Of a stretch of 64,000 nt of DNA, positions 1 through 64,000 are shown in pieces (positions within the stretch are counted from its first letter, which is position 1; each line of letters begins with the position of its first letter). Where the stretch lies: the NCBI RefSeq assembly GCF_017355785.1, contig NZ_JAFEWE010000001.1, forward strand, positions 496,001-560,000, in the 5' to 3' direction. A program made the translations under genes and the position numbers. The DNA is from Desertivirga arenae. GTDB taxonomy: Bacteria > Bacteroidota > Bacteroidia > Sphingobacteriales > Sphingobacteriaceae. The notes below the pieces were generated by a model. The model was not told the DNA's origin. It saw only the letters and a list, made by a program, of their open reading frames with translations, and ran no database searches.

Positions 1-1580
1 CCTTCCATACTTATAACCTCTCCGGCTTCATTGCAGTTAGAATTAGCCAAGGCGTGAACATATCTTAAAACTCCATCCGCTCTTTTAATTCTATAAACAA
101 TATCTGTATTATGCTTTCCAGCTATAGTTTCCTTGTGATATTCCAGCAGCCGGTCCCGGTCTTCCACATACACCGATCCAAGGAAATGATCGAAGCTTAC
201 AGAAGTAGCTTTTGGCCATCCCCAAATATCATAATGTTCGTCAGACCAGAAGAGCTGATCCTTACTTACATCAAACTCCCAATATCCCAGGCGGGCAATC
301 TTCTGAGCAGAAATCAGGCGACTATTAAGCTTAAAAAGCTCGAACTCGCTTTGCTTCCTTACTGTCACATCCCTGAAATTGACTACTATCCCCCCTAAGG
401 CCTCATTTTTCAGCATGTTACTAAACGTAAACTCCATCCATTTTGATTGACCATTGTCTTCTGCAAGAGAAATAAGGACATTTTTTAACTGCGAACCAGG
501 CTTCTGCTTAAGTCGCTCCAACAATTGATTAAGGTAAGAGGCGTTTTTGCTATCAAAATGCGATACAAATACAGAATCCAGCAATACTTCCCAGCTTAGT
601 CCGGTTATTCTTTCTACCTGCGGAGATACATATTTCACTATGTTATCTTCCCCTAACAGCATAATCCCGTCCGAACTATTTTCGATGAGTCCTCTGAACT
701 TTTTCTCACTTTTCTCCAACCGGTCTTCAGCCATCTTTTGCTGGGTTATATCTCTACCTGAAATACAGACACCAGTAATAACTCCCTCCTCTTTAATTGG
801 ATAAATAGAAAAACTAAAACAGTAAAAACCCTCTCCCTCTACAAACAGAGGTCTCTGATATTGTACCACATTGTCCTTCAACACACGGATAACCTGCTTT
901 TTAAAATATTCTTTCCAGGGATCTTCGATATAATCCAAAAGGCTTTTACCTTCTTCAAACTTAAGGGGTGAGTCTTTTAATAAAATATAGTCATGAGCTC
1001 TATTATTGAACGCCTTAATCTTTAAGTCAGGATCGGTAAGGACGAAACCTTCTATAGAATTGTTAAAGATCGTACGAAGGTTTCTTTCCAGTTCAATTTC
1101 TACCCGGGTTTTATTTTCGGGTGCTGATGCCGTATCGTCTTCACCCAGACCACGAGTCGCTTCCTCCCGATTTAACACCCTGGACGTAATATCAAGGATG
1201 GTATGAATAATATACGCTAGCTCCCCTTTAGTATCTACTACTGCAGAGGTATGAGTTTCCCAATAGTTGATTTGGCTACTTGCTCCATTTCCTGTTGGCA
1301 AATCGTATCGAATAGGTCCCAGATCATATGCTCCCTTCGTTGTCCGTACCTTTTCAAGCGCCGTTCTGATAGACTTGATTGCAGATTTTTTATTGTCCGT
1401 TTCCAAATCTGGAAACACCTGAAAAAGAGGTTTGTCAAGCAGCTCGGGTAAGGGAGTACGAGTGGCTTTTATAAAAGCATCATTGGCGTCCATAATGCGA
1501 TAATCCTTTTCAGGGTATAAAATTAAGGTGGGCACAGGATGACTTTTAAAAATCTCGTGAACGTCTTGTAATGGTATCAT
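1..1580 (-). CDS. Multi-PAS sensor protein, probable histidine kinase (C-terminus outside window)
   Basis: Reading the minus strand from the ATG at 1580 gives 526 codons without a stop up to the window edge. The protein is a chain of about four PAS folds: residues about 5-115, 145-260, 265-385 and a PAS_3-type fold starting near 425 with the typical LGYWEFD start and a WGWPK motif. Short linkers such as DITQQKMAEDRLEKSEKKF join them, as in sensor kinases. No membrane segment is visible, so it is probably cytosolic. The output domain lies left of position 1; a HisKA/HATPase module is the usual partner but is not seen. The frame stays open for about 45 codons upstream of this ATG but has no ATG, GTG or TTG, so 1580 is the best start. 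Confidence 0.85.
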   Translation of the reverse strand, partial: MIPLQDVHEIFKSHPVPTLILYPEKDYRIMDANDAFIKATRTPLPELLDKPLFQVFPDLETDNKKSAIKSIRTALEKVRTTKGAYDLGPIRYDLPTGNGASSQINYWETHTSAVVDTKGELAYIIHTILDITSRVLNREEATRGLGEDDTASAPENKTRVEIELERNLRTIFNNSIEGFVLTDPDLKIKAFNNRAHDYILLKDSPLKFEEGKSLLDYIEDPWKEYFKKQVIRVLKDNVVQYQRPLFVEGEGFYCFSFSIYPIKEEGVITGVCISGRDITQQKMAEDRLEKSEKKFRGLIENSSDGIMLLGEDNIVKYVSPQVERITGLSWEVLLDSVFVSHFDSKNASYLNQLLERLKQKPGSQLKNVLISLAEDNGQSKWMEFTFSNMLKNEALGGIVVNFRDVTVRKQSEFELFKLNSRLISAQKIARLGYWEFDVSKDQLFWSDEHYDIWGWPKATSVSFDHFLGSVYVEDRDRLLEYHKETIAGKHNTDIVYRIKRADGVLRYVHALANSNCNEAGEVISME

Positions 1581-2108
1581 ATCATCATCGAATGAAAGCG
1601 TACCGGCAATTGGTTTATAATCAAAAGAAACAATATAAAATGCTGGATTTAGTTTGCTATCACTGGTAAAATAGTAATGAGACTTGGAGCATTCGATAAA
1701 AGACCGCGGTTATAATATTGCAATCAGCTAATCGGGATTAGCAGCCATCAAAAAGAAAAATCAAGTACTTTGGAGGGTCAGAACCTGCTAAACAAAAAAC
1801 CCCTGATGCTTTGGAGAAAGCAGCAGGGGTAGATCCACAACCATGAATCAGCAAATGAAGATTTGTAGTGAGCGAATATCCATTTCTTGTAGTAATAAAA
1901 AAATGAGGTTTATCACAAATACGAAAAAGAGAAGCTCTTCATCCGCAATTAATTCTCTTATAACCCTAAGCAATACTAAATTATTATTGTTAGACCACGA
2001 TTAAAATGAAAATTTTGATCTCCGCTCCCTTTGTAGGATTAATTAATAGCTCTTTTAAAAGAAGAACGATTAATTTGTTGAAGAATACTATTAAAATGTA
2101 AAGCTTAC
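1581..2108. other. Intergenic stretch, 528 bp
   Basis: Apart from the minus-strand terminator at 1793-1830 nothing is recognised. The interval from 1831 to 2108 would be a long 3' untranslated tail of the DapB-like gene or could carry an independent short transcript; no convincing promoter was seen on the minus strand. Confidence 0.5.
1793..1830 (-). terminator. Rho-independent terminator, minus strand
   Basis: Arms 1799-1812 and 1817-1830 pair over 14 positions with one mismatch around a 4-nt loop. Read on the minus strand, the hairpin is followed by a run of six T. It would end transcripts coming from the DapB-like gene, whose stop lies about 280 bp upstream on that strand. Confidence 0.7.
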
Positions 2109-2789
2109 CTAGATCAAGTTCTGCCCGATCAGATCCAGGACTGAATACCTCTTATTTTCAAAGACATGATCTTTTACGGCCTCAACTATTTTCCAGAGGC
2201 CGGTTACGTAAGACTGATGCCCCAGCACTTTTGTTTCAATTGATATCTGTTCAGATCCTTCTCCGATAATAATCTTGTGATAAGCATGCCTATCCAAAAA
2301 CGCTGCAGGTATTCCGATCTCCGCTAATTGCCGTTCAGGTTCCCTCACAGATTCGATCTCGGGAAAAGGAATATTTAAAGACTCAGCAATCTTATAGGCT
2401 GTTCCCGGAGCGGAGGTTTTAGTTTTTTGATGGGATTCAACGATCCTAATCTTCTCCTTCTCAAAATATTTTCTTGAATCACTTAAAAGGCTAATGGTCT
2501 TAAGAAGTAAAATAGAGGTATTAGGACAAATTATGAGCGGAAAGTTTGGAGTCATATTCTCCGTTTTAAGTCCAGTTGAAAGCTCGATCAATACAGACTT
2601 AGTCTTTGCACAAAAATCAACGGCATCATCAAGTTGCCTTCCTGAGCCGGCATGAACCACTATCACCTCTTGAGAAAGAATCTCGCTATTAATCATATCC
2701 CAACTAATAACTTCACAATTCCTTAAATCCGGATTGGAAGATAAAATTGCATTTGCAAGCTTTCCTGCTCCGACAACAACGACCTTCAT
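2109..2789 (-). CDS. Dihydrodipicolinate reductase-like (DapB family) oxidoreductase
   Basis: 226 aa. The N-terminus MKVVVVGAGKLANAI is a Rossmann dinucleotide-binding fold, and the segment ESHQKTKTSAPGTA corresponds to the DapB active-site region (usually E-x-HH-x-x-K-x-DAPSGTA). The second His and the DAPS core are altered (HQ, TSAPGTA), so the protein is DapB-like rather than certain 4-hydroxy-tetrahydrodipicolinate reductase; it may act on another substrate. DapB proteins reduce a cyclic imine with NAD(P)H in lysine and diaminopimelate synthesis. The ATG at 2789 is chosen because the longer frame only offers TTG at 2813. The gene stands alone and is divergent from the ZU5 lipoprotein gene. 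Confidence 0.7.
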   Translation of the reverse strand: MKVVVVGAGKLANAILSSNPDLRNCEVISWDMINSEILSQEVIVVHAGSGRQLDDAVDFCAKTKSVLIELSTGLKTENMTPNFPLIICPNTSILLLKTISLLSDSRKYFEKEKIRIVESHQKTKTSAPGTAYKIAESLNIPFPEIESVREPERQLAEIGIPAAFLDRHAYHKIIIGEGSEQISIETKVLGHQSYVTGLWKIVEAVKDHVFENKRYSVLDLIGQNLI

Positions 2790-2952
2790 AATTCTCTTTT
2801 CGCGAAGATGCAAAAAGATAAGTAACGCAAAAAGTTTTATCGCAGTAGGAGGCTTTCGAACATCGCCAGCTCCCCGTTAAAAAGATTCCTGATTTTCATG
2901 TAGCGTTTTCAGAATCGAACACGTTTGGTTCAGACAAATCACATTCAATACC

Positions 2953-4188
2953 ATGAAAAAAGCGCTCTATTACCTCCTTATAGCCCTTCTGGCTACTCAA
3001 TTTTCCTCGTGTAAAAAAGACGGTGAATCGATAGATAATACCGCAGAAGAAGAAACTCCGGGTTCCATAGCCCCTGTTGGTGAAGCAGACCTTTCTGCCA
3101 GGATCTCCAAAAGCATTGGGCTGGGCGGTGGCAGTCTTAGCAGCAAAGATGGGACTATTAAAGTAGAAATTCCGGCAGGAGCTCTTGAATCAAATCAAGA
3201 GGTTTCAATCGTTCCCATTACCAATACAAACCCTTTAGGCATCAATAAAGGTTACCGGCTGGAGCCTCATGGTGTCGAATTTAAAAAGCCGGTGAAGATC
3301 ACTTTTTCTTACACTGATGAAGATATACAAAACACCCTTCCTGAGTTTCTTGGCATTGCCTATCAGGATAAACGGGGCGTTTGGCGGGCAATAGGCGGTG
3401 CCCAGGTAAACAAAACGAGTAAGCAAATCTCTGTTAACACTACTCACTTCAGCGACTGGACTTTCTTCGAACTCCTCTATATGATACCGGTGCATACAAC
3501 TATTGAGCCCGGAAGTTCCGTTGATCTTAAGGTGGTCTGTGATCCTGATATTCTCGGCCCGCTTGTTGAAGGGAAGGAATATGGGATCAATGAAGCTGAA
3601 CCAATCCCAGCATCACGAGTAAAAAAATGGACCTTAAGCGGAGCCGGAAACCTTACGTCTAACGGCTCTACGGCAAAATACAAGGCACCCGGAACTACCC
3701 CTAATCCGAGTACAGTTGCTGTAACTGCGGAAATTGATATGGATCTACTTGGTAAATTCCTTGTAGTAGGTCATATAAGTATTGCTGGTTCTTTTATCGA
3801 GTTTCAGTTAGGAAATTCCCCTATGATAAAGATCCCTGCTTCCCCTGTAGTTAAATTCGGAGGCGACTATCTGCTTGCTAATCCTGACAACGAGGGTGGA
3901 GGTTATTTCTTATTAAGATGGCCGGGAGGTAAAGGTACACATGGTTACACTATGGAAAATTCAGGTGGTCACTTTCACTGGCTAGATGGCGTAGATTACG
4001 TAAATTACTACCTGGACGATGACAAGGTTACCATCAGTGGGGGCTCAATAAACATTACAAGCATGGGCGAAGATGACGGATGGGTGGAAGGCACCTTTAC
4101 AGTTTCGCCTACCGGTTCCGGAAAGCCCTTTCCCCGTCCAAGCGTGAACGTAAGCGGCAGGTTCAGAGCTAGAAAGGGATTTCAATAA
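2953..4188 (+). CDS. ZU5-domain lipoprotein
   Basis: 411 aa. The signal peptide ends in a lipobox (FSSC at residues 17-20) followed by KKDGE, a tail typical of Bacteroidota lipoproteins, so it is probably an outer-membrane lipoprotein. Residues about 57-155 form a ZU5-like domain: a GGG-S-x-x-DG-x-V/I-x-IPAGAL start and an EPHGVEFKKPVKITF strand pair. ZU5 domains are beta-sandwiches that mediate contacts in surface and cytoskeletal proteins. The C-terminal 250 residues contain a poorly conserved Ig-like stretch and a beta-rich GGGY...GWVEGTF region of unknown role. Monocistronic: a 12-bp hairpin follows the stop. Confidence 0.8.
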   Translation: MKKALYYLLIALLATQFSSCKKDGESIDNTAEEETPGSIAPVGEADLSARISKSIGLGGGSLSSKDGTIKVEIPAGALESNQEVSIVPITNTNPLGINKGYRLEPHGVEFKKPVKITFSYTDEDIQNTLPEFLGIAYQDKRGVWRAIGGAQVNKTSKQISVNTTHFSDWTFFELLYMIPVHTTIEPGSSVDLKVVCDPDILGPLVEGKEYGINEAEPIPASRVKKWTLSGAGNLTSNGSTAKYKAPGTTPNPSTVAVTAEIDMDLLGKFLVVGHISIAGSFIEFQLGNSPMIKIPASPVVKFGGDYLLANPDNEGGGYFLLRWPGGKGTHGYTMENSGGHFHWLDGVDYVNYYLDDDKVTISGGSINITSMGEDDGWVEGTFTVSPTGSGKPFPRPSVNVSGRFRARKGFQ

Positions 4189-4220
4189 TTACAAGTTCAG
4201 GTACTTTTCATTACCTATTA

Positions 4221-4251
4221 TTAGCCCTTTGCACTTTAGGCAAGGGGCTAA
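4221..4251 (+). terminator. Hairpin after the ZU5 lipoprotein gene
   Basis: Arms of 12 bp (one G-U pair) around a 7-nt loop, 33 bp after the stop at 4188. The T-tract is weak, so termination efficiency is uncertain. Confidence 0.5.
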
Positions 4252-4300
4252 TCAATTTCCTTGATAACTATTCCTCTTCCTTTTACGTAAAAGTTCTTCA

Positions 4301-5122
4301 ATGACTTTTGCATCAAGGGCTACTCTAGCTTATTTAACCATCAGCGCCACTTGGATCGTATTGAGCGACAGAATTATCTTTTTTCTCTCTGAAAAATTAC
4401 GGAAGGAAGATATTCTTCTGATGCAAAGTGGGAAAGGGCTATTCTTCATTTCCTTTACAGCTATCTTGCTATACTTCGCCTTAAGACGGTATAGTGAGAG
4501 GCAACATAGGTACATTAATGAAATTAAGATCTCAGCAGAAGAGAATGAGAAGCTGGTAAATATTCTGAACTGCGTAAGTAACATGGCAATCTTAACGGAT
4601 AAGGATTCGCGAATAGTTTGGGTTAACAAATCATTCAGCGAGTTCACTGGATATAGCTCCCAAGAAATATTAGGTCAACTACCTTTCATACTGCATAAAG
4701 AAAAGACAGACGTATTTACTCTAAACAAAATTAAAGAGCGTTGCTCCAGGCATGAGTTCTTTAAAGAAGAGCTTATAAATTACAAAAAAAATGGCGAGCA
4801 TTATTGGGTAGAGTTAACGTTCAGTCCCCTATTTACCCCTGCAAATGAGTTCAAAGGCTACATTACCATTCATTCTGTAATTACCGACCGGAAGATTAAA
4901 GACGAACAGATTCAAAAGCAAAATGAAGTTCTGCGGGAGATGGCCTGGTTAAACTCCCATGAGATCCGAAAATCCGTAGCGAATATGCTAGGATTGTTAT
5001 CCCTCTACCCTGATCAGCAAACAGAAGAAGAGTCTGAGGTGTTACGCCTATTGCGTGAAAGTACTCAGGAGTTAGACTCGGCATTGAAAAGAATAGCTGA
5101 AAAGTCGAACAAGGTTTCCTGA
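4301..5122 (+). CDS. Membrane PAS protein with His-containing dimerisation helix but no ATPase domain
   Basis: 273 aa. Two membrane segments (residues about 5-28 and 45-65) are followed by a coiled linker, one PAS domain (about 80-200, with a GYSSQEILGQ motif and a PAC segment ending ITDRK) and a C-terminal helical segment MAWLNSHEIRKSVANMLGLLSL that resembles a HisKA H-box. The protein stops about 45 residues after this helix, where a kinase would carry its HATPase domain. The stop is followed by non-coding sequence, and no ATPase fragment follows in another frame. It may be a phosphotransfer or dimerisation partner of another kinase, or a natural truncation. The lone gene has no adjacent response regulator. 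Confidence 0.75.
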   Translation: MTFASRATLAYLTISATWIVLSDRIIFFLSEKLRKEDILLMQSGKGLFFISFTAILLYFALRRYSERQHRYINEIKISAEENEKLVNILNCVSNMAILTDKDSRIVWVNKSFSEFTGYSSQEILGQLPFILHKEKTDVFTLNKIKERCSRHEFFKEELINYKKNGEHYWVELTFSPLFTPANEFKGYITIHSVITDRKIKDEQIQKQNEVLREMAWLNSHEIRKSVANMLGLLSLYPDQQTEEESEVLRLLRESTQELDSALKRIAEKSNKVS

Positions 5123-5225
5123 TGTTAAACCAGAGAATTTCCGTCCCCCCTGGTTTCGAAATTTAATAAACTCTATCTTGCCGTCGGCTTCTACAAGCCC
5201 TTTCTACTATTAGATACTGAAAGAA

Positions 5226-5780
5226 ATGAAATCCGAAAAAGAAAAAATGTTGGCAGGTGAGCCTTATGATGCACATTGTGAGGAAATGATAGCTATTCGT
5301 ACTAAAGTTAAGCGTATACTGCACAAATTAAACGTTACCGAATATTATACCGAGAACTTTCAAGCTACAATGAACGAGCTCTGTCCTAACTCAGCTAAGA
5401 ATGTGCATTTGGAGCCTCCATTCTATTGCGACTACGGCGAGAATATCTTTGCAGCAGACGGAGTATTCATCAATTTCGGGGCTGTGATCTTAGACGGTGC
5501 AAAAGTTACTATAGGCCGAAAAACATTAATAGCTCCCGGCGTTCATATATACACGGCGCGGCATCCCCTTAATATTGAAGAAAGACGCGTGTGGGAAGAT
5601 TGCCTTCCTGTTACTATAGGCGAAGAATGCTGGATAGGAGGACATGCTACTATTTGTCCCGGGGTAACCATCGGAGATCGTGCCGTAATTGGAGCCGGAG
5701 CCGTAGTTACAAAGGATATTCCCGCTGATACATTAGCCGTAGGAAATCCTGCAAGGGTTGTAAAAAAACTGAATGAATAA
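5226..5780 (+). CDS. Sugar O-acetyltransferase (maltose/galactoside acetyltransferase family)
   Basis: 184 aa, the usual length of Maa/LacA/NodL left-handed beta-helix enzymes. The N-terminal Mac domain begins MKSEKEKMLAGEPYD and is followed by hexapeptide repeats (residues about 75-175). Signature segments are PPFYCDYGENI, the active-site loop YTARHPL with the catalytic His, and the closing GAGAVVTKDIPADTLAVGNPARV. The family transfers acetyl from acetyl-CoA to a sugar hydroxyl in the cytosol. The natural acceptor cannot be told from sequence. A paralogue lies at 31161-31754. Confidence 0.9.
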   Translation: MKSEKEKMLAGEPYDAHCEEMIAIRTKVKRILHKLNVTEYYTENFQATMNELCPNSAKNVHLEPPFYCDYGENIFAADGVFINFGAVILDGAKVTIGRKTLIAPGVHIYTARHPLNIEERRVWEDCLPVTIGEECWIGGHATICPGVTIGDRAVIGAGAVVTKDIPADTLAVGNPARVVKKLNE

Positions 5781-5875
5781 AGTATTGCCACTATAAGAAA
5801 GCAGTTGTCAGAAAAACAAACAGTATTTTCGATTGCTATGAGTTTAATTGGCAAGTATAAGTGGCAAGTTCAACC

Positions 5876-6136
5876 TTAGCTAACACAGCCAATCTCAGTA
5901 AGTTTCTTTAGGAGGCCTTCCAGTAGTTCAGCCTCGAAAGAAGACAGATCAGGAGAAATATACGATTCAGCTTTTATTTCCAGGAAGTTGGTTCCTGGTT
6001 GCTGAAACACTAATTTGACCTTTCGGCTTGCAGAGTAATATTCAAAGTATTCGTATTCCGGATGATCAGGAATCCTTATCGCACCTGAAATTATCTCCTT
6101 ATTTGATAATTTAAAATGAGCTGGAATTATTTGCAT
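5876..6136 (-). CDS. Small hypothetical protein
   Basis: 86 aa, mixed alpha/beta composition, with an aromatic cluster YEYFEYYSASRKVKLVF and an acidic C-terminal helix SFEAELLEGLLKKLTEIG. No signal peptide or membrane segment. It lies 16 bp downstream of the 6153-6383 frame on the same strand and is probably co-transcribed with it. I do not recognise the family. Confidence 0.55.
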   Translation of the reverse strand: MQIIPAHFKLSNKEIISGAIRIPDHPEYEYFEYYSASRKVKLVFQQPGTNFLEIKAESYISPDLSSFEAELLEGLLKKLTEIGCVS

Positions 6137-6152
6137 ATTTATGTTAAGACCT

Positions 6153-6383
6153 CTACCCTGTTCTATCCAGGGTTCTAAAATCCATAACCTTCATTACAGT
6201 TGTTTGCTTAACGGCGGTAAGCAACAGAAACTTTGATTCAGTCTCCTCAAGCTTATTCTCAAACATTGAGAATCGGTTCTTTAATAAGTGCATACCCTCC
6301 TTGAAGGTCTTTAAGTTTTCTTTAAATTCAGCGGATTTCGCGTTAACCTCTGCTATATAAGCAGCAATTTGTTCTTTAGTCAA
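6153..6383 (-). CDS. Small coiled-coil hypothetical protein (TTG start)
   Basis: 76 aa. Residues 1-60 are a charged helical stretch with heptad-like spacing (AEFKENLKTFKEGMHLL, then FSMFENKLEETESKF), suggesting a coiled coil. The only early start is TTG at 6383, preceded by an in-frame stop three codons upstream; a start at the Met of GMHLL would leave only 46 residues. It is first of a probable two-gene unit with 5876-6136. Function unknown. Confidence 0.45.
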   Translation of the reverse strand: MTKEQIAAYIAEVNAKSAEFKENLKTFKEGMHLLKNRFSMFENKLEETESKFLLLTAVKQTTVMKVMDFRTLDRTG

Positions 6384-6653
6384 GATAGGTTAAAAGCAAT
6401 TTCAAACCAGTTTTGTTTAAATTTTGAGGAAAATTACTGCTAAGAGTACAACTCTCCTCTCCCTACGCACCTCACCTTCTTCGGAACTTTTTACCTTAAT
6501 CTGGTCGTTTACGATCAGGGGTGTCAAGCCCCCGCTGTTGCATCAGGAATAAATTGCTGGATTAACGCTTGATCAAACATTGGCGAAGCTCTGATGTTAA
6601 CTAATTCTACTATGATTTACCAGCCCTTTGGCTAATCACTTAAATTAAACACT

Positions 6654-7622
6654 ATGTTTTACCACGTAAAAGAGTTGCAATTTAACGCAAGGGTGTCAAA
6701 ACCCGACCCGCGATTTGCCAGACTACTTCTTGAGCAGTTTGGAGGAGGCAATGGCGAACTTAAGGCGGCCATGCAATATTTTGTACAAGCCTTTGCTTGT
6801 AAGAACCCATACCCGGATAAATACGATTTATTAATGGACATCGCCACCGAGGAGTTTAGTCACCTGGAAATAGTTGGTGCAACCATACAAATGTTATTGT
6901 CAGGAGTTAACGGAGAATTGAAAAATGCTGCCGAAAGCGAGGACATCATGCAGATGCTAGACGGAAAAGCGGCAAAAGAAGGATTTATTCATGAAGCAAT
7001 GATCAATCCTCAGTTTTGCGTTTTGTCTGGTGGCGGGCCGATGCTTACCGATAGTAACGGGAACCCATGGACAGCCAATTATTTGAATGCTAACGGAGAT
7101 CTAACGGTCGACCTAAGGTCTAATATTGCCGCTGAATCGCGTGCGAAAATAGTTTACGAGTACCTGATGAAGTTTACAGATGACCCTTATGTGAAGGAGA
7201 CGCTGAGATTTCTGATGACCAGGGAGGTAGCACACTACCAGCAATTCGAAGCAGCCTTAAGTACTATACAGCCTAATTTTCCTCCAGGTGTACTTCAAAG
7301 CGACCCACGTTACAGCAACCAATATTTCAACATGTCTTCAGGTTCAGAAGCTAAAGGACCATGGAACGAAGGAACGAGCAGTCAGCTGGGTGAGCAATGG
7401 CAGTATATCCAGGATCCTTTAGATGCGGTTACCAGTACTGAGGGACTTACAAGCGTACAGCCAACTGGAACAGACCGTACAGAAAAGACAGTAGCTAAGA
7501 TGAACAAGGCACTAAGTGAAGAACGAAGTGCAGAGGTGAAGTCTGCTACACCTGTAAAAGATATCCAATGGAGTACTTATTCAGAAGCTAAAGTTGACGA
7601 CACAAGGAAGAAATCAAAATAG
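6654..7622 (+). CDS. Manganese catalase
   Basis: 322 aa. Non-haem dimanganese catalase, a ferritin-like four-helix protein that dismutates H2O2. Metal-binding helices are visible: FVQAFACKNPYPDKYDLLMDIATEEFSHLEIVG supplies E-x-x-H (residues about 65-72), and FLMTREVAHYQQFE near residue 185 supplies the second E-x-x-H. The C-terminal third (after about 230) is polar and probably disordered, as usual in the family. A DsbA-like gene overlaps its 3' end by 29 bp, so the two are probably co-expressed. Confidence 0.92.
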   Translation: MFYHVKELQFNARVSKPDPRFARLLLEQFGGGNGELKAAMQYFVQAFACKNPYPDKYDLLMDIATEEFSHLEIVGATIQMLLSGVNGELKNAAESEDIMQMLDGKAAKEGFIHEAMINPQFCVLSGGGPMLTDSNGNPWTANYLNANGDLTVDLRSNIAAESRAKIVYEYLMKFTDDPYVKETLRFLMTREVAHYQQFEAALSTIQPNFPPGVLQSDPRYSNQYFNMSSGSEAKGPWNEGTSSQLGEQWQYIQDPLDAVTSTEGLTSVQPTGTDRTEKTVAKMNKALSEERSAEVKSATPVKDIQWSTYSEAKVDDTRKKSK

Positions 7623-8292
7623 TTCAGAATTTTTATTTCCACAAACAGAGGATCGGATAGAACTTACCTTCTACGCTGATCCTCTTTGTTGCTGGAGCTG
7701 GGCACTATTATTGGAAATTGAAAAACTAGGCCAGGCATTTCCTGAAATACTTAACATTTCTATTTGCCTGGGTGGAATGATCCAACGCTGGGAAAACTTT
7801 AACGACCCGCTTAACGCTATTAACAAGCCTTCTCAGATGGGCCCTGTTTGGATGGATGCGAAGATAAAAACAGGCATTCCCTTCAATGAAAGTATATGGG
7901 TTGAAGATCCTCCAACATCCTCGTTCCCTGCCTGTATCGCTATAAAAACTGCAGAGCTTCAATCAAAAGAACTTGGATGGCAGTATTTAAAATTAGTTAT
8001 GAAAGGTGTAATGATGGAAGGCAGGAACATCGCTAAACAGGATATCTTGCTCGAACTAGCCGAAACCCTGTCCCTTCAGAATCTTGATTTCAACCTTCAG
8101 CTGTTTATTGATGAATATAACCAGGAATCTAGCAGAGAAGCTTTTAGAAAAAACATCCAGCAGGCTAAGATCAACAATATAGGGAGATACCCTACTGTCA
8201 CCTTAACATATCCGGGCAAAAGAGGGATCATTATTACAGGATATCGACCTTTTGAAATTTTAAGAGATGCTTTCCTTAGCATTGCATCCTGA
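7594..8292 (+). CDS. DsbA/FrnE-family thioredoxin-fold protein
   Basis: About 232 aa if it starts at the TTG at 7594, the only initiation codon before the conserved fold. The N-terminal strand TFYADPLCCWSWALLLEIEKL carries the CCWSW motif at the position of the thioredoxin active site, as in Bacteroidota DsbA-family proteins related to FrnE and the ClpXP adaptor SpxH. A helical insert and the cis-Pro region (GRYPTVTLTYPG) follow. No signal peptide, so it is probably cytosolic. It overlaps the Mn-catalase gene by 29 bp in another frame, implying translational coupling and a link to oxidative stress. Exact start uncertain. Confidence 0.75.
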   Translation: MTTQGRNQNSSEFLFPQTEDRIELTFYADPLCCWSWALLLEIEKLGQAFPEILNISICLGGMIQRWENFNDPLNAINKPSQMGPVWMDAKIKTGIPFNESIWVEDPPTSSFPACIAIKTAELQSKELGWQYLKLVMKGVMMEGRNIAKQDILLELAETLSLQNLDFNLQLFIDEYNQESSREAFRKNIQQAKINNIGRYPTVTLTYPGKRGIIITGYRPFEILRDAFLSIAS

Positions 8293-8313
8293 TGGAAAAT
8301 GGAGGACTTTCGA

Positions 8314-10143
8314 TTATTGATAGCCTACAGCCTGCAATTGAAACAATTCCGCATAACGGCCATTTTGTTCAAGTAGTTCAGCATGACTTCCCATTTCAAC
8401 TATCTCACCATTGTCAAGTACTAAAATTCTGTCGGCCATGCGGACCGTTGAGAATCTATGCGAAATAAGTACGGCCATTTTACCCTTAGTTAATTCGGTA
8501 AAGCGCTCAAAAACCTGGAATTCCGCCCTGGCATCCAATGCAGAAGTAGGCTCGTCCAAAATGACTAACTGAGCATTCCGCATGTAGGCTCTTGCGATCG
8601 CTACTTTTTGCCATTCCCCTCCAGACAATTCAACGCCTTCAGCAAATCGTTTACCCAGCATTTGTTCATATCCGTCCGGTAACTTTTTTACCAGTTCATC
8701 AGCCAGACTCTCTTCCGCGGATCTTCTAACTAATTCTTCATTAGATTTTTCCCTTATATTCCCTGTCGCAATGTTCTGTGAAAAAGTCATTTGATAGCGT
8801 AGGAAGTCCTGAAAGATTATACCGATATGTTGTCGCAGATCATTAAGATCATATTCCTTAAGATCATACCCGTCAAGGAATATCCTCCCTTCCGTCGGAT
8901 CATATAATCTGGCCAATAGTTTAACCAGCGTACTTTTTCCGGCCCCATTTTCACCAACTAGTGCCAGCTTTTCATCCGGACGTAGAGTGAAATTCAAATT
9001 GCGGTTGGCCCAGCGTTGGCTGTTATGGTAGCGAAACCCTACATTCTCAAACCTAAAGCCTTCATTTATGGGATTAGGAAACGGTCGCGGTTTATCCGTA
9101 TTATGGATCCTGGGTTGTATTTCGAAGAATTCAAAGAAATCTGCCAGATAAATAGCACCCTGAGATACACTGGTAAACCTTCCCAATACGTTTTCCAATA
9201 AACTCCGCAGCTGCCTGAATGAACCTGCCAGAAAAGTAAGTTCACCAATAGTAAGTTTCCCCCGGACCGTGTTGTAGATTATAAAGGCATAAGCACTGTA
9301 ATAGCCAAGGCTTCCTAATAGAGCAAAGAGAGTTCCCCAAACCGAACGCTTTATAGCTATCTGCTTGTTTTCCGCGTAAAATTTATCAGACAGAACCTTG
9401 AAGCGTTCAATGATAAACCCGGAAAGGCTGAACATCTTAATTTCCTTGGCGGTATCATCGCTCGCACCAATGTATCTTAAATAATCGAGTTCGCGGCGTT
9501 GAGGGGTTTGTCTGCGGCTTAATGCATAACTTTGGTCATTAAAATACCACTCACCCATAAAAGCTGGCAGGATAGCTAGGATAAGCAATAGAATTAACCA
9601 GGCATTGAAGACAAACAGTCCTACCCCAAGAAATCCCATCGTGATGAAGTCTTGCAGCTGACTCATCACCTGCGATAGCAGTACGGTACGGCCGTTAGTT
9701 TGCTGGCGCGCCCGTTCCAGCTTATCATAAAACAAAGCATCTTCAAACTGATCCAGATCCAGGGTACCTGCATGCTCCATTATCCTAACGGAGGTATGAT
9801 TTGCAAATAAGTCGCCTAATAGGCTATCCATCAGAGAAATGGCACGGGTAAGAGCATCAGACAAGATAGCCAACCCAAACTCCAACGCGATTAGCTTCCA
9901 GAGATAAATCTCGGAAAATGAGACTTGAGTACGAGTAAGTAGTACTACCTGATCAATAATTAATTTGCCTATGTAAAGCAAAAGGAAAGGAATCGATGCT
10001 TTAACAAAACGCAAAAGGATATTGGCAAGCATGATCCCCGATCCCGACCTCCACACGAGTTTGAAAAAAACAGGCAGGTTGCGCAATGCGTGTAAACGAG
10101 CTTTAATGGTGGGGTGTGAAGGACTTCTGTTCGCTCTGGCCAT
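8314..10143 (-). CDS. ABC exporter, fused permease and ATPase
   Basis: About 609 aa. Residues 1-340 form a six-helix type I exporter domain. The C-terminal ATPase has Walker A GENGAGKST, signature LSGGEWQKVAIARA, Walker B LVILDEP and switch His in AVLISHRFSTV. A homodimeric half-transporter exporting lipid, peptide or drug is expected; the substrate cannot be told. Start: two in-frame ATGs exist at 10164 and 10143. A -7-like TTTATTTG lies between them, so I prefer 10143 with a short leader. Convergent with the DsbA-like gene. Confidence 0.88.
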   Translation of the reverse strand: MARANRSPSHPTIKARLHALRNLPVFFKLVWRSGSGIMLANILLRFVKASIPFLLLYIGKLIIDQVVLLTRTQVSFSEIYLWKLIALEFGLAILSDALTRAISLMDSLLGDLFANHTSVRIMEHAGTLDLDQFEDALFYDKLERARQQTNGRTVLLSQVMSQLQDFITMGFLGVGLFVFNAWLILLLILAILPAFMGEWYFNDQSYALSRRQTPQRRELDYLRYIGASDDTAKEIKMFSLSGFIIERFKVLSDKFYAENKQIAIKRSVWGTLFALLGSLGYYSAYAFIIYNTVRGKLTIGELTFLAGSFRQLRSLLENVLGRFTSVSQGAIYLADFFEFFEIQPRIHNTDKPRPFPNPINEGFRFENVGFRYHNSQRWANRNLNFTLRPDEKLALVGENGAGKSTLVKLLARLYDPTEGRIFLDGYDLKEYDLNDLRQHIGIIFQDFLRYQMTFSQNIATGNIREKSNEELVRRSAEESLADELVKKLPDGYEQMLGKRFAEGVELSGGEWQKVAIARAYMRNAQLVILDEPTSALDARAEFQVFERFTELTKGKMAVLISHRFSTVRMADRILVLDNGEIVEMGSHAELLEQNGRYAELFQLQAVGYQ

Positions 10144-10201
10144 TGTAAAGACAAATAAAAACATTTGCTCTTTGTTTTTCTGCCTTCACAAAAATTCTTT
10201 A

Positions 10202-10627
10202 TTACTCCGGATCAAATTCTACGATCCATTCAATACCGTATTTGTCTCTGAAACAGCCAAAGTATGAACCCCAGGGACTATCACCAATAGGAGCTTCTAT
10301 TTGTCCATCAACCGAAAGTCCATCAAATAATCTATCGGCTTCTTCCTTACTTTCAGTACTGATCACAATCTTACTTCTGTTCTCATTTTCGTTTGTTTTT
10401 CCAAGGATCTCCGGGACATCGTTTCCCATCAACCTGTTACCTCTGCCGATAGGTAAAGAGATATGCATAATTTTATTCTCTTCCTTCTCTGCCACCTGAA
10501 ACCCGGTGCTCGCCAAATCTTTAAAACGCATAACTTTTGCAAACTCTCCGCCAAATACCGATCTGTAAAAGATAAATGCTTCTTCAGCATTACCATTGAA
10601 ATTAATGTGAGGATTGATTGTTGCCAT
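10202..10627 (-). CDS. VOC-family protein (PhnB-like)
   Basis: 141 aa. Begins MATINPHINFNGNAEEAFIFY, typical of the PhnB/3-demethylubiquinone-9 3-methyltransferase-like branch of the vicinal oxygen chelate fold, and ends with the usual WGSYFGCFRDKYGIEWIVEF. The frame can be extended upstream to 10726, but the conserved N-terminus fixes the ATG at 10627. Metal ligands and substrate are not certain. Such proteins are small cytosolic dimers, often of unknown role. Confidence 0.85.
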   Translation of the reverse strand: MATINPHINFNGNAEEAFIFYRSVFGGEFAKVMRFKDLASTGFQVAEKEENKIMHISLPIGRGNRLMGNDVPEILGKTNENENRSKIVISTESKEEADRLFDGLSVDGQIEAPIGDSPWGSYFGCFRDKYGIEWIVEFDPE

Positions 10628-11087
10628 GTTGATTGATTTAAATTTAAAGTTCAAAACTACAATTCCCGGATAAAACAAACAGGGTGTGATCACGACCAAA
10701 GAGAGGCAGTTTCTGCCAAAATCCACTTTCCTTTAACAAAAAGTTAATGATTTTATCGTCCGTTTCTTCCTCAACAAACATACATAGGATAACTGTCGTA
10801 TTGCTGTTGCCTACTAAATATCTACGAGATCTAGGTGTACAGGTTGAACAAATATAGACTGCCTATTTGAAGCAAAAAAGGCTTAATAACCCTCTTGCCG
10901 GCTTTTGCGAGAATTTTCTTGATTTTGCGAGAATTTGCGAAATGAGTAGTACTTTGTTGTGGAATTGTTCGAGGATACCCCCCTATTTGTTGTGAAAACA
11001 GGGGGTGTTTCCACAATAAACTCACAAGAGGGTACCAATGTGGTACGAACAAGGCAGCCTTAACCTCCGGCCTCCTATCTAAGATTA
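10628..11087. other. Intergenic stretch with nested inverted repeats
   Basis: Between two minus-strand VOC genes. It holds three nested inverted repeats, listed separately at 10889-11033, and two near-identical TTTTGCGAGAATT segments at 10903-10935. A 73-codon frame at 10831-11052 covers the element and is probably spurious. Confidence 0.6.
10889..11033. repeat. Nested inverted-repeat element, about 145 bp
   Basis: Outer arms ACCCTCTTG (10889-10897) and CAAGAGGGT (11025-11033) pair perfectly. Middle arms TTGTTGTGGAA (10954-10964) and TTCCACAATAA (11009-11019) match at 10 of 11. Inner arms around 10977-10988 and 10995-11006 pair through ACCCCC/GGGGGT. Nesting of three pairs suggests a long folded RNA or a small non-autonomous mobile element. 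No target-site duplication could be confirmed. Confidence 0.55.
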
Positions 11088-11504
11088 TTAGCCTTGTGGC
11101 ATTTTACTCATGTCCATATAAATAGCACTCCACCTATGCCCGTCGAGATCCGTAAAACCGCAGCCGTACATCCAACCCTGACTTTCTCCCGGATTTCCAT
11201 AGATCGTTCCTCCTGCATTCTTAACTTTTTCGGCAAGCTCGTCTATCTCCTGAGGGCTTTCAGCATCAATGGAAAACAAAACCGAGGCAGCTTCCCTGGT
11301 ATCAGCTACAGGAAGCTGACTAAAACCCTGGAAAACTGATTCTGAAAATAGCATCAGAACTGTTTTTTTTCCTCCAACAAAAAGACTGGCCATCTGTGGC
11401 GTTTCCTGAAATCTTGTATTGTGTTCAAATCCAATCGATGTATAAAATTCCCTGGCCTTCTGTACGTCTTTCACAGGGAGATTTAGCCATAATTCCTTAA
11501 TCAT
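11088..11504 (-). CDS. VOC-family protein (glyoxalase/bleomycin-resistance-like)
   Basis: 138 aa. MIKELWLNLPVKDVQKAREFY and the C-terminal GCGFTDLDGHRWSAIYMD are hallmarks of Bacteroidota VOC extradiol/glyoxalase-like proteins. One betaalphabetabetabeta module pair is expected. Substrate unknown. It is separated from the other VOC gene by the repeat element, so the two may be independent units. Confidence 0.85.
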   Translation of the reverse strand: MIKELWLNLPVKDVQKAREFYTSIGFEHNTRFQETPQMASLFVGGKKTVLMLFSESVFQGFSQLPVADTREAASVLFSIDAESPQEIDELAEKVKNAGGTIYGNPGESQGWMYGCGFTDLDGHRWSAIYMDMSKMPQG

Positions 11505-11631
11505 AACGGTTTTGTTTTATTTACTACAAAGTTAATACAGCAGGAGATACCGGGTAGGGCATACTTGCGACGTATTAAGGGCCAATCACGACAAGAATTG
11601 TTCGAAAAATTCAGAGGAGCTTATCTTGATG

Positions 11632-11784
11632 CTAATTGATTTCGTGGAGCTTCTTAAACCTACCATTAGGATCTACCTCAACGTAGGCATCTTCTTCCTC
11701 CAAAACCTGGGCATCGTTCATAGTTCTGGCTACACCAGCAATAAAAAGTATTGTAAAGATTGTGAGCGTTAAAAGGATCAACAT
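11632..11784 (-). CDS. Small single-pass membrane protein
   Basis: A 50-codon frame from ATG at 11784 to TAG at 11632. Residues 2-20 (LILLTLTIFTILFIAGVAR) form one strong hydrophobic helix, followed by an acidic then basic tail (QVLEEEDAYVEVDPNGRFKK). The hydrophobic helix with a charged tail is unlikely by chance. Its role is unknown, and no neighbour suggests one. Confidence 0.55.
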   Translation of the reverse strand: MLILLTLTIFTILFIAGVARTMNDAQVLEEEDAYVEVDPNGRFKKLHEIN

Positions 11785-12130
11785 AGCTAGAGTTTCATTA
11801 GTTAGTATGATTGCAATAACGCTATTAATTCAGCCCATGTCAATACGAGACATAACTTTTAGGAAAATATCATCCTTAAACTAAACTCGTTAATACCATT
11901 ACCAGAATATTAAAGAATCTTTAAATATCCATTAATTATCAACGCTTTATCATTGCAAATTTGACATCCTGTCCCAGCTGCAGCCTGCCTCATATTAGAA
12001 TTTGAAGTGGGGTAAAAAGGGGAAATTATGTGGCGAATTCGAAAAAAATTTAAATCATTTGCCTATGAACTTCTGAGAAATATTCCCACTGCTTGATTAG
12101 GTGTAAGTATAGATATTAACAAATTGCAGC
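11785..12130. other. Intergenic stretch, 346 bp
   Basis: AT-rich. Upstream of the small membrane protein on the minus strand and downstream of the lipoprotein gene at 12131. No gene, RNA or clear hairpin terminator recognised. Confidence 0.5.
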
Positions 12131-12673
12131 CTATTGCTTGTAAATTTTTCCATCGATCTTTATCTCTTTCCAACCGGCTTGTAAGCCTAAGCCCTTGATG
12201 TATGTGATGGAATGAGGATGCCCTTTTAAATTTGGATGATACACCATGTCAAAGCTAAAAGTAATTTTAGTTGGTGTTTTTTCAATTACAGTTACTTTGT
12301 AATCGTTATAACTTTGGTCTCCTAATGTTTGAAAGCTTTCACCTTGATTTGCACCAAACCTTGCTTTTATGTATTCAGTATCGGGAAAACGAGGTGAGCT
12401 TGAAATCAGATTATTATTTTCATCTATCCGTAAGTAATCTTCTGTAATCACATCCCCTCCCGTTATCCCCGACATCTGATAGAATAATTTTCCATTAATC
12501 CTTACAGTGTCTTTGATTTCAACAAAGTTTTCACCATTAGTTCTCCAATAATTACCTATCTGCAAAGGCATAAAGGAATCAGATTCCGGAGTTAACGGAC
12601 TTTGATAAACATCTTTCTGACAAGAGGCGAATGCTGACGCAGCAATAGCAAGTAAGATATAAATGCGTTTCAT
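12131..12673 (-). CDS. Lipoprotein of unknown function
   Basis: 180 aa. MKRIYILLAIAASAFASCQKD is a signal peptide with lipobox FASC and a QKD tail, so it is probably an outer-membrane lipoprotein. The mature part contains FMPLQIGNYWRTNG, a motif often seen at the start of secreted Bacteroidota beta-sandwich proteins, then beta-strand-rich sequence. The frame extends upstream to 12778, but the signal peptide fixes the ATG at 12673. Function unknown. Confidence 0.8.
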   Translation of the reverse strand: MKRIYILLAIAASAFASCQKDVYQSPLTPESDSFMPLQIGNYWRTNGENFVEIKDTVRINGKLFYQMSGITGGDVITEDYLRIDENNNLISSSPRFPDTEYIKARFGANQGESFQTLGDQSYNDYKVTVIEKTPTKITFSFDMVYHPNLKGHPHSITYIKGLGLQAGWKEIKIDGKIYKQ

Positions 12674-13100
12674 GTGTAGCGTATTTATATCATTACGGAT
12701 TATGAGGTTGAGTTGTAACAAGCAGAGTATAATATTCTTTCTCCCTCTACCCTCACCCGAGCTTGATGAGTTCTCCATTAGTTCTTCATGGGAATTCGAT
12801 GGGTTATTGATGGGTTACCACCCATGGTAGAATCTTGCAAGTACCATGGAAAACTCATGGAGAGTAAAAGCGGTATAAGAAAAAGCCATGCTGAAAACGT
12901 TAATCTTTTACCATTTCCACATTAACAACCACTTTAACAAATCTAAATCAAACAGTAGATTTTTTTAAAAAGGTGTTAAAACATCTAAATTTTAACTAAC
13001 ACAATTTCAATCATTTCTTGCTCGTGTTAAAATTCATGACTTTTCTGTGTCTTTTATTTTCTTTAGGTTAAATAGCTTTGCCCAAACCAAAATTAATATC
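12674..13100. other. Divergent intergenic region with repeated ATGGG and TGTTAAAA motifs
   Basis: 12785-12860 carries several copies of GATGGGTTA/CCATGG, including an 8-bp inverted repeat CCATGGTA/TACCATGG with 12-bp spacing. 12970-13035 carries GTGTTAAAA repeats, one forming nested arms GTGTTAAAA/TTTTAAC-TAACAC. These probably hold operators for the divergent lipoprotein and barrel genes. Confidence 0.45.
13073..13080 (+). promoter_or_regulatory. -7 box TAGCTTTG of the barrel gene
   Basis: Perfect match to the Bacteroidota TAnnTTTG element, 20 bp before the ATG at 13101. Its position excludes the longer possible start at 13047. Confidence 0.6.
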
Positions 13101-13610
13101 ATGAAAAAACTATTATTAATTGCTGCAATGGCTGTAGCATCTTTTACAGCATCGGCACAAGTTGAATCACAAAAAACCAAGTTCGGAGTAGCATTTGAAG
13201 CAGGTATCCCATCTGGTGATGCAGGAGATGCTTATAGTCTTGCTATTGGTGGATCTGTTTTCGTAGAGAAACCAGTTGCTGCTTCTTTCGCAGTTACAGG
13301 ATCTGCTGGTTACACTAGCTGGTCTCCAAAAAAAGAATTCAAAGACTTTTTTGATAGCTACGGAGTTATCCCTGTTAAAGCTGGAGCAAAATACTATTTC
13401 GGAAAAAATTTCTATGGACAAGGAGAATTAGGTGCTGCATTTGGAACTAATGACGGCGCTAAGACAGGTTTTATCTGGGCTCCTGGTGTAGGTATCTCAT
13501 ATCCTGTTTCAGACAAAACAGATTTTGATGCAGGCGTACGTTACGAAAGCTTTTCAGTTGAAGAGTTTAACATGGGTCAAATCGCTTTCCGTGTAGCATT
13601 GAAATTCTAA
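13101..13610 (+). CDS. Outer-membrane beta-barrel protein
   Basis: 169 aa. A 19-residue signal peptide ends ASA-Q. The mature protein alternates aromatic and small residues in amphipathic strands and ends RVALKF, a typical barrel C-terminal strand with terminal Phe. It is similar in layout to small eight-strand PorT/OmpW-like barrels. Translation is probably strong: the codon use is simple (GCT, GGT, AAA rich) compared with neighbours, and the gene has its own promoter and terminator. Function unknown. Confidence 0.85.
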   Translation: MKKLLLIAAMAVASFTASAQVESQKTKFGVAFEAGIPSGDAGDAYSLAIGGSVFVEKPVAASFAVTGSAGYTSWSPKKEFKDFFDSYGVIPVKAGAKYYFGKNFYGQGELGAAFGTNDGAKTGFIWAPGVGISYPVSDKTDFDAGVRYESFSVEEFNMGQIAFRVALKF

Positions 13611-13634
13611 GAGACTCTTAATGTTTTAGTTTAT

Positions 13635-13664
13635 AAAAGCTCCCTAATTGGGGGCTTTTTTTGT
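13635..13664 (+). terminator. Rho-independent terminator of the barrel gene
   Basis: A 9-bp stem AAAGCTCCC/GGGGGCTTT (one wobble) with a 5-nt loop followed by a T run, 25 bp after the stop. Confidence 0.85.
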
Positions 13665-13826
13665 CTTTACATAACTGCTCTAAAATGAGTCAGATTTCCC
13701 TCAGTTCTTAGTCTGTAATCGAGCCTCCTGAGCGAAGGATGACTGAACGAGAACTGAACAAGAGGTATCCTAAATCTGCATTTCAAATAAATTTATGACT
13801 TCTCCATGCTATTGCACGCAATGCCA

Positions 13827-14717
13827 TTAATTCAAATGCATTTTCTTAAACTCAAGGGGCTTTAAACCTGTCTGCTTCTTGAATAAGCGGGTAAAATACG
13901 AGCTGTTTTCAAACCCTAACTGATAAGCAACTTCGGCTACACCCTGTTGCCCTTCACGCAGCAAATTCTTCGCTTCACTAATTAATGAAATATGGATCAA
14001 GTCTATTGCTGTTTTTCCCGTTTCCTGTTTCAGTAAATCGCTCAGGTACCTCGGAGAGACATAAAGACTCTCAGCTAAATAATTTACGGATGGTAGTCCC
14101 TGCTTTTGTAAAAGCCCCTTGCGGTAATAATCATGAAGAACTTCGTGAAAGCGGGTGGTTGTTTTACCAGATACCTCAGTGCGGTTAATGAATTGCCGTT
14201 TGTAATAACGTTGTGCGTACATCAATACAGATGCTATGTGCCCTAGGATAATATCGCGACTATATTCATCGGGGTTGTTCTCATATTCCAGCTTAATCTT
14301 GTCGTGCAACTCCCAAATCACGGTTTCTTCCTTTGGCGACAAATGCAGGGCTTCGTTCACCTCATAATCAAAGTACCCGTATTTCTGCATGGCTTTATGA
14401 AGCTCATGTCCGCTCAGGTAATCTTCATGAATAAGGATCATAAAGCCTTTTTCTTCAAATTCCAGGTTTTTAAGTTGGATAATCTGCCTGGGTTTAACAA
14501 ACATCATCGACCCGTTTGTATGATCGTATTCTGTACGTCCATATAGTATCACCCCTGACTTAAGCTTTTTGAATCCGATCATGTAACAATCTGATGTGAA
14601 TTCTCGATCACCAAGGGGACAGTCTCGCTGGCATCCCAATACACTGAAAAGAGGATGTTCAGGCGGTGCCCAGCCATTGGCTTTATGAATTTCTGCGAGT
14701 GTACTATAGTGTTTCAT
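13827..14717 (-). CDS. AraC-family transcriptional regulator
   Basis: 296 aa. N-terminal cupin-like sensing half with FGKxx-type strands. The C-terminal AraC double HTH spans about 195-295: SLYVSPRYLSDLLKQETG and the signature VAYQLGFENSSYFTRLFKKQTGLKPLEFK. This subgroup commonly sits beside an SDR gene, and here the SDR at 14876-15697 lies upstream on the same strand, so it may control SDR expression. The 158-bp gap makes co-transcription uncertain. Confidence 0.9.
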   Translation of the reverse strand: MKHYSTLAEIHKANGWAPPEHPLFSVLGCQRDCPLGDREFTSDCYMIGFKKLKSGVILYGRTEYDHTNGSMMFVKPRQIIQLKNLEFEEKGFMILIHEDYLSGHELHKAMQKYGYFDYEVNEALHLSPKEETVIWELHDKIKLEYENNPDEYSRDIILGHIASVLMYAQRYYKRQFINRTEVSGKTTTRFHEVLHDYYRKGLLQKQGLPSVNYLAESLYVSPRYLSDLLKQETGKTAIDLIHISLISEAKNLLREGQQGVAEVAYQLGFENSSYFTRLFKKQTGLKPLEFKKMHLN

Positions 14718-14875
14718 AACGGAATTTTGTATTTATAGCCGCATCTGCTGTTGATCCTAATTAGATCGTTCTGCGAAGATACGTTTTGACTAAATTTCTC
14801 CTATTTATAATTATCAATAGAGCATTAGAACGATCTCACCTTGACGTATTTGCGAGACCGTTCAGTATACTGTTA

Positions 14876-15697
14876 TTAACCATGTGCTGCTACCGCTACA
14901 TCTTCCCAGGCTTTCCAGGTATCTAACTTTTCTTTGTATATGCGCTCGGTTTTGCTTAAACCTATCTTCCCCAGGAAAAGGCGCAATGGCGGATTCTCTG
15001 TATCAATTAGCTTCAAGATAGCAGATACTGTTGCCTCAGGTTTGCCGTAGTCGTCAGGCTGTAATCCTTCTGCAGTAGCAAGACCTGCCTTAATGTTGTC
15101 ATAAGCAGGGATAGCCTTGCTTTGCACTGCCGATGCTCCACCGAAATCAGTATTATAGCCGTTAGGCTCAACAAGCGTAACCTTAATTCCAAATCCAGAG
15201 ACTTCTGATGCCAGGGCTTCTGTAAATCCTTCCACTGCAAATTTCGTGGCATTGTAGATCCCTAAAGTAGGCAACGACCATACCCCTAAAACACTAGATA
15301 ATTGGATAATGTGACCATTGCGTTGTTTACGAAAAATAGGCAAAGCGGCTTGAGTAACCCACAAGGTGCCAAAAACATTTGCGTTGAACACGTCCTTGAT
15401 TTCTTGTTCTCCAGCTTCTTCGACTGCTCCAAAAACTCCGTATCCTGCGTTGTTGATCACTACATCAAGGCTACCAAAATGCTGATAGGCCTGATTTACC
15501 GCTTTGATACTTGCTTCACGGTCTGTAATGTCTAAAGCTATCGGTAAAAAGCTCTCCCCGTATTTATCAGCCAGGTCTTGCAATCCGCTTATGGTACGTG
15601 ATGTAGCAGCTACTTTGTCGCCACGTTTTAAAAAGGCTTCCGCCCAAAGTTTACCAAATCCTTTTGATGCACCTGTAATAAAAATTGTCTTGCTCAT
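14876..15697 (-). CDS. Short-chain dehydrogenase/reductase
   Basis: 273 aa. Classical SDR: cofactor motif TGASKGFG (residues 8-15), NNAG (about 85), catalytic Ser in LSSVLG, YNATK catalytic Tyr-Lys and the VEPNGYNTDF loop. It oxidises or reduces a hydroxyl or keto group with NAD(P). Substrate unknown. The C-terminal extension PPLRLFLGKIG is typical of the SDR group related to oxidoreductase YusZ/17-beta-type enzymes. Confidence 0.92.
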   Translation of the reverse strand: MSKTIFITGASKGFGKLWAEAFLKRGDKVAATSRTISGLQDLADKYGESFLPIALDITDREASIKAVNQAYQHFGSLDVVINNAGYGVFGAVEEAGEQEIKDVFNANVFGTLWVTQAALPIFRKQRNGHIIQLSSVLGVWSLPTLGIYNATKFAVEGFTEALASEVSGFGIKVTLVEPNGYNTDFGGASAVQSKAIPAYDNIKAGLATAEGLQPDDYGKPEATVSAILKLIDTENPPLRLFLGKIGLSKTERIYKEKLDTWKAWEDVAVAAHG

Positions 15698-15870
15698 GAT
15701 TGAAATATTCTTGTTGTTTTTGATATTTCAAAGGTGGCTCAATTCTCCTCGGATAAATATCCCGTTTGTCGGGAAGAATAGCACAAAAATACGTTGGAGG
15801 GAAATAAAGATATTGAGATGGGAGGTGATGGGTTATGGGAGAGTTACGTCCAGATGTAAACTATCAGCAA

Positions 15871-16149
15871 CTACTTCCATTCTGCAGTTTTAAACCAACG
15901 GACAAATTTCATGAATCGGGTAAAGATGTAATAGGTTAGCCATAAACATAGTATAAGAGAAAGTGCTGAGGCTATGGTTACTTGAACTAGAGGCATAGTA
16001 ACAAGGCCTTGAGATGTGCGATATGAAATTAAAATGCAAAGTATTCCGAAAAGAATAAAAAATGCCAGGCTGCTTAATATTAGCGAAGCTAAAAGACATA
16101 AAAGCATTCGGATTAGTAAAAGAAAAAAGCTTCCAGTCTTCTTATACAT
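15871..16149 (-). CDS. Small membrane protein
   Basis: 92 aa with two or three hydrophobic segments (about 8-50 and 58-75), a basic N-terminus MYKKTG and a basic-aromatic C-terminus FMKFVRWFKTAEWK, consistent with the positive-inside rule. No recognised family. An overlapping frame at 15890-16099 is a shadow. Confidence 0.5.
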   Translation of the reverse strand: MYKKTGSFFLLLIRMLLCLLASLILSSLAFFILFGILCILISYRTSQGLVTMPLVQVTIASALSLILCLWLTYYIFTRFMKFVRWFKTAEWK

Positions 16150-16263
16150 GCTAATGTTTGATATTTCTTAACGGTGGTAAAACACCAATACGAGAAATGG
16201 ATATAACCTTAACTTGATAATTTAGAGAATAAGATCCACATAGGAGTAATCTAATTAATATTA

Positions 16264-16494
16264 CTAATGCTTTTCCCGGACCTCTAAATCTGATTTTGGA
16301 TCTGTAACTTTTTGCGGATGAAGCTTTTGCTGAATAACACTTAAAATACTAGCCAGCAGGAACGTTAGAATTAGCAGCGTTCCGGCTTTCTTATATCCCG
16401 CATCGTCTTTTCCCCTTAAACCCGCTATCAGGTACCAGAATGTGGCAAGTATTCCCAACAGGATAACCAGTAGTTTTAATATTGAAATTACCAT
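16264..16494 (-). CDS. Small membrane protein with two predicted helices
   Basis: 76 aa from the ATG at 16494. Helix 1 (about 3-24) and helix 2 (about 35-53) are separated by a short charged loop GLRGKDDAGYKKAG, followed by a basic-acidic tail. An upstream extension to 16533 is possible but adds only a weak N-terminus. I do not recognise the family. Confidence 0.6.
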   Translation of the reverse strand: MVISILKLLVILLGILATFWYLIAGLRGKDDAGYKKAGTLLILTFLLASILSVIQQKLHPQKVTDPKSDLEVREKH

Positions 16495-16619
16495 CGTTTT
16501 ATGATTAGCTAAGGTGATAAGTTTTAAGAACAATCTTACAACTTTTTTGAAAGAGATTTGGGTCTTTACTGTAGTTAAATCAAGGTTTAAAAACAGTCAC
16601 TCTGCAGCGATTAAAAGCT

Positions 16620-16658
16620 AAAACAGCATAAGCGCTACTGAGCATTTATGCTGTTTTT
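16620..16658 (-). terminator. Perfect 12-bp hairpin, probable terminator
   Basis: Arms AAAACAGCATAA (16620-16631) and TTATGCTGTTTT (16646-16657) around a 14-nt loop, with T runs on both sides. No plus-strand gene precedes it, so it most likely ends minus-strand transcripts of the quinone oxidoreductase gene 176 bp upstream. Confidence 0.6.
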
Positions 16659-16832
16659 GAAAATAGGAAAGAGTGTTTATTAATTTATTGGATCTGCTGC
16701 AGGAAAATCAAGGGGAATTTCGGTTGCATAAACGTAATTATCAGGTATCCATAACATGATTAGCCGACCAGTTCAACTAAAGCTCCTTCATCATACAGAG
16801 AAGCTATGGAATTTCGTGAAAACTACGTGATT

Positions 16833-17768
16833 TTAAAGTGTTACAACCACTTTCCCTACTGTTCGTCCGCTTTCAACTTGTGTATGTGCTGCGGCCATTT
16901 CTTCGAAAGGATAAGTACCGGAAACATGGGCTTTTAAAATGCCTTTTTCCAACAGCCCGCCAATTCTTTGCATGTCGGTACCGCTTGATTGTACCAGGAT
17001 GAAATAACCATTCACATCTTTGGCCTTAGCCTTTTCAGTTACTGCTTCATTCAATCCTGTTGGTATACTAATAACAGTGCCTCCCCTTTTTGTAACCAAT
17101 AGCGACTTGTCTATAGTATCACCACCAACGCCGTCCAGCACGAAGTCGAACTCTTCAGGATGAGTTGACCAATCATAAGTTGTATAGTCGATATGTTCAT
17201 CAGCACCTAGCTGCAGAATAAAATCTTTGTTCCTGGCTGAAGACGTGCCGGTAACCTGGGCCCCCAAGTGTTTAGCCAGTTGAACAGCAAAATGACCAAC
17301 ACCTCCCGCAGCTGCATGAACCAGTACTTTTTGCCCGGCCTGCACATTGGCATTGTGTATAAGGGCTTGTAAGGCGGTTAAGGCAGCAAGGGTCGCAGCT
17401 GCGGCTTCTTCATGCGAAAAGTTTGCTGGCTTGATAGCAAGATGCGACGCAGGTGCAACTACGAACTCGGCGTAAGATTTACCATGGCCCGGGAAATTTA
17501 CCATCCCAAAAACTTCGTCGCCTGGTTTGAATTGTTCTGATTTTGATTCTGCAACTACACCAGAAATATCCCAACCGAGTATTAACGGTGTTTGATCTTT
17601 AATGCGACCATACACACCTTTACCTGTACGAGTTTTTATATCTACCGGATTGATGCTGATAGCTTTTACTTTTACAAGGACCTCCCCTGCTTGAATTGAT
17701 GGTATTGCTATTTCCTGAATCTGCAACTGGCTTACCTCGCCAGGATTATTTAAAACGATTGCTTTCAT
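16833..17768 (-). CDS. NADP-dependent quinone oxidoreductase / zinc-free MDR-family reductase
   Basis: 311 aa. Medium-chain dehydrogenase fold: N-terminal GroES-like half and a Rossmann half with AAGGVGHFAVQLAKHLGAQVTGT (about 150-172). The catalytic and structural zinc Cys/His sets are absent, as in quinone oxidoreductase/enoyl reductase-like members. It reduces quinones or reactive carbonyls. It is divergent from an AraC regulator gene 82 bp away, a common arrangement for a regulator and its target. Confidence 0.9.
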   Translation of the reverse strand: MKAIVLNNPGEVSQLQIQEIAIPSIQAGEVLVKVKAISINPVDIKTRTGKGVYGRIKDQTPLILGWDISGVVAESKSEQFKPGDEVFGMVNFPGHGKSYAEFVVAPASHLAIKPANFSHEEAAAATLAALTALQALIHNANVQAGQKVLVHAAAGGVGHFAVQLAKHLGAQVTGTSSARNKDFILQLGADEHIDYTTYDWSTHPEEFDFVLDGVGGDTIDKSLLVTKRGGTVISIPTGLNEAVTEKAKAKDVNGYFILVQSSGTDMQRIGGLLEKGILKAHVSGTYPFEEMAAAHTQVESGRTVGKVVVTL

Positions 17769-17824
17769 AATTTCATCTTTTTAATGAAGCAAAATTATAC
17801 TTGCTAGATTTAATTTAATTGGTA

Positions 17825-17832
17825 TAAATTTG
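17825..17832 (+). promoter_or_regulatory. -7 box TAAATTTG of the AraC gene, with overlapping TATAAAT repeats
   Basis: Perfect TAnnTTTG 18 bp before the ATG at 17851. GGTATAAAT (17821-17829), CATAAATCA and GTATAAATA form three direct repeats at about 10-bp spacing, plausible AraC-type half-sites for autoregulation and control of the divergent reductase. Confidence 0.5.
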
Positions 17833-17850
17833 CCATAAATCAGTATAAAT

Positions 17851-18711
17851 ATGAAGCGCGAAGATCTACATGAACCGTTTTCGATTGAGTACATAACTCT
17901 TGATGAAGGCTCGCGGGACGGACATAAGCACAGCTTTTTCGAATTAGTTTATATTGTAGAAGGAACAGGGATCCAATGCATTAACAAAAGTCAGTTTGCC
18001 TATCATCCCGGTCATATGTTCCTGATCACGCCAGAAGATTGCCACTCGTTCGAAGTTATAACAACTACAACTTTCTTCTATTTGCGATTCAATGACATCT
18101 ACATCAGGGAGTCGGGGATTTTAACAAGTAATGTCCAGAAACTAGAATTTATTCTGCAGAACGCCAATCACAAACCAGGCTGCATTTTGAAGAACATAGT
18201 TGACAAACAAGTGGTGAAGCCGCTGGTTGAGGCAATCATCCGGGAATATGAAACACGCGACATTTATAACCAGGAACTGATCCAACAGTATGTTAATACG
18301 ATGATTGTGCTGGTGGCCCGCAACATTGCTAAGTTTCTTCATCTGGAGCTTTCAGATAATACCGACCAAAGGGCTGCCAACATTTTAAATTTCATACAAG
18401 CTAATATCTACCATCCTGAAAAACTACGTGCAGAGTACTTATGCAAGCATTTCAACGTATCTATTAATTACCTGGGCAAGTATTTTAAACAGCATACCGG
18501 CAGTACTTTACAGAAGTATATTACGCAATACCGGCAAACTCTGATCGAGCACCGCTTACTACATAGTGATAAAAGGCTTGGCGAAATTGTTAATGAATTC
18601 GGCTTTACCGATGAAAGTCACCTGAACAAGTTTTTCAGGAATAACAAAGGAATAAGTCCCAAGACCTTCAGGGTTCAGAACTCTTTGAGAGTTGCAGCAA
18701 TGGGGAGGTGA
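17851..18711 (+). CDS. AraC-family transcriptional regulator
   Basis: 286 aa. N-terminal cupin sensing domain (HKHSFFELVYIVEGTG, YHPGHMFLITPEDCHSFE) and C-terminal AraC HTH pair (about 185-280): YLCKHFNVSINYLGKYFKQHTG and IVNEFGFTDESHLNKFFRNNKGISPKTFR. It is divergent from the quinone oxidoreductase gene and probably regulates it. Confidence 0.92.
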   Translation: MKREDLHEPFSIEYITLDEGSRDGHKHSFFELVYIVEGTGIQCINKSQFAYHPGHMFLITPEDCHSFEVITTTTFFYLRFNDIYIRESGILTSNVQKLEFILQNANHKPGCILKNIVDKQVVKPLVEAIIREYETRDIYNQELIQQYVNTMIVLVARNIAKFLHLELSDNTDQRAANILNFIQANIYHPEKLRAEYLCKHFNVSINYLGKYFKQHTGSTLQKYITQYRQTLIEHRLLHSDKRLGEIVNEFGFTDESHLNKFFRNNKGISPKTFRVQNSLRVAAMGR

Positions 18712-19068
18712 TGGAATTATATAAAGTCTTCCAGCATATATAATTGCAAATTTTGTATAATGATTTCACTGTTGTAAGAGAATGTATAAGCTAATCTTTT
18801 GAACAGGTTATTCTGGGTCTCTCTGATGCTTCAAACTTTGGTTTGTAAGCCACTTGTATTTCTGCTACCTCAAATAGTCTGATTTGATTATCCATAATAT
18901 TATGAATTGATTATGGAGCAGCAGCAAGCGTATGGCTAGATTATACGCAAAAGGAAACGGAATAAATGGACATGTGAGCGTTGAACTAAGGGTTTATGCT
19001 GTAGTCTTTTGCAGAGTATATTTAGACACTACTTAAATTTGTGAGATGATTAATAAATAATAATTCAT
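18712..19068. other. Intergenic stretch without recognised content
   Basis: AT-rich and multiply stopped in all frames. Together with the broken small gene at 19069-19241 and the integrase remnant at 20260-20457 it looks like decayed accessory DNA. Confidence 0.45.
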
Positions 19069-19241
19069 CTAGATCTTATCATATTGGACAAAAAAATCAA
19101 ACATCAAAAACCCATCCTGTTGCTTAACCTCCCAGGTAGTCAATGAATTACTTTCAACATCAGTATAGGACTGCTCTATAAATTCTACTATTTGCCCAAT
19201 AACCAGATAATAGCATACATATTTTTTTGTTGCTTGTCCAT
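19069..19241 (-). pseudogene. Small gene frameshifted at a run of seven A
   Basis: The minus strand from ATG at 19241 reads MDKQQKN and stops after 17 codons. The other frame, entered by one extra A in the A7 run (19222-19228 on the plus strand as T), continues KYVCYYLVIGQIVEFIEQ and on to a stop at 19069. That gives a coherent 57-aa protein with balanced, coding-like composition. The 173-bp span is one base short of 58 codons. It could be decayed, phase-variable through the homopolymer, or a sequencing error. I do not recognise the family. Confidence 0.45.
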
Positions 19242-19397
19242 GGTTTTAGGCTGTAAGTTGATACTGAAAATCTATAAAGCTACAAACTTGTGATTGTGAC
19301 AGATTTATATTAGGATAACTGCAAAGGTTCTACCGGATTGCATTTTCTTGTAATTCCCTAAATAAGTACAGGATTGATCGATGGCAGAGAATCAGCA

Positions 19398-20018
19398 TTA
19401 TAGAGATTTAAGCTCTCTTACTAGGTTAATTCTAGCCTGTTCTTCAAATCTATGGTGGAAGTAATCCGTTTTATAAATCTTGGCCATTTGCAAGAAGTGT
19501 TTCAAGACCTTTTTCCTACCAGGATAATAAATACCATCTGAAAAGATGGAGTATTCTGAGCGTATATTTTGGTAATAAGCAGAATAACTATCCCAATCCG
19601 AGCCTAGTATTGATAAGTCAGCATCAGTAAAAAGGTTAGTGTCGCTATCTGAACTGGTGAGATGACCTTTGGTTGCTAATATTTGCTTTTTACACTTGTA
19701 AATCCTTTCGTCTACTAGCCCTATCCTTCTTAAACGTTCTGCTGCAAACTCAGCACTCTGTTCTTCATTTTTATCAGATGATGGATCATAAATAACATCG
19801 TGATAAATGATAGAGAAGACCATCAAATCAAAATCTTCAATAAGCTCCTTTACACCATTGAGTAGAGAGAAGAGATTGTCTAGATGACCGAGATTGTGAT
19901 AATATCTGTTAGAGTTTTTATAAGCAAGTTCAATCTCTGACCAAAGTTCATGCATTAAGCTTTCATCGTCTGAATAGCTTGATGTCATAGATAGGAATAC
20001 TTCTTTGATGTTATTCAC
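19398..20018 (-). CDS. HD-domain predicted metal-dependent phosphohydrolase
   Basis: 206 aa from a GTG start; an internal ATG at 19988 is the alternative. Conserved motifs are YYHNLGHLDNL (about 38-48), IIYHDVIYDPSSDKNEEQSA (about 70-90) and DADLSILG (about 130), matching the COG4339-type HD hydrolases often mis-annotated as receptor-like proteins. Metal ligands H, HD and D are all present. Substrate unknown; cytosolic. Confidence 0.85.
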   Translation of the reverse strand: MNNIKEVFLSMTSSYSDDESLMHELWSEIELAYKNSNRYYHNLGHLDNLFSLLNGVKELIEDFDLMVFSIIYHDVIYDPSSDKNEEQSAEFAAERLRRIGLVDERIYKCKKQILATKGHLTSSDSDTNLFTDADLSILGSDWDSYSAYYQNIRSEYSIFSDGIYYPGRKKVLKHFLQMAKIYKTDYFHHRFEEQARINLVRELKSL

Positions 20019-20259
20019 TAATCATCAAGTTAAAGGTGAATTAGTTTGTTTTTTATAAGTACTAAAGCTTTCTGGATTCAAGCCAACTTAAACAATCAGC
20101 TTTTACAAAAGCTCCTGCTAAATAAGGAGTATTTCTTCAATCTTATCGTCAATTCTAGCTGAAGTAAAGAATTTCTAATATTGTTTATCTAATATAGGTA
20201 TTGGTATCAGTAAAACAAGAAACCCCAAGCTGATTAAGCCAAATCCAATAGATCCTTCT

Positions 20260-20457
20260 TCAACCGAAGATTAATGGTTTTATAAGACGCATGTTTCTTT
20301 CTAGCTTGCTTGCATTTTCATCCCAGTCCTCCTCCCTCAAGGAAATTCCTGTTGAGCCATTTGTTTTCTTTCTCTTGTAGCAGAGCAAGTAATTTAAAGG
20401 GTAAATGCAGTCTTTCTTGGGTCTTCTTCGGTCTAAAAATAGTTTAATTGAAACCAT
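20260..20457 (-). pseudogene. Tyrosine integrase remnant, Arm DNA-binding domain only
   Basis: 65 codons. MVSIKLFLDRRRPKKD, YPLNYLLCYKRKKTNGSTG and ISLREEDWDENASKLERN match the N-terminal Arm domain of Bacteroidota site-specific integrases (usual full length about 400 aa). The frame stops after IKPLIFG, and no SAM-like core or catalytic domain follows downstream on this strand. It lies 200 bp from two tRNA genes, the usual attachment targets, and is best read as the scar of a lost integrative element. Confidence 0.7.
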
Positions 20458-20657
20458 GAGCTTTGTTCCTTATGGGCACTTTGCGTCGGTTTGTGCATGA
20501 ATTTCATATGCAATTGTAGTAGAAATCGAAGCTAGTGAAACTATATGAGCGAATTAAGAATAATGCATGTGCATGCAGTTTGCCTGCACTCTTCAAACTT
20601 TTTTACTTTTCCTCTTGCAAATACTCATTCAATTCCTCATACTTGCAATCTCTTAAA

Positions 20658-20735
<78 letters not shown>

Positions 20736-20743
20736 AAACCACT

Positions 20744-20770
20744 GCCCTTCTTGTTCCGAAGGGCTTTTTT
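20744..20770 (+). terminator. Rho-independent terminator between the tRNA genes
   Basis: Perfect 7-bp stem GCCCTTC/GAAGGGC with a 7-nt loop and six T, 8 bp after tRNA-Ala. tRNA-Val starts 3 bp later, so the second tRNA needs read-through or its own promoter. Confidence 0.75.
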
Positions 20771-20773
20771 AAT

Positions 20774-20848
20774 GGGAGTTTAGCTCAGCTGGTTTAGAGC
20801 ACTACCTCGACAAGGTAGGGGTCACTGGTTCGAACCCAGTAATTCCCA
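20774..20848 (+). tRNA. tRNA-Val(GAC)
   Basis: 75 nt to the discriminator base. Acceptor GGGAGTT/AATTCCC, D-arm AGCTCAGCTGG, anticodon stem CTACC/GGTAG with loop TCGACAA giving anticodon GAC, and T-arm GGTTCGAACCC. The 3' CCA is not encoded (genomic ACA), unlike the neighbouring tRNA-Ala. Confidence 0.93.
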
Positions 20849-20989
20849 CATATATTTCTACTAATTTCCTACCTGAACATAAGCGCATCACCTACTTTAT
20901 ACAATTCTAAAGATTTTATTTCCATTTACGTTTTTTTGTAAACCTGTAAAAACATTTCCCATCCTCCATCCCTTAATAAATTTTAGTTG

Positions 20990-21047
20990 ATAAATTGTTT
21001 TGGACTGGCGAACCCACCAGTAATTGGTATGGCTGGTGGGTTATTTA
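20990..21047 (+). ncRNA. Predicted small hairpin RNA, copy A
   Basis: GTTTTGG at 20997-21003 is followed by a 10-bp hairpin (21011-21020 with 21033-21042) and an AT-rich tail ATTTATTTTTAT. It aligns with copy B at 34002-34055: same GTTTTGG lead, same arm and loop lengths, loop AAyTGGTA, and compensatory stem change C-G to T-A. The promoter is weak (TTTAGTTG at 20982). It may instead be the leader of the DUF6965-like gene, but a separate -7 box follows it. Confidence 0.5.
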
Positions 21048-21051
21048 TTTT

Positions 21052-21059
21052 TATCTTTG
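21052..21059 (+). promoter_or_regulatory. -7 box TATCTTTG directly before the DUF6965-like gene
   Basis: Perfect TAnnTTTG only 5 bp before the ATG at 21065, implying an almost leaderless transcript that starts after hairpin copy A. Confidence 0.5.
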
Positions 21060-21064
21060 CATTG

Positions 21065-21292
21065 ATGAGCGCAGAACTACAGGAACTAAAAGATTTTTTC
21101 AATTCAGTTGAATTACCTAAAGGAAAATTTAGTGTAAAGCCGGGGGAGTACATTGAAGATGCTTACACTTGTATCGAAACCGCTTTCACTACACTCGAAA
21201 TCCATCATTCCAATACTTCTTTTGCCGGTTACTGGGAACGGCTTCACCGAATCAAAGCTTATATAGAGGAAAATCAGCAGCAGGCTGGTTAA
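21065..21292 (+). CDS. Small protein, DUF6965-like
   Basis: 75 aa. MSAELQELKDFFNSVELPKGKFSVKPGEYIEDAYTCIETAFTTLE resembles the DUF6965 pattern (helix, E-LP-x-P, L-P-G/A-x-x-I-x-D, then a helix and a YxxRLxRIK motif; here YWERLHRIK). The frame extends upstream to 20987 but would run through the hairpin; ATG 21065 is preferred. Function of the family is not known. Confidence 0.65.
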   Translation: MSAELQELKDFFNSVELPKGKFSVKPGEYIEDAYTCIETAFTTLEIHHSNTSFAGYWERLHRIKAYIEENQQQAG

Positions 21293-21411
21293 ATGGCTAA
21301 CAAAAGCGCCCTTTAACGTCAATCAACTCTCCTTTGTTACCAAAAACTTCTTCTATTAATTTATTCTCTCCCAAGCCTAACTATTTATAAACTAAGCCGT
21401 AACAGGTGAAG

Positions 21412-21723
21412 ATGAATAGGGCAGAGCTGGCTGTAAGGGATATTTCCGGGGGACTTAAAGAAGCGGATTTTGTATTGAAGGGCGACCTTGTTATACGGAA
21501 TGTGACTGAATTTAAGGCTGCATTTCTTGATGCTGAAGCTAAATATACCTCCCTCAATTTTATTTTTGAAGATATTACCAGGATTGACATTCCTTTTATT
21601 CAACTACTCGTTGCTCTGAAAAGAAATCCGGGAATTAAAGTTTCATTCCAATTTGAAAAAGGTGATTACCTAAATAAATGGTTTGCTATGGCAGGCCTGC
21701 CGAAAGGATTCTTTGAACAATGA
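21412..21723 (+). CDS. STAS-domain protein of the chemosensory operon
   Basis: 103 aa. Single STAS fold: GDLVIRNVTEFKAAFLDAEAKY and a DITRIDIPFIQLLVAL segment where phosphorylatable STAS proteins carry D-S-S/A-G; here the Ser is replaced (DIP), so it is probably not phosphorylated at that site. It overlaps cheY by ATGA, so it is translationally coupled. A GTG six bases upstream (21406) is an alternative start. STAS proteins in chemosensory operons are thought to connect signalling to partner-switching; that is inference here. Confidence 0.8.
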   Translation: MNRAELAVRDISGGLKEADFVLKGDLVIRNVTEFKAAFLDAEAKYTSLNFIFEDITRIDIPFIQLLVALKRNPGIKVSFQFEKGDYLNKWFAMAGLPKGFFEQ

Positions 21724-22085
21724 GCAGAACAGTTTTAATAGTAGACGACTCTGACCTGGTAAGGAGAATCCTGGGGTTTACCTTGAAAAAAGAAGGTTAT
21801 ACTACCCTTTTTGGTGCCGATGGAAAAGAAGCATTGTCACTTTTTGACGGGCGGGATATTGACCTGGTAGTGTCTGACTTGAACATGCCGGTGATGGGAG
21901 GATTAGAGATGATCAGGGAAATACGTGAGATGGAGCATTACCGCTTTATGCCTATTGTGCTGTTTGTTTCGGATGCCGGCGCTGACATGGCCCACTTCAT
22001 CCGTTCTTCCGGTGCTACTATCGTATTTGATAAGGACGCCATTAAAGAAAAACTGGCCTCAACCGTAAAAAAACTAATCGGCTAG
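21720..22085 (+). CDS. cheY: CheY-type response regulator
   Basis: 121 aa single receiver domain. Acidic pair DD at 9-10, phosphoacceptor D53 in VVSDLNMP, and conserved Lys in VFDKDAI near residue 105, where the usual KP is KD. The Thr/Ser region reads LFVSDAG. It receives phosphate from CheA, and its output target is unknown because no flagellar motor genes are present. Second gene of the operon; starts inside the STAS stop. Confidence 0.9.
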   Translation: MSRTVLIVDDSDLVRRILGFTLKKEGYTTLFGADGKEALSLFDGRDIDLVVSDLNMPVMGGLEMIREIREMEHYRFMPIVLFVSDAGADMAHFIRSSGATIVFDKDAIKEKLASTVKKLIG

Positions 22086-22086
22086 C

Positions 22087-24060
22087 ATGGATCAGTACAA
22101 ATCATCTTTCACTGAAGAGGCTCATGAACTGATTGCAGAAATGGAAAGCTCATTATTGCAATTAGAACAGAATCCGGACGATAATAACCTAATCCAGCAG
22201 GTGTTCAGAGCCATGCATACGCTTAAGGGTAATAGCTCAATGTTTGGATTTAAGGTGATTGCAGAATTCACGCACCATTTTGAGTCGATCTATGAGTTTA
22301 TCAGAAGTGGTCAGCAAAAGGCTACGAAAGAGATCCTTGATATTTCTTTGGCTTCTCTGGACCATCTTTCGGCTTTAGTGGATGATGACAGTATTTCTTC
22401 TGTAGATGACCAGAAGAAGCACGCTCAATTGACGGCAAAAGTAGTTGCTATTGTAAACGCTATTCAACATACTTCTGCATTCAACCCTACTGAATTAATT
22501 CCTGAAGAACTAAATTCAGAAGATGGTTTGAAAACCTATCTGATCCATTTTCGGCCGCACCGCCATTTCTTTTATAATGGCAGCAATCCGCTCTATTTTA
22601 TAGATGAACTGCAAGCCTTAGGCGAATGCATCATAGAAATTATAACAGATGATATTCCGGCATTTGCGGACATTGATCCTACCTTATGCTACACCTCCTG
22701 GAAGATAAGGCTTGAAACAAAGTCTGATCAGGCGCAGATAAAACAGGTATTCCTTTTTGCCGAACATATTAGTGATTTAGAGATCAGGGAAGAAATGCAG
22801 TTTGATGAGCATATTAAGATTCCTGAACCCTCTACATCTACAGAACAAGCCATAAAAGCTGCTCCCAAAGAGGTAGTTGCCAAGAAAAGCGTGATTTCGA
22901 GTGTACGTGTTCCTTCCGAGCGTCTGGACACCATGATGTCTTTAGTGAGTGAATTGATCACACTTCAGGCGAAGTTGGGAACTCTGGCAGAACATCTTCC
23001 CCACTCGGAACTTTTGTCGGTAACGGAGAATCTGGAGAAGATCTCTACCCGTTTGCGTGATAATGCATTCAGCATGTGTCTACTTCCCATCAATCATATG
23101 CTTACTCCTTTTAATCGTCTGGTACGCGACCTGGCTGATGGATTAAACAAGGAAATTGAGTTTCTTACTGAAGGAACAGAAACGGAGTTGGATAAAAATA
23201 TTATGGAGGGCCTCTCCGATCCGCTGATGCACCTTCTTAGAAATAGTATCGATCACGGAATAGAGGATCCGGAACTGCGTGAGCAGGTTGGGAAACCTCG
23301 TTGTGGCACTATTTTATTTAAAGCCTATTGTTCGGGCACCAATGTGTTTATAGAAATTAAAGATGATGGTAAGGGAATGGACCCTGAAACGATCCGGGAG
23401 AAAGCTATCCAGAAAGGAATTATTGGAAAGGACGAGATCCTGAATGAAAAAGAGATCTTTAATTTGATCTTCCTGCCGGGGTTTTCCACAGCTGAAAAGA
23501 TAAGCGAAATTTCTGGAAGAGGGGTCGGAATGGATGTAGTAAAGCGAAAGATCACCGATATCCGTGGTCAAATAAAAGTTAGTTCTCAACTAAACATCGG
23601 AACTACGATCACTATTAAACTGCCACTAACTGTTTCTATTATTGATGGTCTTTTGGTAAAGGTTAATGATGCCGATTTTGTAATTCCGCTTTCATCGGTT
23701 GACCGTTGTTTTGAACTGCCTGGAGCTAATGTTTTAAACCGCTTTAGCAGTATGGTAGTACTCGACGGCGAGCAGGTCCCTTTTATTAGCTTGGCCGAAG
23801 AATTCTATGGAACAGAGAAAAACGGATTTGCTCAGGAAATTATCCTTGTATATCATGAAGAGCGTAGAGTAGCGCTGTTAGCCGACTATGTAGTAGGGAA
23901 ATTCCAGGCTGTACTAAAGCCTCTGGGCCGCTACTTCCAGGCGATGGAAACTATATCAGGCGCGACCATTTTAGGTGATGGTAGAATCGCCCTGGTATTA
24001 GACACGAGTAAAGTTATTGAGCATTATTCTGTTAAAAAACGATTTGCATTATGTCATTAA
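22087..24060 (+). CDS. cheA: Chemotaxis histidine kinase CheA
   Basis: 657 aa. P1 HPt domain with phosphoacceptor H44 (RAMHTLKGNSSMFGF), a P2-like region around 155-245, P3 dimerisation from about 275, P4 ATPase with N-box HLLRNSIDHGIEDPE, G1 DDGKGMD, G2 GRGVGMDVVK and GTTITIKLPLT, and P5 CheW-like domain to about 650. All catalytic boxes are intact. It begins 2 bp after cheY and overlaps cheW by 10 bp. It phosphorylates CheY and CheB in response to receptor arrays at the inner membrane. Confidence 0.96.
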   Translation: MDQYKSSFTEEAHELIAEMESSLLQLEQNPDDNNLIQQVFRAMHTLKGNSSMFGFKVIAEFTHHFESIYEFIRSGQQKATKEILDISLASLDHLSALVDDDSISSVDDQKKHAQLTAKVVAIVNAIQHTSAFNPTELIPEELNSEDGLKTYLIHFRPHRHFFYNGSNPLYFIDELQALGECIIEIITDDIPAFADIDPTLCYTSWKIRLETKSDQAQIKQVFLFAEHISDLEIREEMQFDEHIKIPEPSTSTEQAIKAAPKEVVAKKSVISSVRVPSERLDTMMSLVSELITLQAKLGTLAEHLPHSELLSVTENLEKISTRLRDNAFSMCLLPINHMLTPFNRLVRDLADGLNKEIEFLTEGTETELDKNIMEGLSDPLMHLLRNSIDHGIEDPELREQVGKPRCGTILFKAYCSGTNVFIEIKDDGKGMDPETIREKAIQKGIIGKDEILNEKEIFNLIFLPGFSTAEKISEISGRGVGMDVVKRKITDIRGQIKVSSQLNIGTTITIKLPLTVSIIDGLLVKVNDADFVIPLSSVDRCFELPGANVLNRFSSMVVLDGEQVPFISLAEEFYGTEKNGFAQEIILVYHEERRVALLADYVVGKFQAVLKPLGRYFQAMETISGATILGDGRIALVLDTSKVIEHYSVKKRFALCH

Positions 24061-24527
24061 GAACGCAGACCGATTCATATTTAACCTTCAATATTGAGAA
24101 AGAGTTGTTCGCCATCAATGTTGGAAGAGTTTTGGAGATCCTGGAGATCCAACCCATTACCAGAGTACCACAGTCGCCTTCCTTTATGCGCGGCGTGATC
24201 AATTTGAGAGGAAATATTCTGCCCGTGGTTGATACACGTATGAGGTTCTCACTCCCAGGATCAGATTTCACTATCGATACCTGCATTGTAGTTTTAAGTA
24301 TTGAAAACAACAAGGAAGCAACACTACTAGGTGTAATAGTAGATGCTGTACAGAAGGTTATCGAGATCAAGGCAGATCAAATTTACCGATCAACAAGCAT
24401 CAGCAGCCATTTTAAAGAAGAATATATAGCTGGCATAGCAAAGGTAGACGAAGAATTTATCATGGTTTTGGATGTGGATAAAGTGTTCTCCACTGAGGAT
24501 CTGCTTTCCAATTCCCAAGAAAACTAA
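24051..24527 (+). CDS. cheW: Chemotaxis coupling protein CheW
   Basis: 158 aa CheW fold: YLTFNIEKELFAINVGRVLEILE, PQSPSFMRGVINLRGNILPVVD and GIAKVDEEFIMVLDVDKVF are the conserved segments. It links the receptor to CheA. It starts within the cheA 3' end. Confidence 0.95.
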   Translation: MSLRTQTDSYLTFNIEKELFAINVGRVLEILEIQPITRVPQSPSFMRGVINLRGNILPVVDTRMRFSLPGSDFTIDTCIVVLSIENNKEATLLGVIVDAVQKVIEIKADQIYRSTSISSHFKEEYIAGIAKVDEEFIMVLDVDKVFSTEDLLSNSQEN

Positions 24528-24574
24528 CATGGAGATAACAAATCTTAATAAAAAAGCCTTCAAAAAATAGCATC

Positions 24575-26224
24575 ATGATCAATAATATTAAAATTTCAAC
24601 CAAGCTATTTATCCTGGTATTCTTTATGTCGATAGCTATTATCGGCACAGGTTTATACGGGGTGAATAATCTCCGTAAAATGGACGCCGCATTCGAGCAG
24701 TTTTACAAGAAAAGGATGATCCCTTTAAATCAATTAAAAGTGATCTCGGATATGTACTCGATAAATATAGTTACCACTATCCATAAATTGAAAAACAAGA
24801 CGCTGAGCTTTAAAGAAGGGAAACGAAATATCGCCCGGGCCCAGGACGTGATTGAGCAGAACTGGAAAGCTTATGAAGCTAATGCTCTGATCAGCGACGA
24901 GAAGAAAGAAGTTGAGCATGTAAAAGAACAATTGGCCAATTCTTATGAATTGTTGGAAACACTGAAAGCGATTACAGAACGTGAAGATATGGAAGCCTTA
25001 AGTGACTTCTCTATCCAGGAGTTTTATCCACAGGTTGATCCAATGGCTGAAGAAATGAGTGAGCTAAGCGCTCTACAACTTTCTTATGCTGATAAGGAAT
25101 ATGCTGAAGCTACAACGCTGTACGAAGAAACCAGAACACAGTCCTACTCGCTAATCTTGGCTGGAGTATTAATTGCAACCGTCATTTCTATACTAATTGC
25201 CAGGAGCATCCATCAAAATATTAAGAATGCCAGCTCTATTATTCACCTGCTCTCTGAAGGTGATCTTACCGTAAATATGGAAGTTTCGCATAAGGATGAA
25301 ATTGGTCTTCTGCTGCATGAACTGAAAGGCATGATCGATAAGTTTAAAAACATCATTACTTACGTTAATTCTGCATCCGATAATATCGTTGCTGCCAGTC
25401 AGGAACTAAGCTCTTCTTCCCAGATGATGTCTGAAGGAGCTACCGAACAAGCGGCCGCAACAGAGCAGGTATCTTCTTCAATGGAAGAAATGGTAGCTAA
25501 TGTGCAGAACAACACAGAAAATGCGCAGCAAACAGAGAAAATAGCGGTGAAGGCGTCGGCAGATGCTTTGGAAGGAAATGAGGCGGTAACAAAAGCAGTG
25601 GGTTCAATGAAAGTGATCGCAAGCAAGATCACAGTTATAACCGACATTGCCCGTCAGACGAATATCCTTGCTTTAAACGCGGCAGTTGAAGCGGCAAGGG
25701 CAGGCGAACAGGGACGAGGATTTGCGGTGGTTGCGGCCGAAGTAAGGAAACTCGCTGAAAAATCGCAGTTAGCTGCAAATGAAATAAACGAGCTTTCGCA
25801 ATCAAGCGTAGGTGTTGCAGAACGTTCCGGAATCCTTTTAAGTCAGATTGTACCAAGCATTCAGCATACCACAAGATTAGTCGAAGAAATCTGCGCCTCC
25901 AGTGTTGAACAAAACTTAGGAGTGGGTCAGATCAATAACGCCATGCAGCAGCTTAATCAGGTTACTCAGCAGAATGCAGCAACCTCGGAAGAAATTGCTG
26001 CCAGTGCCGAGGAACTATCTTCACAGGCCGAGCAGCTTAAAGAGATGGTTTCATTCTTTAAACTGGAAGATGGTATGACGCAAAAATATACGGCTCCAAA
26101 ACTCAGCACTTCTCCCCCCTTCAGAAATAATGTAATTAAATCAGCAGGTTCCTTAGTTCGTCAAAGGTCAAACGGTATAAGTCTGAATATGGACGAACTG
26201 GATAACGAGTACGAGAAATTCTAG
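24575..26224 (+). CDS. Methyl-accepting chemotaxis protein
   Basis: 549 aa. TM1 at about 10-32, a periplasmic four-helix bundle (4HB_MCP type, about 33-190), TM2 about 192-212, HAMP about 215-265, and a signalling domain whose hairpin tip [39 protein letters not shown] is nearly canonical. Glutamine/glutamate pairs in [22 protein letters not shown] and [18 protein letters not shown] are likely CheR/CheB methylation sites. The C-terminal tail ends NEYEKF, without the NWETF pentapeptide. Only receptor gene in this operon. Confidence 0.95.
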
Positions 26225-26236
26225 TCCTGCTGGAGA

Positions 26237-27085
26237 ATGGCAATAACAGGTACACGTACAGCAATGGTAATGTCGGTGCACGAATTTCATCGCTTAAGTA
26301 GTTTTATTTATACGCATTACGGTATTAAACTACCCATGACGAAAAAGACCATGCTGGAGGGTCGCCTGCATAAACGCCTTGTTGCGCTAAAATTGCCTGG
26401 TTATAAAGCGTATTGCGACTACTTGTTTAGTGCGGAAGGAAAACTGTCTGAATTGATACAGATGGTGGACCTGGTGACTACGAATAAAACTGATTTCTTT
26501 AGAGAAGCTATTCACTTTGATTATTTGAGCAGGCACGTGCTTCCTTCTGCTGCCCAAAATGATCCGGGCAAGTTATTTAGTATTTGGAGTGCAGGTTGTT
26601 CAACTGGAGAAGAACCTTATACGCTCGCGATAACTTTAAGTGAATTTGCAGAACTCAATAGAGGTTTTAACTTCAGTATCTTCGCTACCGACATTTCTAC
26701 ACGTGTATTAGGTGCTGCAGTAAAGGCGGTATATTCCGAGGAAAAAGTTCAGCCAATACCTCTGGTTCTTAAGAGGAAATATCTGCTTAAAAGCAAAGAC
26801 GTAAAGAATAAAACTGTTCGTATTGCACCTCAGCTACGTTCTAAAGTAAATTTTGAGCGAATCAATTTTATTGATGATGATTTTAGTACCATTCAGGTCT
26901 TCAATGTAGTTTTCTGCAGGAATGTTCTGATTTACTTTGACCGTGAAACACAAGAAAAAGTGATTCGTAAGCTGTGTTCTAAGATTGAAGAAGGCGGCTA
27001 TCTTTTTCTTGGCCACTCAGAATCGATATCGGGTATGGACCTTCCCTTAATTCAGGTACACCCAACAATATTTAAAAAGATTTAG
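26237..27085 (+). CDS. cheR: Chemotaxis protein methyltransferase CheR
   Basis: 282 aa. N-terminal helical CheR_N (YTHYGIKL..KKTMLEGRL) and C-terminal SAM-dependent domain with FSIWSAGCSTGEEPYTLA, FATDIS and FNVVFCRNVLIYFD. Methylates receptor glutamates using SAM. It starts 12 bp after the receptor gene. Confidence 0.95.
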   Translation: MAITGTRTAMVMSVHEFHRLSSFIYTHYGIKLPMTKKTMLEGRLHKRLVALKLPGYKAYCDYLFSAEGKLSELIQMVDLVTTNKTDFFREAIHFDYLSRHVLPSAAQNDPGKLFSIWSAGCSTGEEPYTLAITLSEFAELNRGFNFSIFATDISTRVLGAAVKAVYSEEKVQPIPLVLKRKYLLKSKDVKNKTVRIAPQLRSKVNFERINFIDDDFSTIQVFNVVFCRNVLIYFDRETQEKVIRKLCSKIEEGGYLFLGHSESISGMDLPLIQVHPTIFKKI

Positions 27086-27090
27086 TGTTG

Positions 27091-27561
27091 ATGGAAAAAC
27101 TCTATTTATTTCCGGGAAATGTTTTTGTGAGTAAGTCATCACATATTGTAGATACCGTCTTGGGTTCTTGTATCTCTGTTACCTTGTTTGACCCTGTTCA
27201 GAGGTTCGGAGCCATAAATCATTTTATGCTTCCGGTTTGGAACGGCGAGGGCACTGCGTCCACAAAATTCGGAGATATTGCCATTCAGCATCTTATTACA
27301 AAGATGCTTGAAATGGGGAGCAATCGTAACGATTTGATCGCGAAAGTGTTTGGAGGGAGCGAGATCAATCAACCTAATGGTTACTTCAGAATCGGAGCCA
27401 GGAATACTGCCATAGCTTTTGATATTTTAAAAAGGGAGAAAATACGAGTGGCCAGTCATAGTGTGGGAGGTAATTTAAGCCGGAAACTTGTTTTTAGATC
27501 AGACAATGGAGAAGTGCTGGTCAAGTTTGTTCAGGCGAATAAGACGCTCAAATTTTTTTAA
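27091..27561 (+). CDS. cheD: Chemoreceptor glutamine deamidase CheD
   Basis: 156 aa from ATG 27091; a GTG at 27085 overlapping the cheR stop is also possible. Catalytic Cys in VLGSCISVTLFD, His in GAINHFMLP and the conserved GGSEIN segment (KVFGGSEINQ) are present. CheD deamidates receptor glutamines and usually partners CheC; no CheC or CheX is encoded here. Confidence 0.93.
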   Translation: MEKLYLFPGNVFVSKSSHIVDTVLGSCISVTLFDPVQRFGAINHFMLPVWNGEGTASTKFGDIAIQHLITKMLEMGSNRNDLIAKVFGGSEINQPNGYFRIGARNTAIAFDILKREKIRVASHSVGGNLSRKLVFRSDNGEVLVKFVQANKTLKFF

Positions 27562-27576
27562 CAAGCTGGATCTTTT

Positions 27577-28644
27577 ATGATTAACGAAAAAATCAAAGTT
27601 CTTATAGTTGATGACTCAGCCCTGTTCCGTCAATTACTTTCCAGAATAGTTGCTGCAGATTCGGGACTGGAAATTATTGGCACTGCAGCCGATCCTTTTA
27701 TTGCAGCCAGCAAAATATCGGTACAGGTGCCAGATGTAATTATACTAGACCATTACATGCCCAGGATGGATGGACTTACCTTCCTGAAAAAAATAATGTC
27801 ACAACATCCTATACCTGTTGTTTTTATAGCAGAAGAAGCTGGAAAAAGCTCAGAATTAGCAGTGAAGGCGCTTGAGGTGGGGGCTTTCGAGGTATTGTCT
27901 AAAGAGATCTTCTCAGAATTGAATCAAAATGTAAGATTAAAGATATGTGATATTATAAGGGCAGCTTCCTCTGCCCCCCCTAAAAAGAAACTTCTTTCTG
28001 AGGCTTTAACAGTTAAGCCCAAATTGAATGCAGATGCAGTGCTGCAGAAGGTGAAAGTTACAGGTGTGGTCACTTCCGACAAAGTAGTTGCCGTAGGCGC
28101 CTCTACTGGTGGGACAGAAGCAATCCGTATGTTTCTGGAGGGATTACCACTTAACTGTCCGGGAGTTGTAATAGTACAGCATATGCCTGAAAACTTTACG
28201 AAATCTTTCGCAGACCGACTGAACGATCTTTGCAGGATCAACGTGAAGGAAGCTTGTGATGGTGATCTTGTAAAACCTGGTACTGCCCTCATAGCTCCCG
28301 GTAATCAGCATATGCTTTTGAAACGAAGGGGAAGCCAGTATTTTGTTGAATTGAATAAGGGACCATTGGTCAACCGCCACCGGCCTTCTGTGGACGTTTT
28401 GTTCAGGTCTGCGTCTATCTATGCTGCTCAGAATTGCTTCGGAGTTTTGCTTACCGGAATGGGTGACGATGGCGCAAAGGGTCTACTGGAGATTAAACAG
28501 GCTGGAGGCCGTACTATTGCTCAGGACGAGAAAACTAGCGTTGTTTTTGGAATGCCGAAAGAAGCTATTCAACTTAAGGCAGCCGAAAAAATTCTGCCTG
28601 TCCAAGACATAGCGCGATATGTGATGCAGCTGAGCGGGAAGTAA
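27577..28644 (+). CDS. cheB: Chemotaxis methylesterase CheB
   Basis: 355 aa. N-terminal receiver with acidic pair D12-D13 and phosphoacceptor D58 (ILDHYMPRMDG), though the later Thr/Ser and KP positions are changed (FIAEEAG, VLSKEI). The C-terminal esterase has catalytic Ser in GASTGG (about 177), His in IVQHMPENF (about 201) and Asp in GMGDDG (about 296). It removes receptor methyl groups. Last gene of the operon, closed by a bidirectional terminator. Confidence 0.95.
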   Translation: MINEKIKVLIVDDSALFRQLLSRIVAADSGLEIIGTAADPFIAASKISVQVPDVIILDHYMPRMDGLTFLKKIMSQHPIPVVFIAEEAGKSSELAVKALEVGAFEVLSKEIFSELNQNVRLKICDIIRAASSAPPKKKLLSEALTVKPKLNADAVLQKVKVTGVVTSDKVVAVGASTGGTEAIRMFLEGLPLNCPGVVIVQHMPENFTKSFADRLNDLCRINVKEACDGDLVKPGTALIAPGNQHMLLKRRGSQYFVELNKGPLVNRHRPSVDVLFRSASIYAAQNCFGVLLTGMGDDGAKGLLEIKQAGGRTIAQDEKTSVVFGMPKEAIQLKAAEKILPVQDIARYVMQLSGK

Positions 28645-28664
28645 AAAGGGGAACTGCCCCTTTT
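28644..28664. terminator. Bidirectional terminator between cheB and lipB
   Basis: Perfect 8-bp stem AAAAGGGG/CCCCTTTT with a 5-nt loop. It follows the cheB stop directly and overlaps the last bases of the convergent lipB gene. Confidence 0.8.
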
Positions 28665-29355
28665 AAACCAATTCGCAATCAAAAACCCTTTCAAAATTAG
28701 ATCGGAGCAGCACACTTACTTCCGCAACAGATATGGGCTTCCCGAGTTCTTCAACGATAGAAGTAATTCCTCTATCCTCTGAGCTAATGCCACAAGGGAT
28801 AAAGTACTTATACGGCCGAAGATCGTTATTTATGTTTAAGGCGAAGCCATGATTACTTATCCAACGTGAAAGATGAATTCCAATGGCGCAAATTTTTCTT
28901 GAACAGTTACCATCTTTACCTTTAACCCAAACCCCTGGATATTCCGCATCATAAAAGGATTCTAGCCCTAATTGATCAAGCGTTAAAACAACTACTTCTG
29001 CGAGGCTTCCAATAAACCACCGAATATCTGTTTTAAAATCATTCAGATCGAGAACGGGATAAACAACAAGCTGGCCAGGATTATGCAAGGTGATCTGGCC
29101 TCCTCTTCTGGTACGAACAACGTCCAGTTTATGGCAGCACAACCCATCCAGATCTATGAGCAAGTCATTCTCAGTTGCTGAGCTTCCAAAACTAATCACG
29201 GCAGGGTGTTCACAAAATAGAATGGTGTTCTCCCTTTGTATCTGCATCGTTCTTTGAGCATAGATTTTCTCTCGCAACTCCTGCTGCAACTTTAAAGCAT
29301 CCTGGTACACCATAAGCCCAGGTTGCTTGTAGAAAACCTTAGATTTAATTAACAT
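28663..29355 (-). CDS. lipB: Lipoyl(octanoyl) transferase
   Basis: 230 aa. Conserved LipB segments: RRGGQITLHNPGQLVVYPVLDL, KICAIGIHLSRWISNHGFALNI and FIPCGI with the catalytic Cys; the catalytic Lys is the K of KICAIG. It transfers octanoyl from acyl-carrier protein to lipoyl domains. The frame extends to a TTG at 29364, but ATG 29355 is preferred; both overlap the 3' end of the MBL-hydrolase gene, so the two are coupled. Confidence 0.95.
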   Translation of the reverse strand: MLIKSKVFYKQPGLMVYQDALKLQQELREKIYAQRTMQIQRENTILFCEHPAVISFGSSATENDLLIDLDGLCCHKLDVVRTRRGGQITLHNPGQLVVYPVLDLNDFKTDIRWFIGSLAEVVVLTLDQLGLESFYDAEYPGVWVKGKDGNCSRKICAIGIHLSRWISNHGFALNINNDLRPYKYFIPCGISSEDRGITSIVEELGKPISVAEVSVLLRSNFERVFDCELV

Positions 29356-30115
29356 CAGTATCAACTACTTCACCATCAGCTAATACAAAGCAACGTTTTT
29401 TTAGACCATGCTCGGCAAGGTCTGAACTAATACGGGCACGACCTTCCCGTGAATGACTCAGGGCCTCGAGGTGAACAATATAATAACTGGATGAAGTTAA
29501 GACCTTGGCTGCCTGTATAAGGTCCTCGCTGGTCATTAGAATCGGTCCGCCTCTATCAAATCGTGCTGCACCTCCATTTAACACTATATGTGCCGGTTTA
29601 AACTTATGCAACACCGAAGCTATTGCATCGTACCATATTGTATCGCCTGCCAAATAAAGGGATTCTGCACTTGTCTGAAGAACAAACCCATGTACCGTAC
29701 CCATCATCGCTCCTATCTCCCCTGTTCCATGCCTTGCTTCAGTTATATCGAATTGAACTCCTTCCCATTTAAGGGTCTTATTAACAGCCAAGGTATTTGT
29801 GAAACCCTGCTTATTTAACTCAGGCACTAACTCAGGGCTGCAGACAACGGGGAGTTCTTTGCTAAGCACCCTTTGAGCTTCTGCATCCCAGTGATCAGGG
29901 TGTAGATGTGTAAGTAGTACTGCATCGACATTTTGAAGCTGATCTTCCAATTCCTGCTTGCTGAATGGCAGGTCAACTAATGGATTGGGCAGCTGTTCTT
30001 TTAACATAGGTAACAATCCCATTGAGCCTTTCGCTCCTAACATAGGATCAACTAAAATTCGCTTGCCATTAATCTCCAGGAGCGTGGTGGCATTTCTCCA
30101 TAACTGAATTTTCAT
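29345..30115 (-). CDS. Metallo-beta-lactamase-fold hydrolase
   Basis: 256 aa. MBL fold with THLHPDHWD (about 68-76), ARHGTGEIG (about 127) and LAGDTIWYD (about 153). Close to the UlaG/YtkL-like cytosolic group. It is divergent from an HxlR regulator gene 90 bp away and is probably its target; it overlaps lipB downstream. Substrate unknown. Confidence 0.88.
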   Translation of the reverse strand: MKIQLWRNATTLLEINGKRILVDPMLGAKGSMGLLPMLKEQLPNPLVDLPFSKQELEDQLQNVDAVLLTHLHPDHWDAEAQRVLSKELPVVCSPELVPELNKQGFTNTLAVNKTLKWEGVQFDITEARHGTGEIGAMMGTVHGFVLQTSAESLYLAGDTIWYDAIASVLHKFKPAHIVLNGGAARFDRGGPILMTSEDLIQAAKVLTSSSYYIVHLEALSHSREGRARISSDLAEHGLKKRCFVLADGEVVDTDVN

Positions 30116-30190
30116 AGTCTTAATCTTACCGCAGCAAATTCAACTTTATTATTTTTTCATCAAAGAAGTTCACTTTTTGGTCACCTATAC

Positions 30191-30200
30191 ACAAATTTGT
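30191..30200. promoter_or_regulatory. Palindrome ACAAATTTGT in the MBL/HxlR divergent region
   Basis: Perfect 10-bp palindrome 5 bp before the HxlR start, flanked by ACCTAT direct repeats. A plausible HxlR operator, by position only. Confidence 0.4.
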
Positions 30201-30205
30201 AACCT

Positions 30206-30529
30206 ATGAATTACGAGGAATTTCAGAAATGCGGAGCGCGCGTCACACTTTCTCTTTTGGCAGGAAAATGGAAGCCTTTGATCTTATTCTACCTTTTTAC
30301 AGGATCACAGCGCTTTACCGACCTATGGAGAATTATGCCAAGGGTTTCAAAGAAAGTTCTTCTGGAACAGTTGAAGGAGATGGAAGAGGCAGGCTTGATC
30401 CGCCGGGTTGAGAAGAACGGGTTTCCACCAGAGGTCTTTTACGAGCTTTCTGAACAAGGTAGAACACTCGGTCCACTATTGAAACAGCTGGACGAATGGG
30501 GCGATAACTACATTCAGACAAAAGAGTAG
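30206..30529 (+). CDS. HxlR-family transcriptional regulator
   Basis: 107 aa winged helix: LLAGKWKPLILFYLFTGSQRFTDLWRIMPRVSKKVLLEQLKEMEEAGLIRR is the family signature. One Cys (C9) near the N-terminus could be a redox or electrophile sensor as in other HxlR proteins. Divergent from the MBL gene; the Crp-like gene follows by one base and is probably co-transcribed. Confidence 0.92.
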   Translation: MNYEEFQKCGARVTLSLLAGKWKPLILFYLFTGSQRFTDLWRIMPRVSKKVLLEQLKEMEEAGLIRRVEKNGFPPEVFYELSEQGRTLGPLLKQLDEWGDNYIQTKE

Positions 30530-30530
30530 T

Positions 30531-31103
30531 ATGATAAAAAATATAATTAAGGGTATAAAGCAATACTATCCTGTATCTGATGATTCTATTAATGTTTTAG
30601 CTCAGTATTTTACAAAACAACAGCTTCCGAAGAATCATTTGTTGACAAAACCAGGTGTGCGCGATAATTACGTTTACTTTATAGAACAGGGCTGTTCCCG
30701 TACATTTTTATTTATAGATGGTAAGGAGGTCACCAATTGGTTTAGCAAGGAGGGAGATGTGACATTTTCATCAAACTCACTTTATCACAGAACTGCAGGG
30801 TTTGAATATATTCAGCTTTTAGAAGATTCACTAATTTACCGCCTGTCTATTGAAACGCTAAATAAGCTATACAGCGAGAACATAGAGATTGTAAACTGGT
30901 CGCGCGTTATTCATCAGGAGGTATTATTGAAGATGCAGACCCTAAGACTCGACAGGCTATCCTTATCAGCTAAAGATAGATACGAGAAGTTCCTTTCTGA
31001 GAATCCGGATCTATTCAATCGTGTTAACTTAGGTTTTATTGCATCCTATTTAGGAATGACGCAGCCTCATTTAAGTGCTCTGCGTGCTGAAATGCGATTT
31101 TAA
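30531..31103 (+). CDS. Crp/Fnr-family regulator (cNMP-binding fold)
   Basis: 190 aa. Cyclic-nucleotide-binding-like beta-roll (VRDNYVYFIEQGCSRTFLF, GDVTFSSNSLYH) and a short C-terminal HTH (IASYLGMTQPHLSALRAEMRF). The recognition helix lacks the Glu typical of true FNR/CRP (TQPHLSALR), so its site should differ from TGA-N6-TCA. The ligand is probably not cAMP. It is one base downstream of the HxlR gene. Confidence 0.85.
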   Translation: MIKNIIKGIKQYYPVSDDSINVLAQYFTKQQLPKNHLLTKPGVRDNYVYFIEQGCSRTFLFIDGKEVTNWFSKEGDVTFSSNSLYHRTAGFEYIQLLEDSLIYRLSIETLNKLYSENIEIVNWSRVIHQEVLLKMQTLRLDRLSLSAKDRYEKFLSENPDLFNRVNLGFIASYLGMTQPHLSALRAEMRF

Positions 31104-31160
31104 GATAGATGAAAATTTAAAAGCCGGGCTTTTTATAGTTTTGAAGTCAATCCTACACGA

Positions 31161-31754
31161 ATGAATACAGAACTTGAAAAATGCCTGAAGGGAGAGATCT
31201 ATAACACATCGGATCCTGATATACAAAGATTAAAATATAAGGCCCGCCAACTGACAAAAGAATATAATCAAACGGCAAGCTCTGATATTGCCAGGCGACA
31301 GGAAATCTTAAATGCACTATTCGGCAATAAGGGAAGCAATGTAAAAGTAGATATCCCCTTTTACTGTGACTATGGAAAGCACATTTCTATCGGAAACAAT
31401 GTGATCATTAACATTAATTGCACCTTCGTCGACTGTAATAGAATAGAGATTGGAAACAATGTAATGATTGCTTCCAATGTTCAGATCTATACTGCTACTC
31501 ACCCCGTTGAAGTCGATGAGCGGCTTGTTGCCGACTGGGACCTGGATATGTCTATCCCCTACTTCCGTACTTATGCTTTGCCAGTAAAGATTGAAGATAA
31601 CGTTTGGATTGGAGGAGGAGTGATTATTTTACCAGGAGTAACTATTGGCAAGAATACAGTAATAGGGGCTGGCAGTGTGGTAAATAAATCCATTCCCCCA
31701 AACTCTGTAGCAGTTGGTAATCCCTGCAGGGTAATCAGGAATATAAATAAATAA
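31161..31754 (+). CDS. Sugar O-acetyltransferase (maltose/galactoside acetyltransferase family)
   Basis: 197 aa. Mac domain MNTELEKCLKGEIYNTSDPDI, then left-handed beta-helix with PFYCDYGKHISIGNN, active-site YTATHPV and GAGSVVNKSIPPNSVAVGNPCRV. Compared with the paralogue at 5226-5780, the loop after the active-site His is longer (ERLVADWDLDMSIPYF), suggesting a different acceptor. Confidence 0.9.
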   Translation: MNTELEKCLKGEIYNTSDPDIQRLKYKARQLTKEYNQTASSDIARRQEILNALFGNKGSNVKVDIPFYCDYGKHISIGNNVIININCTFVDCNRIEIGNNVMIASNVQIYTATHPVEVDERLVADWDLDMSIPYFRTYALPVKIEDNVWIGGGVIILPGVTIGKNTVIGAGSVVNKSIPPNSVAVGNPCRVIRNINK

Positions 31755-31790
31755 CGGGTCCTCCTGCTACCATAATAGGCACTTGCATAA

Positions 31791-31804
31791 ATACCAATCA
31801 GTAT
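31791..31804. promoter_or_regulatory. TetR operator ATACCAATCAGTAT upstream of its own gene
   Basis: Inverted repeat ATAC-N6-GTAT. It matches the reverse complement of the site at 32436-32449 in 13 of 14 positions. It lies one base before the -7 box TATCTTTG (31806-31813), so binding would block the promoter. Confidence 0.7.
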
Positions 31805-31805
31805 G

Positions 31806-31813
31806 TATCTTTG
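31806..31813 (+). promoter_or_regulatory. -7 box TATCTTTG of the TetR gene
   Basis: Perfect TAnnTTTG only 4 bp before the ATG at 31818, so the transcript should be leaderless or nearly so. Confidence 0.6.
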
Positions 31814-31817
31814 ATCC

Positions 31818-32417
31818 ATGGGTCGCAACTCTCATATACCAGCAGAAGATACAGAGCAATTCATCATAGAAAAGGCAGCAGAGCTTTTCAACAAAAAAGG
31901 CTTTTGGGGAACTTCTTTGAGCGATCTGGAAAAGGCAACCGGTTTGACAAAAGGTAGTATTTACTCGAATTTTAAAGACAAGACCGACGTCTCTCTAAAG
32001 GTGTTTGATTACAACTACAATAAGTTACGTGAGCCAATGGGAGATCGGGTAAAGGGAAAAACAACTGCGAAAGAAAAATTAATGGCCTGCATTGATTTTT
32101 ACATCACCTACTTCCCTAGCATGAAATCCTCCGGAGGTTGTGCGATTCAGAATGCTCTTATAGATTCTGACGATACTAATATTGCCCTTTTTGAAAAAGC
32201 TAAGTCTGCATTAGGCAGCTGGAAAGATACACTGCAAAAGATCATTGAAGCAGGCATTCAGAATGGTGAATTCCGCCGTGAATTGAACGCAGGTGTATAT
32301 TCTGCTTACCTCATAGCAATAATTGAAGGCGCCATTTTAGTAGGAAAATCCCTTGACAGTCATCAGCTCTTTTCAGATATGCTCGCTCATTTAAAAGAAG
32401 AAATAACAAGGATTTAA
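31818..32417 (+). CDS. TetR-family transcriptional regulator
   Basis: 199 aa. N-terminal TetR HTH (IIEKAAELFNKKGFWGTSLSDLEKATGLTKGSIYSNFKDK, about residues 14-53) and a TetR_C ligand-binding domain with GGCAIQNALIDSDD. It probably represses itself and the adjacent ketosynthase through two copies of the same 14-bp operator. Acyl-chain or fatty-acid-like ligands are plausible because of the target, but that is inference. Confidence 0.93.
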   Translation: MGRNSHIPAEDTEQFIIEKAAELFNKKGFWGTSLSDLEKATGLTKGSIYSNFKDKTDVSLKVFDYNYNKLREPMGDRVKGKTTAKEKLMACIDFYITYFPSMKSSGGCAIQNALIDSDDTNIALFEKAKSALGSWKDTLQKIIEAGIQNGEFRRELNAGVYSAYLIAIIEGAILVGKSLDSHQLFSDMLAHLKEEITRI

Positions 32418-32435
32418 ATTTTTTTAGGAAAATAG

Positions 32436-32449
32436 ATACTAATTGGTAT
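32436..32449. promoter_or_regulatory. TetR operator ATACTAATTGGTAT over the ketosynthase start codon
   Basis: ATAC-N6-GTAT. Its last bases overlap the ATG at 32448. Reverse complement ATACCAATTAGTAT differs from the TetR-promoter site at one base. Confidence 0.7.
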
Positions 32450-33707
32450 GAAAAACAAAAAGGTAGTAGTAACGGGATTAGGCACAGTAAATCCCCTGGG
32501 ACTAAATGTGAAGGACTTCTGGAAAAATACGATTGAAGGGAAGTCGGGCGCCGGACCCATCACGAAGTTTGATGCCTCAAAATTTAAAACAACTTTTGCA
32601 TGTGAAGTAAAGGGTTTTGATCCAGAACTTTATATAGAGAAGAAAGAAATAAGGAAATATGATCTATTTACTCAATATGCCATTTCTGCGGCCCAGGAAG
32701 CGATTGAAGATGCAGGCTTTGATTTCGCTCGGCTTTCGGATGAAGAAAGGACTCGAATTGGAGTTATTTGGGCCTCTGGGTATGGAGGAATTAGCACCTT
32801 TGAGTCTCAGCTTACTGAATTTAATTCAGGAGACGGAACGCCAAGATTTAATCCCTTCTTTATTCCTAAAATCATTACAGATATCGCCGCAGGCGTTATT
32901 TCTATGCGGTACAAGCTTTATGGTCCCAATTACTGCACGGTATCAGCTTGCGCTTCTTCAAACACAGCTATTATAAATGCTTTAGACCTGATTAGAAATG
33001 GCCGGGCTGATGTGGTTATCGTGGGAGGATCTGAGGCCTCTATTACGCCTGCGAGTATTGGTGGCTTTAGTGCGTCGCAGGCTTTATCTAGAAGAAATGA
33101 GGAAATAGAAACGGCCTCACGACCCTTCGATGTTTCAAGAGATGGATTTGTCGCGGGCGAAGGTGCGGGAGCTTTAATTCTTGAAAGCTATGAATATGCT
33201 GTTAAAAGAGGTGCTAAGATTTATGCAGAAGTGGCGGGAGGAGGTATGGCTGCAGACGCCTACCATCTTACATCCACTCACCCTGAGGGCTTGGGGGCTT
33301 TGCTAGGTATTAAGGCAGCGCTGCAGGACGCGGGGGTGGAAGCGTCGGAAATAGGATATATAAATGCACATGCAACATCAACCGGCGCTGGAGATTTAAG
33401 TGAAATGAAAGCAATTGCAGAAGTATTTCGTCAGGCTCCGGATCTATTGATTAGTTCAACAAAATCGATGACGGGACATATGCTTGGTGCTGCAGGAGCG
33501 GTAGAGTCTATCGTCTCGGTCTTATCTCTTTATAATGGAATAATTCCAGCGACGATCAATACTACTGAAATTGATCCCTTGATCCCTTCTGAACTAAATA
33601 TTCTTACAGGCCAGGCTAAAAGGAAAGAGATCCGTTACGCCTTAAATAACAGCTTTGGTTTCGGTGGGCATACAGCTACCTCCATATTTAAAAGGATGAA
33701 TCTATGA
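32448..33707 (+). CDS. Beta-ketoacyl-ACP synthase (FabF-type)
   Basis: 419 aa, full-length KAS II type. Catalytic Cys in VSACASSNTA (about 168), His in NAHATST (about 307) and His in FGFGGHTA (about 406); KSMTGHMLGAAG supplies the conserved Lys-His loop. It condenses acyl-ACP with malonyl-ACP. It stands alone with a TetR regulator, not in a fatty-acid operon, so it is more likely a dedicated elongation or membrane-adaptation enzyme than the housekeeping fabF; the housekeeping copy would lie elsewhere. The operator overlaps its start codon. Confidence 0.92.
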   Translation: MKNKKVVVTGLGTVNPLGLNVKDFWKNTIEGKSGAGPITKFDASKFKTTFACEVKGFDPELYIEKKEIRKYDLFTQYAISAAQEAIEDAGFDFARLSDEERTRIGVIWASGYGGISTFESQLTEFNSGDGTPRFNPFFIPKIITDIAAGVISMRYKLYGPNYCTVSACASSNTAIINALDLIRNGRADVVIVGGSEASITPASIGGFSASQALSRRNEEIETASRPFDVSRDGFVAGEGAGALILESYEYAVKRGAKIYAEVAGGGMAADAYHLTSTHPEGLGALLGIKAALQDAGVEASEIGYINAHATSTGAGDLSEMKAIAEVFRQAPDLLISSTKSMTGHMLGAAGAVESIVSVLSLYNGIIPATINTTEIDPLIPSELNILTGQAKRKEIRYALNNSFGFGGHTATSIFKRMNL

Positions 33708-33816
33708 ATTTGCAAAATCAGGTTCAGGAATTTCACTAGAATTTGCAAGAGCTTGGTGTGCTTAAGTGAAAAGTTTACAACGTGCTCAAGATTATATTTA
33801 AATTATTTTTTTAATT

Positions 33817-33830
33817 GTGACGTAAATCAC
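33817..33830. promoter_or_regulatory. Crp/Fnr-type site GTGACGTAAATCAC before a predicted small RNA
   Basis: Inverted repeat GTGA-N6-TCAC. The TGA-N6-TCA core ends 23 bp before -7 box GATATTTG (33853-33860), a position near -42 expected for a class II activator. The same core occurs before nirB and the U32 operon. Confidence 0.6.
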
Positions 33831-33852
33831 TTGCAAAGAAGTTAGAAAAGTT

Positions 33853-33860
33853 GATATTTG
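33853..33860 (+). promoter_or_regulatory. -7 box GATATTTG of the predicted small RNA
   Basis: One mismatch to TAnnTTTG. A TTG at 33831-33833 lies 19 bp upstream, the expected -33 spacing. Predicted start about 33866. Confidence 0.5.
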
Positions 33861-33865
33861 AGAAG

Positions 33866-33933
33866 GAATTATTTTCATTATTTAGAAATCGTAAAATACC
33901 CCCTGCTCCCTAAGCAGGGGGTATTGTTTTTTG
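33866..33933 (+). ncRNA. Predicted FNR-type-regulated small RNA
   Basis: A promoter with a Crp/Fnr-type site is followed only 35 bp later by a perfect 13-bp terminator hairpin, leaving about 68 nt and no ORF. It may be an independent small RNA or a 3'-UTR-derived RNA, since the same terminator would end the ketosynthase transcript. Confidence 0.45.
33895..33933 (+). terminator. Strong terminator after the ketosynthase gene
   Basis: 13-bp perfect stem (33895-33907 with 33913-33925), 5-nt loop CCCTA, then GTTTTTTG. Confidence 0.9.
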
Positions 33934-33971
33934 ATTGCTTTTTATAATGGAATTAAAACATTTCTCCTAAG

Positions 33972-33989
33972 ACACGTATTTATACGTGT
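33972..33989. promoter_or_regulatory. Palindrome ACACGTATTTATACGTGT
   Basis: 8-bp perfect arms with a TT centre, abutting a perfect -7 box TATATTTG (33989-33996). A likely operator of the hairpin RNA copy B; the regulator is unknown. Confidence 0.6.
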
Positions 33990-34001
33990 ATATTTGATAC
34001 T

Positions 34002-34055
34002 TTGGTTTTGGTCTTAAGTCCCACTAGCAACTGGTAATGCTAGTGGGTTTTTTAT
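34002..34055 (+). ncRNA. Predicted small hairpin RNA, copy B
   Basis: Begins about 6 nt after the -7 box, carries GTTTTGG (34005-34011) and a 9-bp hairpin CCCACTAGC/GCTAGTGGG with 10-nt loop AACTGGTAAT, then six T. Copy A at 20990-21047 has the same layout with compensatory stem changes. It points into the 3' end of the FNR-like gene on the opposite strand, so it is a free-standing unit. About 54 nt. Confidence 0.55.
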
Positions 34056-34137
34056 TTCCTCGGAAGGTTCCACTTCTCAATTAATTCCGCATTTAATCCA
34101 CCCTCTTTTCCATTTGGCTTCCCCTTCCCTGTTAAAA

Positions 34138-34827
34138 TTATCCCCGGGCTATGATCTCCAGTAGTAGCGCTTCATTTTGAATGAACAAACTCTTACCGGA
34201 AAATGCTACGATTTTATTAGCTGTTAACTCCGTAACTACTTTAAAAAAGGTTTCATAGGAAGCCCCGGCATAAGCAGCAATATCCTGTTTATTAATATCG
34301 AGGTTTATAGAACCATCTGAGCGAAGCCCAAACTGATTTTTCATACTTACAAAGGCTTTAGCGATACGAGCTTTAACAGACATGTGAGCAAGGTCGCGCA
34401 TACTCTTATGTGACTCCTGAAGATCGGTTGCCAGAAGTCGGACAAGTGCAACTGTAAACTTTGAATTCACATTAAGGGTGTTTTCAAGGAACTGCAGATC
34501 AAGAAAACAGACAACCGATGGTTCAAGCGCAGTAGTAGTAACAGGATAAGTGGGATCGAGGCCCAACCCAAGATAGCCGATAACATCTCCAGGCTTCGAG
34601 AAGCGAATGATCAGCTCTTTTTCATTGTCCCAGCGTTTGTGCACTTTAATGGTGCCTTTATAAACAAAATAAATCCCTGTTACCGGATCATCTTCTTTAA
34701 AAACCTGCTGACCTTTTTTAATCTCGAGATTGCGCTTATTTGCTTCAATAGCCGGCAACCAATCAGGAAGAACCAGTTGGCAAAGAAAACAACTTTTCAG
34801 GTCACATTTATTTTTACATTCCTTCAT
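34138..34827 (-). CDS. FNR-like Crp-family regulator with N-terminal cysteine cluster
   Basis: 229 aa from ATG 34827; a TTG at 34842 is the alternative. The N-terminus MKECKNKCDLKSCFLC has four Cys (C-x3-C-x4-C-x2-C), and an additional Cys lies in the beta-roll (SVVCFLDLQF), a layout like Fe-S-sensing FNR proteins. The HTH reads DIAAYAGASYETFFKVVTEL; Glu and Lys occupy the positions of the FNR Glu and Arg that read TGA. An oxygen- or NO-responsive regulator is likely. Matching TGA-N6-TCA sites occur at three promoters in this window. Confidence 0.88.
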   Translation of the reverse strand: MKECKNKCDLKSCFLCQLVLPDWLPAIEANKRNLEIKKGQQVFKEDDPVTGIYFVYKGTIKVHKRWDNEKELIIRFSKPGDVIGYLGLGLDPTYPVTTTALEPSVVCFLDLQFLENTLNVNSKFTVALVRLLATDLQESHKSMRDLAHMSVKARIAKAFVSMKNQFGLRSDGSINLDINKQDIAAYAGASYETFFKVVTELTANKIVAFSGKSLFIQNEALLLEIIARG

Positions 34828-34899
34828 GGCGTGGCACACCAAAGATACAACATGACGAACTCATTCTGATACTTGTTATGAAGACTCTCCAAGAGCTTC

Positions 34900-35481
34900 T
34901 TATCTGGCATATCGCCTCCACACCTTGTACCAGTTTTTATTATGAGGATAGCTTCGGTGTTTGGTTCTGTTATTAAAAAAGATGGCCACAAGCAACAATA
35001 TAAGTGCACCGGTAAATACCGGACTTAGCACATATACATACCCTAAGGCTTTAACCTTCTCTGTACCGATGGTAGCAATCAGAGCGGTAGCACCTCCGGG
35101 CGGGTGCAAGGTTTTGGTTATTTGCATAGCAACGATTGCCAGTGAAACGGCTAAAGCTGGAGCCACCCAACTTGCCTGAGGACATAGTTTACAGACTGTT
35201 ACTCCTACGACAGCAGAAACGATGTGCCCGCCCAGTAAATTCCTGGGCTGCGCAAGTGGACTGTTAATTATTCCATAAATAAGTACGGAGGAGGCACCAA
35301 AAGATCCTATCAAAAATAGATTATCCAACGATCCTAAATACTGCTGATGCATAAGGCCAATTAAACCAATGCCCGAAAAAGCTCCGAGAAAGGTCCAGAA
35401 ATGTTCTCTTAGATCAACAAGTGTCTCTTTGTAAATAATATACTTAGCAGCACGTACGTGCCGTTTTATTCTCTTCTTCAT
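34900..35481 (-). CDS. HPP-family integral membrane protein
   Basis: 193 aa. Four hydrophobic segments and the family motif TLHPPGGATALIA (about 121-133). HPP proteins from cyanobacteria and chloroplasts have been linked to nitrite transport. Here the gene lies 19 bp after the ClC gene on the same strand and before the FNR-like gene, so an anion-transport unit is plausible. Nitrite transport is inference. Confidence 0.85.
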   Translation of the reverse strand: MKKRIKRHVRAAKYIIYKETLVDLREHFWTFLGAFSGIGLIGLMHQQYLGSLDNLFLIGSFGASSVLIYGIINSPLAQPRNLLGGHIVSAVVGVTVCKLCPQASWVAPALAVSLAIVAMQITKTLHPPGGATALIATIGTEKVKALGYVYVLSPVFTGALILLLVAIFFNNRTKHRSYPHNKNWYKVWRRYAR

Positions 35482-35500
35482 TAATAACGCTCTTCTGGCA

Positions 35501-37354
35501 TCAACCTTTCAGAATTTTCCTGCTCGCCATAAGGATTTTAAGCCGGGAAGGATTAATAAAAATATGAATTCCAGCATCACTACTTTCACGGTGATGATGT
35601 TTATAAACGGTGATCAGGTCCTTATAGTCGATAACTCCTCTGACACTGTCTTCATCGATAACCGGCAGAATAAACTGTTCATTTTTGCCCATTACCTCAA
35701 TTGCTTTGGATAGTGTATCGGAACTTCTAACAAAGGATAACCTCTTGTTCACAAGGCTCCGAACCAGAATATCAGCAGGCAAGGCAGAATGAAATAATGT
35801 GTCTCTTTCAATAATCCCTTCAAACGATCCATCCTGCGCAAGGAGAAAGCAATAAGATGCGGCGCTGGCCTCCTGGTGAAATCGCAATCTAGCTTCTGCG
35901 ATGCTTACATCTCCAAGGATAGAACCTACAGCCTGCCTCATTACACCTGCCACGAGGCTTTTCTTTAAAAGATCAGGCTCATAAGAATCTGGGGTAACAA
36001 CACCACGGCGGGAAATTTTCTCAGTCATGATCGTATTCTCCATAAAAAGAAGCGATACCATGAATGAGCCCGTACACGCCCCAAGCAGGGGAAGCAGTGC
36101 GTTGCTTTGCATGGTGCTTTCAACAGCAAAGGCAATGCTTGTTAAATAAGCCCGGGAAGCTCCGGCAAACATAGACGACATTCCAATAAGCGCAGAAAGG
36201 GGTATAGAAATGCCCGCGTCGGGATAGTACTGATGTATTAAAGAACCCAGGATTGCTCCGGTAGCACCTCCTATAGTTAGTAAAGGAGCCAGCGTTCCCC
36301 CGGAAGTTCCACTGCCCAGTGCAATAGACCAGGACAGGAACTTGAACAGGCAAAGAGTGGTAATAGCAATCAAAGGAAGCTTGCCAGAAAGAATATCGAT
36401 AATATTATTATAGCCTACTCCCAATGTATTTGGATGAAAGTAACCTATCCCTCCTACAGCTAAACCTCCCAAAGCTGGCCACCACATCCAATGTATGGGT
36501 AACTGTTCAAACATATCTTCTATCCAATAAACCAATTTTGTAACGCCCATTGAAATAAAACCTATTGTCAGGCCCATAAAGCTATAAATAGCAAGGGACA
36601 AATTAGAAGGAACGCTAACTGCAGGCATGGGAAACACTGGTCCCGATTCAAAGAGCAGGTGGTGACCAGCAGCACCAGTTACGCAGGCTAAAGCAACGGG
36701 TAAGATGGCTTTTGGAGAAAATTCAAAGAGCAGCAATTCAATAGCAAGGAATACAGCGGCTATAGGAGTACCAAATATGGCCGACATTCCCGCAGTTGCC
36801 CCGGCAGCAAGAATGATTTTCCGCTCGTTCGTCGTTATCTTACATAACTGGCCCAGGGTTGAACCAAAAGCGCCTCCTGTTGCTATAATAGGGCCCTCTG
36901 CTCCAAATGGCCCTCCGGTTCCTATTGCAATAGCGGATGACACTGGTTTTAAAAAAGCCAGGGACGGCTTAATCTTACTTTGATTAGTCAGGATTTGCTC
37001 CATAGCTTCAGGTATCCCGTGCCCTCGTATCGCTTTAGAACCATACAATGCCATAAACCCTACTATTACACCTCCGATTACTGGTATAATCACTACGAAC
37101 CAGCCGAGATTATTGGTAGCAGGACTACGAAACGCTAAATCTAAGGTTCCAAAGAAAGCAAGATTAGTAACTAAATTGATTAAGCTCACAAGAATTTTAG
37201 CAACAATACAGATGGCGAAGGCTACCAGAACAGACAATGCAGATATTCTTAGTATCCTGCCCTTTGGAAATTGCTGTTCCTGTATGCCGTCTGATTCATT
37301 GAACTCCTTAAGAATGGGAGAAATTGGAATTTTATTTTCAATAGTATTGCTCAT
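35501..37354 (-). CDS. ClC-type anion channel/antiporter with CBS pair
   Basis: 617 aa. ClC core: GHGIPEAM (the position of GSGIP), gating Glu in GAEGP within GGPFGAEGPII, and GTSGGTLAPLLTIG. C-terminal residues about 470-610 hold two CBS domains. His replaces the selectivity Ser of classic chloride transporters, so the preferred anion is uncertain. ATG 37354 is chosen because a -7-like TTATTTG lies 15 bp before it; an extension to 37513 adds a low-complexity hydrophobic stretch. Forms a unit with the HPP gene. Confidence 0.88.
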   Translation of the reverse strand: MSNTIENKIPISPILKEFNESDGIQEQQFPKGRILRISALSVLVAFAICIVAKILVSLINLVTNLAFFGTLDLAFRSPATNNLGWFVVIIPVIGGVIVGFMALYGSKAIRGHGIPEAMEQILTNQSKIKPSLAFLKPVSSAIAIGTGGPFGAEGPIIATGGAFGSTLGQLCKITTNERKIILAAGATAGMSAIFGTPIAAVFLAIELLLFEFSPKAILPVALACVTGAAGHHLLFESGPVFPMPAVSVPSNLSLAIYSFMGLTIGFISMGVTKLVYWIEDMFEQLPIHWMWWPALGGLAVGGIGYFHPNTLGVGYNNIIDILSGKLPLIAITTLCLFKFLSWSIALGSGTSGGTLAPLLTIGGATGAILGSLIHQYYPDAGISIPLSALIGMSSMFAGASRAYLTSIAFAVESTMQSNALLPLLGACTGSFMVSLLFMENTIMTEKISRRGVVTPDSYEPDLLKKSLVAGVMRQAVGSILGDVSIAEARLRFHQEASAASYCFLLAQDGSFEGIIERDTLFHSALPADILVRSLVNKRLSFVRSSDTLSKAIEVMGKNEQFILPVIDEDSVRGVIDYKDLITVYKHHHRESSDAGIHIFINPSRLKILMASRKILKG

Positions 37355-37654
37355 ATCAAAACGAAGAATCAAATAAGGATAAAACCAGGGACTGCAAAGG
37401 AAAGAATAAAAGATTGCAATAGCAATGTTTTTACATACAATAATACATATTTTACTAAAATTAGATGTATTAAGCAATTTTAACAATAACAGAATGCATT
37501 TATATTTTTTCATGTCAAAGTTTCAAGTACTACAGGCTTATTCATAACTGCAGCTCATACCTGCGGGGAATAGTTTACGGTCTATCTCGGCATAAAACTT
37601 GAAACATCCATCTTACTCAAGCGTATATAACCTGTTAATCAATCAAAAAACTGA

Positions 37655-39877
37655 ATGAAACTTGTTTCAGGACTTGAATTCTTGTGCCAGCTGGGAGTTG
37701 AGAAGGAACAAGAAGAGTGGTTACAGCAAAAATTAAGGCTAACGAATGAAACGTCGTTAATTACGATATTTCTTAATATCCCTTATTTTATTGTCAACTG
37801 GCTTTATTTTCCATCCCTTACAATTTACTCCGTTGGGGTATTCCTGGCGCTGTTTCTAAGTTTTGCATTAAACTACTTCAAACTTATCAACCTGTCGAGG
37901 TTTATTCTTTCGATCAACGTACCTGTGTTTCTTACACTATACCATGCGTCCTTACTTAATCCTGGAGAGGACCTTATTCCCGGCCTTTACCAATTGCAAT
38001 TGAGTATGCTGGTTTTCCCACTTCTTGTTTTCGGATTCAGGGAAAAAGGCTGGATTATAATTACGTTATTAATCAATAGTTGTATCGCATTTAGCTATCC
38101 ATTTCTCGACTGGCTTTCCATCGGTGTCGATAATAGCTATTTAAGAGAAGGTCTGGGTGGTATCCTCACAACAGGCATTGCTATAATTGCACTGTTTGTA
38201 ATCGTTATCCTTAACCTGCGCATCAACGAAAAATACTTAAGAAAGAACCAGATGATGCTGGTTGAAGTTGAAAGACAACAAGTGCTTACACTAAAAGCAT
38301 TGGATGAATCTGAAAGGGCAAAGCAGGAAGCAGAAATTGCCAATCAGGCAAAAAGTTCTTTTCTGGCTACCATGAGTCACGAAATAAGAACTCCAATGAA
38401 TGGTGTGATAGGAATGGCTGGTCTTCTGTCGTCAACACCGATAAGCTCTGAGCAGAAGGAATATTTGGATATTATAAAGACAAGCGGACAGTCGCTGCTC
38501 GACCTGATCAATGATATCCTTGATTATTCGAAAATTGAATCAGGCAATTTGGAAATGGAATGCCAGGAATTCAATATCAGAGAGTGTGTTGAAAATGTGA
38601 TAGATATTTTTGCGGAGAAAGCAGGCACTCAAAAGCTTGATCTCGTTTATAACATTGACCCCGAAATTCCAGAAACCGTACTCGGTGATAGTCATAGGTT
38701 ATCCCAAGTCCTGATCAACCTCATCAATAATGCCCTCAAGTTCACCTCTTCAGGAGAAGTTTTCGCACAGCTAAAGTGTAAAAGCAAAATAGGATCAGAA
38801 ACTATAATTGAATTCAGTGTAAGTGACTCAGGGATTGGTATCCCAAAAGACAAACTAGAAAGACTTTTCAAGCCCTTCTCCCAGGTAGATTCCTCCACAA
38901 CCAGAAAGTACGGAGGAACCGGACTTGGCCTGGTTATTTGCCAGAAACTTGTTAACCTGATGGGTGGCACCATTGATGTAAAAAGCAAGCTTGGCGAAGG
39001 ATCTGCTTTTTCCTTTTCACTAAACTTTCAAAGTTCCCCGGTTGAACAAGTTGAAACTATACGTCTTGATTCGTATAATGGGAAGGTGCTTTTGGTAGAC
39101 GATAACGAAATAAGCCGTAACGTTATTAAAACGTGGTTAACACGATGGGGATTAATTGTGCTTGATGCCGCCTCTGGTAAGCATGGTTTGAATATCCTTC
39201 TTAGCAATAAGGATATCAGGATGGTGATAACTGACAAGCTTATGCCAGAGATGGATGGAATTGAATTTGCTACCGAGATAAGGAAAGTAGATGCTTCTAT
39301 TCCAGTATTTCTAATGGCGAGAATGGGTAATGAAGTATTTGTACAGCACCCTCATCTTTTTTCAAGGCAAATAACAAAACCCGTTAAGGAAAGGAATTTG
39401 CTTAATATTCTTTTGAGCGAATTAAAGGCTGGTATTGCTAAGCCTTCTTACGAGAAAATGAGCACTGGCTCTGCTCTAACAGAAGATTTCGCTGAGTCAT
39501 ATCCACTCTCAATCCTTCTGGCAGAGGATAACGTGATCAATCAAAAACTAGCGACAAGAATTCTTAATAAACTGGGATACGAAGTGGACCTTGCTAATAA
39601 CGGTGTTGAGGCAGTAGCTGCAGTTCAGAATAAATCGTATGACCTGATATTGATGGATGTGCAGATGCCAGACATGGATGGATTAGAAGCTACTCGAAGC
39701 ATACGATCTGGTTCTTATGTTCAACCTGAGGTTGTTGCGATGACTGCTAATGCGATGCCTGGGGATAGGGAAGCTTGCTTTGACGCAGGTATGAATGGCT
39801 ACATTTCCAAACCGATAAATACATCTGAATTGATGGATGTGTTGAAGAATTGTGCGCTGAAGTTACAGTCCTCTTAA
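37655..39877 (+). CDS. Membrane hybrid histidine kinase, HisKA-HATPase-REC-REC
   Basis: 740 aa. Six or seven membrane segments (about 35-205), coiled linker, HisKA with phosphoacceptor His in [11 protein letters not shown] (about 241), HATPase with N-box [13 protein letters not shown]1 DSGIGIP and G2 GGTGLGLVI. Two receivers: REC1 (about 475-595) has DD and ITDKLMP but lacks the usual Thr (FLMARMG); REC2 (about 618-735) is complete, with [11 protein letters not shown] and SKPIN. The first receiver may be a regulatory pseudo-receiver. No adjacent DNA-binding output gene in the same unit. Confidence 0.92.
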
Positions 39878-40072
39878 TTGACTTATGCAATCGCTGATCA
39901 AGTATAGCCGAACGGATAACAATATTTCCTAACCATTTCGCCCCAGCCATCATTCTTTACAAGACTAAAAAAGGTACCAATGCTTTATTTGTTGCCCTTA
40001 CGGTGTAAAAAAATGACATAATCTGGCATTAATTGGAAACCAGACTTTACATTAATTACGTATAATTGTCAA

Positions 40073-40086
40073 CGAATGATCATTCG
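40073..40086. promoter_or_regulatory. 14-bp palindrome CGAATGATCATTCG
   Basis: Perfect dyad in the gap before the GAF-PAS hybrid kinase gene, 52 bp before its ATG. Candidate operator; no regulator assigned. Confidence 0.4.
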
Positions 40087-40137
40087 ATCATCTTAAATCT
40101 ACCTTTCCCTTCGCAGAATTAAAATCAGCATTTAGAA

Positions 40138-42507
40138 ATGAATGAGGAAAATAGGCTAAAAAAATTAAGAAGTTACCGAATATTAGATACGCTTCCGGAG
40201 GACGTTTACGATAATATTACAAAACTTGCTTCTTTTATCTGTAAAACTCCGGTTGCTATAATCGCCTTTATCGACGAAAAAAGATATTGGATTAAATCAC
40301 AGGTAGGTCTGGATGGAATTACCGAAGTGCCACGCAGTATATCTGTATGCCAGACCACTATTTATCAGGATACTATTTTAGAAGTACAGGACCTTAAACT
40401 GGATAGCCGTTTTTCTGAACTTCCAAATGTTAAGATGGAAGATGGAACTCGTTTTTATGCAGGTTGTCCCCTGATTACTGAAGAAGGCGTAAGTCTTGGC
40501 ACCTTATGCGTGAATGACTACAAGCCGCGGCAGTTGTCTGAAGAACAAAGAGTCGCCTTACAATCATTGGCAAGAGAAGTGGTTGCACATCTGGAATTCT
40601 CAAGGAAGAACAGAGCTCTAAAAAAGGCTTTAAAAAGGTCGAGACGTTTTGAAGAGCTTTTCAATAACTCAAACGGAATTCATTGCATTACTGACAACAA
40701 AGGTTTTATTGAGTTCATCAATTCTTCAGTAACAGAGATTTTAGGATATACCGAAGACGAAATGTTGAAGAAGAGGATCTGGAACTACTGCTCAGAGGGC
40801 GAGAAAGAATCGATCATGCCGGGGATAAATTCTTTAGTAGAGAGCGGAAAAAACCGCTTTTCACTTGAAACGATTGTGATCAGCAAGTCTGGCATAAAAA
40901 AATGGATCTCCTGGTCGGGTGTCGTCAAAAACAACAAATGGTTGCTTAATGGCACTGATATTTCCAGACGCAAAGAGAATGAGGCTAGAATTAAGACACT
41001 CTCGGTATCTCTTGAAAAAGCAGCTGCGGGAGTTGTTATTCGAAATGCTGCAGGGGAGATTGAATGGCTAAATGCTGCAGCTGAAGGAATCATTGGATAT
41101 AAACTGGAAGAATTAGAAGGCAGGCCTTTCGGGAACCTTTTAATTGGTTCCAAAACAGACTTAGCTGTTGTTGAACAGGCAAAGAAGCGGATAGAAGAAG
41201 GAAAGCCTTATGAACTGGAAATGGTGCTATATCGAAAAGATAAAACTCCGGTTTGGGTATTCACCTCAACGAATCCTTTATTTGACGAAAATGGCAAATT
41301 GGACAAGCAGGTTTCCATTGTTGTTGATATCAGCGACAGAAAGCAGGCAGAAGAACAATTGATCAAAACACGTGAAGACGCCATAAAATTAAGTAAGGCA
41401 AAGGAAAGCTTTCTATCAGTAATGAGTCACGAGATGCGCACCCCTTTAAATGCTGTGGTGGGTATGACGCGGATATTGAAGCAGGAAGATCCGCTGGACC
41501 GTCAGAAGAAGAACCTGGAGATCCTGGAATTCTCAGCTCAAAACTTACTTACGCTGATCAATGACGTATTGGATTTTACTAAGATCGAAACGGGTAACCT
41601 GCAGTTAGAAAGTGTTCCGGTAGAGATTGAGAGACTTGCAGCTCAAACTATCGAATCTCTGCAGTTTAAAACTGACGGTAAAAACTTGAATATAAAGTAT
41701 GAACTGGATCCAGTCCTGCCAAAACGTATTCTGGGAGATTCGACAAGGTTATACCAGATCTTTATGAACTTATTAGGAAACGCTGTTAAGTTTACCGAAG
41801 AGGGAGAAGTAAAACTTTCGATGGTGCAGGAAAAGCAAACGGAGGAAGAAGTTACGATCAGATTTGAAATTTCAGATACCGGGATTGGTATTCCTGCTAA
41901 TAAATTAAAAAGCATATTCGATGCTTATACTCAAGCAGATACTGACACAGCACGAAAATATGGAGGAACAGGTCTTGGCTTAACCATTACTAAAAAGCTT
42001 ATAGCTCTTCATAGTTCATCCATACAAGTAGAAAGTGAACTGGGAAAGGGTACCAGGTTCTATTTTACCATCACCTTCCCAAAAGTAAAAACATTGGCAG
42101 CAGTGAAAGAGATTGTGCAGGATGCGCCTTTGGATGGCAATGTCCTGGTTGTTGACGACAATCAAATAAACAGGATCCTTGCGCGGAAGGTTTTGGAGAG
42201 ATGGAACTTGAAAGTTGATTTTGCAGAAAACGGACTGGAAGCTATCAATAAAATAAAAGAAAAGGAATACCGTCTGATCCTGATGGATGTTCATATGCCG
42301 GTAATGGACGGATTGGAGGCTACAGAAGTTTTAAGAAGTATGCCGGAAGAGCGATTCAGATCCTTGCCGGTAATTGCACTTACAGGAAGCGTTATGAGCG
42401 GCGAAGAAAATAAATATTTCAATGCCGGAATGAATGACTACGTACTTAAGCCATTCGAGCCTTCGATGCTTTATAAAAAGATCTATCCTTTTTTGGCAAA
42501 GTCTTAA
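40138..42507 (+). CDS. Soluble hybrid histidine kinase, GAF-PAS-PAS-HisKA-HATPase-REC
   Basis: 789 aa, no membrane segment. GAF about 20-160 (VAIIAFIDEKRYWIKSQVGLD, FYAGCPLITEEGVSLGTLCV), PAS about 165-280 and 290-405, HisKA His in VMSHEMRTPLN (about 430), HATPase with FMNLLGNAVKFTEEGEV, DTGIGIP and GGTGLGLTI, and a complete C-terminal receiver (VLVVDDN, LILMDVHMPVMDG, LKPF). The GAF cysteine contexts do not indicate a bilin. Signal unknown. Confidence 0.93.
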   Translation: MNEENRLKKLRSYRILDTLPEDVYDNITKLASFICKTPVAIIAFIDEKRYWIKSQVGLDGITEVPRSISVCQTTIYQDTILEVQDLKLDSRFSELPNVKMEDGTRFYAGCPLITEEGVSLGTLCVNDYKPRQLSEEQRVALQSLAREVVAHLEFSRKNRALKKALKRSRRFEELFNNSNGIHCITDNKGFIEFINSSVTEILGYTEDEMLKKRIWNYCSEGEKESIMPGINSLVESGKNRFSLETIVISKSGIKKWISWSGVVKNNKWLLNGTDISRRKENEARIKTLSVSLEKAAAGVVIRNAAGEIEWLNAAAEGIIGYKLEELEGRPFGNLLIGSKTDLAVVEQAKKRIEEGKPYELEMVLYRKDKTPVWVFTSTNPLFDENGKLDKQVSIVVDISDRKQAEEQLIKTREDAIKLSKAKESFLSVMSHEMRTPLNAVVGMTRILKQEDPLDRQKKNLEILEFSAQNLLTLINDVLDFTKIETGNLQLESVPVEIERLAAQTIESLQFKTDGKNLNIKYELDPVLPKRILGDSTRLYQIFMNLLGNAVKFTEEGEVKLSMVQEKQTEEEVTIRFEISDTGIGIPANKLKSIFDAYTQADTDTARKYGGTGLGLTITKKLIALHSSSIQVESELGKGTRFYFTITFPKVKTLAAVKEIVQDAPLDGNVLVVDDNQINRILARKVLERWNLKVDFAENGLEAINKIKEKEYRLILMDVHMPVMDGLEATEVLRSMPEERFRSLPVIALTGSVMSGEENKYFNAGMNDYVLKPFEPSMLYKKIYPFLAKS

Positions 42508-42570
42508 AGGTGCAGGAATAATTTTCGGAACAGGCTTGTGACGAATAGTGGTTTTGAACGATGCTTCAGT

Positions 42571-43281
42571 TTATAAACCCAGCTCCTGAAAAAATAAATC
42601 CCTATAGCTAGCCCCTATAGGGATTTCGTATTTTCCAATAAAGACACGGTTTCCGTCAATGTGACTTATCCTGGATTTATTTATGATATAAGATCTGTGC
42701 GTTCGCAGGAACAGTTCGGAAGGAAGCTGCAGTTCAAGGGCTGAAATGCTTGTTATCGGCAGTAAGACGGCGCTGACAGTGGTTACTCTTGTATAATTAC
42801 CCAGAGCTTCTGCAAAGAGTAGTTCCTCAAAAGAAACCTTGAAGATCTTCCCTTCTGATTTCAGGAAGATATAGCCGGGAGCATTCGATACCGGCACCTG
42901 TTTTACCGGCACTTCTGATTTGCCAAGCCGTTCTATTGCTTTATCTACTGCAAGGATAAAACGATCGAAGGAAAAAGGCTTAAGTAAATAGTCACAGGCC
43001 GCAAGATCGAAAGCGTCTAAAGCATATTCCTTATAAGCTGTGGTGAAGATCACCTGTGGTTTTTGCTTTAGTATTTTCATAAAAGCAAGTCCGTCAAGCA
43101 GTGGCATGTTAATATCAAGAAATATAATATCAACATGTTGAACTTCCAGCTCCCGACGGGCATCGAGAGCATTCTCACACGATCCCACCACTGTTAGTCC
43201 TGGGTAAGAATTGCAATAGGCTTTCACAATATCCCTTGCAACAGGCTCGTCGTCTACAATAAGACAATTAATATTCTTCAT
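42571..43281 (-). CDS. LytTR-family response regulator
   Basis: 236 aa. Receiver with D10/D11 and phosphoacceptor D56 (IIFLDINMPLLDG), TAYKEYALDAFDLAACDYLLKPF, and a C-terminal LytTR DNA-binding domain (about 135-236, with FLRTHRSYIINKSRI). It overlaps the kinase gene by one base, so the two are co-translated. It recognises direct repeats upstream of targets; the divergent barrel gene at 44549 is the obvious candidate. Confidence 0.94.
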   Translation of the reverse strand: MKNINCLIVDDEPVARDIVKAYCNSYPGLTVVGSCENALDARRELEVQHVDIIFLDINMPLLDGLAFMKILKQKPQVIFTTAYKEYALDAFDLAACDYLLKPFSFDRFILAVDKAIERLGKSEVPVKQVPVSNAPGYIFLKSEGKIFKVSFEELLFAEALGNYTRVTTVSAVLLPITSISALELQLPSELFLRTHRSYIINKSRISHIDGNRVFIGKYEIPIGASYRDLFFQELGL

Positions 43282-44321
43282 TATCTAACCTTTAATTGTA
43301 GCATAACACTATACTGCTCCTCTCCTTCTTCTATCTTAAGATCGTGCTCGCCCGAATAAAGCAGAGCAAGCCGACGCTGCACATTTACCAGCCCCAAACC
43401 GTTATCTTTTCTACCTATTTTATTTTCATTACGCTCATTACTGCACGAGTTCAGAACCGAAAAAAGTATCATATTTCCCCAGACTTTTAGAGATAGCTCT
43501 ATAAAAATACGCTTAGCTGAACTATCTTTAGAATGCTTGAAGGCATTTTCAATAAAAACGATCAGTAGCATTGGGGCTATCCTTATCGTTTCAGGAATTG
43601 CCTCATCAATCGCTGCTATTATTTCCAGCCGTTCTCCAAGCCGTATTTTTTCAAAGTCTATATAATTCTGGATATATTCTGCCTCGCTTTTCAACCTCAC
43701 CAGATCGTCCTTTGAATTATAAATAGAGTGCCTTAGCAAATCAGAGAGCTTTAAAAGCAGAGCCGGCACTTTTTCGTGTTGCGCAATAGAAATTCCATAT
43801 AGATTATTAAGGGTATTAAACAGGAAGTGCGGACTAAGCTGCGACTGGAGCAATTTCAGCTCACTTTCATTCCGTTCTGCAACAATAGTTACCGCCTGTA
43901 GTTTTCTTTTGCCGGAGAGTCTGATCAGCCTTACCAACAAGCCCCCGCAGCAACTCCAGATAAAGAATGGGAACCAATATAGAAGGATACTTAATCCCTC
44001 TTTTCCAAACTCAAAATCTGCATGCAGGAACAGGAAAACAATCAGGCCAACCATGGTTACGCCAAGGAGAGCCGGCATTTTCTTCTCAAGTTCCTTGTCT
44101 TTAAACGAGATTTCAGTCGCCAATACCCATCCTGAATAATAAAAGAGCATAAAAGCAACAGTGGCACCAAAGGCCAATTCTTCTTTCTCCCGATTTGTTA
44201 CGATCTCTATATAATACAAAGAAGCTGTGTATACCGGGATACAAGCAATCAACCCGCTTAGCCAGAAGCCTTTTAAATCTGTTTCCTTTTTTGGGGATAC
44301 CTCCCCTATCACTTTAATCAT
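43281..44321 (-). CDS. LytS-type sensor histidine kinase
   Basis: 346 aa. Four membrane helices in residues 18-140, then a His_kinase domain with LLQSQLSPHFLFNTLNNLYG (about 158-177) and HATPase box VFIENAFKHS, KDNGLGLVNVQRRL. Partner of the LytTR gene that follows it with a one-base overlap. No extracytoplasmic sensor domain beyond short loops. Confidence 0.92.
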   Translation of the reverse strand: MIKVIGEVSPKKETDLKGFWLSGLIACIPVYTASLYYIEIVTNREKEELAFGATVAFMLFYYSGWVLATEISFKDKELEKKMPALLGVTMVGLIVFLFLHADFEFGKEGLSILLYWFPFFIWSCCGGLLVRLIRLSGKRKLQAVTIVAERNESELKLLQSQLSPHFLFNTLNNLYGISIAQHEKVPALLLKLSDLLRHSIYNSKDDLVRLKSEAEYIQNYIDFEKIRLGERLEIIAAIDEAIPETIRIAPMLLIVFIENAFKHSKDSSAKRIFIELSLKVWGNMILFSVLNSCSNERNENKIGRKDNGLGLVNVQRRLALLYSGEHDLKIEEGEEQYSVMLQLKVR

Positions 44322-44548
44322 CGCCTATGGATATCTCTTTCTAAAGGTCCTTAATATTAAGCATATTAAAAAAGCGAATGACCTACACCACTAATTTAAG
44401 GATGAAAAGCCCTTATTGGCTGATTAAGTATTTCAAGCGCTTAAAATACTCGTCTGTAATCAAATTATACCCGTTGATCATAATTTTTTCAATCTTCTTT
44501 AAACGAAGGCAATCTTTGAGCTAATTCTTCAACCTTAAAAATCATAAA

Positions 44549-46954
44549 ATGAACAAGCCCATCAACCGAAAGCACCTTGTAATTATACTATCTATATTAC
44601 TGAATTATATTTCATATTCTGCTGTTAAGGCACAGGTGGTAACTTTCAAAGTATCTGGTTCAATTGCTGATTCCGCTAGTAAAAAATCGCTTCCTTTTCT
44701 AAGCGTCAGTCTGATTAAAACCAATACCACGACGGCAAAAACATCGCAGAGTGATGCCAGGGGATATTTTAAGTTTGAGAATATTAACGTAGGTTACTAT
44801 CAACTTTTAATAAAAGGGATAGGTATACGAACAATTCGACTGAATCTGCAAGTGAAGGATCAGGATTACGAACTGGGACAAATTCTAGTTGAAAAAGCAA
44901 GCACCGATCTTAAGGAAGTAACCATTACCGGCAGCAAGCCTTTAATTAAGCAGGAGTTGGACCGCATAATTTATGACCTCGAGGGAGATCCGGAAAGCAA
45001 ATCAAACAGTGTTCTGGAGATGCTGCCCCGTGTGCCTTTTCTTTCGCTCGACGCCAACCAGAACATTCTGTTACAAGGAAGTGGTAGCTATAAAATATTA
45101 ATTAATGGAAAGCCCTCGGGAATGATGGAACGTAATGCTAAGGATGTCTTGCGAAGCATGCCGGCTTCCTCTATTCTTAGGGTAGAGGTTATCACTACTC
45201 CTCCAGCCAAGTATGATGCAGAAGGTTTAGCCGGATTAATAAACATCGTTACGAAAAAAAGGGCAGACGATGGTTATAATGGCAGCGTAAATGCGAAACT
45301 CCGCTACCCTGCAGGAGGTCCGGGACTTGGCGGATCCTTTGCCTATAAGCAGAACAAATTTGCACTTTCCAGCATTGCAGGTGCTTCGCTTAACAACACT
45401 CCGGAAAATACTAGTTCAGTAAAACGCATGACTGGAACAATTCAGCCATCTTACCTCGACCAAAATAATTATCGGAGCTCAAAGAGCAATACGGCTTACT
45501 TCGGTAGCGAATTCAGCTATGAATTTGATAAGTACAACCTTATTTCTGCACAAGTAAACATCAGTGAGAACCAGAATATTGGCCGTGGCCGGCAGCTTTC
45601 ACGAAGAACCGGGGCAGAGAAGTTTATGGAATTGGAGACGAACAATAAAAAAAATGAAAAGGCTGGCTCGGCTGATCTTTCATTAGACTATCAGAGAGCT
45701 TTCAGGAATTCTAAAGAGCGAATGTTGTTCCTTTCTTATCGTTTTATGGGAAACAGAAATAATTCATGGACTGATCTGGATAGCCTTCTCCTAAATGTAA
45801 ACTCAAACACCTTTACCCAAAATAACCTGGGTCTGCTTTCGGAACATTCTATCCAGGGTGATTATGCGCAGACTATCAGGAAAGTGACTATTGAAACTGG
45901 ATTGAAAGGTATTTTACGAAATAACACGAGTACTTTTAGCACTTCGTTAAGCGATGCTGACTTGGGTTCGAGGAATGATTTTGAGAATACTCAGACTATC
46001 CTGTCATTCTATAACTCCCTTCAATATAAATACAAAAGCTGGGGTTTAAAAGCAGGCTTCAGACTGGAGCAAACCTTAATTGACGCAAGTTTTGAGGGTG
46101 AAGAACCTAAGTTGCGCCGCTCCTATTTAAGCTTTATTCCATCAGTAATCCTCGGAAGAAAATTGAGTAGTATTGCTAATCTTAGCCTAAGCTATACTAC
46201 GAGAGTTCAGCGTCCGGGCATATCGCAGCTTAATCCCTTTGTTGACCGCTCCAATCCTGAATTTGTATCTTCTGGCAATCCCAACCTTGGTAGTGGGTAT
46301 ACACATGTATTTAAAATCGATTATACCCATAATGAAAGGGCTAATTGGAATATTAGCCTGGGATCATTATTCTTCCGTAATATGATCGGGCAGGTTTCGC
46401 AGTTCGATGAGCAGAACCAGGTAACACTCACTACTTTCGAAAACACCAGTACCGCAAATCTGTACAAGATCAACATCTTTCTTAATTATCCTCTGTCTAA
46501 ATTGCTACGACTCACTCTTAATTCAGACATTAGATACATTAGTGCGGAATTTTACAGGAACTCTGAACTAATCAGGAATGAAGCCTTTCTCCAATACCTG
46601 AACCTGAACGGTAACTATAGTCTTAGTTCCGGTTTACGGTTGAACGCAGGATTCACCTATAACAGCAAGGGCTTCTCCTCGGTCCAAACCAGGACTAATG
46701 GCTATACAGCAACTTCTTTTGGAATTTCTAAAGATCTATTGCAAAAGAAATTGTCAATTTCAGCTAATGTTAGCAACCCTTTCAACAAATTCAGATTTAA
46801 CCGAGAAGAGATTAATGAAACAGGCTTCTGGCAATTAAAGCGCCAACAGACGTACTATAGGTCCTTGAATACCAGTATTAACTATCGTTTCGGAAAACTA
46901 AAGGAATCAGTAAAGAAGAGTAAAAAAGGTATTACGAATGACGATTTAAACTGA
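44549..46954 (+). CDS. TonB-receptor-like outer-membrane beta-barrel protein
   Basis: 801 aa. Signal peptide to about 29, carboxypeptidase-regulatory-like beta-sandwich (about 33-110), plug-like domain about 115-220 (TDLKEVTITGSKPLI, ILINGKPSGM, SILRVEVITTPPAKYDAEG) and an OMP_b-brl_3-type barrel. No C-terminal Phe as last residue; the chain ends in a charged tail KKSKKGITNDDLN after the barrel strand. Such proteins commonly neighbour LytS/LytTR pairs, as here. Ligand unknown. Confidence 0.9.
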   Translation: MNKPINRKHLVIILSILLNYISYSAVKAQVVTFKVSGSIADSASKKSLPFLSVSLIKTNTTTAKTSQSDARGYFKFENINVGYYQLLIKGIGIRTIRLNLQVKDQDYELGQILVEKASTDLKEVTITGSKPLIKQELDRIIYDLEGDPESKSNSVLEMLPRVPFLSLDANQNILLQGSGSYKILINGKPSGMMERNAKDVLRSMPASSILRVEVITTPPAKYDAEGLAGLINIVTKKRADDGYNGSVNAKLRYPAGGPGLGGSFAYKQNKFALSSIAGASLNNTPENTSSVKRMTGTIQPSYLDQNNYRSSKSNTAYFGSEFSYEFDKYNLISAQVNISENQNIGRGRQLSRRTGAEKFMELETNNKKNEKAGSADLSLDYQRAFRNSKERMLFLSYRFMGNRNNSWTDLDSLLLNVNSNTFTQNNLGLLSEHSIQGDYAQTIRKVTIETGLKGILRNNTSTFSTSLSDADLGSRNDFENTQTILSFYNSLQYKYKSWGLKAGFRLEQTLIDASFEGEEPKLRRSYLSFIPSVILGRKLSSIANLSLSYTTRVQRPGISQLNPFVDRSNPEFVSSGNPNLGSGYTHVFKIDYTHNERANWNISLGSLFFRNMIGQVSQFDEQNQVTLTTFENTSTANLYKINIFLNYPLSKLLRLTLNSDIRYISAEFYRNSELIRNEAFLQYLNLNGNYSLSSGLRLNAGFTYNSKGFSSVQTRTNGYTATSFGISKDLLQKKLSISANVSNPFNKFRFNREEINETGFWQLKRQQTYYRSLNTSINYRFGKLKESVKKSKKGITNDDLN

Positions 46955-47044
46955 GGATTGCTGTATTTATACGCTTAACATTTGGCTTGGCACTAAAAGA
47001 ATAACATATTTGTGTAACACCAAACCAACCCTTTCCTGTAACCA

Positions 47045-48334
47045 ATGAATAAACTGCTTCTGTTCCTTCTGTTGAGCTTTTGCTCCTGCTTATTATTAGC
47101 ACAACAACCTGTGCCAGTTAAACCCAGGATTCTGGTAAGTACTGATATTGGCGGCACTGACCCAGATGACAACCAGTCGATGGCGCACCTGCTGATGTAT
47201 AGTGATAAGTTCAACATTGAAGGACTTGTTTCTTCACCCTCCTACGGTGATGGCACCAAGGGGGAAATTCTGCGTATGATCGATCTATACGAGAAAGACT
47301 TACCAAAATTAAAAAAACATCAGAACGGACTTTTGGAACCTGATTATTTGAGATCAGTTACGAAGCAGGGAAAACATGGAAGGGCCGCCTACCCGGGGTT
47401 TAGTAAAGCAACAGAGGGTTCGGAATGGATTATTAAATGCGCAAAAAAGAAAAGTGATCAACCTCTATGGATCCTGGGCTGGGGTGGATTAGAAGACATA
47501 GCCCAGGCATTACATGATGCTCCGGAAATCCAGAAGAATATAAAGATTTACTGGATTGGTGGTCCAAATAAAAAATGGAGTGCAAACAGTTACGATTATA
47601 TAGCGAAGACCTTTCCAAACCTCTGGTTCATTGAGGTCAACTCATCCTATTACGGCTTCTTTTCCAATAGCAATATCCCTGACAGTGTTAATACTAGCAA
47701 TTACCATGATAAGTATATTCTCGGAGCTGGCAACCTGGGTAGGGACTTTAAAAGCTATTACCAGGGAGAAGTAAAAATGGGAGATACTCCTTCCCTGCTG
47801 TATATGATGGATGGCGATCCTGAAAACCCGGCACGTGAAAGCTGGGGCGGAAGTTTTGATAAGACAAATCGTAGTTCGAGGGTAATATACAACCGGCCAA
47901 CCACCGCTGCAGATACGGTTGCTTTTTGTTCAATGGTTGAATTCAACTTCAAGGGCCCTGAAACTAACATTCCTGCCGACTCTGTATGCTTCTGGATGGA
48001 AACTCCTTATAAGACATCTGTTCAAAAGTGGCCAGGTTACTATCTTGGAAACGGAGTATACGGACTAAAATATGTCCCCAAACAAGCGGAACTAATTAAT
48101 TACCGCTTTAACTCTACGATTCCTGGTTTGCAATTAGGCGAAGGAAAATTAGTTGTTACTAATAAATGGCCAGGTAAAAGCCATCCCACTGATTACAAAC
48201 TCGGTTCCAACTGGTATACTGACAAGTCGGGCGAGCAATTCTATGATGGAAAAATACAAGGAGGAAAGACTGTTTCCAAATGGAGAGAAGCTATATTAGC
48301 GGACTGGGCGAAACGATGGAGTTGGTTAAAATAA
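47045..48334 (+). CDS. Secreted DUF1593 nucleoside-hydrolase-like protein
   Basis: 429 aa. Signal peptide MNKLLLFLLLSFCSCLLLAQ, then PRILVSTDIGGTDPDDNQSMAHLLMYSD, the metal-site start of the nucleoside-hydrolase fold as seen in the Sde182-type cellulose-associated family (DUF1593). GLVSSPSYGDGTKGE and the WILGWGGLEDIAQAL segment follow. Probably a periplasmic or secreted glycoside-related hydrolase; the true substrate is not known. Confidence 0.88.
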   Translation: MNKLLLFLLLSFCSCLLLAQQPVPVKPRILVSTDIGGTDPDDNQSMAHLLMYSDKFNIEGLVSSPSYGDGTKGEILRMIDLYEKDLPKLKKHQNGLLEPDYLRSVTKQGKHGRAAYPGFSKATEGSEWIIKCAKKKSDQPLWILGWGGLEDIAQALHDAPEIQKNIKIYWIGGPNKKWSANSYDYIAKTFPNLWFIEVNSSYYGFFSNSNIPDSVNTSNYHDKYILGAGNLGRDFKSYYQGEVKMGDTPSLLYMMDGDPENPARESWGGSFDKTNRSSRVIYNRPTTAADTVAFCSMVEFNFKGPETNIPADSVCFWMETPYKTSVQKWPGYYLGNGVYGLKYVPKQAELINYRFNSTIPGLQLGEGKLVVTNKWPGKSHPTDYKLGSNWYTDKSGEQFYDGKIQGGKTVSKWREAILADWAKRWSWLK

Positions 48335-48413
48335 TTCCTTCGGAACCTTCTTGATTAACAGACGTATTTAGCGTGGTGCAAATTCAGGAAAAGCCCTGAA
48401 TCACACTAATTAA

Positions 48414-49391
48414 ATGAGAACTAAGATCCTGCTTCTGTCAATCCTGCTGTTCCCGCTCCTGTATATATCCTTTTGTAACCAGAAAAAGGCTCCTAAGAAT
48501 GACAGTTCTTCTTTTCCCACGTCATTAAAAGAATATGGCCTTTTTGATGGACCAATAGATAGGCTGCAGCCTGCTGTAAATGTCTTTAGTTATCAGCTTT
48601 CTTCAGCTCTATTTACCGATTACGCTGAAAAACAACGATTGATCAGGCTTCCAAGGGGGAAAAGGATATAGCTGGAGAAGGGCTCGGCACTGTCTTTTCC
48701 TGAGGGAACTGTTATTGCCAAATCTTTCTACTATCCTAACTCAGGAGGACGAAGAAGGGTGATAGAGACGCGGATCCTGGAGAAAGTAAAAGGGAATTGG
48801 GTTGCAGCAACCTATCAGTGGAATGACTCACAAGACGATGCCTTATTAATTACCAGGGCTTCAAATGTTCCTGTAACCTTCAACGATTCAAAAGGTCGCA
48901 AATGGAAGACGGCCTACCGCATCCCCTCTCAGAAAGACTGTGGTACGTGTCATCAAAGAGCTGGGATTCTGTCTCCTATTGGTCCCGAGTTGGGAAACCT
49001 TAACAGAGCAATAGTGGGTACAGAAGGAAAACTGGTAAACCAATTGCAATTAATGCGCGCAGCCGGACTTCTTAACGTGCAAAAGGGCGCTCAAATGGAT
49101 CAGGTCCTTCCCGCATATACCGATACAAATAACTCTCTGGAAAAACGAGCGAGAGCTTATCTGAAGATGAATTGTGCTCATTGCCATAATGTCCAGGGTT
49201 TCGCATCTGCACAAACCATTTCTCTTGATAATAATACAAGTTTAAATGCATCTGGATTACTACGGCACAGAAAAGCCATCCCCACCCGTATGAAAACTAT
49301 GGGAGAATATCATATGCCCAAAATTGGAACAACCCTTCCCGATAAGGAAGGGATAGATTTAATTGAAAAATATTTGAATAGCCTGCCTTGA
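48414..49391 (+). pseudogene. Diheme c-type cytochrome family gene interrupted by one in-frame amber codon
   Basis: 326 codons in one frame, with a single TAG at 48669-48671 (codon 86) as the only interruption. Upstream: signal peptide, EYGLFDGPIDRLQPAVNV and LFTDYAEKQRLIRLPRGK. Downstream in the same frame: LSFPEGTVIAKSFYYPN, IETRILEKV, haem site CGTCH (about 177), CAHCH (about 250) and YHMPKIGTT. The order matches the SO2930-type diheme cytochrome family, so the product is one protein split by a nonsense codon. It could be a recent pseudogene, read-through, or an assembly error. A fragment start (GTG at 48759) would lose the signal peptide. Confidence 0.8.
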
Positions 49392-49393
49392 TA

Positions 49394-50650
49394 TCAATTG
49401 GGGAGAAAGTGTTCAAACCAGTCCCTTATTACATTTATTAATTTGATTAGCTGGTTTTTTTCAATGATATAGGGAGGCATAATATAAATGACATTCCCAA
49501 TAGGCCTGAGCCATACTCCCTGATCGATCGCAAATGTTTTAAACTGAGCGAATACCGTAGAATCAGTAACTTCAATAGCTCCAATGGCACCAATAACTCT
49601 TTTGTCGGTGATAAGAGGTGATCTAAGATTCTCGAACTGATCCAGAATTATTTGATTAATACATTTAATCTTTTCCAGATATTGCTCCTCTTCGATCAAT
49701 TGAATGCTGCGTAGTGCAACTGCACAAGCAAGAGGATTGGCCATGAAAGTGGGTCCATGCATTAACGCAGTTTGGTAGCTGTCCCCCAGAAAGCTATTGT
49801 AGACCTCAGTACTTGCCAGGGTAGCAGCGTGTCCTAAGTATCCGGCTGTTAATGCCTTTCCTATAACCATAATATCAGGACATATACCTGCATGTTCTGC
49901 TGCAAATAGTTTTCCTGTTCGACCAAAGCCTGTGGCTACCTCGTCGAATATAAGCAGAACCTGATACTTTTCACTTAGTTCCCTTGCTGCTTGAAGATAG
50001 AGTGGAGAGTAAATATGAAAGCCTCCGGCGCACTGCACAATTGGCTCGACTATAATGGCTGCTATTTCATCCTGATGATCTGCCAGGGTTCTTTCAAGTT
50101 CCTGAATAGCCGGAAGTACCTCCTCGGGAGATGCATCAAATCCCCCTTTAGGTATATTAAGCATAAAGCCCCGGTGTAATACAGTTGAAAAGGATCGGCT
50201 AAAATCAGAATCGTCGCTCACTTCCATGGCTTTAAAAGTATCACCATGGTAGCCGTTCTTCAGGGAAACAACCTTGTGCTTTCCTTCGTACCCTTTATTA
50301 CTCCAATATTGAATGGCCATCTTCAGCGCTACTTCAACGCCAACTGAACCACTATCTGAAAAAAACACATGGTTTAACCCAGATGGAGTAATCCGGACTA
50401 AAGCATCTGCAAGATCTATTGCAGGCTGATGTGATAACCCTCCGAGCATGATATGGGAAAATTTATCGGCTTGCTCTTTTAAGGCTATGTTTAAAGCAGG
50501 GTGACTGTAGCCATGGATAACAGCCCACCAGGAAGAAATGCCATCGATCAGCGTTTTTCCATCTTCCAGGTTCATCTGCACACCCTTGCCGGAAACCATT
50601 TTAGGTAGCTCCTTCAGGTGTTTCATTTGGGTATAAGGATACCAGATCAT
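49394..50650 (-). CDS. bioA: Adenosylmethionine-8-amino-7-oxononanoate aminotransferase
   Basis: 418 aa. Class III aminotransferase with the BioA N-terminus IWYPYTQMKHLKELP, DGISSWWAVIHGYSHP, SDSGSVGVEVALKMA, IIVEPIVQCAGG, LIFDEVATGFGRTGK and the PLP Lys in IGKALTAG. It makes 7,8-diaminononanoate for biotin using SAM as amino donor. No other bio gene is in the window. It follows the ferredoxin gene by 51 bp on the same strand and may be co-transcribed. It is convergent with the cytochrome gene (2-bp gap). Confidence 0.95.
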   Translation of the reverse strand: MIWYPYTQMKHLKELPKMVSGKGVQMNLEDGKTLIDGISSWWAVIHGYSHPALNIALKEQADKFSHIMLGGLSHQPAIDLADALVRITPSGLNHVFFSDSGSVGVEVALKMAIQYWSNKGYEGKHKVVSLKNGYHGDTFKAMEVSDDSDFSRSFSTVLHRGFMLNIPKGGFDASPEEVLPAIQELERTLADHQDEIAAIIVEPIVQCAGGFHIYSPLYLQAARELSEKYQVLLIFDEVATGFGRTGKLFAAEHAGICPDIMVIGKALTAGYLGHAATLASTEVYNSFLGDSYQTALMHGPTFMANPLACAVALRSIQLIEEEQYLEKIKCINQIILDQFENLRSPLITDKRVIGAIGAIEVTDSTVFAQFKTFAIDQGVWLRPIGNVIYIMPPYIIEKNQLIKLINVIRDWFEHFLPN

Positions 50651-50701
50651 TCCTTTTAAATTTTGCCAAAGATAAAGGGTATCCCTAGTGTTATGAGTGT
50701 C

Positions 50702-50923
50702 TTATGATATTTTGATAATATTAACGGGGCAAGCCTTTGCAATCACCAGCGTGCGGTCTAAGATGAGATCATCAACAACTAAAACAAAAATATCACGTTT
50801 GGAACTAGCATGTAATAAGGTTGCCTTTCCGTCTTTCTTAGACATACACCAAAGCTCGGGTTGCATTTCAGCACATACAGCACAACCAATACATTTTCCT
50901 CTCAGATGTATAACTTTAGGCAT
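50702..50923 (-). CDS. 4Fe-4S ferredoxin-like protein
   Basis: 73 aa. One cluster motif: CIGCAVC (residues 11-17) with the fourth ligand CP near residue 65, as in single-cluster Bacteroidota ferredoxins. Its ATG overlaps the stop of the U32 gene (ATGA), so the two are translationally coupled, suggesting it donates electrons to the U32 protein. Confidence 0.9.
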   Translation of the reverse strand: MPKVIHLRGKCIGCAVCAEMQPELWCMSKKDGKATLLHASSKRDIFVLVVDDLILDRTLVIAKACPVNIIKIS

Positions 50924-52167
50924 CAGCTGACAATCTTATAGAGTTTATCACCTTTGGAAATTTTATCAGTAAGTGGCAGTGTAAGCTTTTGTCCTTTCGC
51001 AGCTTCTGACTTCTCTATTCCGTCTACTCTGAATTCCTCTAATTGCAACTCCATTACACCTTTCTTAGTACCGGTTATCAGGATAGTATCTCCTTTTTTC
51101 AATGAGCCGGTTTCTATAATGAATTCAGCTACCCGTACCTGGTGGAAATAATTGCTGCCTTTTCCAACATAAACCTTCTTTTGGGTGGCCTGATTACCAG
51201 GATAACTGGTCCATTCACCCAGTTCTCTGCCTAAATAATAACCTTCCCAGAATCCGCGGTTATAAACTTTGTTTAACTCAGTCTTCCATTGCTCAACCTT
51301 CTCCTGATCATAATTTCCTGCTTCTATTGCATCAAGCGCCTGGCGATAACATTTTGTAGTGGTATAAACATATTCTGCAGACTTTGTGCGACCTTCAATT
51401 TTAAGTACGTTCACTCCTGCAGCGATTACCTGATCCAGAATATCAATAGTACAAAGGTCTTTCGGAGACATGATATATTCATTATCCACTAAGAGTTCAT
51501 GTCCGTTCTCATAATCGATAACTTTATAAGGCCGACGACAATTTTGAGAGCAAGCTCCGCGATTTGCTGATGCGTTTTGAGTATGTAGACTTATATAACA
51601 TTTACCTGATACAGCCATGCATAATGCCCCATGTACGAACACTTCTATCCGAACCAATCTCCCTGATGGTCCTTTAATATCTCTCCGGATTATCTCCCTG
51701 GATATTTCTTCAATTTGCTTTAATGTAAGCTCACGGGAGAGGACTACTACATCGGCGAATTTTGAATGAAAGGCAACAGACTGGATATTAGTAATATTTG
51801 CCTGCGTAGAAATATGGAGAGGCATCCCTTCTTGATCGCATAATTGTATGATAGCATAATCTGATGCAATTACCGCATCAATGCCACATTTTTTAGCTTC
51901 TTTAATCAGTGCCTCTGCAAGCTTCAGGTCATGATTATAAATGACAGTATTAAGTGTCAGGTAGCATTTAATACTATTATCTTTTGCAATACGCCCGATC
52001 TCCTCCAGGTCTTCTAAAAAGAAAGCATTTACTGATTTAGCGCGCATATTCAGCTGTTCAATGCCGAAGTATACTGAATCGGCACCTGCTCTTACTGCTG
52101 CATACAATGAATCGTAGGAGCCTACAGGTGAAAGTAATTCGGGAATTTTCATTTCAAAGATTTGCAT
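50923..52167 (-). CDS. Peptidase U32-family protein, probable tRNA hydroxylation enzyme (TrhP-like)
   Basis: 414 aa; a second ATG at 52152 gives the conserved start KIPELLSPVGSYDSLYAAV. U32 core: AGADSVYFG, VHGALCMAVSGKCYIS and ANRGACSQNCRRPY with Cys residues that bind an Fe-S cluster in RlhA/TrhP-type proteins, plus a C-terminal beta-domain with KKGD. TrhP/YegQ and RlhA hydroxylate tRNA or 23S rRNA; which RNA applies here is unknown. First gene of a unit with the ferredoxin and maybe bioA. A Crp/Fnr-type site lies at 52236-52247. Confidence 0.88.
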   Translation of the reverse strand: MQIFEMKIPELLSPVGSYDSLYAAVRAGADSVYFGIEQLNMRAKSVNAFFLEDLEEIGRIAKDNSIKCYLTLNTVIYNHDLKLAEALIKEAKKCGIDAVIASDYAIIQLCDQEGMPLHISTQANITNIQSVAFHSKFADVVVLSRELTLKQIEEISREIIRRDIKGPSGRLVRIEVFVHGALCMAVSGKCYISLHTQNASANRGACSQNCRRPYKVIDYENGHELLVDNEYIMSPKDLCTIDILDQVIAAGVNVLKIEGRTKSAEYVYTTTKCYRQALDAIEAGNYDQEKVEQWKTELNKVYNRGFWEGYYLGRELGEWTSYPGNQATQKKVYVGKGSNYFHQVRVAEFIIETGSLKKGDTILITGTKKGVMELQLEEFRVDGIEKSEAAKGQKLTLPLTDKISKGDKLYKIVS

Positions 52168-52204
52168 AATCTGCGCAACACCAAAACTGCGCTTATTGGA
52201 ACTG

Positions 52205-52212
52205 CAAATCTT
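52205..52212 (-). promoter_or_regulatory. -7 box AAGATTTG of the U32 operon
   Basis: One mismatch to TAnnTTTG on the minus strand, 23 bp downstream of the Crp/Fnr-type site. Predicted start near 52199. Confidence 0.45.
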
Positions 52213-52234
52213 TGGAAAAGCTAGAGGAATAAAT

Positions 52235-52248
52235 ATGATCTAAATCAC
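52235..52248. promoter_or_regulatory. Crp/Fnr-type site before the U32 operon
   Basis: TGATCTAAATCA core (52236-52247), i.e. TGA-N6-TCA, at about -42 of the predicted minus-strand start. The core TGAT-N4-ATCA also matches the FNR form. Confidence 0.6.
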
Positions 52249-52291
52249 AAAGCACTAGAAATAGATTCCCCTGTCCCCATTGATGGCAATC

Positions 52292-52726
52292 CTATACAAA
52301 GTATTCTTCGGGAATCTTCAGTCCTTCCTTTTCATCGTTCCACAACATCGAAATAATCTTCCAGGCACCATCGCTAAAAATGAATTGAATATAATTTACC
52401 CCCCGTTTCCAGGGTTGCGGGGCGTTTGATATTGATGCATGTTCATAAACACTAACACGGTGAGCAGTATTTCCAAAAACCTCAGTAACGTCGGCTATTT
52501 CCTGAATAGAATAGAATTCAGCGTTTCCCTCTTCTATTTGGTGCATTATCGCTTGAATATAACTTTGCACGGTAAACTCAAGAGGGTTATCGAAGTTTCC
52601 ATTCACCAGCTTACCATCTCCATAAAAAAGTTCCTGCAACTGATCGATGTTGGGGTATTTTTCCTGACTGAAACAAATGCTTTCGTAAAACTTCTGGGTT
52701 AGGTGATCTATCTGAAGGTTAGTCAT
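52292..52726 (-). CDS. NTF2-like (SnoaL-type) protein
   Basis: About 144 aa. Cone-shaped NTF2 fold: helix-rich N-terminus FYESICFSQEKYPNIDQLQELF, then beta strands VFGNTAHRVSVYEH, NYIQFIFSDGAWKIISMLWNDE. Such proteins bind small ligands or act as mild isomerases/hydrolases; no catalytic residue is certain. An ATG at 52744 would add six residues. Confidence 0.75.
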   Translation of the reverse strand: MTNLQIDHLTQKFYESICFSQEKYPNIDQLQELFYGDGKLVNGNFDNPLEFTVQSYIQAIMHQIEEGNAEFYSIQEIADVTEVFGNTAHRVSVYEHASISNAPQPWKRGVNYIQFIFSDGAWKIISMLWNDEKEGLKIPEEYFV

Positions 52727-52845
52727 AATACAAACTGCTTTCATTCCTATACAAGAACCTAACTTTTTTGTTTATAAGAATTAAAAAACCGGGGAAACTT
52801 TTTAATATTGCCAACGTTGAAAGGGTTACAAAAAGAAAAGAAATA

Positions 52846-53238
52846 ATGTGCTTTGTTTATGTAATTGATGATGATCCAATCCATCAGAAAATAACCGAAA
52901 TACTGATAAGAAAGTCGGGAGCGTTCAAAAAACACACAGCCTTTCCAGGGGTTAGTGCGGCTATGGATGCTTTACAATTGCATAAAAACGAACCAGAGAA
53001 CCTCCCCGATGTTATCCTGCTTGATTTAAATATGCCTGTATTGGATGGATGGGATTTCCTGGATCAATTCAAAGATCAAAAGGCCGAGCTACAGAAGAAA
53101 ATTGCCATTTTTATTGTATCGTCAAGTGCTATACAGTCTGAAATTGACCGTTCTACACAATATCCTTTTGTAAAAGAATTTATAACTAAGCCCCTTGATA
53201 CGCAGAAATTAATGGAAATAAGTAGCCTCTGCAGGTAA
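52846..53238 (+). CDS. Single-domain response regulator
   Basis: 130 aa. Receiver with acidic DDD near residues 8-10, phosphoacceptor in VILLDLNMPVLDGWDFLDQF, Ser in FIVSSSA and FITKPL. Typical Bacteroidota stand-alone receiver without output domain. Translation from the upstream TTG at 52768 is possible but the conserved fold starts at ATG 52846. Cognate kinase not adjacent. Confidence 0.88.
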   Translation: MCFVYVIDDDPIHQKITEILIRKSGAFKKHTAFPGVSAAMDALQLHKNEPENLPDVILLDLNMPVLDGWDFLDQFKDQKAELQKKIAIFIVSSSAIQSEIDRSTQYPFVKEFITKPLDTQKLMEISSLCR

Positions 53239-53252
53239 CAGAGACTGTACTT

Positions 53253-54908
53253 TTATTTATTAGCTGCTAAACCGCTCTCCAAAAACTTAAGGTACTTATC
53301 AATATCAAACTCGGCACCGGACGGTTGCACCAGCAATTCTCCTTTATTGTTTAGTAAAACATAGTAAGGCTGAGAATTGGAGTTGAACCGGGATGCCTGA
53401 AAATCACTCCATTTGTTACCGATAGTTTTAATTTTTTTACCGTTGAAAGCAGACACGCTTTGTTCGTTCTGAGGAAGTTCCGTTTTATCATCAACATATA
53501 ATTGTATCAGAACGTACTTGTCGCGTATGGTCTCCAATACCTTCTTGTCTGACCAGACAGAAGCCTCCATTTTCCTGCAATTCACGCAAGCATGACCTGT
53601 AAAATCGATCATTACAGGCTTATTAACACTTTTTGCATAAGCCAGGCCCTCCTCGTAGTCAAAAAAAGCATCAAGTGCTAAAGGTGCATGGAATTTATCA
53701 GAATACTTATGAGTGGAAGTTGAATGAGATGCTGAATTAGCGCCCAGGCTATTAGTGAAAAGATCAAAATCCTGGGTATGCTGAGGCGGAAGGAAAGCAG
53801 ATATTGCTTTCAACGGAGCTCCCCATAAACCCGGGATCATATAAACAGTGAACGCCAGAGTTATTACTGCCAGGAAGAAGCGAGGAAGTGGAATAGAGGG
53901 AACGGGACTATCGTGTGAAAATTTGATCTTTCCAAGAAGATAAAGTCCGAGTAATCCGAAAATAACTATCCATAACGCCAGGAATACTTCCCGATCAAGA
54001 AGCTCCCAATGGTAAGCAAGATCTACGTTTGAAAGGAACTTCATTGCGAGTGCCAGTTCCAGGAATCCTAACACTACTTTTACACTATTAAGCCACCCTC
54101 CAGATCTGGGCAGCGATTTCAACCAGGAAGGGAACATTGCAAACAAGGCAAAGGGAATAGCAAGTGCCGCTGAAAAGCCAAGCATTCCTGCAGCGGGGCC
54201 TAATAATTCGCCCATAGTCGCAGCTCTAACCAGCAGAGTTCCAATAATTGGTCCGGTGCAGCTAAAAGAAACTAAAGCAAGGGTACCGGCCATAAAAAAT
54301 AAGCCCCCAAATCCCTTGGTATCAGCCTTTGAATCCACTGCATTAACCCATTTCGATGGAAGTGTTATTTCGAAAGCTCCAAGGAATGATATTGCAAAAA
54401 CAACAAGGAGAATAAAAAACAGGAAATTAAATATACCATTGGTAGACAGATTATTTAATGCGTCTGAACCGAAGATCACGGTTACCAGTAATCCAAGGAC
54501 TACATAGATTACGATAATTGAAAGGCCGTATATCAGGGCTTTTCCAATAGCAGCTGTTTTTGAAGAAGAACTCTTGGTAAAAAAACTTACTGTCAAGGGC
54601 AGCATTGGAAAGATACAGGGCATTAGAACCGCTGCTAGTCCACTTAGAAAACCTTCCAGCAAGATTTGCCAGATCGACTGACCAGACGCGGTTTCTATGG
54701 GAGCTTTTACCGTTGTTTCTTGCTTGCCGGCCCTAGGTTGAGAGCTTACTGTTTCCGATGAACTAACAGTAGCCGAATCACTAATAGTATCTGTTACATC
54801 TGAAAAAACGATATCATCGGTGGAAATAGTGTCAGGAGATTGAGCGCGCAGCCCAGAGGAAAATACCAGAGCGAAAAACACTGGCAGAAATAATCTGAAA
54901 ATTCTCAT
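53253..54908 (-). CDS. DsbD-type thiol:disulfide interchange protein (transmembrane and thioredoxin part)
   Basis: 551 aa. Signal peptide, a Ser/Thr-rich periplasmic linker (24-75), eight-helix DsbD beta-like membrane domain (about 85-390) with the paired Cys in VLMPCIFPMLPL and VSFSCTGPIIG, and a C-terminal thioredoxin domain with GHACVNCRKME. It moves electrons from cytoplasmic thioredoxin to periplasmic partners. The N-terminal alpha domain is encoded separately by the next upstream gene. Co-transcribed with it (21-bp gap). Confidence 0.92.
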   Translation of the reverse strand: MRIFRLFLPVFFALVFSSGLRAQSPDTISTDDIVFSDVTDTISDSATVSSSETVSSQPRAGKQETTVKAPIETASGQSIWQILLEGFLSGLAAVLMPCIFPMLPLTVSFFTKSSSSKTAAIGKALIYGLSIIVIYVVLGLLVTVIFGSDALNNLSTNGIFNFLFFILLVVFAISFLGAFEITLPSKWVNAVDSKADTKGFGGLFFMAGTLALVSFSCTGPIIGTLLVRAATMGELLGPAAGMLGFSAALAIPFALFAMFPSWLKSLPRSGGWLNSVKVVLGFLELALAMKFLSNVDLAYHWELLDREVFLALWIVIFGLLGLYLLGKIKFSHDSPVPSIPLPRFFLAVITLAFTVYMIPGLWGAPLKAISAFLPPQHTQDFDLFTNSLGANSASHSTSTHKYSDKFHAPLALDAFFDYEEGLAYAKSVNKPVMIDFTGHACVNCRKMEASVWSDKKVLETIRDKYVLIQLYVDDKTELPQNEQSVSAFNGKKIKTIGNKWSDFQASRFNSNSQPYYVLLNNKGELLVQPSGAEFDIDKYLKFLESGLAANK

Positions 54909-54929
54909 TTAAGATTTGCTGAAGAAGGA

Positions 54930-55373
54930 CTACTTTACTGCAATACTAAAATCTACTTCATCGGGTGGAAGACACTGATGATCATTGCATACCATAAATT
55001 CCAGCTTTCCTTTTACGACAGCCTGATTTGCAGCAAGCTTTACCTTTTGCTGAAAGACAACGCTCTTCTCGAAATAGCTAACATTCATGTTAAATACTTT
55101 TTCGAATTTAGTTACTGGCTTTGGTTCACTTGTTTTGCCAGTAACGGTATAGGCTTTCGAAGGACTAAATTCAAATTTAGTGGCAACGGGACCTCCATCA
55201 GGAATATTCTGAGAATACAAATGCCAGCCATTATCTATAGTCGCCTTGAACAACACAACAGCTTCTGTTTTACTAATTTTTTTTGCGGCATAAGACCATT
55301 TCACAGGATTAACTATTTGCGCTGAAGCAAAAGTTGTGAGGAATAACAAAACTGCAACTACCAAACTTCTCAT
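54930..55373 (-). CDS. DsbD alpha-domain-like secreted protein
   Basis: 147 aa. Signal peptide ending ASA-Q, then an immunoglobulin-like beta-sandwich resembling DsbD N-terminal domain (VKWSYAAKKISKTEAVVLFKATIDNGWHLYSQ) with a redox Cys pair in VCNDHQCLPP. Start at ATG 55373; the longer frame to 55415 lacks a better signal. It likely receives electrons from the neighbouring DsbD-type protein, a split version of E. coli DsbD. Confidence 0.88.
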   Translation of the reverse strand: MRSLVVAVLLFLTTFASAQIVNPVKWSYAAKKISKTEAVVLFKATIDNGWHLYSQNIPDGGPVATKFEFSPSKAYTVTGKTSEPKPVTKFEKVFNMNVSYFEKSVVFQQKVKLAANQAVVKGKLEFMVCNDHQCLPPDEVDFSIAVK

Positions 55374-55564
55374 TAGACGTACTTTATTTAACACTACAAA
55401 TGTAAATCTTACCATTTAGGATTTACTTAATGATTTGTTGTTATAGAGCCATTTTTCTTACGATAGTTTAATCAACCTATCTAGGTAATATAACAATAAC
55501 ATGGAGCTGAGCTACGGAAATAAACATAAAAAGGCAAGTTTGCAAACCATACGGGGATCTAACT

Positions 55565-55595
55565 ACAAAAAAAGCTGCTCGTCTTGAGCAGCTTT
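55565..55595 (-). terminator. Rho-independent terminator of the PAP2 gene
   Basis: Perfect 10-bp stem AAAGCTGCTC/GAGCAGCTTT with loop GTCTT. Read on the minus strand it is followed by TTTTTTTG, 24 bp after the PAP2 stop. Confidence 0.85.
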
Positions 55596-55618
55596 ATATA
55601 ATTATCAGAATTTACAGA

Positions 55619-56473
55619 CTAAAAAGTGTAAGAAAGATTTAACCCTCTATATTCCGGCGTGGTTACCGGAACAACGCTTAAATTATTAGAGGAGCCTTTT
55701 TTATGTAACTGAGGAACTAATATTCCAGCGCCGGCACCAACGGCATAACCTAAAAGATTGTCAGTTAAAAAGTGGTTGCCACTTTGTACGCGGTAGTATC
55801 CAACAACAGCCGGAACAACTGCAGCAGCAGCCCACACGTAAGGTTTTGCTCTGCTGTCTGGATTAAAATCGCTATAAACTTTAGCAGCAAAAAAGGTGGC
55901 CGAGGCTGTTGCGGCGGTATGCCCAGCAAAAAAGGATCTGCGCGCGCCTTTTTTCATACTTTTATCCAGGGGCGTTTCGGAGCCGTATACATATGGCCTG
56001 CTTCTATTGACAGAGCCGGCGGTAATCGAATAAACAGCGCCTGTTACCGCCATCGTTTCTACATACATTGCCATTACTTGCCCAGCTTTGCTTCCTATCT
56101 TTTTATTTAAAAGCATGGCAACAGGCATAGCGAAGGATGCATAGAAGGGATAGTAACTCAGTTTGTCAGCATTCTCAGAATAGTTGCCAGCCGCAAAACG
56201 ATCAATACCATTCACATCAGATTTATGAGCTCGCTTGTACATTACTTCTGTTTCAGTTAAGCCTTCTTTATTTTTAATTAAGCTTAATCCCAGAAAGTTA
56301 AGTCCCAATGTTCCCGCAATAACAGGTCCATCAACCTTCCAACTCGTTTTGTAGGGAGAATCAGCCTTACCAGAGCTCTGACCTGAGATACTATTTGAAA
56401 CAGATGTACTATCCTGACTAAAGACAGGAATGGTTAATATAAATGATAAGAATAAAACTATCGTCGATTTCAT
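55619..56473 (-). CDS. PAP2-family phosphatase, membrane-associated
   Basis: 284 aa. Signal peptide and several hydrophobic segments. Catalytic motifs: NRSRPYVY, RSFFAGHTAATASA and GYYRVQSGNHFLTDNLLG provide the R-P, S-x-x-H and R-x5-H-x3-D sets. It hydrolyses phosphatidate, undecaprenyl-pyrophosphate or a similar lipid phosphate at the periplasmic side. Its terminator lies just downstream. Confidence 0.9.
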   Translation of the reverse strand: MKSTIVLFLSFILTIPVFSQDSTSVSNSISGQSSGKADSPYKTSWKVDGPVIAGTLGLNFLGLSLIKNKEGLTETEVMYKRAHKSDVNGIDRFAAGNYSENADKLSYYPFYASFAMPVAMLLNKKIGSKAGQVMAMYVETMAVTGAVYSITAGSVNRSRPYVYGSETPLDKSMKKGARRSFFAGHTAATASATFFAAKVYSDFNPDSRAKPYVWAAAAVVPAVVGYYRVQSGNHFLTDNLLGYAVGAGAGILVPQLHKKGSSNNLSVVPVTTPEYRGLNLSYTF

Positions 56474-56737
56474 AGGTGTTAAAATTTATGTTAAATGCTT
56501 AACACCGTTTCTTTTTGAATGGTTTGAAAAGATAATAATGGTTCAGCTTTTGTTAATAATAATTTAACTATCTCAATTTTCTGAAGGTTGAAAAGTTTTA
56601 AAATAGACTTCAGTGCAAACCAGCAAGGCCTTTTTTTGTTAAAAAAGAAATATATTTAGTCAAATAATAAACATTTAACAATGCAACAATAATTTGATTG
56701 AAAAATTTACATACATTTACCTAGCAAAACATAAACT

Positions 56738-56953
56738 ATGAAAATTTATAACGTAAAGATAAACGACCAGCTTTTTACTATCGAGCAACCGAACTCTGAT
56801 TACAATATTTTTTATGTGAATAGAAAAAACGGCACTTGCTGCATCGCTAAAGACAAAGACAAGAATTGGATAATAGAAGCACAATATAATCCTTCGATAA
56901 ATATTCCAGTGGAACAAATCGGACGATATTTGGACGAAGCTATTTTAAACTAG
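56738..56953 (+). CDS. Small protein, paralogue of the 59303-59515 product
   Basis: 71 aa. MKIYNVKINDQLFTIEQ, an IAKDKDKNWIIEA segment and IPVEQIGRYLDEAI align end to end with the protein at 59303-59515 (shared N-Q-x-F, W-x-x-x, I-x-x-x-x-IG). Beta-rich, then a C-terminal helix. No signal peptide. Function unknown; two copies within 3 kb suggest a small multigene family. Confidence 0.65.
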   Translation: MKIYNVKINDQLFTIEQPNSDYNIFYVNRKNGTCCIAKDKDKNWIIEAQYNPSINIPVEQIGRYLDEAILN

Positions 56954-57080
56954 TCCTTCTATAATATCCTAAACTTTGGTTTTGCTTAAAAACCTACCTA
57001 CTGAAAAGCTCTTGTTGGTGCAAACACCAACAAGGGAATCAAGGGATTTATAATCCTGGATCAGCAATACATAAATACGC

Positions 57081-57458
57081 TTAACTGTAAAAATCTATTA
57101 GAGCGCCAAAGTAGGCACCGTCCCATCCATCTTTAATGTCCTGAAAATCTTCATCAGGAATATTAGAATGCCTTAACTCTACAGATGTGCCGTCTTTATC
57201 GGGATGGAGTTTTATGGTGACGATAGATTTCTCCTCCTGATCCCCGAAATACCATTCCTGAACAATCTTCTTGCCATACTCAAATTCCAGGTTTTTACCC
57301 GAAATACTTCCTTCCCATAGAGAAAATTCACTACCAGGTTCAGTAGACATTTCCGCTTCTTCTCCTGTCCATAAAAATATTGTCGCCGGCGTTGTTAATG
57401 CCAGGTATATTTCTTCCGGTGACGCCGGAACTGAGTAGTATTTTTTATAGTCCTTCAT
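57081..57458 (-). CDS. SRPBCC (START-like) protein
   Basis: 125 aa. AHSA1-type fold: KDYKKYYSVPASPEEIYLALTTP, FEYGKKIVQEWYFGD and a C-terminal helix GWDGAYFGALIDFY. Binds hydrophobic ligands or assists chaperones. It starts 2 bp after the stop of the YdeI-like gene and shares its transcript. Confidence 0.88.
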   Translation of the reverse strand: MKDYKKYYSVPASPEEIYLALTTPATIFLWTGEEAEMSTEPGSEFSLWEGSISGKNLEFEYGKKIVQEWYFGDQEEKSIVTIKLHPDKDGTSVELRHSNIPDEDFQDIKDGWDGAYFGALIDFYS

Positions 57459-57460
57459 AT

Positions 57461-57973
57461 TTATTCTTTTTTCTTTTTCTGACCGCGTATCATCTCCCCA
57501 TAAGTCATTCTGGCCGACAAAGCCTTCGCTGTTTCCACCAATCTTTTTTCCCTAGTGATCTGAGTTTTTGCTCCTTCTATCCATTTAACAAAATAATCAC
57601 GATGAGATTTTGCTAAACTTTCAAAATAATCTGCTGCTAGCCCGTCTTCTTCCAAATACTCCTGAAGCTCTGCAGGGAGCACTAGTTTATACTCATTATC
57701 CAGCTCAATAAACACATCTAGCATAGCACCTTCTGCCTTCCTTATACCTTTCCTTATATTAGCGTTTAAAGGCAGGATAAAACTACCCTCACCCATTGGG
57801 AGCAAAGCAACACCATTTATAGGATGATTATCCAGCATACCTTTTACCCTGAAGCTCTTCCTATTACCCGGCGAGAGCTTCATCGCTACATCTTGAGGGA
57901 TTTCAATATAAGTCCAGCCAGTCTTGTCCCCCTTCTTCTCAAACCTTAATATTTGTGAGATGAAACGTTGCAT
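57461..57973 (-). CDS. YdeI/OmpD-associated protein with DUF1905
   Basis: 170 aa. N-terminal DUF1905 beta-barrel (GWTYIEIPQDVAMKLSPGNRKSFRVKGMLDNHP) and a C-terminal YdeI helix set (GAKTQITREKRLVETAKALSARM). Related proteins are linked to antimicrobial-peptide tolerance, but the molecular role is unclear. First gene of a two-gene unit with the SRPBCC gene. Confidence 0.88.
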   Translation of the reverse strand: MQRFISQILRFEKKGDKTGWTYIEIPQDVAMKLSPGNRKSFRVKGMLDNHPINGVALLPMGEGSFILPLNANIRKGIRKAEGAMLDVFIELDNEYKLVLPAELQEYLEEDGLAADYFESLAKSHRDYFVKWIEGAKTQITREKRLVETAKALSARMTYGEMIRGQKKKKE

Positions 57974-58040
57974 AACGCTGTAAAGTTAGATTTATTTCCT
58001 CTCCACCTTAAATTTTTCGTACTTATCCTTCTGAAAAACG

Positions 58041-58048
58041 TAGATTTG
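58041..58048 (+). promoter_or_regulatory. -7 box TAGATTTG of the methyltransferase gene
   Basis: Perfect TAnnTTTG 5 bp before ATG 58054. A GTG at 58048 overlaps the box, so it cannot be the start if this promoter is used. Confidence 0.55.
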
Positions 58049-58053
58049 TGGCG

Positions 58054-58740
58054 ATGGATGTTTTAGGGGAGGCACTTTCCGATTTTTACAACCAACGTTC
58101 TGGCAAACTCTTGTGGATTAACACCTCTTATGGAGCCCCTGAGGAAATGCCAGTTGAGGTATTTTTCAGAGACCAGGAAGAGATGCCAGATCTTGAGCTG
58201 CATGCTTTGAAAAGATGTGAGGGTTTGGTATTAGATATAGGAGCGGGTGTTGGGAGTCACACTCTGCTACTGCAGGAACGGGGATTAGAAGTTTCGGCGA
58301 TAGAAATCTCGACGAAAGCTTGCGACATTATGAGAAGCCGGGGTGTGAAGAATGTAATTAATAAAGACATCTTCGACTATAAGGAGGATCAATATGACAC
58401 CTTATTGTTTTTAATGAATGGAATTGGGCTTTGCGGTACCGTAGAAAACTTGAAAGCACTACTTAAACATTGCAGAAGCCTGCTGAAGCCAGGGGGGCAG
58501 ATTATTTTCGATTCTTCTGATATTTCCTATTTGTATGAGGATAAAAATATACGGAGGCCGGAAAGTTACTTTGGTGAGGTTAGATTTCAATACCAATATA
58601 ATAATATAAGTGATGAGTGGTTTAACTGGCTCTACATAGATCCGGTGACCTTAAATAATATAGCTGGGGAATTATCGTATAAATTCGAATTATTAATGCA
58701 GGACGACCAGGATCAGTATCTTGGAAGGTTATATTTTTAA
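58054..58740 (+). CDS. Class I SAM-dependent methyltransferase
   Basis: 228 aa. SAM-binding motif VLDIGAGVGSHTLLL (about 63-77), then AIEIS, TLLFLMNGIGLCGT and the LLKPGGQIIFDSSD segment. The substrate is unknown. The start at 58054 is fixed by a -7 box 5 bp upstream, giving a nearly leaderless transcript. Confidence 0.88.
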   Translation: MDVLGEALSDFYNQRSGKLLWINTSYGAPEEMPVEVFFRDQEEMPDLELHALKRCEGLVLDIGAGVGSHTLLLQERGLEVSAIEISTKACDIMRSRGVKNVINKDIFDYKEDQYDTLLFLMNGIGLCGTVENLKALLKHCRSLLKPGGQIIFDSSDISYLYEDKNIRRPESYFGEVRFQYQYNNISDEWFNWLYIDPVTLNNIAGELSYKFELLMQDDQDQYLGRLYF

Positions 58741-58965
58741 TATAAGTAGCAATTTCACTAACCTGCTTTTCGATTTTTAATTTTTACGAAACCTCAGGAT
58801 ACCTTCGACGTAGAAGGACAACATTGGGACGTTTACAGAGAAATAGTAACAGATTTTATCAGATTGTTTTGAAGAACAACAGCCTGTGGTATGTCCTCTG
58901 TAAAGGTGGAACATTGTCTCCCCCGGAGCATGCTCCTCCCGATTTTTAACGATTGAAATGAAATA
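58741..58965. other. Structured leader before the PID-CTERM gene
   Basis: TTTACAGAG (58832-58840) and CTCTGTAAA (58896-58904) pair perfectly, and GACAA (58817-58821) and TTGTC (58914-58918) extend the stem. GGAGCATGCTCC (58925-58936) is a perfect palindrome. The fold lies directly upstream of the PID-CTERM gene ATG and could be a regulatory leader. Confidence 0.5.
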
Positions 58966-59190
58966 ATGAAAAAATTCTTTTTTAGCGCTCTAATCTGTTC
59001 TTTATTATCAATTCCTGCCTTTGCCTATTGCTCAGGCGAAGATGGGGAAGACACTAGCGGAGGAGGAGATGGTGGATGTTTAGACCCGGACAATGCCCCC
59101 CTTGATAGTGGAACTATAGTACTATTTGGCCTAACTGCTCTTTATGGAGTACAAAGACTTAGATCATCCTATAAAAAGGAAGTACAATAA
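58966..59190 (+). CDS. PID-CTERM-like short surface protein
   Basis: 74 aa. Signal peptide MKKFFFSALICSLLSIPAFA, a short acidic Gly/Asp-rich mature part with two Cys (C22 and C38), then a C-terminal anchor: APLDSG, a hydrophobic helix TIVLFGLTALYGV and a basic end QRLRSSYKK. This tripartite tail is the PID-CTERM sorting signal of Bacteroidota. The tiny mature part suggests a surface peptide or a membrane anchor remnant; function unknown. Confidence 0.75.
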   Translation: MKKFFFSALICSLLSIPAFAYCSGEDGEDTSGGGDGGCLDPDNAPLDSGTIVLFGLTALYGVQRLRSSYKKEVQ

Positions 59191-59302
59191 AAATGTAGCT
59201 GCTGTTGACTACAGCAGCTAAACTCATATTGCCGATAGTCCTTCCTCATTTTTCATAAATTCTCTTTTCAATCTTGCTTTAATACTAACACTATTAAAAG
59301 CA

Positions 59303-59515
59303 TTATTCCTTTACTCTATTGTCAATTACCTTTCCGATTTCACTTGCAGATATCTCCGTCTGATCTGAATCCTGTAACATCACCTCCCATTCCCCTGTCT
59401 CTCTCTTCCCCACCAAAAACTTCTTTCCACTATTACTTACCTCATACAAATTTTCGTGCAAGCCTTGCTTCACATAAAACTCCTGACCATTAACCATGAT
59501 TAAAAATCCTTCCAT
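59303..59515 (-). CDS. Small protein, paralogue of the 56738-56953 product
   Basis: 70 aa. MEGFLIMVNGQEFYVKQ and EWEVMLQDSDQTEISASEIGKVIDNRV align with the 71-aa protein at 56738-56953, which fixes the start at 59515. Predicted beta-rich fold with a C-terminal helix. No signal peptide. Function unknown. Confidence 0.65.
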   Translation of the reverse strand: MEGFLIMVNGQEFYVKQGLHENLYEVSNSGKKFLVGKRETGEWEVMLQDSDQTEISASEIGKVIDNRVKE

Positions 59516-59879
59516 AATTCAAATAGTATATCTTCTGATACCAATAATTCAAACACAATAATGTTTTACAATATACTTGAACAGCGAACAACAACATTTA
59601 GACTATAAGGAATAAAAAGGCAACAGGGGACATTACAATAACACAAAAAAACCAATAAATAGATCAAGATACATTTATATCACAAAACAAAAGACCATAA
59701 ACCACCATTAAATCACGAAGAAACATCCAAACTAGAATAAAAAATAAAAAATAGACCTAAAATTAATTGACAAACTATCAAAATTTAGGAAAAAACCAGC
59801 AGTATTTGTTTTTCTAACCACTAAAAAAGGTTATTAAATTAATATTTTTACAAAAATCTCCTTTCTATAAAAGTTTTTC

Positions 59880-59893
59880 ATGATTTAAATCAT
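59880..59893. promoter_or_regulatory. FNR-type site ATGATTTAAATCAT upstream of nirB
   Basis: A perfect 14-bp palindrome with core TGAT-N4-ATCA, i.e. TGA-N6-TCA. Its centre is at about -41 from the start predicted by the -7 box at 59914-59921, the position of class II FNR/CRP activator sites. No -33 TTG is seen, as expected for an activated promoter. Confidence 0.75.
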
Positions 59894-59913
59894 ACTTAAA
59901 GATGTTTTTTATT

Positions 59914-59921
59914 TAAATTTG
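59914..59921 (+). promoter_or_regulatory. -7 box TAAATTTG of nirBD
   Basis: Perfect TAnnTTTG. Predicted start about 59927, leader about 80 nt to the nirB ATG at 60007. Confidence 0.65.
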
Positions 59922-60006
59922 TCTTAAATCACATTAAATAAATCAAAAGTCGCTAGGATATTTAATAAGATTTAAAAAAAACGATGCTTTAACAAAATTT
60001 AGTCTT

Positions 60007-62511
60007 ATGGTAAACGAAAAACCAACAATTGTTGTAGTCGGAAACGGAATGGTTGGATATAAGTTCTGCGAAAAACTTGTGTCTAAAACCGATGCTTACC
60101 AGGTGATTGTCTTTGGAGACGAACCGAGGCCTGCATATGACCGTGTTCACCTAAGTGAATATTTCAGTGGCAAAACTGCTGACGACTTACTGATGAATAC
60201 TTTAGATTGGTATTCAGAAAACAACATATCTCTTCACCTTAACGATCCGGTTCAGGAAATCAACCCGGAAGCCAAAACGGTCCATTCACTAAAAGGAGAG
60301 GTAATCAAGTATGATTATCTGGTATTGGCTACTGGATCTTCAGCTTTCGTACCTGACATTCCCGGTGTTGAGAAAGAAGGTGTTTTCGTGTACAGAACTA
60401 TTGAAGACCTTGAACTAATTTCTGCGTATGCAAAAAATGCAAAAAATGGAGCAGTGATGGGCGGAGGCCTTTTAGGCCTGGAAGCCGCAAAAGCTTTGAT
60501 AGACCTCGGCCTCAATGAAACTCACGTAATCGAGTTTGCACCAAGGCTTATGCCAAGGCAAATAGACCAGCCTGGAAGCACTATGCTACAGATGAAACTA
60601 AAAGAACTCGGCCTGCAAATTCATTTAAATAAAAGCACCTCTGAAATTGCGGGTGAAGGAAAAATCACAGCCTTAAATTTTGCAGATGATTCTTCTCTCC
60701 CCGTAGATATGCTGGTGATCTCCGCGGGTATCCGCCCCCGTGATGAACTGGCTAAACTGGCAGGTCTGCATGTTGGCAACCGTGGAGGTATCGTTGTGAA
60801 CGAGATGATGCAAACTTCTGATCCAAGCATTTTTGCAATTGGCGAATGCGCACTTCACGAAGGCATGATCTATGGACTGGTTGCTCCAGGATATGAAATG
60901 GCAGAAGTGGTGGTAAGCAAGATCACTGGTGGTGAAAGAGAATTTCACGGCTTTGATATGAGCACGAAATTGAAATTAATTGGTGTTGATGTAGCTAGCT
61001 TTGGAGATCCTTTCATTAACGAACCTGATTGCCGCACCATTGCCCTCGAAGACACGAGCAAAGGCATCTACAAAAGAATTAATATAACTAAAGACGGAAA
61101 GAGCTTATTAGGTGGTGTATTGATCGGTGATGCCGAAGACTACAACATGCTACTTCAAACCGTTAAAAATAACATCGCACTTCCTCCTAATCCTGAGGAT
61201 CTTATACTTGGAACCAGAGGAGGCGAATCAACTGAAGGTGGAGCAGGAGTAATGAACCTTCCGGAAGAAGCCCTTATCTGTTCTTGCGAATCTATCACAA
61301 AAGGCGCCATATGCTGCAAGGTAAGAGACGAAGGAATCACCACGGTTGATGGAATTAAAAAAGCAACGAAAGCGGGAACTGGCTGCGGCGGCTGCATTCC
61401 AATGGTAAAAGATCTTGTGATCGGAACCATGAAGGAACAGGGAATGTATGTCAAAAACGTTCTTTGCGAGCATTTTGATTACTCCAGACAAGAGTTGATG
61501 GATTTAATCAAGATGAATAACGTAAGAAGTTATGATGAAGCGCTTGATCATTATGGCCGCGGAGATGGCTGCGAGGTGTGCAAACCGGCAGTAGCTGCAA
61601 TCTTATCCAGCCTCTGGAATGATCTTATTGTTAAACAGCAGCCAATCCAGGACAGTAACGACAGATATCTTGCGAACATTCAAAAAGGAGGAACTTACTC
61701 CGTAGTTCCAAGAATTCCGGGTGGCGAAATCACTCCTGAGAAACTTATCGTAATAGGGCAAGTTGCACAAAAATATAATTTATACACCAAGATAACCGGG
61801 GGCCAGCGAATAGACCTGTTTGGAGCCCACGTTAATGACCTTCCTGCAATTTGGGAAGAATTAATAGACGCCGGATTCGAAAGCGGACATGCTTATGGAA
61901 AATCATTACGCACAGTGAAAAGCTGCGTGGGAAGCACCTGGTGTCGCTTTGGATTACAAGACAGCGTTTCTTTCGCCATCGAAGTAGAAGAGCGCTACAA
62001 AGGAATTCGTTCTCCGCACAAATTAAAAGGCGGCGTGAGTGGCTGTATTCGTGAGTGTGCTGAAGCTCAGGCAAAAGACTTTGGAATTATCGCAACTGAA
62101 AAAGGCTGGAACCTATATGTTTGCGGAAATGGAGGATCGAAACCACAACACGCTCAACTTATAGCTGCAGACGTGGATAAAGAAACCTGCATCAAATACC
62201 TCGACAGATTCCTCATGTTCTACATCAAAACGGCCGACCCATTAGCGCGCACAGCGACTTGGTTGAATAAAATGGAAGGCGGATTAAGTTATCTTAAAAA
62301 CGTAGTAGTAAACGACAGCCTTGGCATCGGAGAACAACTGGAAGAAGAAATTCAACACCTGATAAACTCATACCATTGCGAATGGACTGAAGTAGTTAGA
62401 AATCCGGAGCTACGCAAACAGTTCTCACACTTTGTGAATGCGCCGGAAGAGAAAGACCCTACAATAGAGTTCGACTCAATGAGAGAACAGATCAAAGCTA
62501 AAGAGTGGTAA
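60007..62511 (+). CDS. nirB: NAD(P)H-dependent nitrite reductase large subunit
   Basis: 834 aa, full length. FAD motif VVGNGMVGYKF (about 10-20), NAD motif GGGLLGLEAA (about 155), BFD-like [2Fe-2S] CSCESITKGAICCKV with GTGCGGC (about 425-465), ferredoxin-like half and sirohaem-[4Fe-4S] ligands in SCVGSTWC (about 639) and GCIRECAEAQ (about 679). It reduces nitrite to ammonium in the cytosol. Upstream FNR-type box suggests oxygen or NO control. Confidence 0.97.
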   Translation: MVNEKPTIVVVGNGMVGYKFCEKLVSKTDAYQVIVFGDEPRPAYDRVHLSEYFSGKTADDLLMNTLDWYSENNISLHLNDPVQEINPEAKTVHSLKGEVIKYDYLVLATGSSAFVPDIPGVEKEGVFVYRTIEDLELISAYAKNAKNGAVMGGGLLGLEAAKALIDLGLNETHVIEFAPRLMPRQIDQPGSTMLQMKLKELGLQIHLNKSTSEIAGEGKITALNFADDSSLPVDMLVISAGIRPRDELAKLAGLHVGNRGGIVVNEMMQTSDPSIFAIGECALHEGMIYGLVAPGYEMAEVVVSKITGGEREFHGFDMSTKLKLIGVDVASFGDPFINEPDCRTIALEDTSKGIYKRINITKDGKSLLGGVLIGDAEDYNMLLQTVKNNIALPPNPEDLILGTRGGESTEGGAGVMNLPEEALICSCESITKGAICCKVRDEGITTVDGIKKATKAGTGCGGCIPMVKDLVIGTMKEQGMYVKNVLCEHFDYSRQELMDLIKMNNVRSYDEALDHYGRGDGCEVCKPAVAAILSSLWNDLIVKQQPIQDSNDRYLANIQKGGTYSVVPRIPGGEITPEKLIVIGQVAQKYNLYTKITGGQRIDLFGAHVNDLPAIWEELIDAGFESGHAYGKSLRTVKSCVGSTWCRFGLQDSVSFAIEVEERYKGIRSPHKLKGGVSGCIRECAEAQAKDFGIIATEKGWNLYVCGNGGSKPQHAQLIAADVDKETCIKYLDRFLMFYIKTADPLARTATWLNKMEGGLSYLKNVVVNDSLGIGEQLEEEIQHLINSYHCEWTEVVRNPELRKQFSHFVNAPEEKDPTIEFDSMREQIKAKEW

Positions 62512-62561
62512 GATCTAACACTAAATTGAATTAAACTTTTGAATTTTTAATTATCAGTATC

Positions 62562-62927
62562 ATGGAAGCAGAAACAACAACAGATATAAAATGGGTCCTT
62601 GCGTGCTATGCAAGTGATGTACCAGAAAATGGCGGAGCATGTGTAAAATACGAGGAGGAACAAATCGCAGTCTTTAATTTTACAAGAAGAGGTGAATGGT
62701 TTGCGACACAAAATCTTTGCCCACATAAACAACAAATGGTCCTGTCAAGAGGCATGATCGGCAGTACCGGAGAAGAGTGTGAACCGAAAGTTGCCTGCCC
62801 TTTCCATAAAAAAACATTTTCTTTAATCTCCGGCGAATGCCTGAGCGGAGATGAATATCAAATAAAGACCTATCCGGTAAAACTTGAAGGTGATAAAGTT
62901 TATATCGGAATAAGATCAACAACTTGA
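62562..62927 (+). CDS. nirD: Nitrite reductase small subunit, Rieske-type
   Basis: 121 aa. Rieske-like [2Fe-2S] ligands in NLCPHK and ACPFHKKTF. Short partner of NirB. It lies 50 bp after nirB and ends in a terminator, so nirBD is a two-gene unit. Confidence 0.93.
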   Translation: MEAETTTDIKWVLACYASDVPENGGACVKYEEEQIAVFNFTRRGEWFATQNLCPHKQQMVLSRGMIGSTGEECEPKVACPFHKKTFSLISGECLSGDEYQIKTYPVKLEGDKVYIGIRSTT

Positions 62928-62955
62928 AAAAGTTGCCATTGTTAAATATCGTTTA

Positions 62956-62979
62956 CCCGGCAGAGATGCCGGGTTTTTT
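62956..62979 (+). terminator. Rho-independent terminator of nirBD
   Basis: Perfect 7-bp stem CCCGGCA/TGCCGGG with GAGA loop and six T. Confidence 0.92.
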
Positions 62980-63064
62980 ACGTTTCCTCCTTCAACCTTT
63001 TACCCTTTAACCTTTCCCCTTTTACCTCCCCAAATCCTATATTTGCCGCAAATACCCATGTTCA

Positions 63065-64000
63065 ATGAGGGATATTACTCACAAACAAATTACTCTACGA
63101 AGCGCGAGGGCTACAGCAATAATTTTCTGTTCAGCCGAAACTATAAAAATTATAGAGGAAGGTCAACTTCCAAAAGGAAATCTGTTTGATGTAGCGAAAG
63201 CTGCCGGCTTCATAGGAGCTAAACTAACTCCACAACTCTTACCCCACTGCCACCCGGTAACGATTGATGGGATGGATATCCGGTTCGAATTCCTTAGTCA
63301 GGAAACCCATGGATCTTTGTTTCCTGAAGGAATTTTTTCCAGAAAAGGAATTGTTATTTACGGTGAAGCAAAGTCTATCGGCCGCACCGGCATTGAAATG
63401 GAAATGCTTACGGCAGTTAGTGTTGCAGCCCTGGAGATTTACGACATGCTGAAGCCTGTAGATACAGCACTTGAAATTGGGCACATTAAGCTGCTAGAGA
63501 AAAAAGGAGGCAAGAGCGACCGCAAGAAGTTTTTCGCCACCTCCCCCACCTGCGCTATATTAGTTTGTTCAGATTCTTGCGCAGAAGGAAAACGCGAGGA
63601 CCGAAGCGGAACACTCATCCAACACATGCTGGAAGAGACAAAAGCAAACGTTGTATATTACAAGATCTTACCAGACAACAAAGAGGAAATCCAGCAACAG
63701 ATCAAAGATTGGGTCTCAGAAGATATTCAATTTATATTTACTACAGGAGGAACCGGACTTGGTCCCCGAGACAATACAGTATCTGCGGTAAAAGAAATAT
63801 TAGAGCGGGACGCGGATGGCATCACGGAGGCGATGAGAAACTTTGGTCAAATGCGCACACCTTTAGCTATGATGAGCCGCGCGGTTGCAGGCTCCATTGC
63901 GAATACGTTGATAGTAACCCTGCCCGGCAGCAGCGATGGCGCAAGAGAATCACTAGAAGCTATTCTACCTGCTGTTTTCCACGCAAGAAAAATGATGAAA
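63065..64000 (+). CDS. Fused MoaC-MoaB molybdopterin synthesis protein (C-terminus outside window)
   Basis: At least 312 aa, open to the window edge. Residues 1-150 are MoaC (cyclic pyranopterin phosphate synthase): HKQITLRSARATAII, LTPQLLPHCHPVTI and SIGRTGIEMEMLTAV. Residues about 160-310 are a MoaB/MogA domain: TGGTGLGPRDNT, TPLAMMSRAVAG and LPGSSDGARESLEAILPAVFHARKMM. The fusion couples two steps of molybdenum cofactor synthesis. It follows nirBD, so nitrate-reductase genes needing Moco may lie beyond the edge. Confidence 0.92.
   Translation, partial: MRDITHKQITLRSARATAIIFCSAETIKIIEEGQLPKGNLFDVAKAAGFIGAKLTPQLLPHCHPVTIDGMDIRFEFLSQETHGSLFPEGIFSRKGIVIYGEAKSIGRTGIEMEMLTAVSVAALEIYDMLKPVDTALEIGHIKLLEKKGGKSDRKKFFATSPTCAILVCSDSCAEGKREDRSGTLIQHMLEETKANVVYYKILPDNKEEIQQQIKDWVSEDIQFIFTTGGTGLGPRDNTVSAVKEILERDADGITEAMRNFGQMRTPLAMMSRAVAGSIANTLIVTLPGSSDGARESLEAILPAVFHARKMMK

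Follow-up and report, generated by a model that had tools for sequence, protein, structure and literature searches.

A candidate FNR-activated small RNA unit, apparently species-restricted, in the 3' untranslated region of a ketosynthase gene of Desertivirga arenae

A unit of about 68 nt at 33866-33933 is a credible candidate for a small RNA activated by FNR and appears to be restricted to its species. It lies within the 64-kb window, the whole stretch of Desertivirga arenae DNA that was analysed, downstream of a ketosynthase gene, where the sequence presents in order the ketosynthase stop at 33707, an FNR-type box, a TTG, a -7 box, an AU-rich stretch, a terminator, a second terminator and a convergent regulator gene. 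The elements concerned, together with the two other strong FNR-type sites of the window, are as follows:

32448-33707, + strand: beta-ketoacyl synthase gene (PF00109/PF02801), whose 3' UTR holds the unit
33815-33832, centre 33823.5: FNR-type palindromic box TTGTGACGTAAATCACTT, from the sequence and its matrix score
33831-33833, + strand: TTG at -33, read in the sequence, starting 26 nt upstream of the first T of TTTG in the -7 box
33853-33860, + strand: -7 box GATATTTG, which is TAnnTTTG with position 1 changed, 37 nt from the box centre
33866-33933, + strand: predicted ORF-less transcript of about 65-70 nt (start 33864-33868), as deduced from promoter and terminator
33895-33925, + strand: intrinsic terminator of 13 pairs and a T tract, probably shared with the ketosynthase mRNA
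34020-34047, + strand: second terminator, downstream of the unit and before the convergent regulator gene
34138-34842, - strand: convergent gene for an FNR-type regulator (PF00027 and PF13545)
52232-52251: FNR-type box before a U32-peptidase-like gene (- strand), with a -7 box 37 nt from the centre
59877-59896: FNR-type box before nirB (+ strand), with a -7 box 35 nt from the centre
60007, + strand: nirB (TIGR02374 and NF011565 above cut-off), with an FNR-type box upstream

We propose that at low oxygen a regulator of the Crp/Fnr family would bind the box at 33815-33832 and, from a class-II position with its centre about 42 nt before the start, would touch RNA polymerase and activate the promoter that carries TTG at -33 and GATATTTG at -7. 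Transcription would then start near 33866 and stop at the terminator at 33895-33925, which would also end the ketosynthase mRNA, giving a product of about 65-70 nt that consists of a mostly single-stranded, AU-rich 5' end of about 29 nt and the terminator hairpin. Our guess is that this product may be a recently arisen, species-restricted small RNA that pairs through its 5' end; a variant, also a guess, would have it act as an antisense RNA on the 3' UTR of the mRNA from the convergent fnr-type gene, if that mRNA runs past 33933. Taken as a whole, a short RNA activated by FNR through a class-II promoter appears to be the best explanation of this region, and we hold it with somewhat better than even confidence.

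The FNR-type site, the -33 TTG and the -7 box, which a sequence-only reading of this DNA had described, can all be read directly in the sequence, the core TGTGA-N6-TCAC within TTGTGACGTAAATCACTT being located at 33816-33830. The bare motif alone proves nothing, since its counts genome-wide are near those of control patterns: TGTGAN6TCACA with up to one mismatch is found 106 times in the 6.19-Mb genome and its reversed control 119 times, so that there is no enrichment, and RTGATNNNNATCAY is found 41 times versus 34 for its control, a bare enrichment. Counts of the plain CRP palindrome and of RTGATNNNNATCAY were rejected as evidence for this reason and, as they were uninformative, the form of the box was sought in loci of the same lineage. 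With the own genome counted, 15 of the 30 nirB loci of the family showed a TGAY-N4-RTCA box in the 400 nt before the gene, eight of these 15 boxes being ATGATTTNNATCAT, and 19 of the 30 family loci with a gene for a ccoI-like P-type ATPase showed one in the 300 nt before it, where the form GTGAY-N4-RTCAC is common. A matrix was built from 44 distinct sites upstream of ccoI-like genes and nirB with the own genome left out; these training sites had been pre-selected by a pattern, and many of the ccoI promoters are related by descent. The site centred at 33823.5 scores 15.5 in this matrix, a value below which 17 of the 44 training sites fall. The only strong sites in the window are this one and those centred at 52241.5 (19.8, before the U32-peptidase-like gene) and 59886.5 (17.8, before nirB), the next best scoring 10.95. 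TTGTGACGTAAATCACTT resembles the box TTGTGATCTCTATCACTT that precedes a ccoI-like gene of the same genome. The form RTGAYNTAAATCAY, which was derived post hoc from sites of the window itself, occurs at five places in 6.19 Mb, three of them within the window, its reversed control occurring at two forward and two reverse.

The distance between box and -7 element carries the second part of the argument. When -7 boxes, defined as TAnnTTTG with up to one mismatch, were counted downstream of 49 box centres at nirB and ccoI loci, 11 were found at 35-39 nt and 19 at 55-59 nt, the other 5-nt bins holding one to seven each. Peaks two helical turns apart are what is expected for class-II and class-I activation by CRP/FNR. 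Smaller peaks also appear in the direction opposite to the gene, with nine boxes at 35-39 nt (six at exactly 37) and eight at 55-59 nt, and perfect -7 boxes number seven forward and two backward at the family loci; for the opposite-direction peak of -7-like octamers at 37 nt, divergent genes and tandem boxes are the only explanation that we can offer. The host genome shows the same preference, with a -7 box at 35-38 or 58-60 nt in 10 of 22 gene-facing directions (null 7.1%, P 9e-7) and a perfect one in six of 22 (null 0.5%, P 1.5e-9), both nulls being points outside the listed ORFs of the window and the spacing windows having been chosen after seeing the family loci; 12 of the 22 directions at these other host boxes have no -7 box at a preferred spacing. 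The 22 directions come from 19 intergenic rows, with the unit itself and the second site of locus L156 (34 nt from the first) left out, and these rows are not a random genome sample, since the regions were fetched for pattern matches and the window was added to them. The distance of 37 nt is common to the unit, the U32-peptidase-like gene and the promoters at L076 and L088. A strong matrix site together with this distance, on a spacing shared in the genome, makes a class-II FNR-type promoter at the unit likely, and we regard the predicted promoter as quite probably real. A by-product of this comparison is the description of an FNR-box class for Sphingobacteriaceae, in which the centre of TGAY-N4-RTCA and a -7 box are about 37 or 59 nt apart; it may be used for regulon prediction in these bacteria.

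The first letter of TAnnTTTG is changed in the -7 box of the unit. Among 25 distinct -7 boxes at preferred spacings (two from the host, eight of class II; repeated sequences and boxes at 33-34, 39-41, 54-56 and 61-62 nt left out), 18 differ from TAnnTTTG at position 1 only and three are perfect, while the position-1 change is seen in two of 21 distinct boxes at other spacings. With repeats kept, it is present in 18 of 19 boxes at 57-60 nt (class I) and in four of 11 at 35-38 nt (class II). The rule is thus carried by the class-I boxes of ccoI, whereas the unit has class-II spacing, so that GATATTTG can be taken as an acceptable variant rather than as a proven class-II type. The same octamer occurs in the ccoI promoter of a relative (L118), where it lies at 37 nt from a first box and at 59 nt from a second. 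An alignment of eight promoters was discarded as evidence, since class-I and class-II promoters were mis-registered in it. A scan with the sigma-70 consensus gave no + strand promoter at the unit and a single minus-strand match there (33895-33868, 9/12), with three matches found versus 6.9 expected.

The predicted start, at 33864-33868, makes the position 33866 proposed earlier a reasonable one. The terminator is indeed of 13 pairs, seven of them G-C, and is followed by GTTTTTTG. The 68 nt from 33866 to 33933 hold no ORF, as had been claimed: ATG and GTG are absent, and TTG is confined to the final bases of the terminator stem and the extreme end of the unit. Their folding energy is -24.0 kcal/mol (z -4.8); the centroid fold contains nothing but the terminator, and in the minimum-energy fold just one 3-pair helix joins it at the 5' end. 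No other + strand terminator was found between 33707 and 33895 in a consensus terminator scan, which leaves room for the suggested sharing of the terminator with the ketosynthase 3' UTR. The suggestion of a 3'-UTR-derived RNA holds as to location, in the 3' UTR of the ketosynthase gene, but not as to a processed fragment: with a predicted promoter of its own, the RNA would be the product of a gene located in a 3' UTR. The unit therefore shows the marks of a small RNA gene, an intrinsic terminator, no ORF and a promoter of its own, the last by comparison only, and the production of a short RNA is moderately probable. A regulatory function for it is doubtful. Pairing of its 5' 30 nt with the 54 start regions of the window was no better than that of shuffled letters, the best duplex having -12.0 kcal/mol, a value equalled or bettered by 84 of 100 shuffles; the target prediction suggested by the sequence-only reading thus yielded no signal in duplex energies for these regions.

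As to the protein that might bind the box, the convergent gene at 34138-34842 encodes a regulator with the three N-terminal and one central cysteine of the FNR type. These residues, C13, C18, C21 and C112 as numbered from the TTG start, are invariant in seven of seven sequences. Such cysteines are ligands of the [4Fe-4S] cluster in FNR. In an FNR whose structure has been solved (9qmc), a cysteine stands at the position aligned with C112. The NCBIfam Fnr model gives this protein 77.6 bits, below its cut-off of 228, and its nearest named relatives, at 56-57%, are from Pedobacter, Mucilaginibacter and a Sphingobacteriaceae MAG. A profile search rendered six Crp/Fnr relatives in the host genome, two of which, that at 34138-34842 and one at C12:561317-562006, adjoining a moeA-like gene, are of the FNR type with conserved cysteines; the rest are three proteins that read by eye as receiver-Crp fusions and one weak match. 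The two Cys-type FNR proteins and the three fusions are all candidates for the box regulator, as judged from their sequences. The fusions are found at loci L170, L171 and L172 (host genome C41, C34 and C23); in that of L171 the recognition helix looks, by eye, like that of FNR, and its gene adjoins a D-lactate-dehydrogenase-like gene, whose promoter has a box scoring 19.6 with a perfect -7 box at 59 nt.

The same box precedes nirB and genes that, reading by eye, we take to be ccoI-, ccoNO-, nasA-, D-lactate dehydrogenase- and phosphoglycerate mutase-like, and also what reads as a nitrate-transport-like cluster 328 nt away. The ccoI-like gene of the host is followed by genes that we take, from their sequences, to be ccoN/O-, ccoP- and ccoG-like. 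We infer from this company that the box would belong to an oxygen- and nitrate-related regulator, and low oxygen is the probable signal given the cbb3-oxidase-like, nitrite/nitrate reductase and D-lactate-dehydrogenase-like genes with the same box. In two Pedobacter genomes, an FNR-type box is located between nirB-like and methyltransferase-like genes (L027 2933-2952 and L028 2931-2950), some 3 kb away from an orthologue of the convergent regulator, a tie of this regulator type to nitrite assimilation.

No full-length copy of the unit appeared among the matches listed in 398 other genomes of the family, with two candidates scored per genome; those listed are scattered and short, the best non-self one among them reaching 2e-5 over 32 nt. 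Three non-self DNA matches to the region were dismissed as copies: L003 and L004 lie inside ORFs, that of L003 being what we take to be a polynucleotide phosphorylase, and L002, on inspection by eye, resembles a glutamate-synthase gene. The genus is represented by three genomes. In a sister species the locus of the ketosynthase orthologue (73%, L006) has no FNR-type box, its best matrix score being 3.5, and different DNA follows the orthologue. No comparable unit was found downstream of related fnr genes, either with a narrower pattern or in a matrix rescan of 18 loci, in which scores above 15 were reached by the L027 and L028 boxes that adjoin nirB-like genes and by one site in L009, 355 nt upstream of a ketosynthase paralogue. 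Among 84 strand-specific box-plus--7 units of the fetched loci (box of at least 14, -7 box at 34-41 or 55-61 nt; after removal of sites lying in ORFs of over 270 nt, of those lacking a -7 box and of duplicate sequences), the unit at 33816 is the only one that reaches a terminator, as called by a purpose-made finder, before an ORF. On this ground the unit is to be seen as an orphan, a small RNA gene or else a promoter whose gene has been lost. Missing conservation alone does not exclude a small RNA, since in Bacteroides thetaiotaomicron 27 of 49 high-confidence intergenic sRNAs are strain-specific (PMC7366714).

The alternatives to this reading concern, on the one hand, the promoter. It is rather improbable that the box is a chance match at which nothing starts, the hairpin being just the terminator of the ketosynthase operon. 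Control patterns are met about as often as bare CRP/FNR palindromes, and a score of 15.5 is reached at 0.18 sites per 64 kb of random DNA and at 2.5 sites per Mb of AT-rich, intergenic-like random DNA (50 sites in 20 Mb), but none of these 50 sites has NAnnTTTG 35-38 nt downstream (one strand examined), and a -7 box with up to one mismatch at 34-38 nt combined with a TTG 25-27 nt before the TTTG is met at 0.24% of non-ORF points, per strand. Moreover, the window has three strong sites only, the other two of which stand before genes. It could also be the case that the regulator acts on the minus strand and drives an antisense RNA into the 3' end of the ketosynthase gene, a reading to which a one-mismatch -7 box, TAATCTTG, 37 nt from the centre 33823.5 on that strand lends itself, as does the recurrence of this spacing in the opposite direction at the family loci. 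With no TTG at -33 on the minus strand, and with a mismatch at the first T of TTTG seen in none of the 25 preferred-spacing boxes, eight of class II, we consider it very improbable.

If, on the other hand, the promoter is real, the RNA could be without function, a relic or by-product such as a regulatory region left after gene rearrangement and ending at the ketosynthase terminator. This is a serious possibility, with which several results agree: the matches listed for the 398 other genomes of the family show no conservation, the sister species has different DNA behind its ketosynthase orthologue, a terminator ahead of an ORF is met by none of the remaining 83 box-plus--7 units, and target pairing gave no signal. 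Nevertheless, the box, the TTG, the -7 spacing and the 13-pair terminator are all intact, and such elements would not be expected to survive long unused; young small RNAs are, besides, often not conserved, as the strain-specific ones of B. thetaiotaomicron indicate (PMC7366714). It is less probable, and on balance unlikely, that the RNA finds its pairing partner in the 3' UTR of the mRNA from the convergent fnr-type gene, so that the regulator would limit its own message. The convergent gene stops at 34138 and the consensus scan reported no minus-strand terminator between this position and the unit, so that the fnr-type mRNA may overlap the unit fully. The overlap, however, requires a 3' UTR of more than 200 nt, there are by sequence five candidate regulators for the box, and the arrangement is absent from the related fnr loci examined. 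Were it true, there would be an oxygen-dependent RNA loop acting on a regulator of the same family as its activator.

Among known systems, FnrS ends at an intrinsic terminator, and AniS is the gonococcal FnrS-like RNA. Escherichia coli FnrS is activated by FNR from a class-II site centred at -41.5 (PMC3032703), and the candidate unit is like it in having an FNR-type box with class-II geometry, here with its centre at about -42, before a predicted small RNA. It is unlike FnrS in its promoter type, TTG/TAnnTTTG, which is that of Bacteroidota, and in having no copy among the matches listed in relatives. The parallel with FnrS drawn by the sequence-only reading, in logic and not in sequence, fits the class-II geometry, and no similarity to FnrS was detected with Rfam, which at the gathering threshold lists two tRNAs only in the window; the unit is thus a credible candidate for an RNA that works like FnrS without homology to it. 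The same source describes a Neisseria gonorrhoeae RNA with an FNR box, a -10 element and a Rho-independent terminator, likely a functional equivalent of FnrS, whose expression and anaerobic induction were shown (PMC3032703); the unit here is a prediction. PaiI of Pseudomonas aeruginosa is a small RNA induced without oxygen when nitrate is present, but it reportedly depends on NarXL and not on an FNR box (PMC5703892). The promoter and terminator types of the unit are met in the intergenic and 3'-UTR sRNAs of B. thetaiotaomicron (e.g. GibS), which have TAnnTTTG promoters and intrinsic terminators and include a class of 3'-UTR RNAs that start in the 3' region and share the terminator; none is described as FNR-controlled in the available text (PMC7366714). 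A search of titles on FNR sites or FNR-controlled RNAs in Bacteroidota gave none that we recognised as relevant among the matches listed, which is not proof of absence. If transcribed, the unit would provide an oxygen-controlled small RNA in a phylum where few have been studied, and a further case of FNR box plus terminator besides those of enterics and Neisseria, apparently of separate origin.

Some further observations concern the neighbourhood and the paralogues of the ketosynthase gene. A second ORF-less unit is present at 33972-34053, with a palindrome, ACACGTATTTATACGTGT, at 33972-33989 that has no other occurrence in the window with up to three mismatches; a perfect -7 box, TATATTTG, at 33989-33996 overlaps it, and the terminator at 34020-34047 lies downstream. 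ACACGTATTTATACGTGT might be the operator through which a repressor controls a further very short transcript. A frame at 33704-33769 overlaps the ketosynthase stop (ATGA) and runs for 11 codons to TAG and nine more to TGA, being possibly a decayed downstream gene; its supposed relatives were rejected, as its matches are the coding-gene DNA matches L002-L004. Finally, an FNR-type box scoring 15.4 is found elsewhere in the host genome (C6; L009 1137-1156), upstream of an apparent acpP-fabF pair, and two further genomes of the genus (L007 and L008) have weaker matches, of 11.1 and 8.9, in the corresponding position, a hint that fatty-acid synthesis may be under oxygen control.
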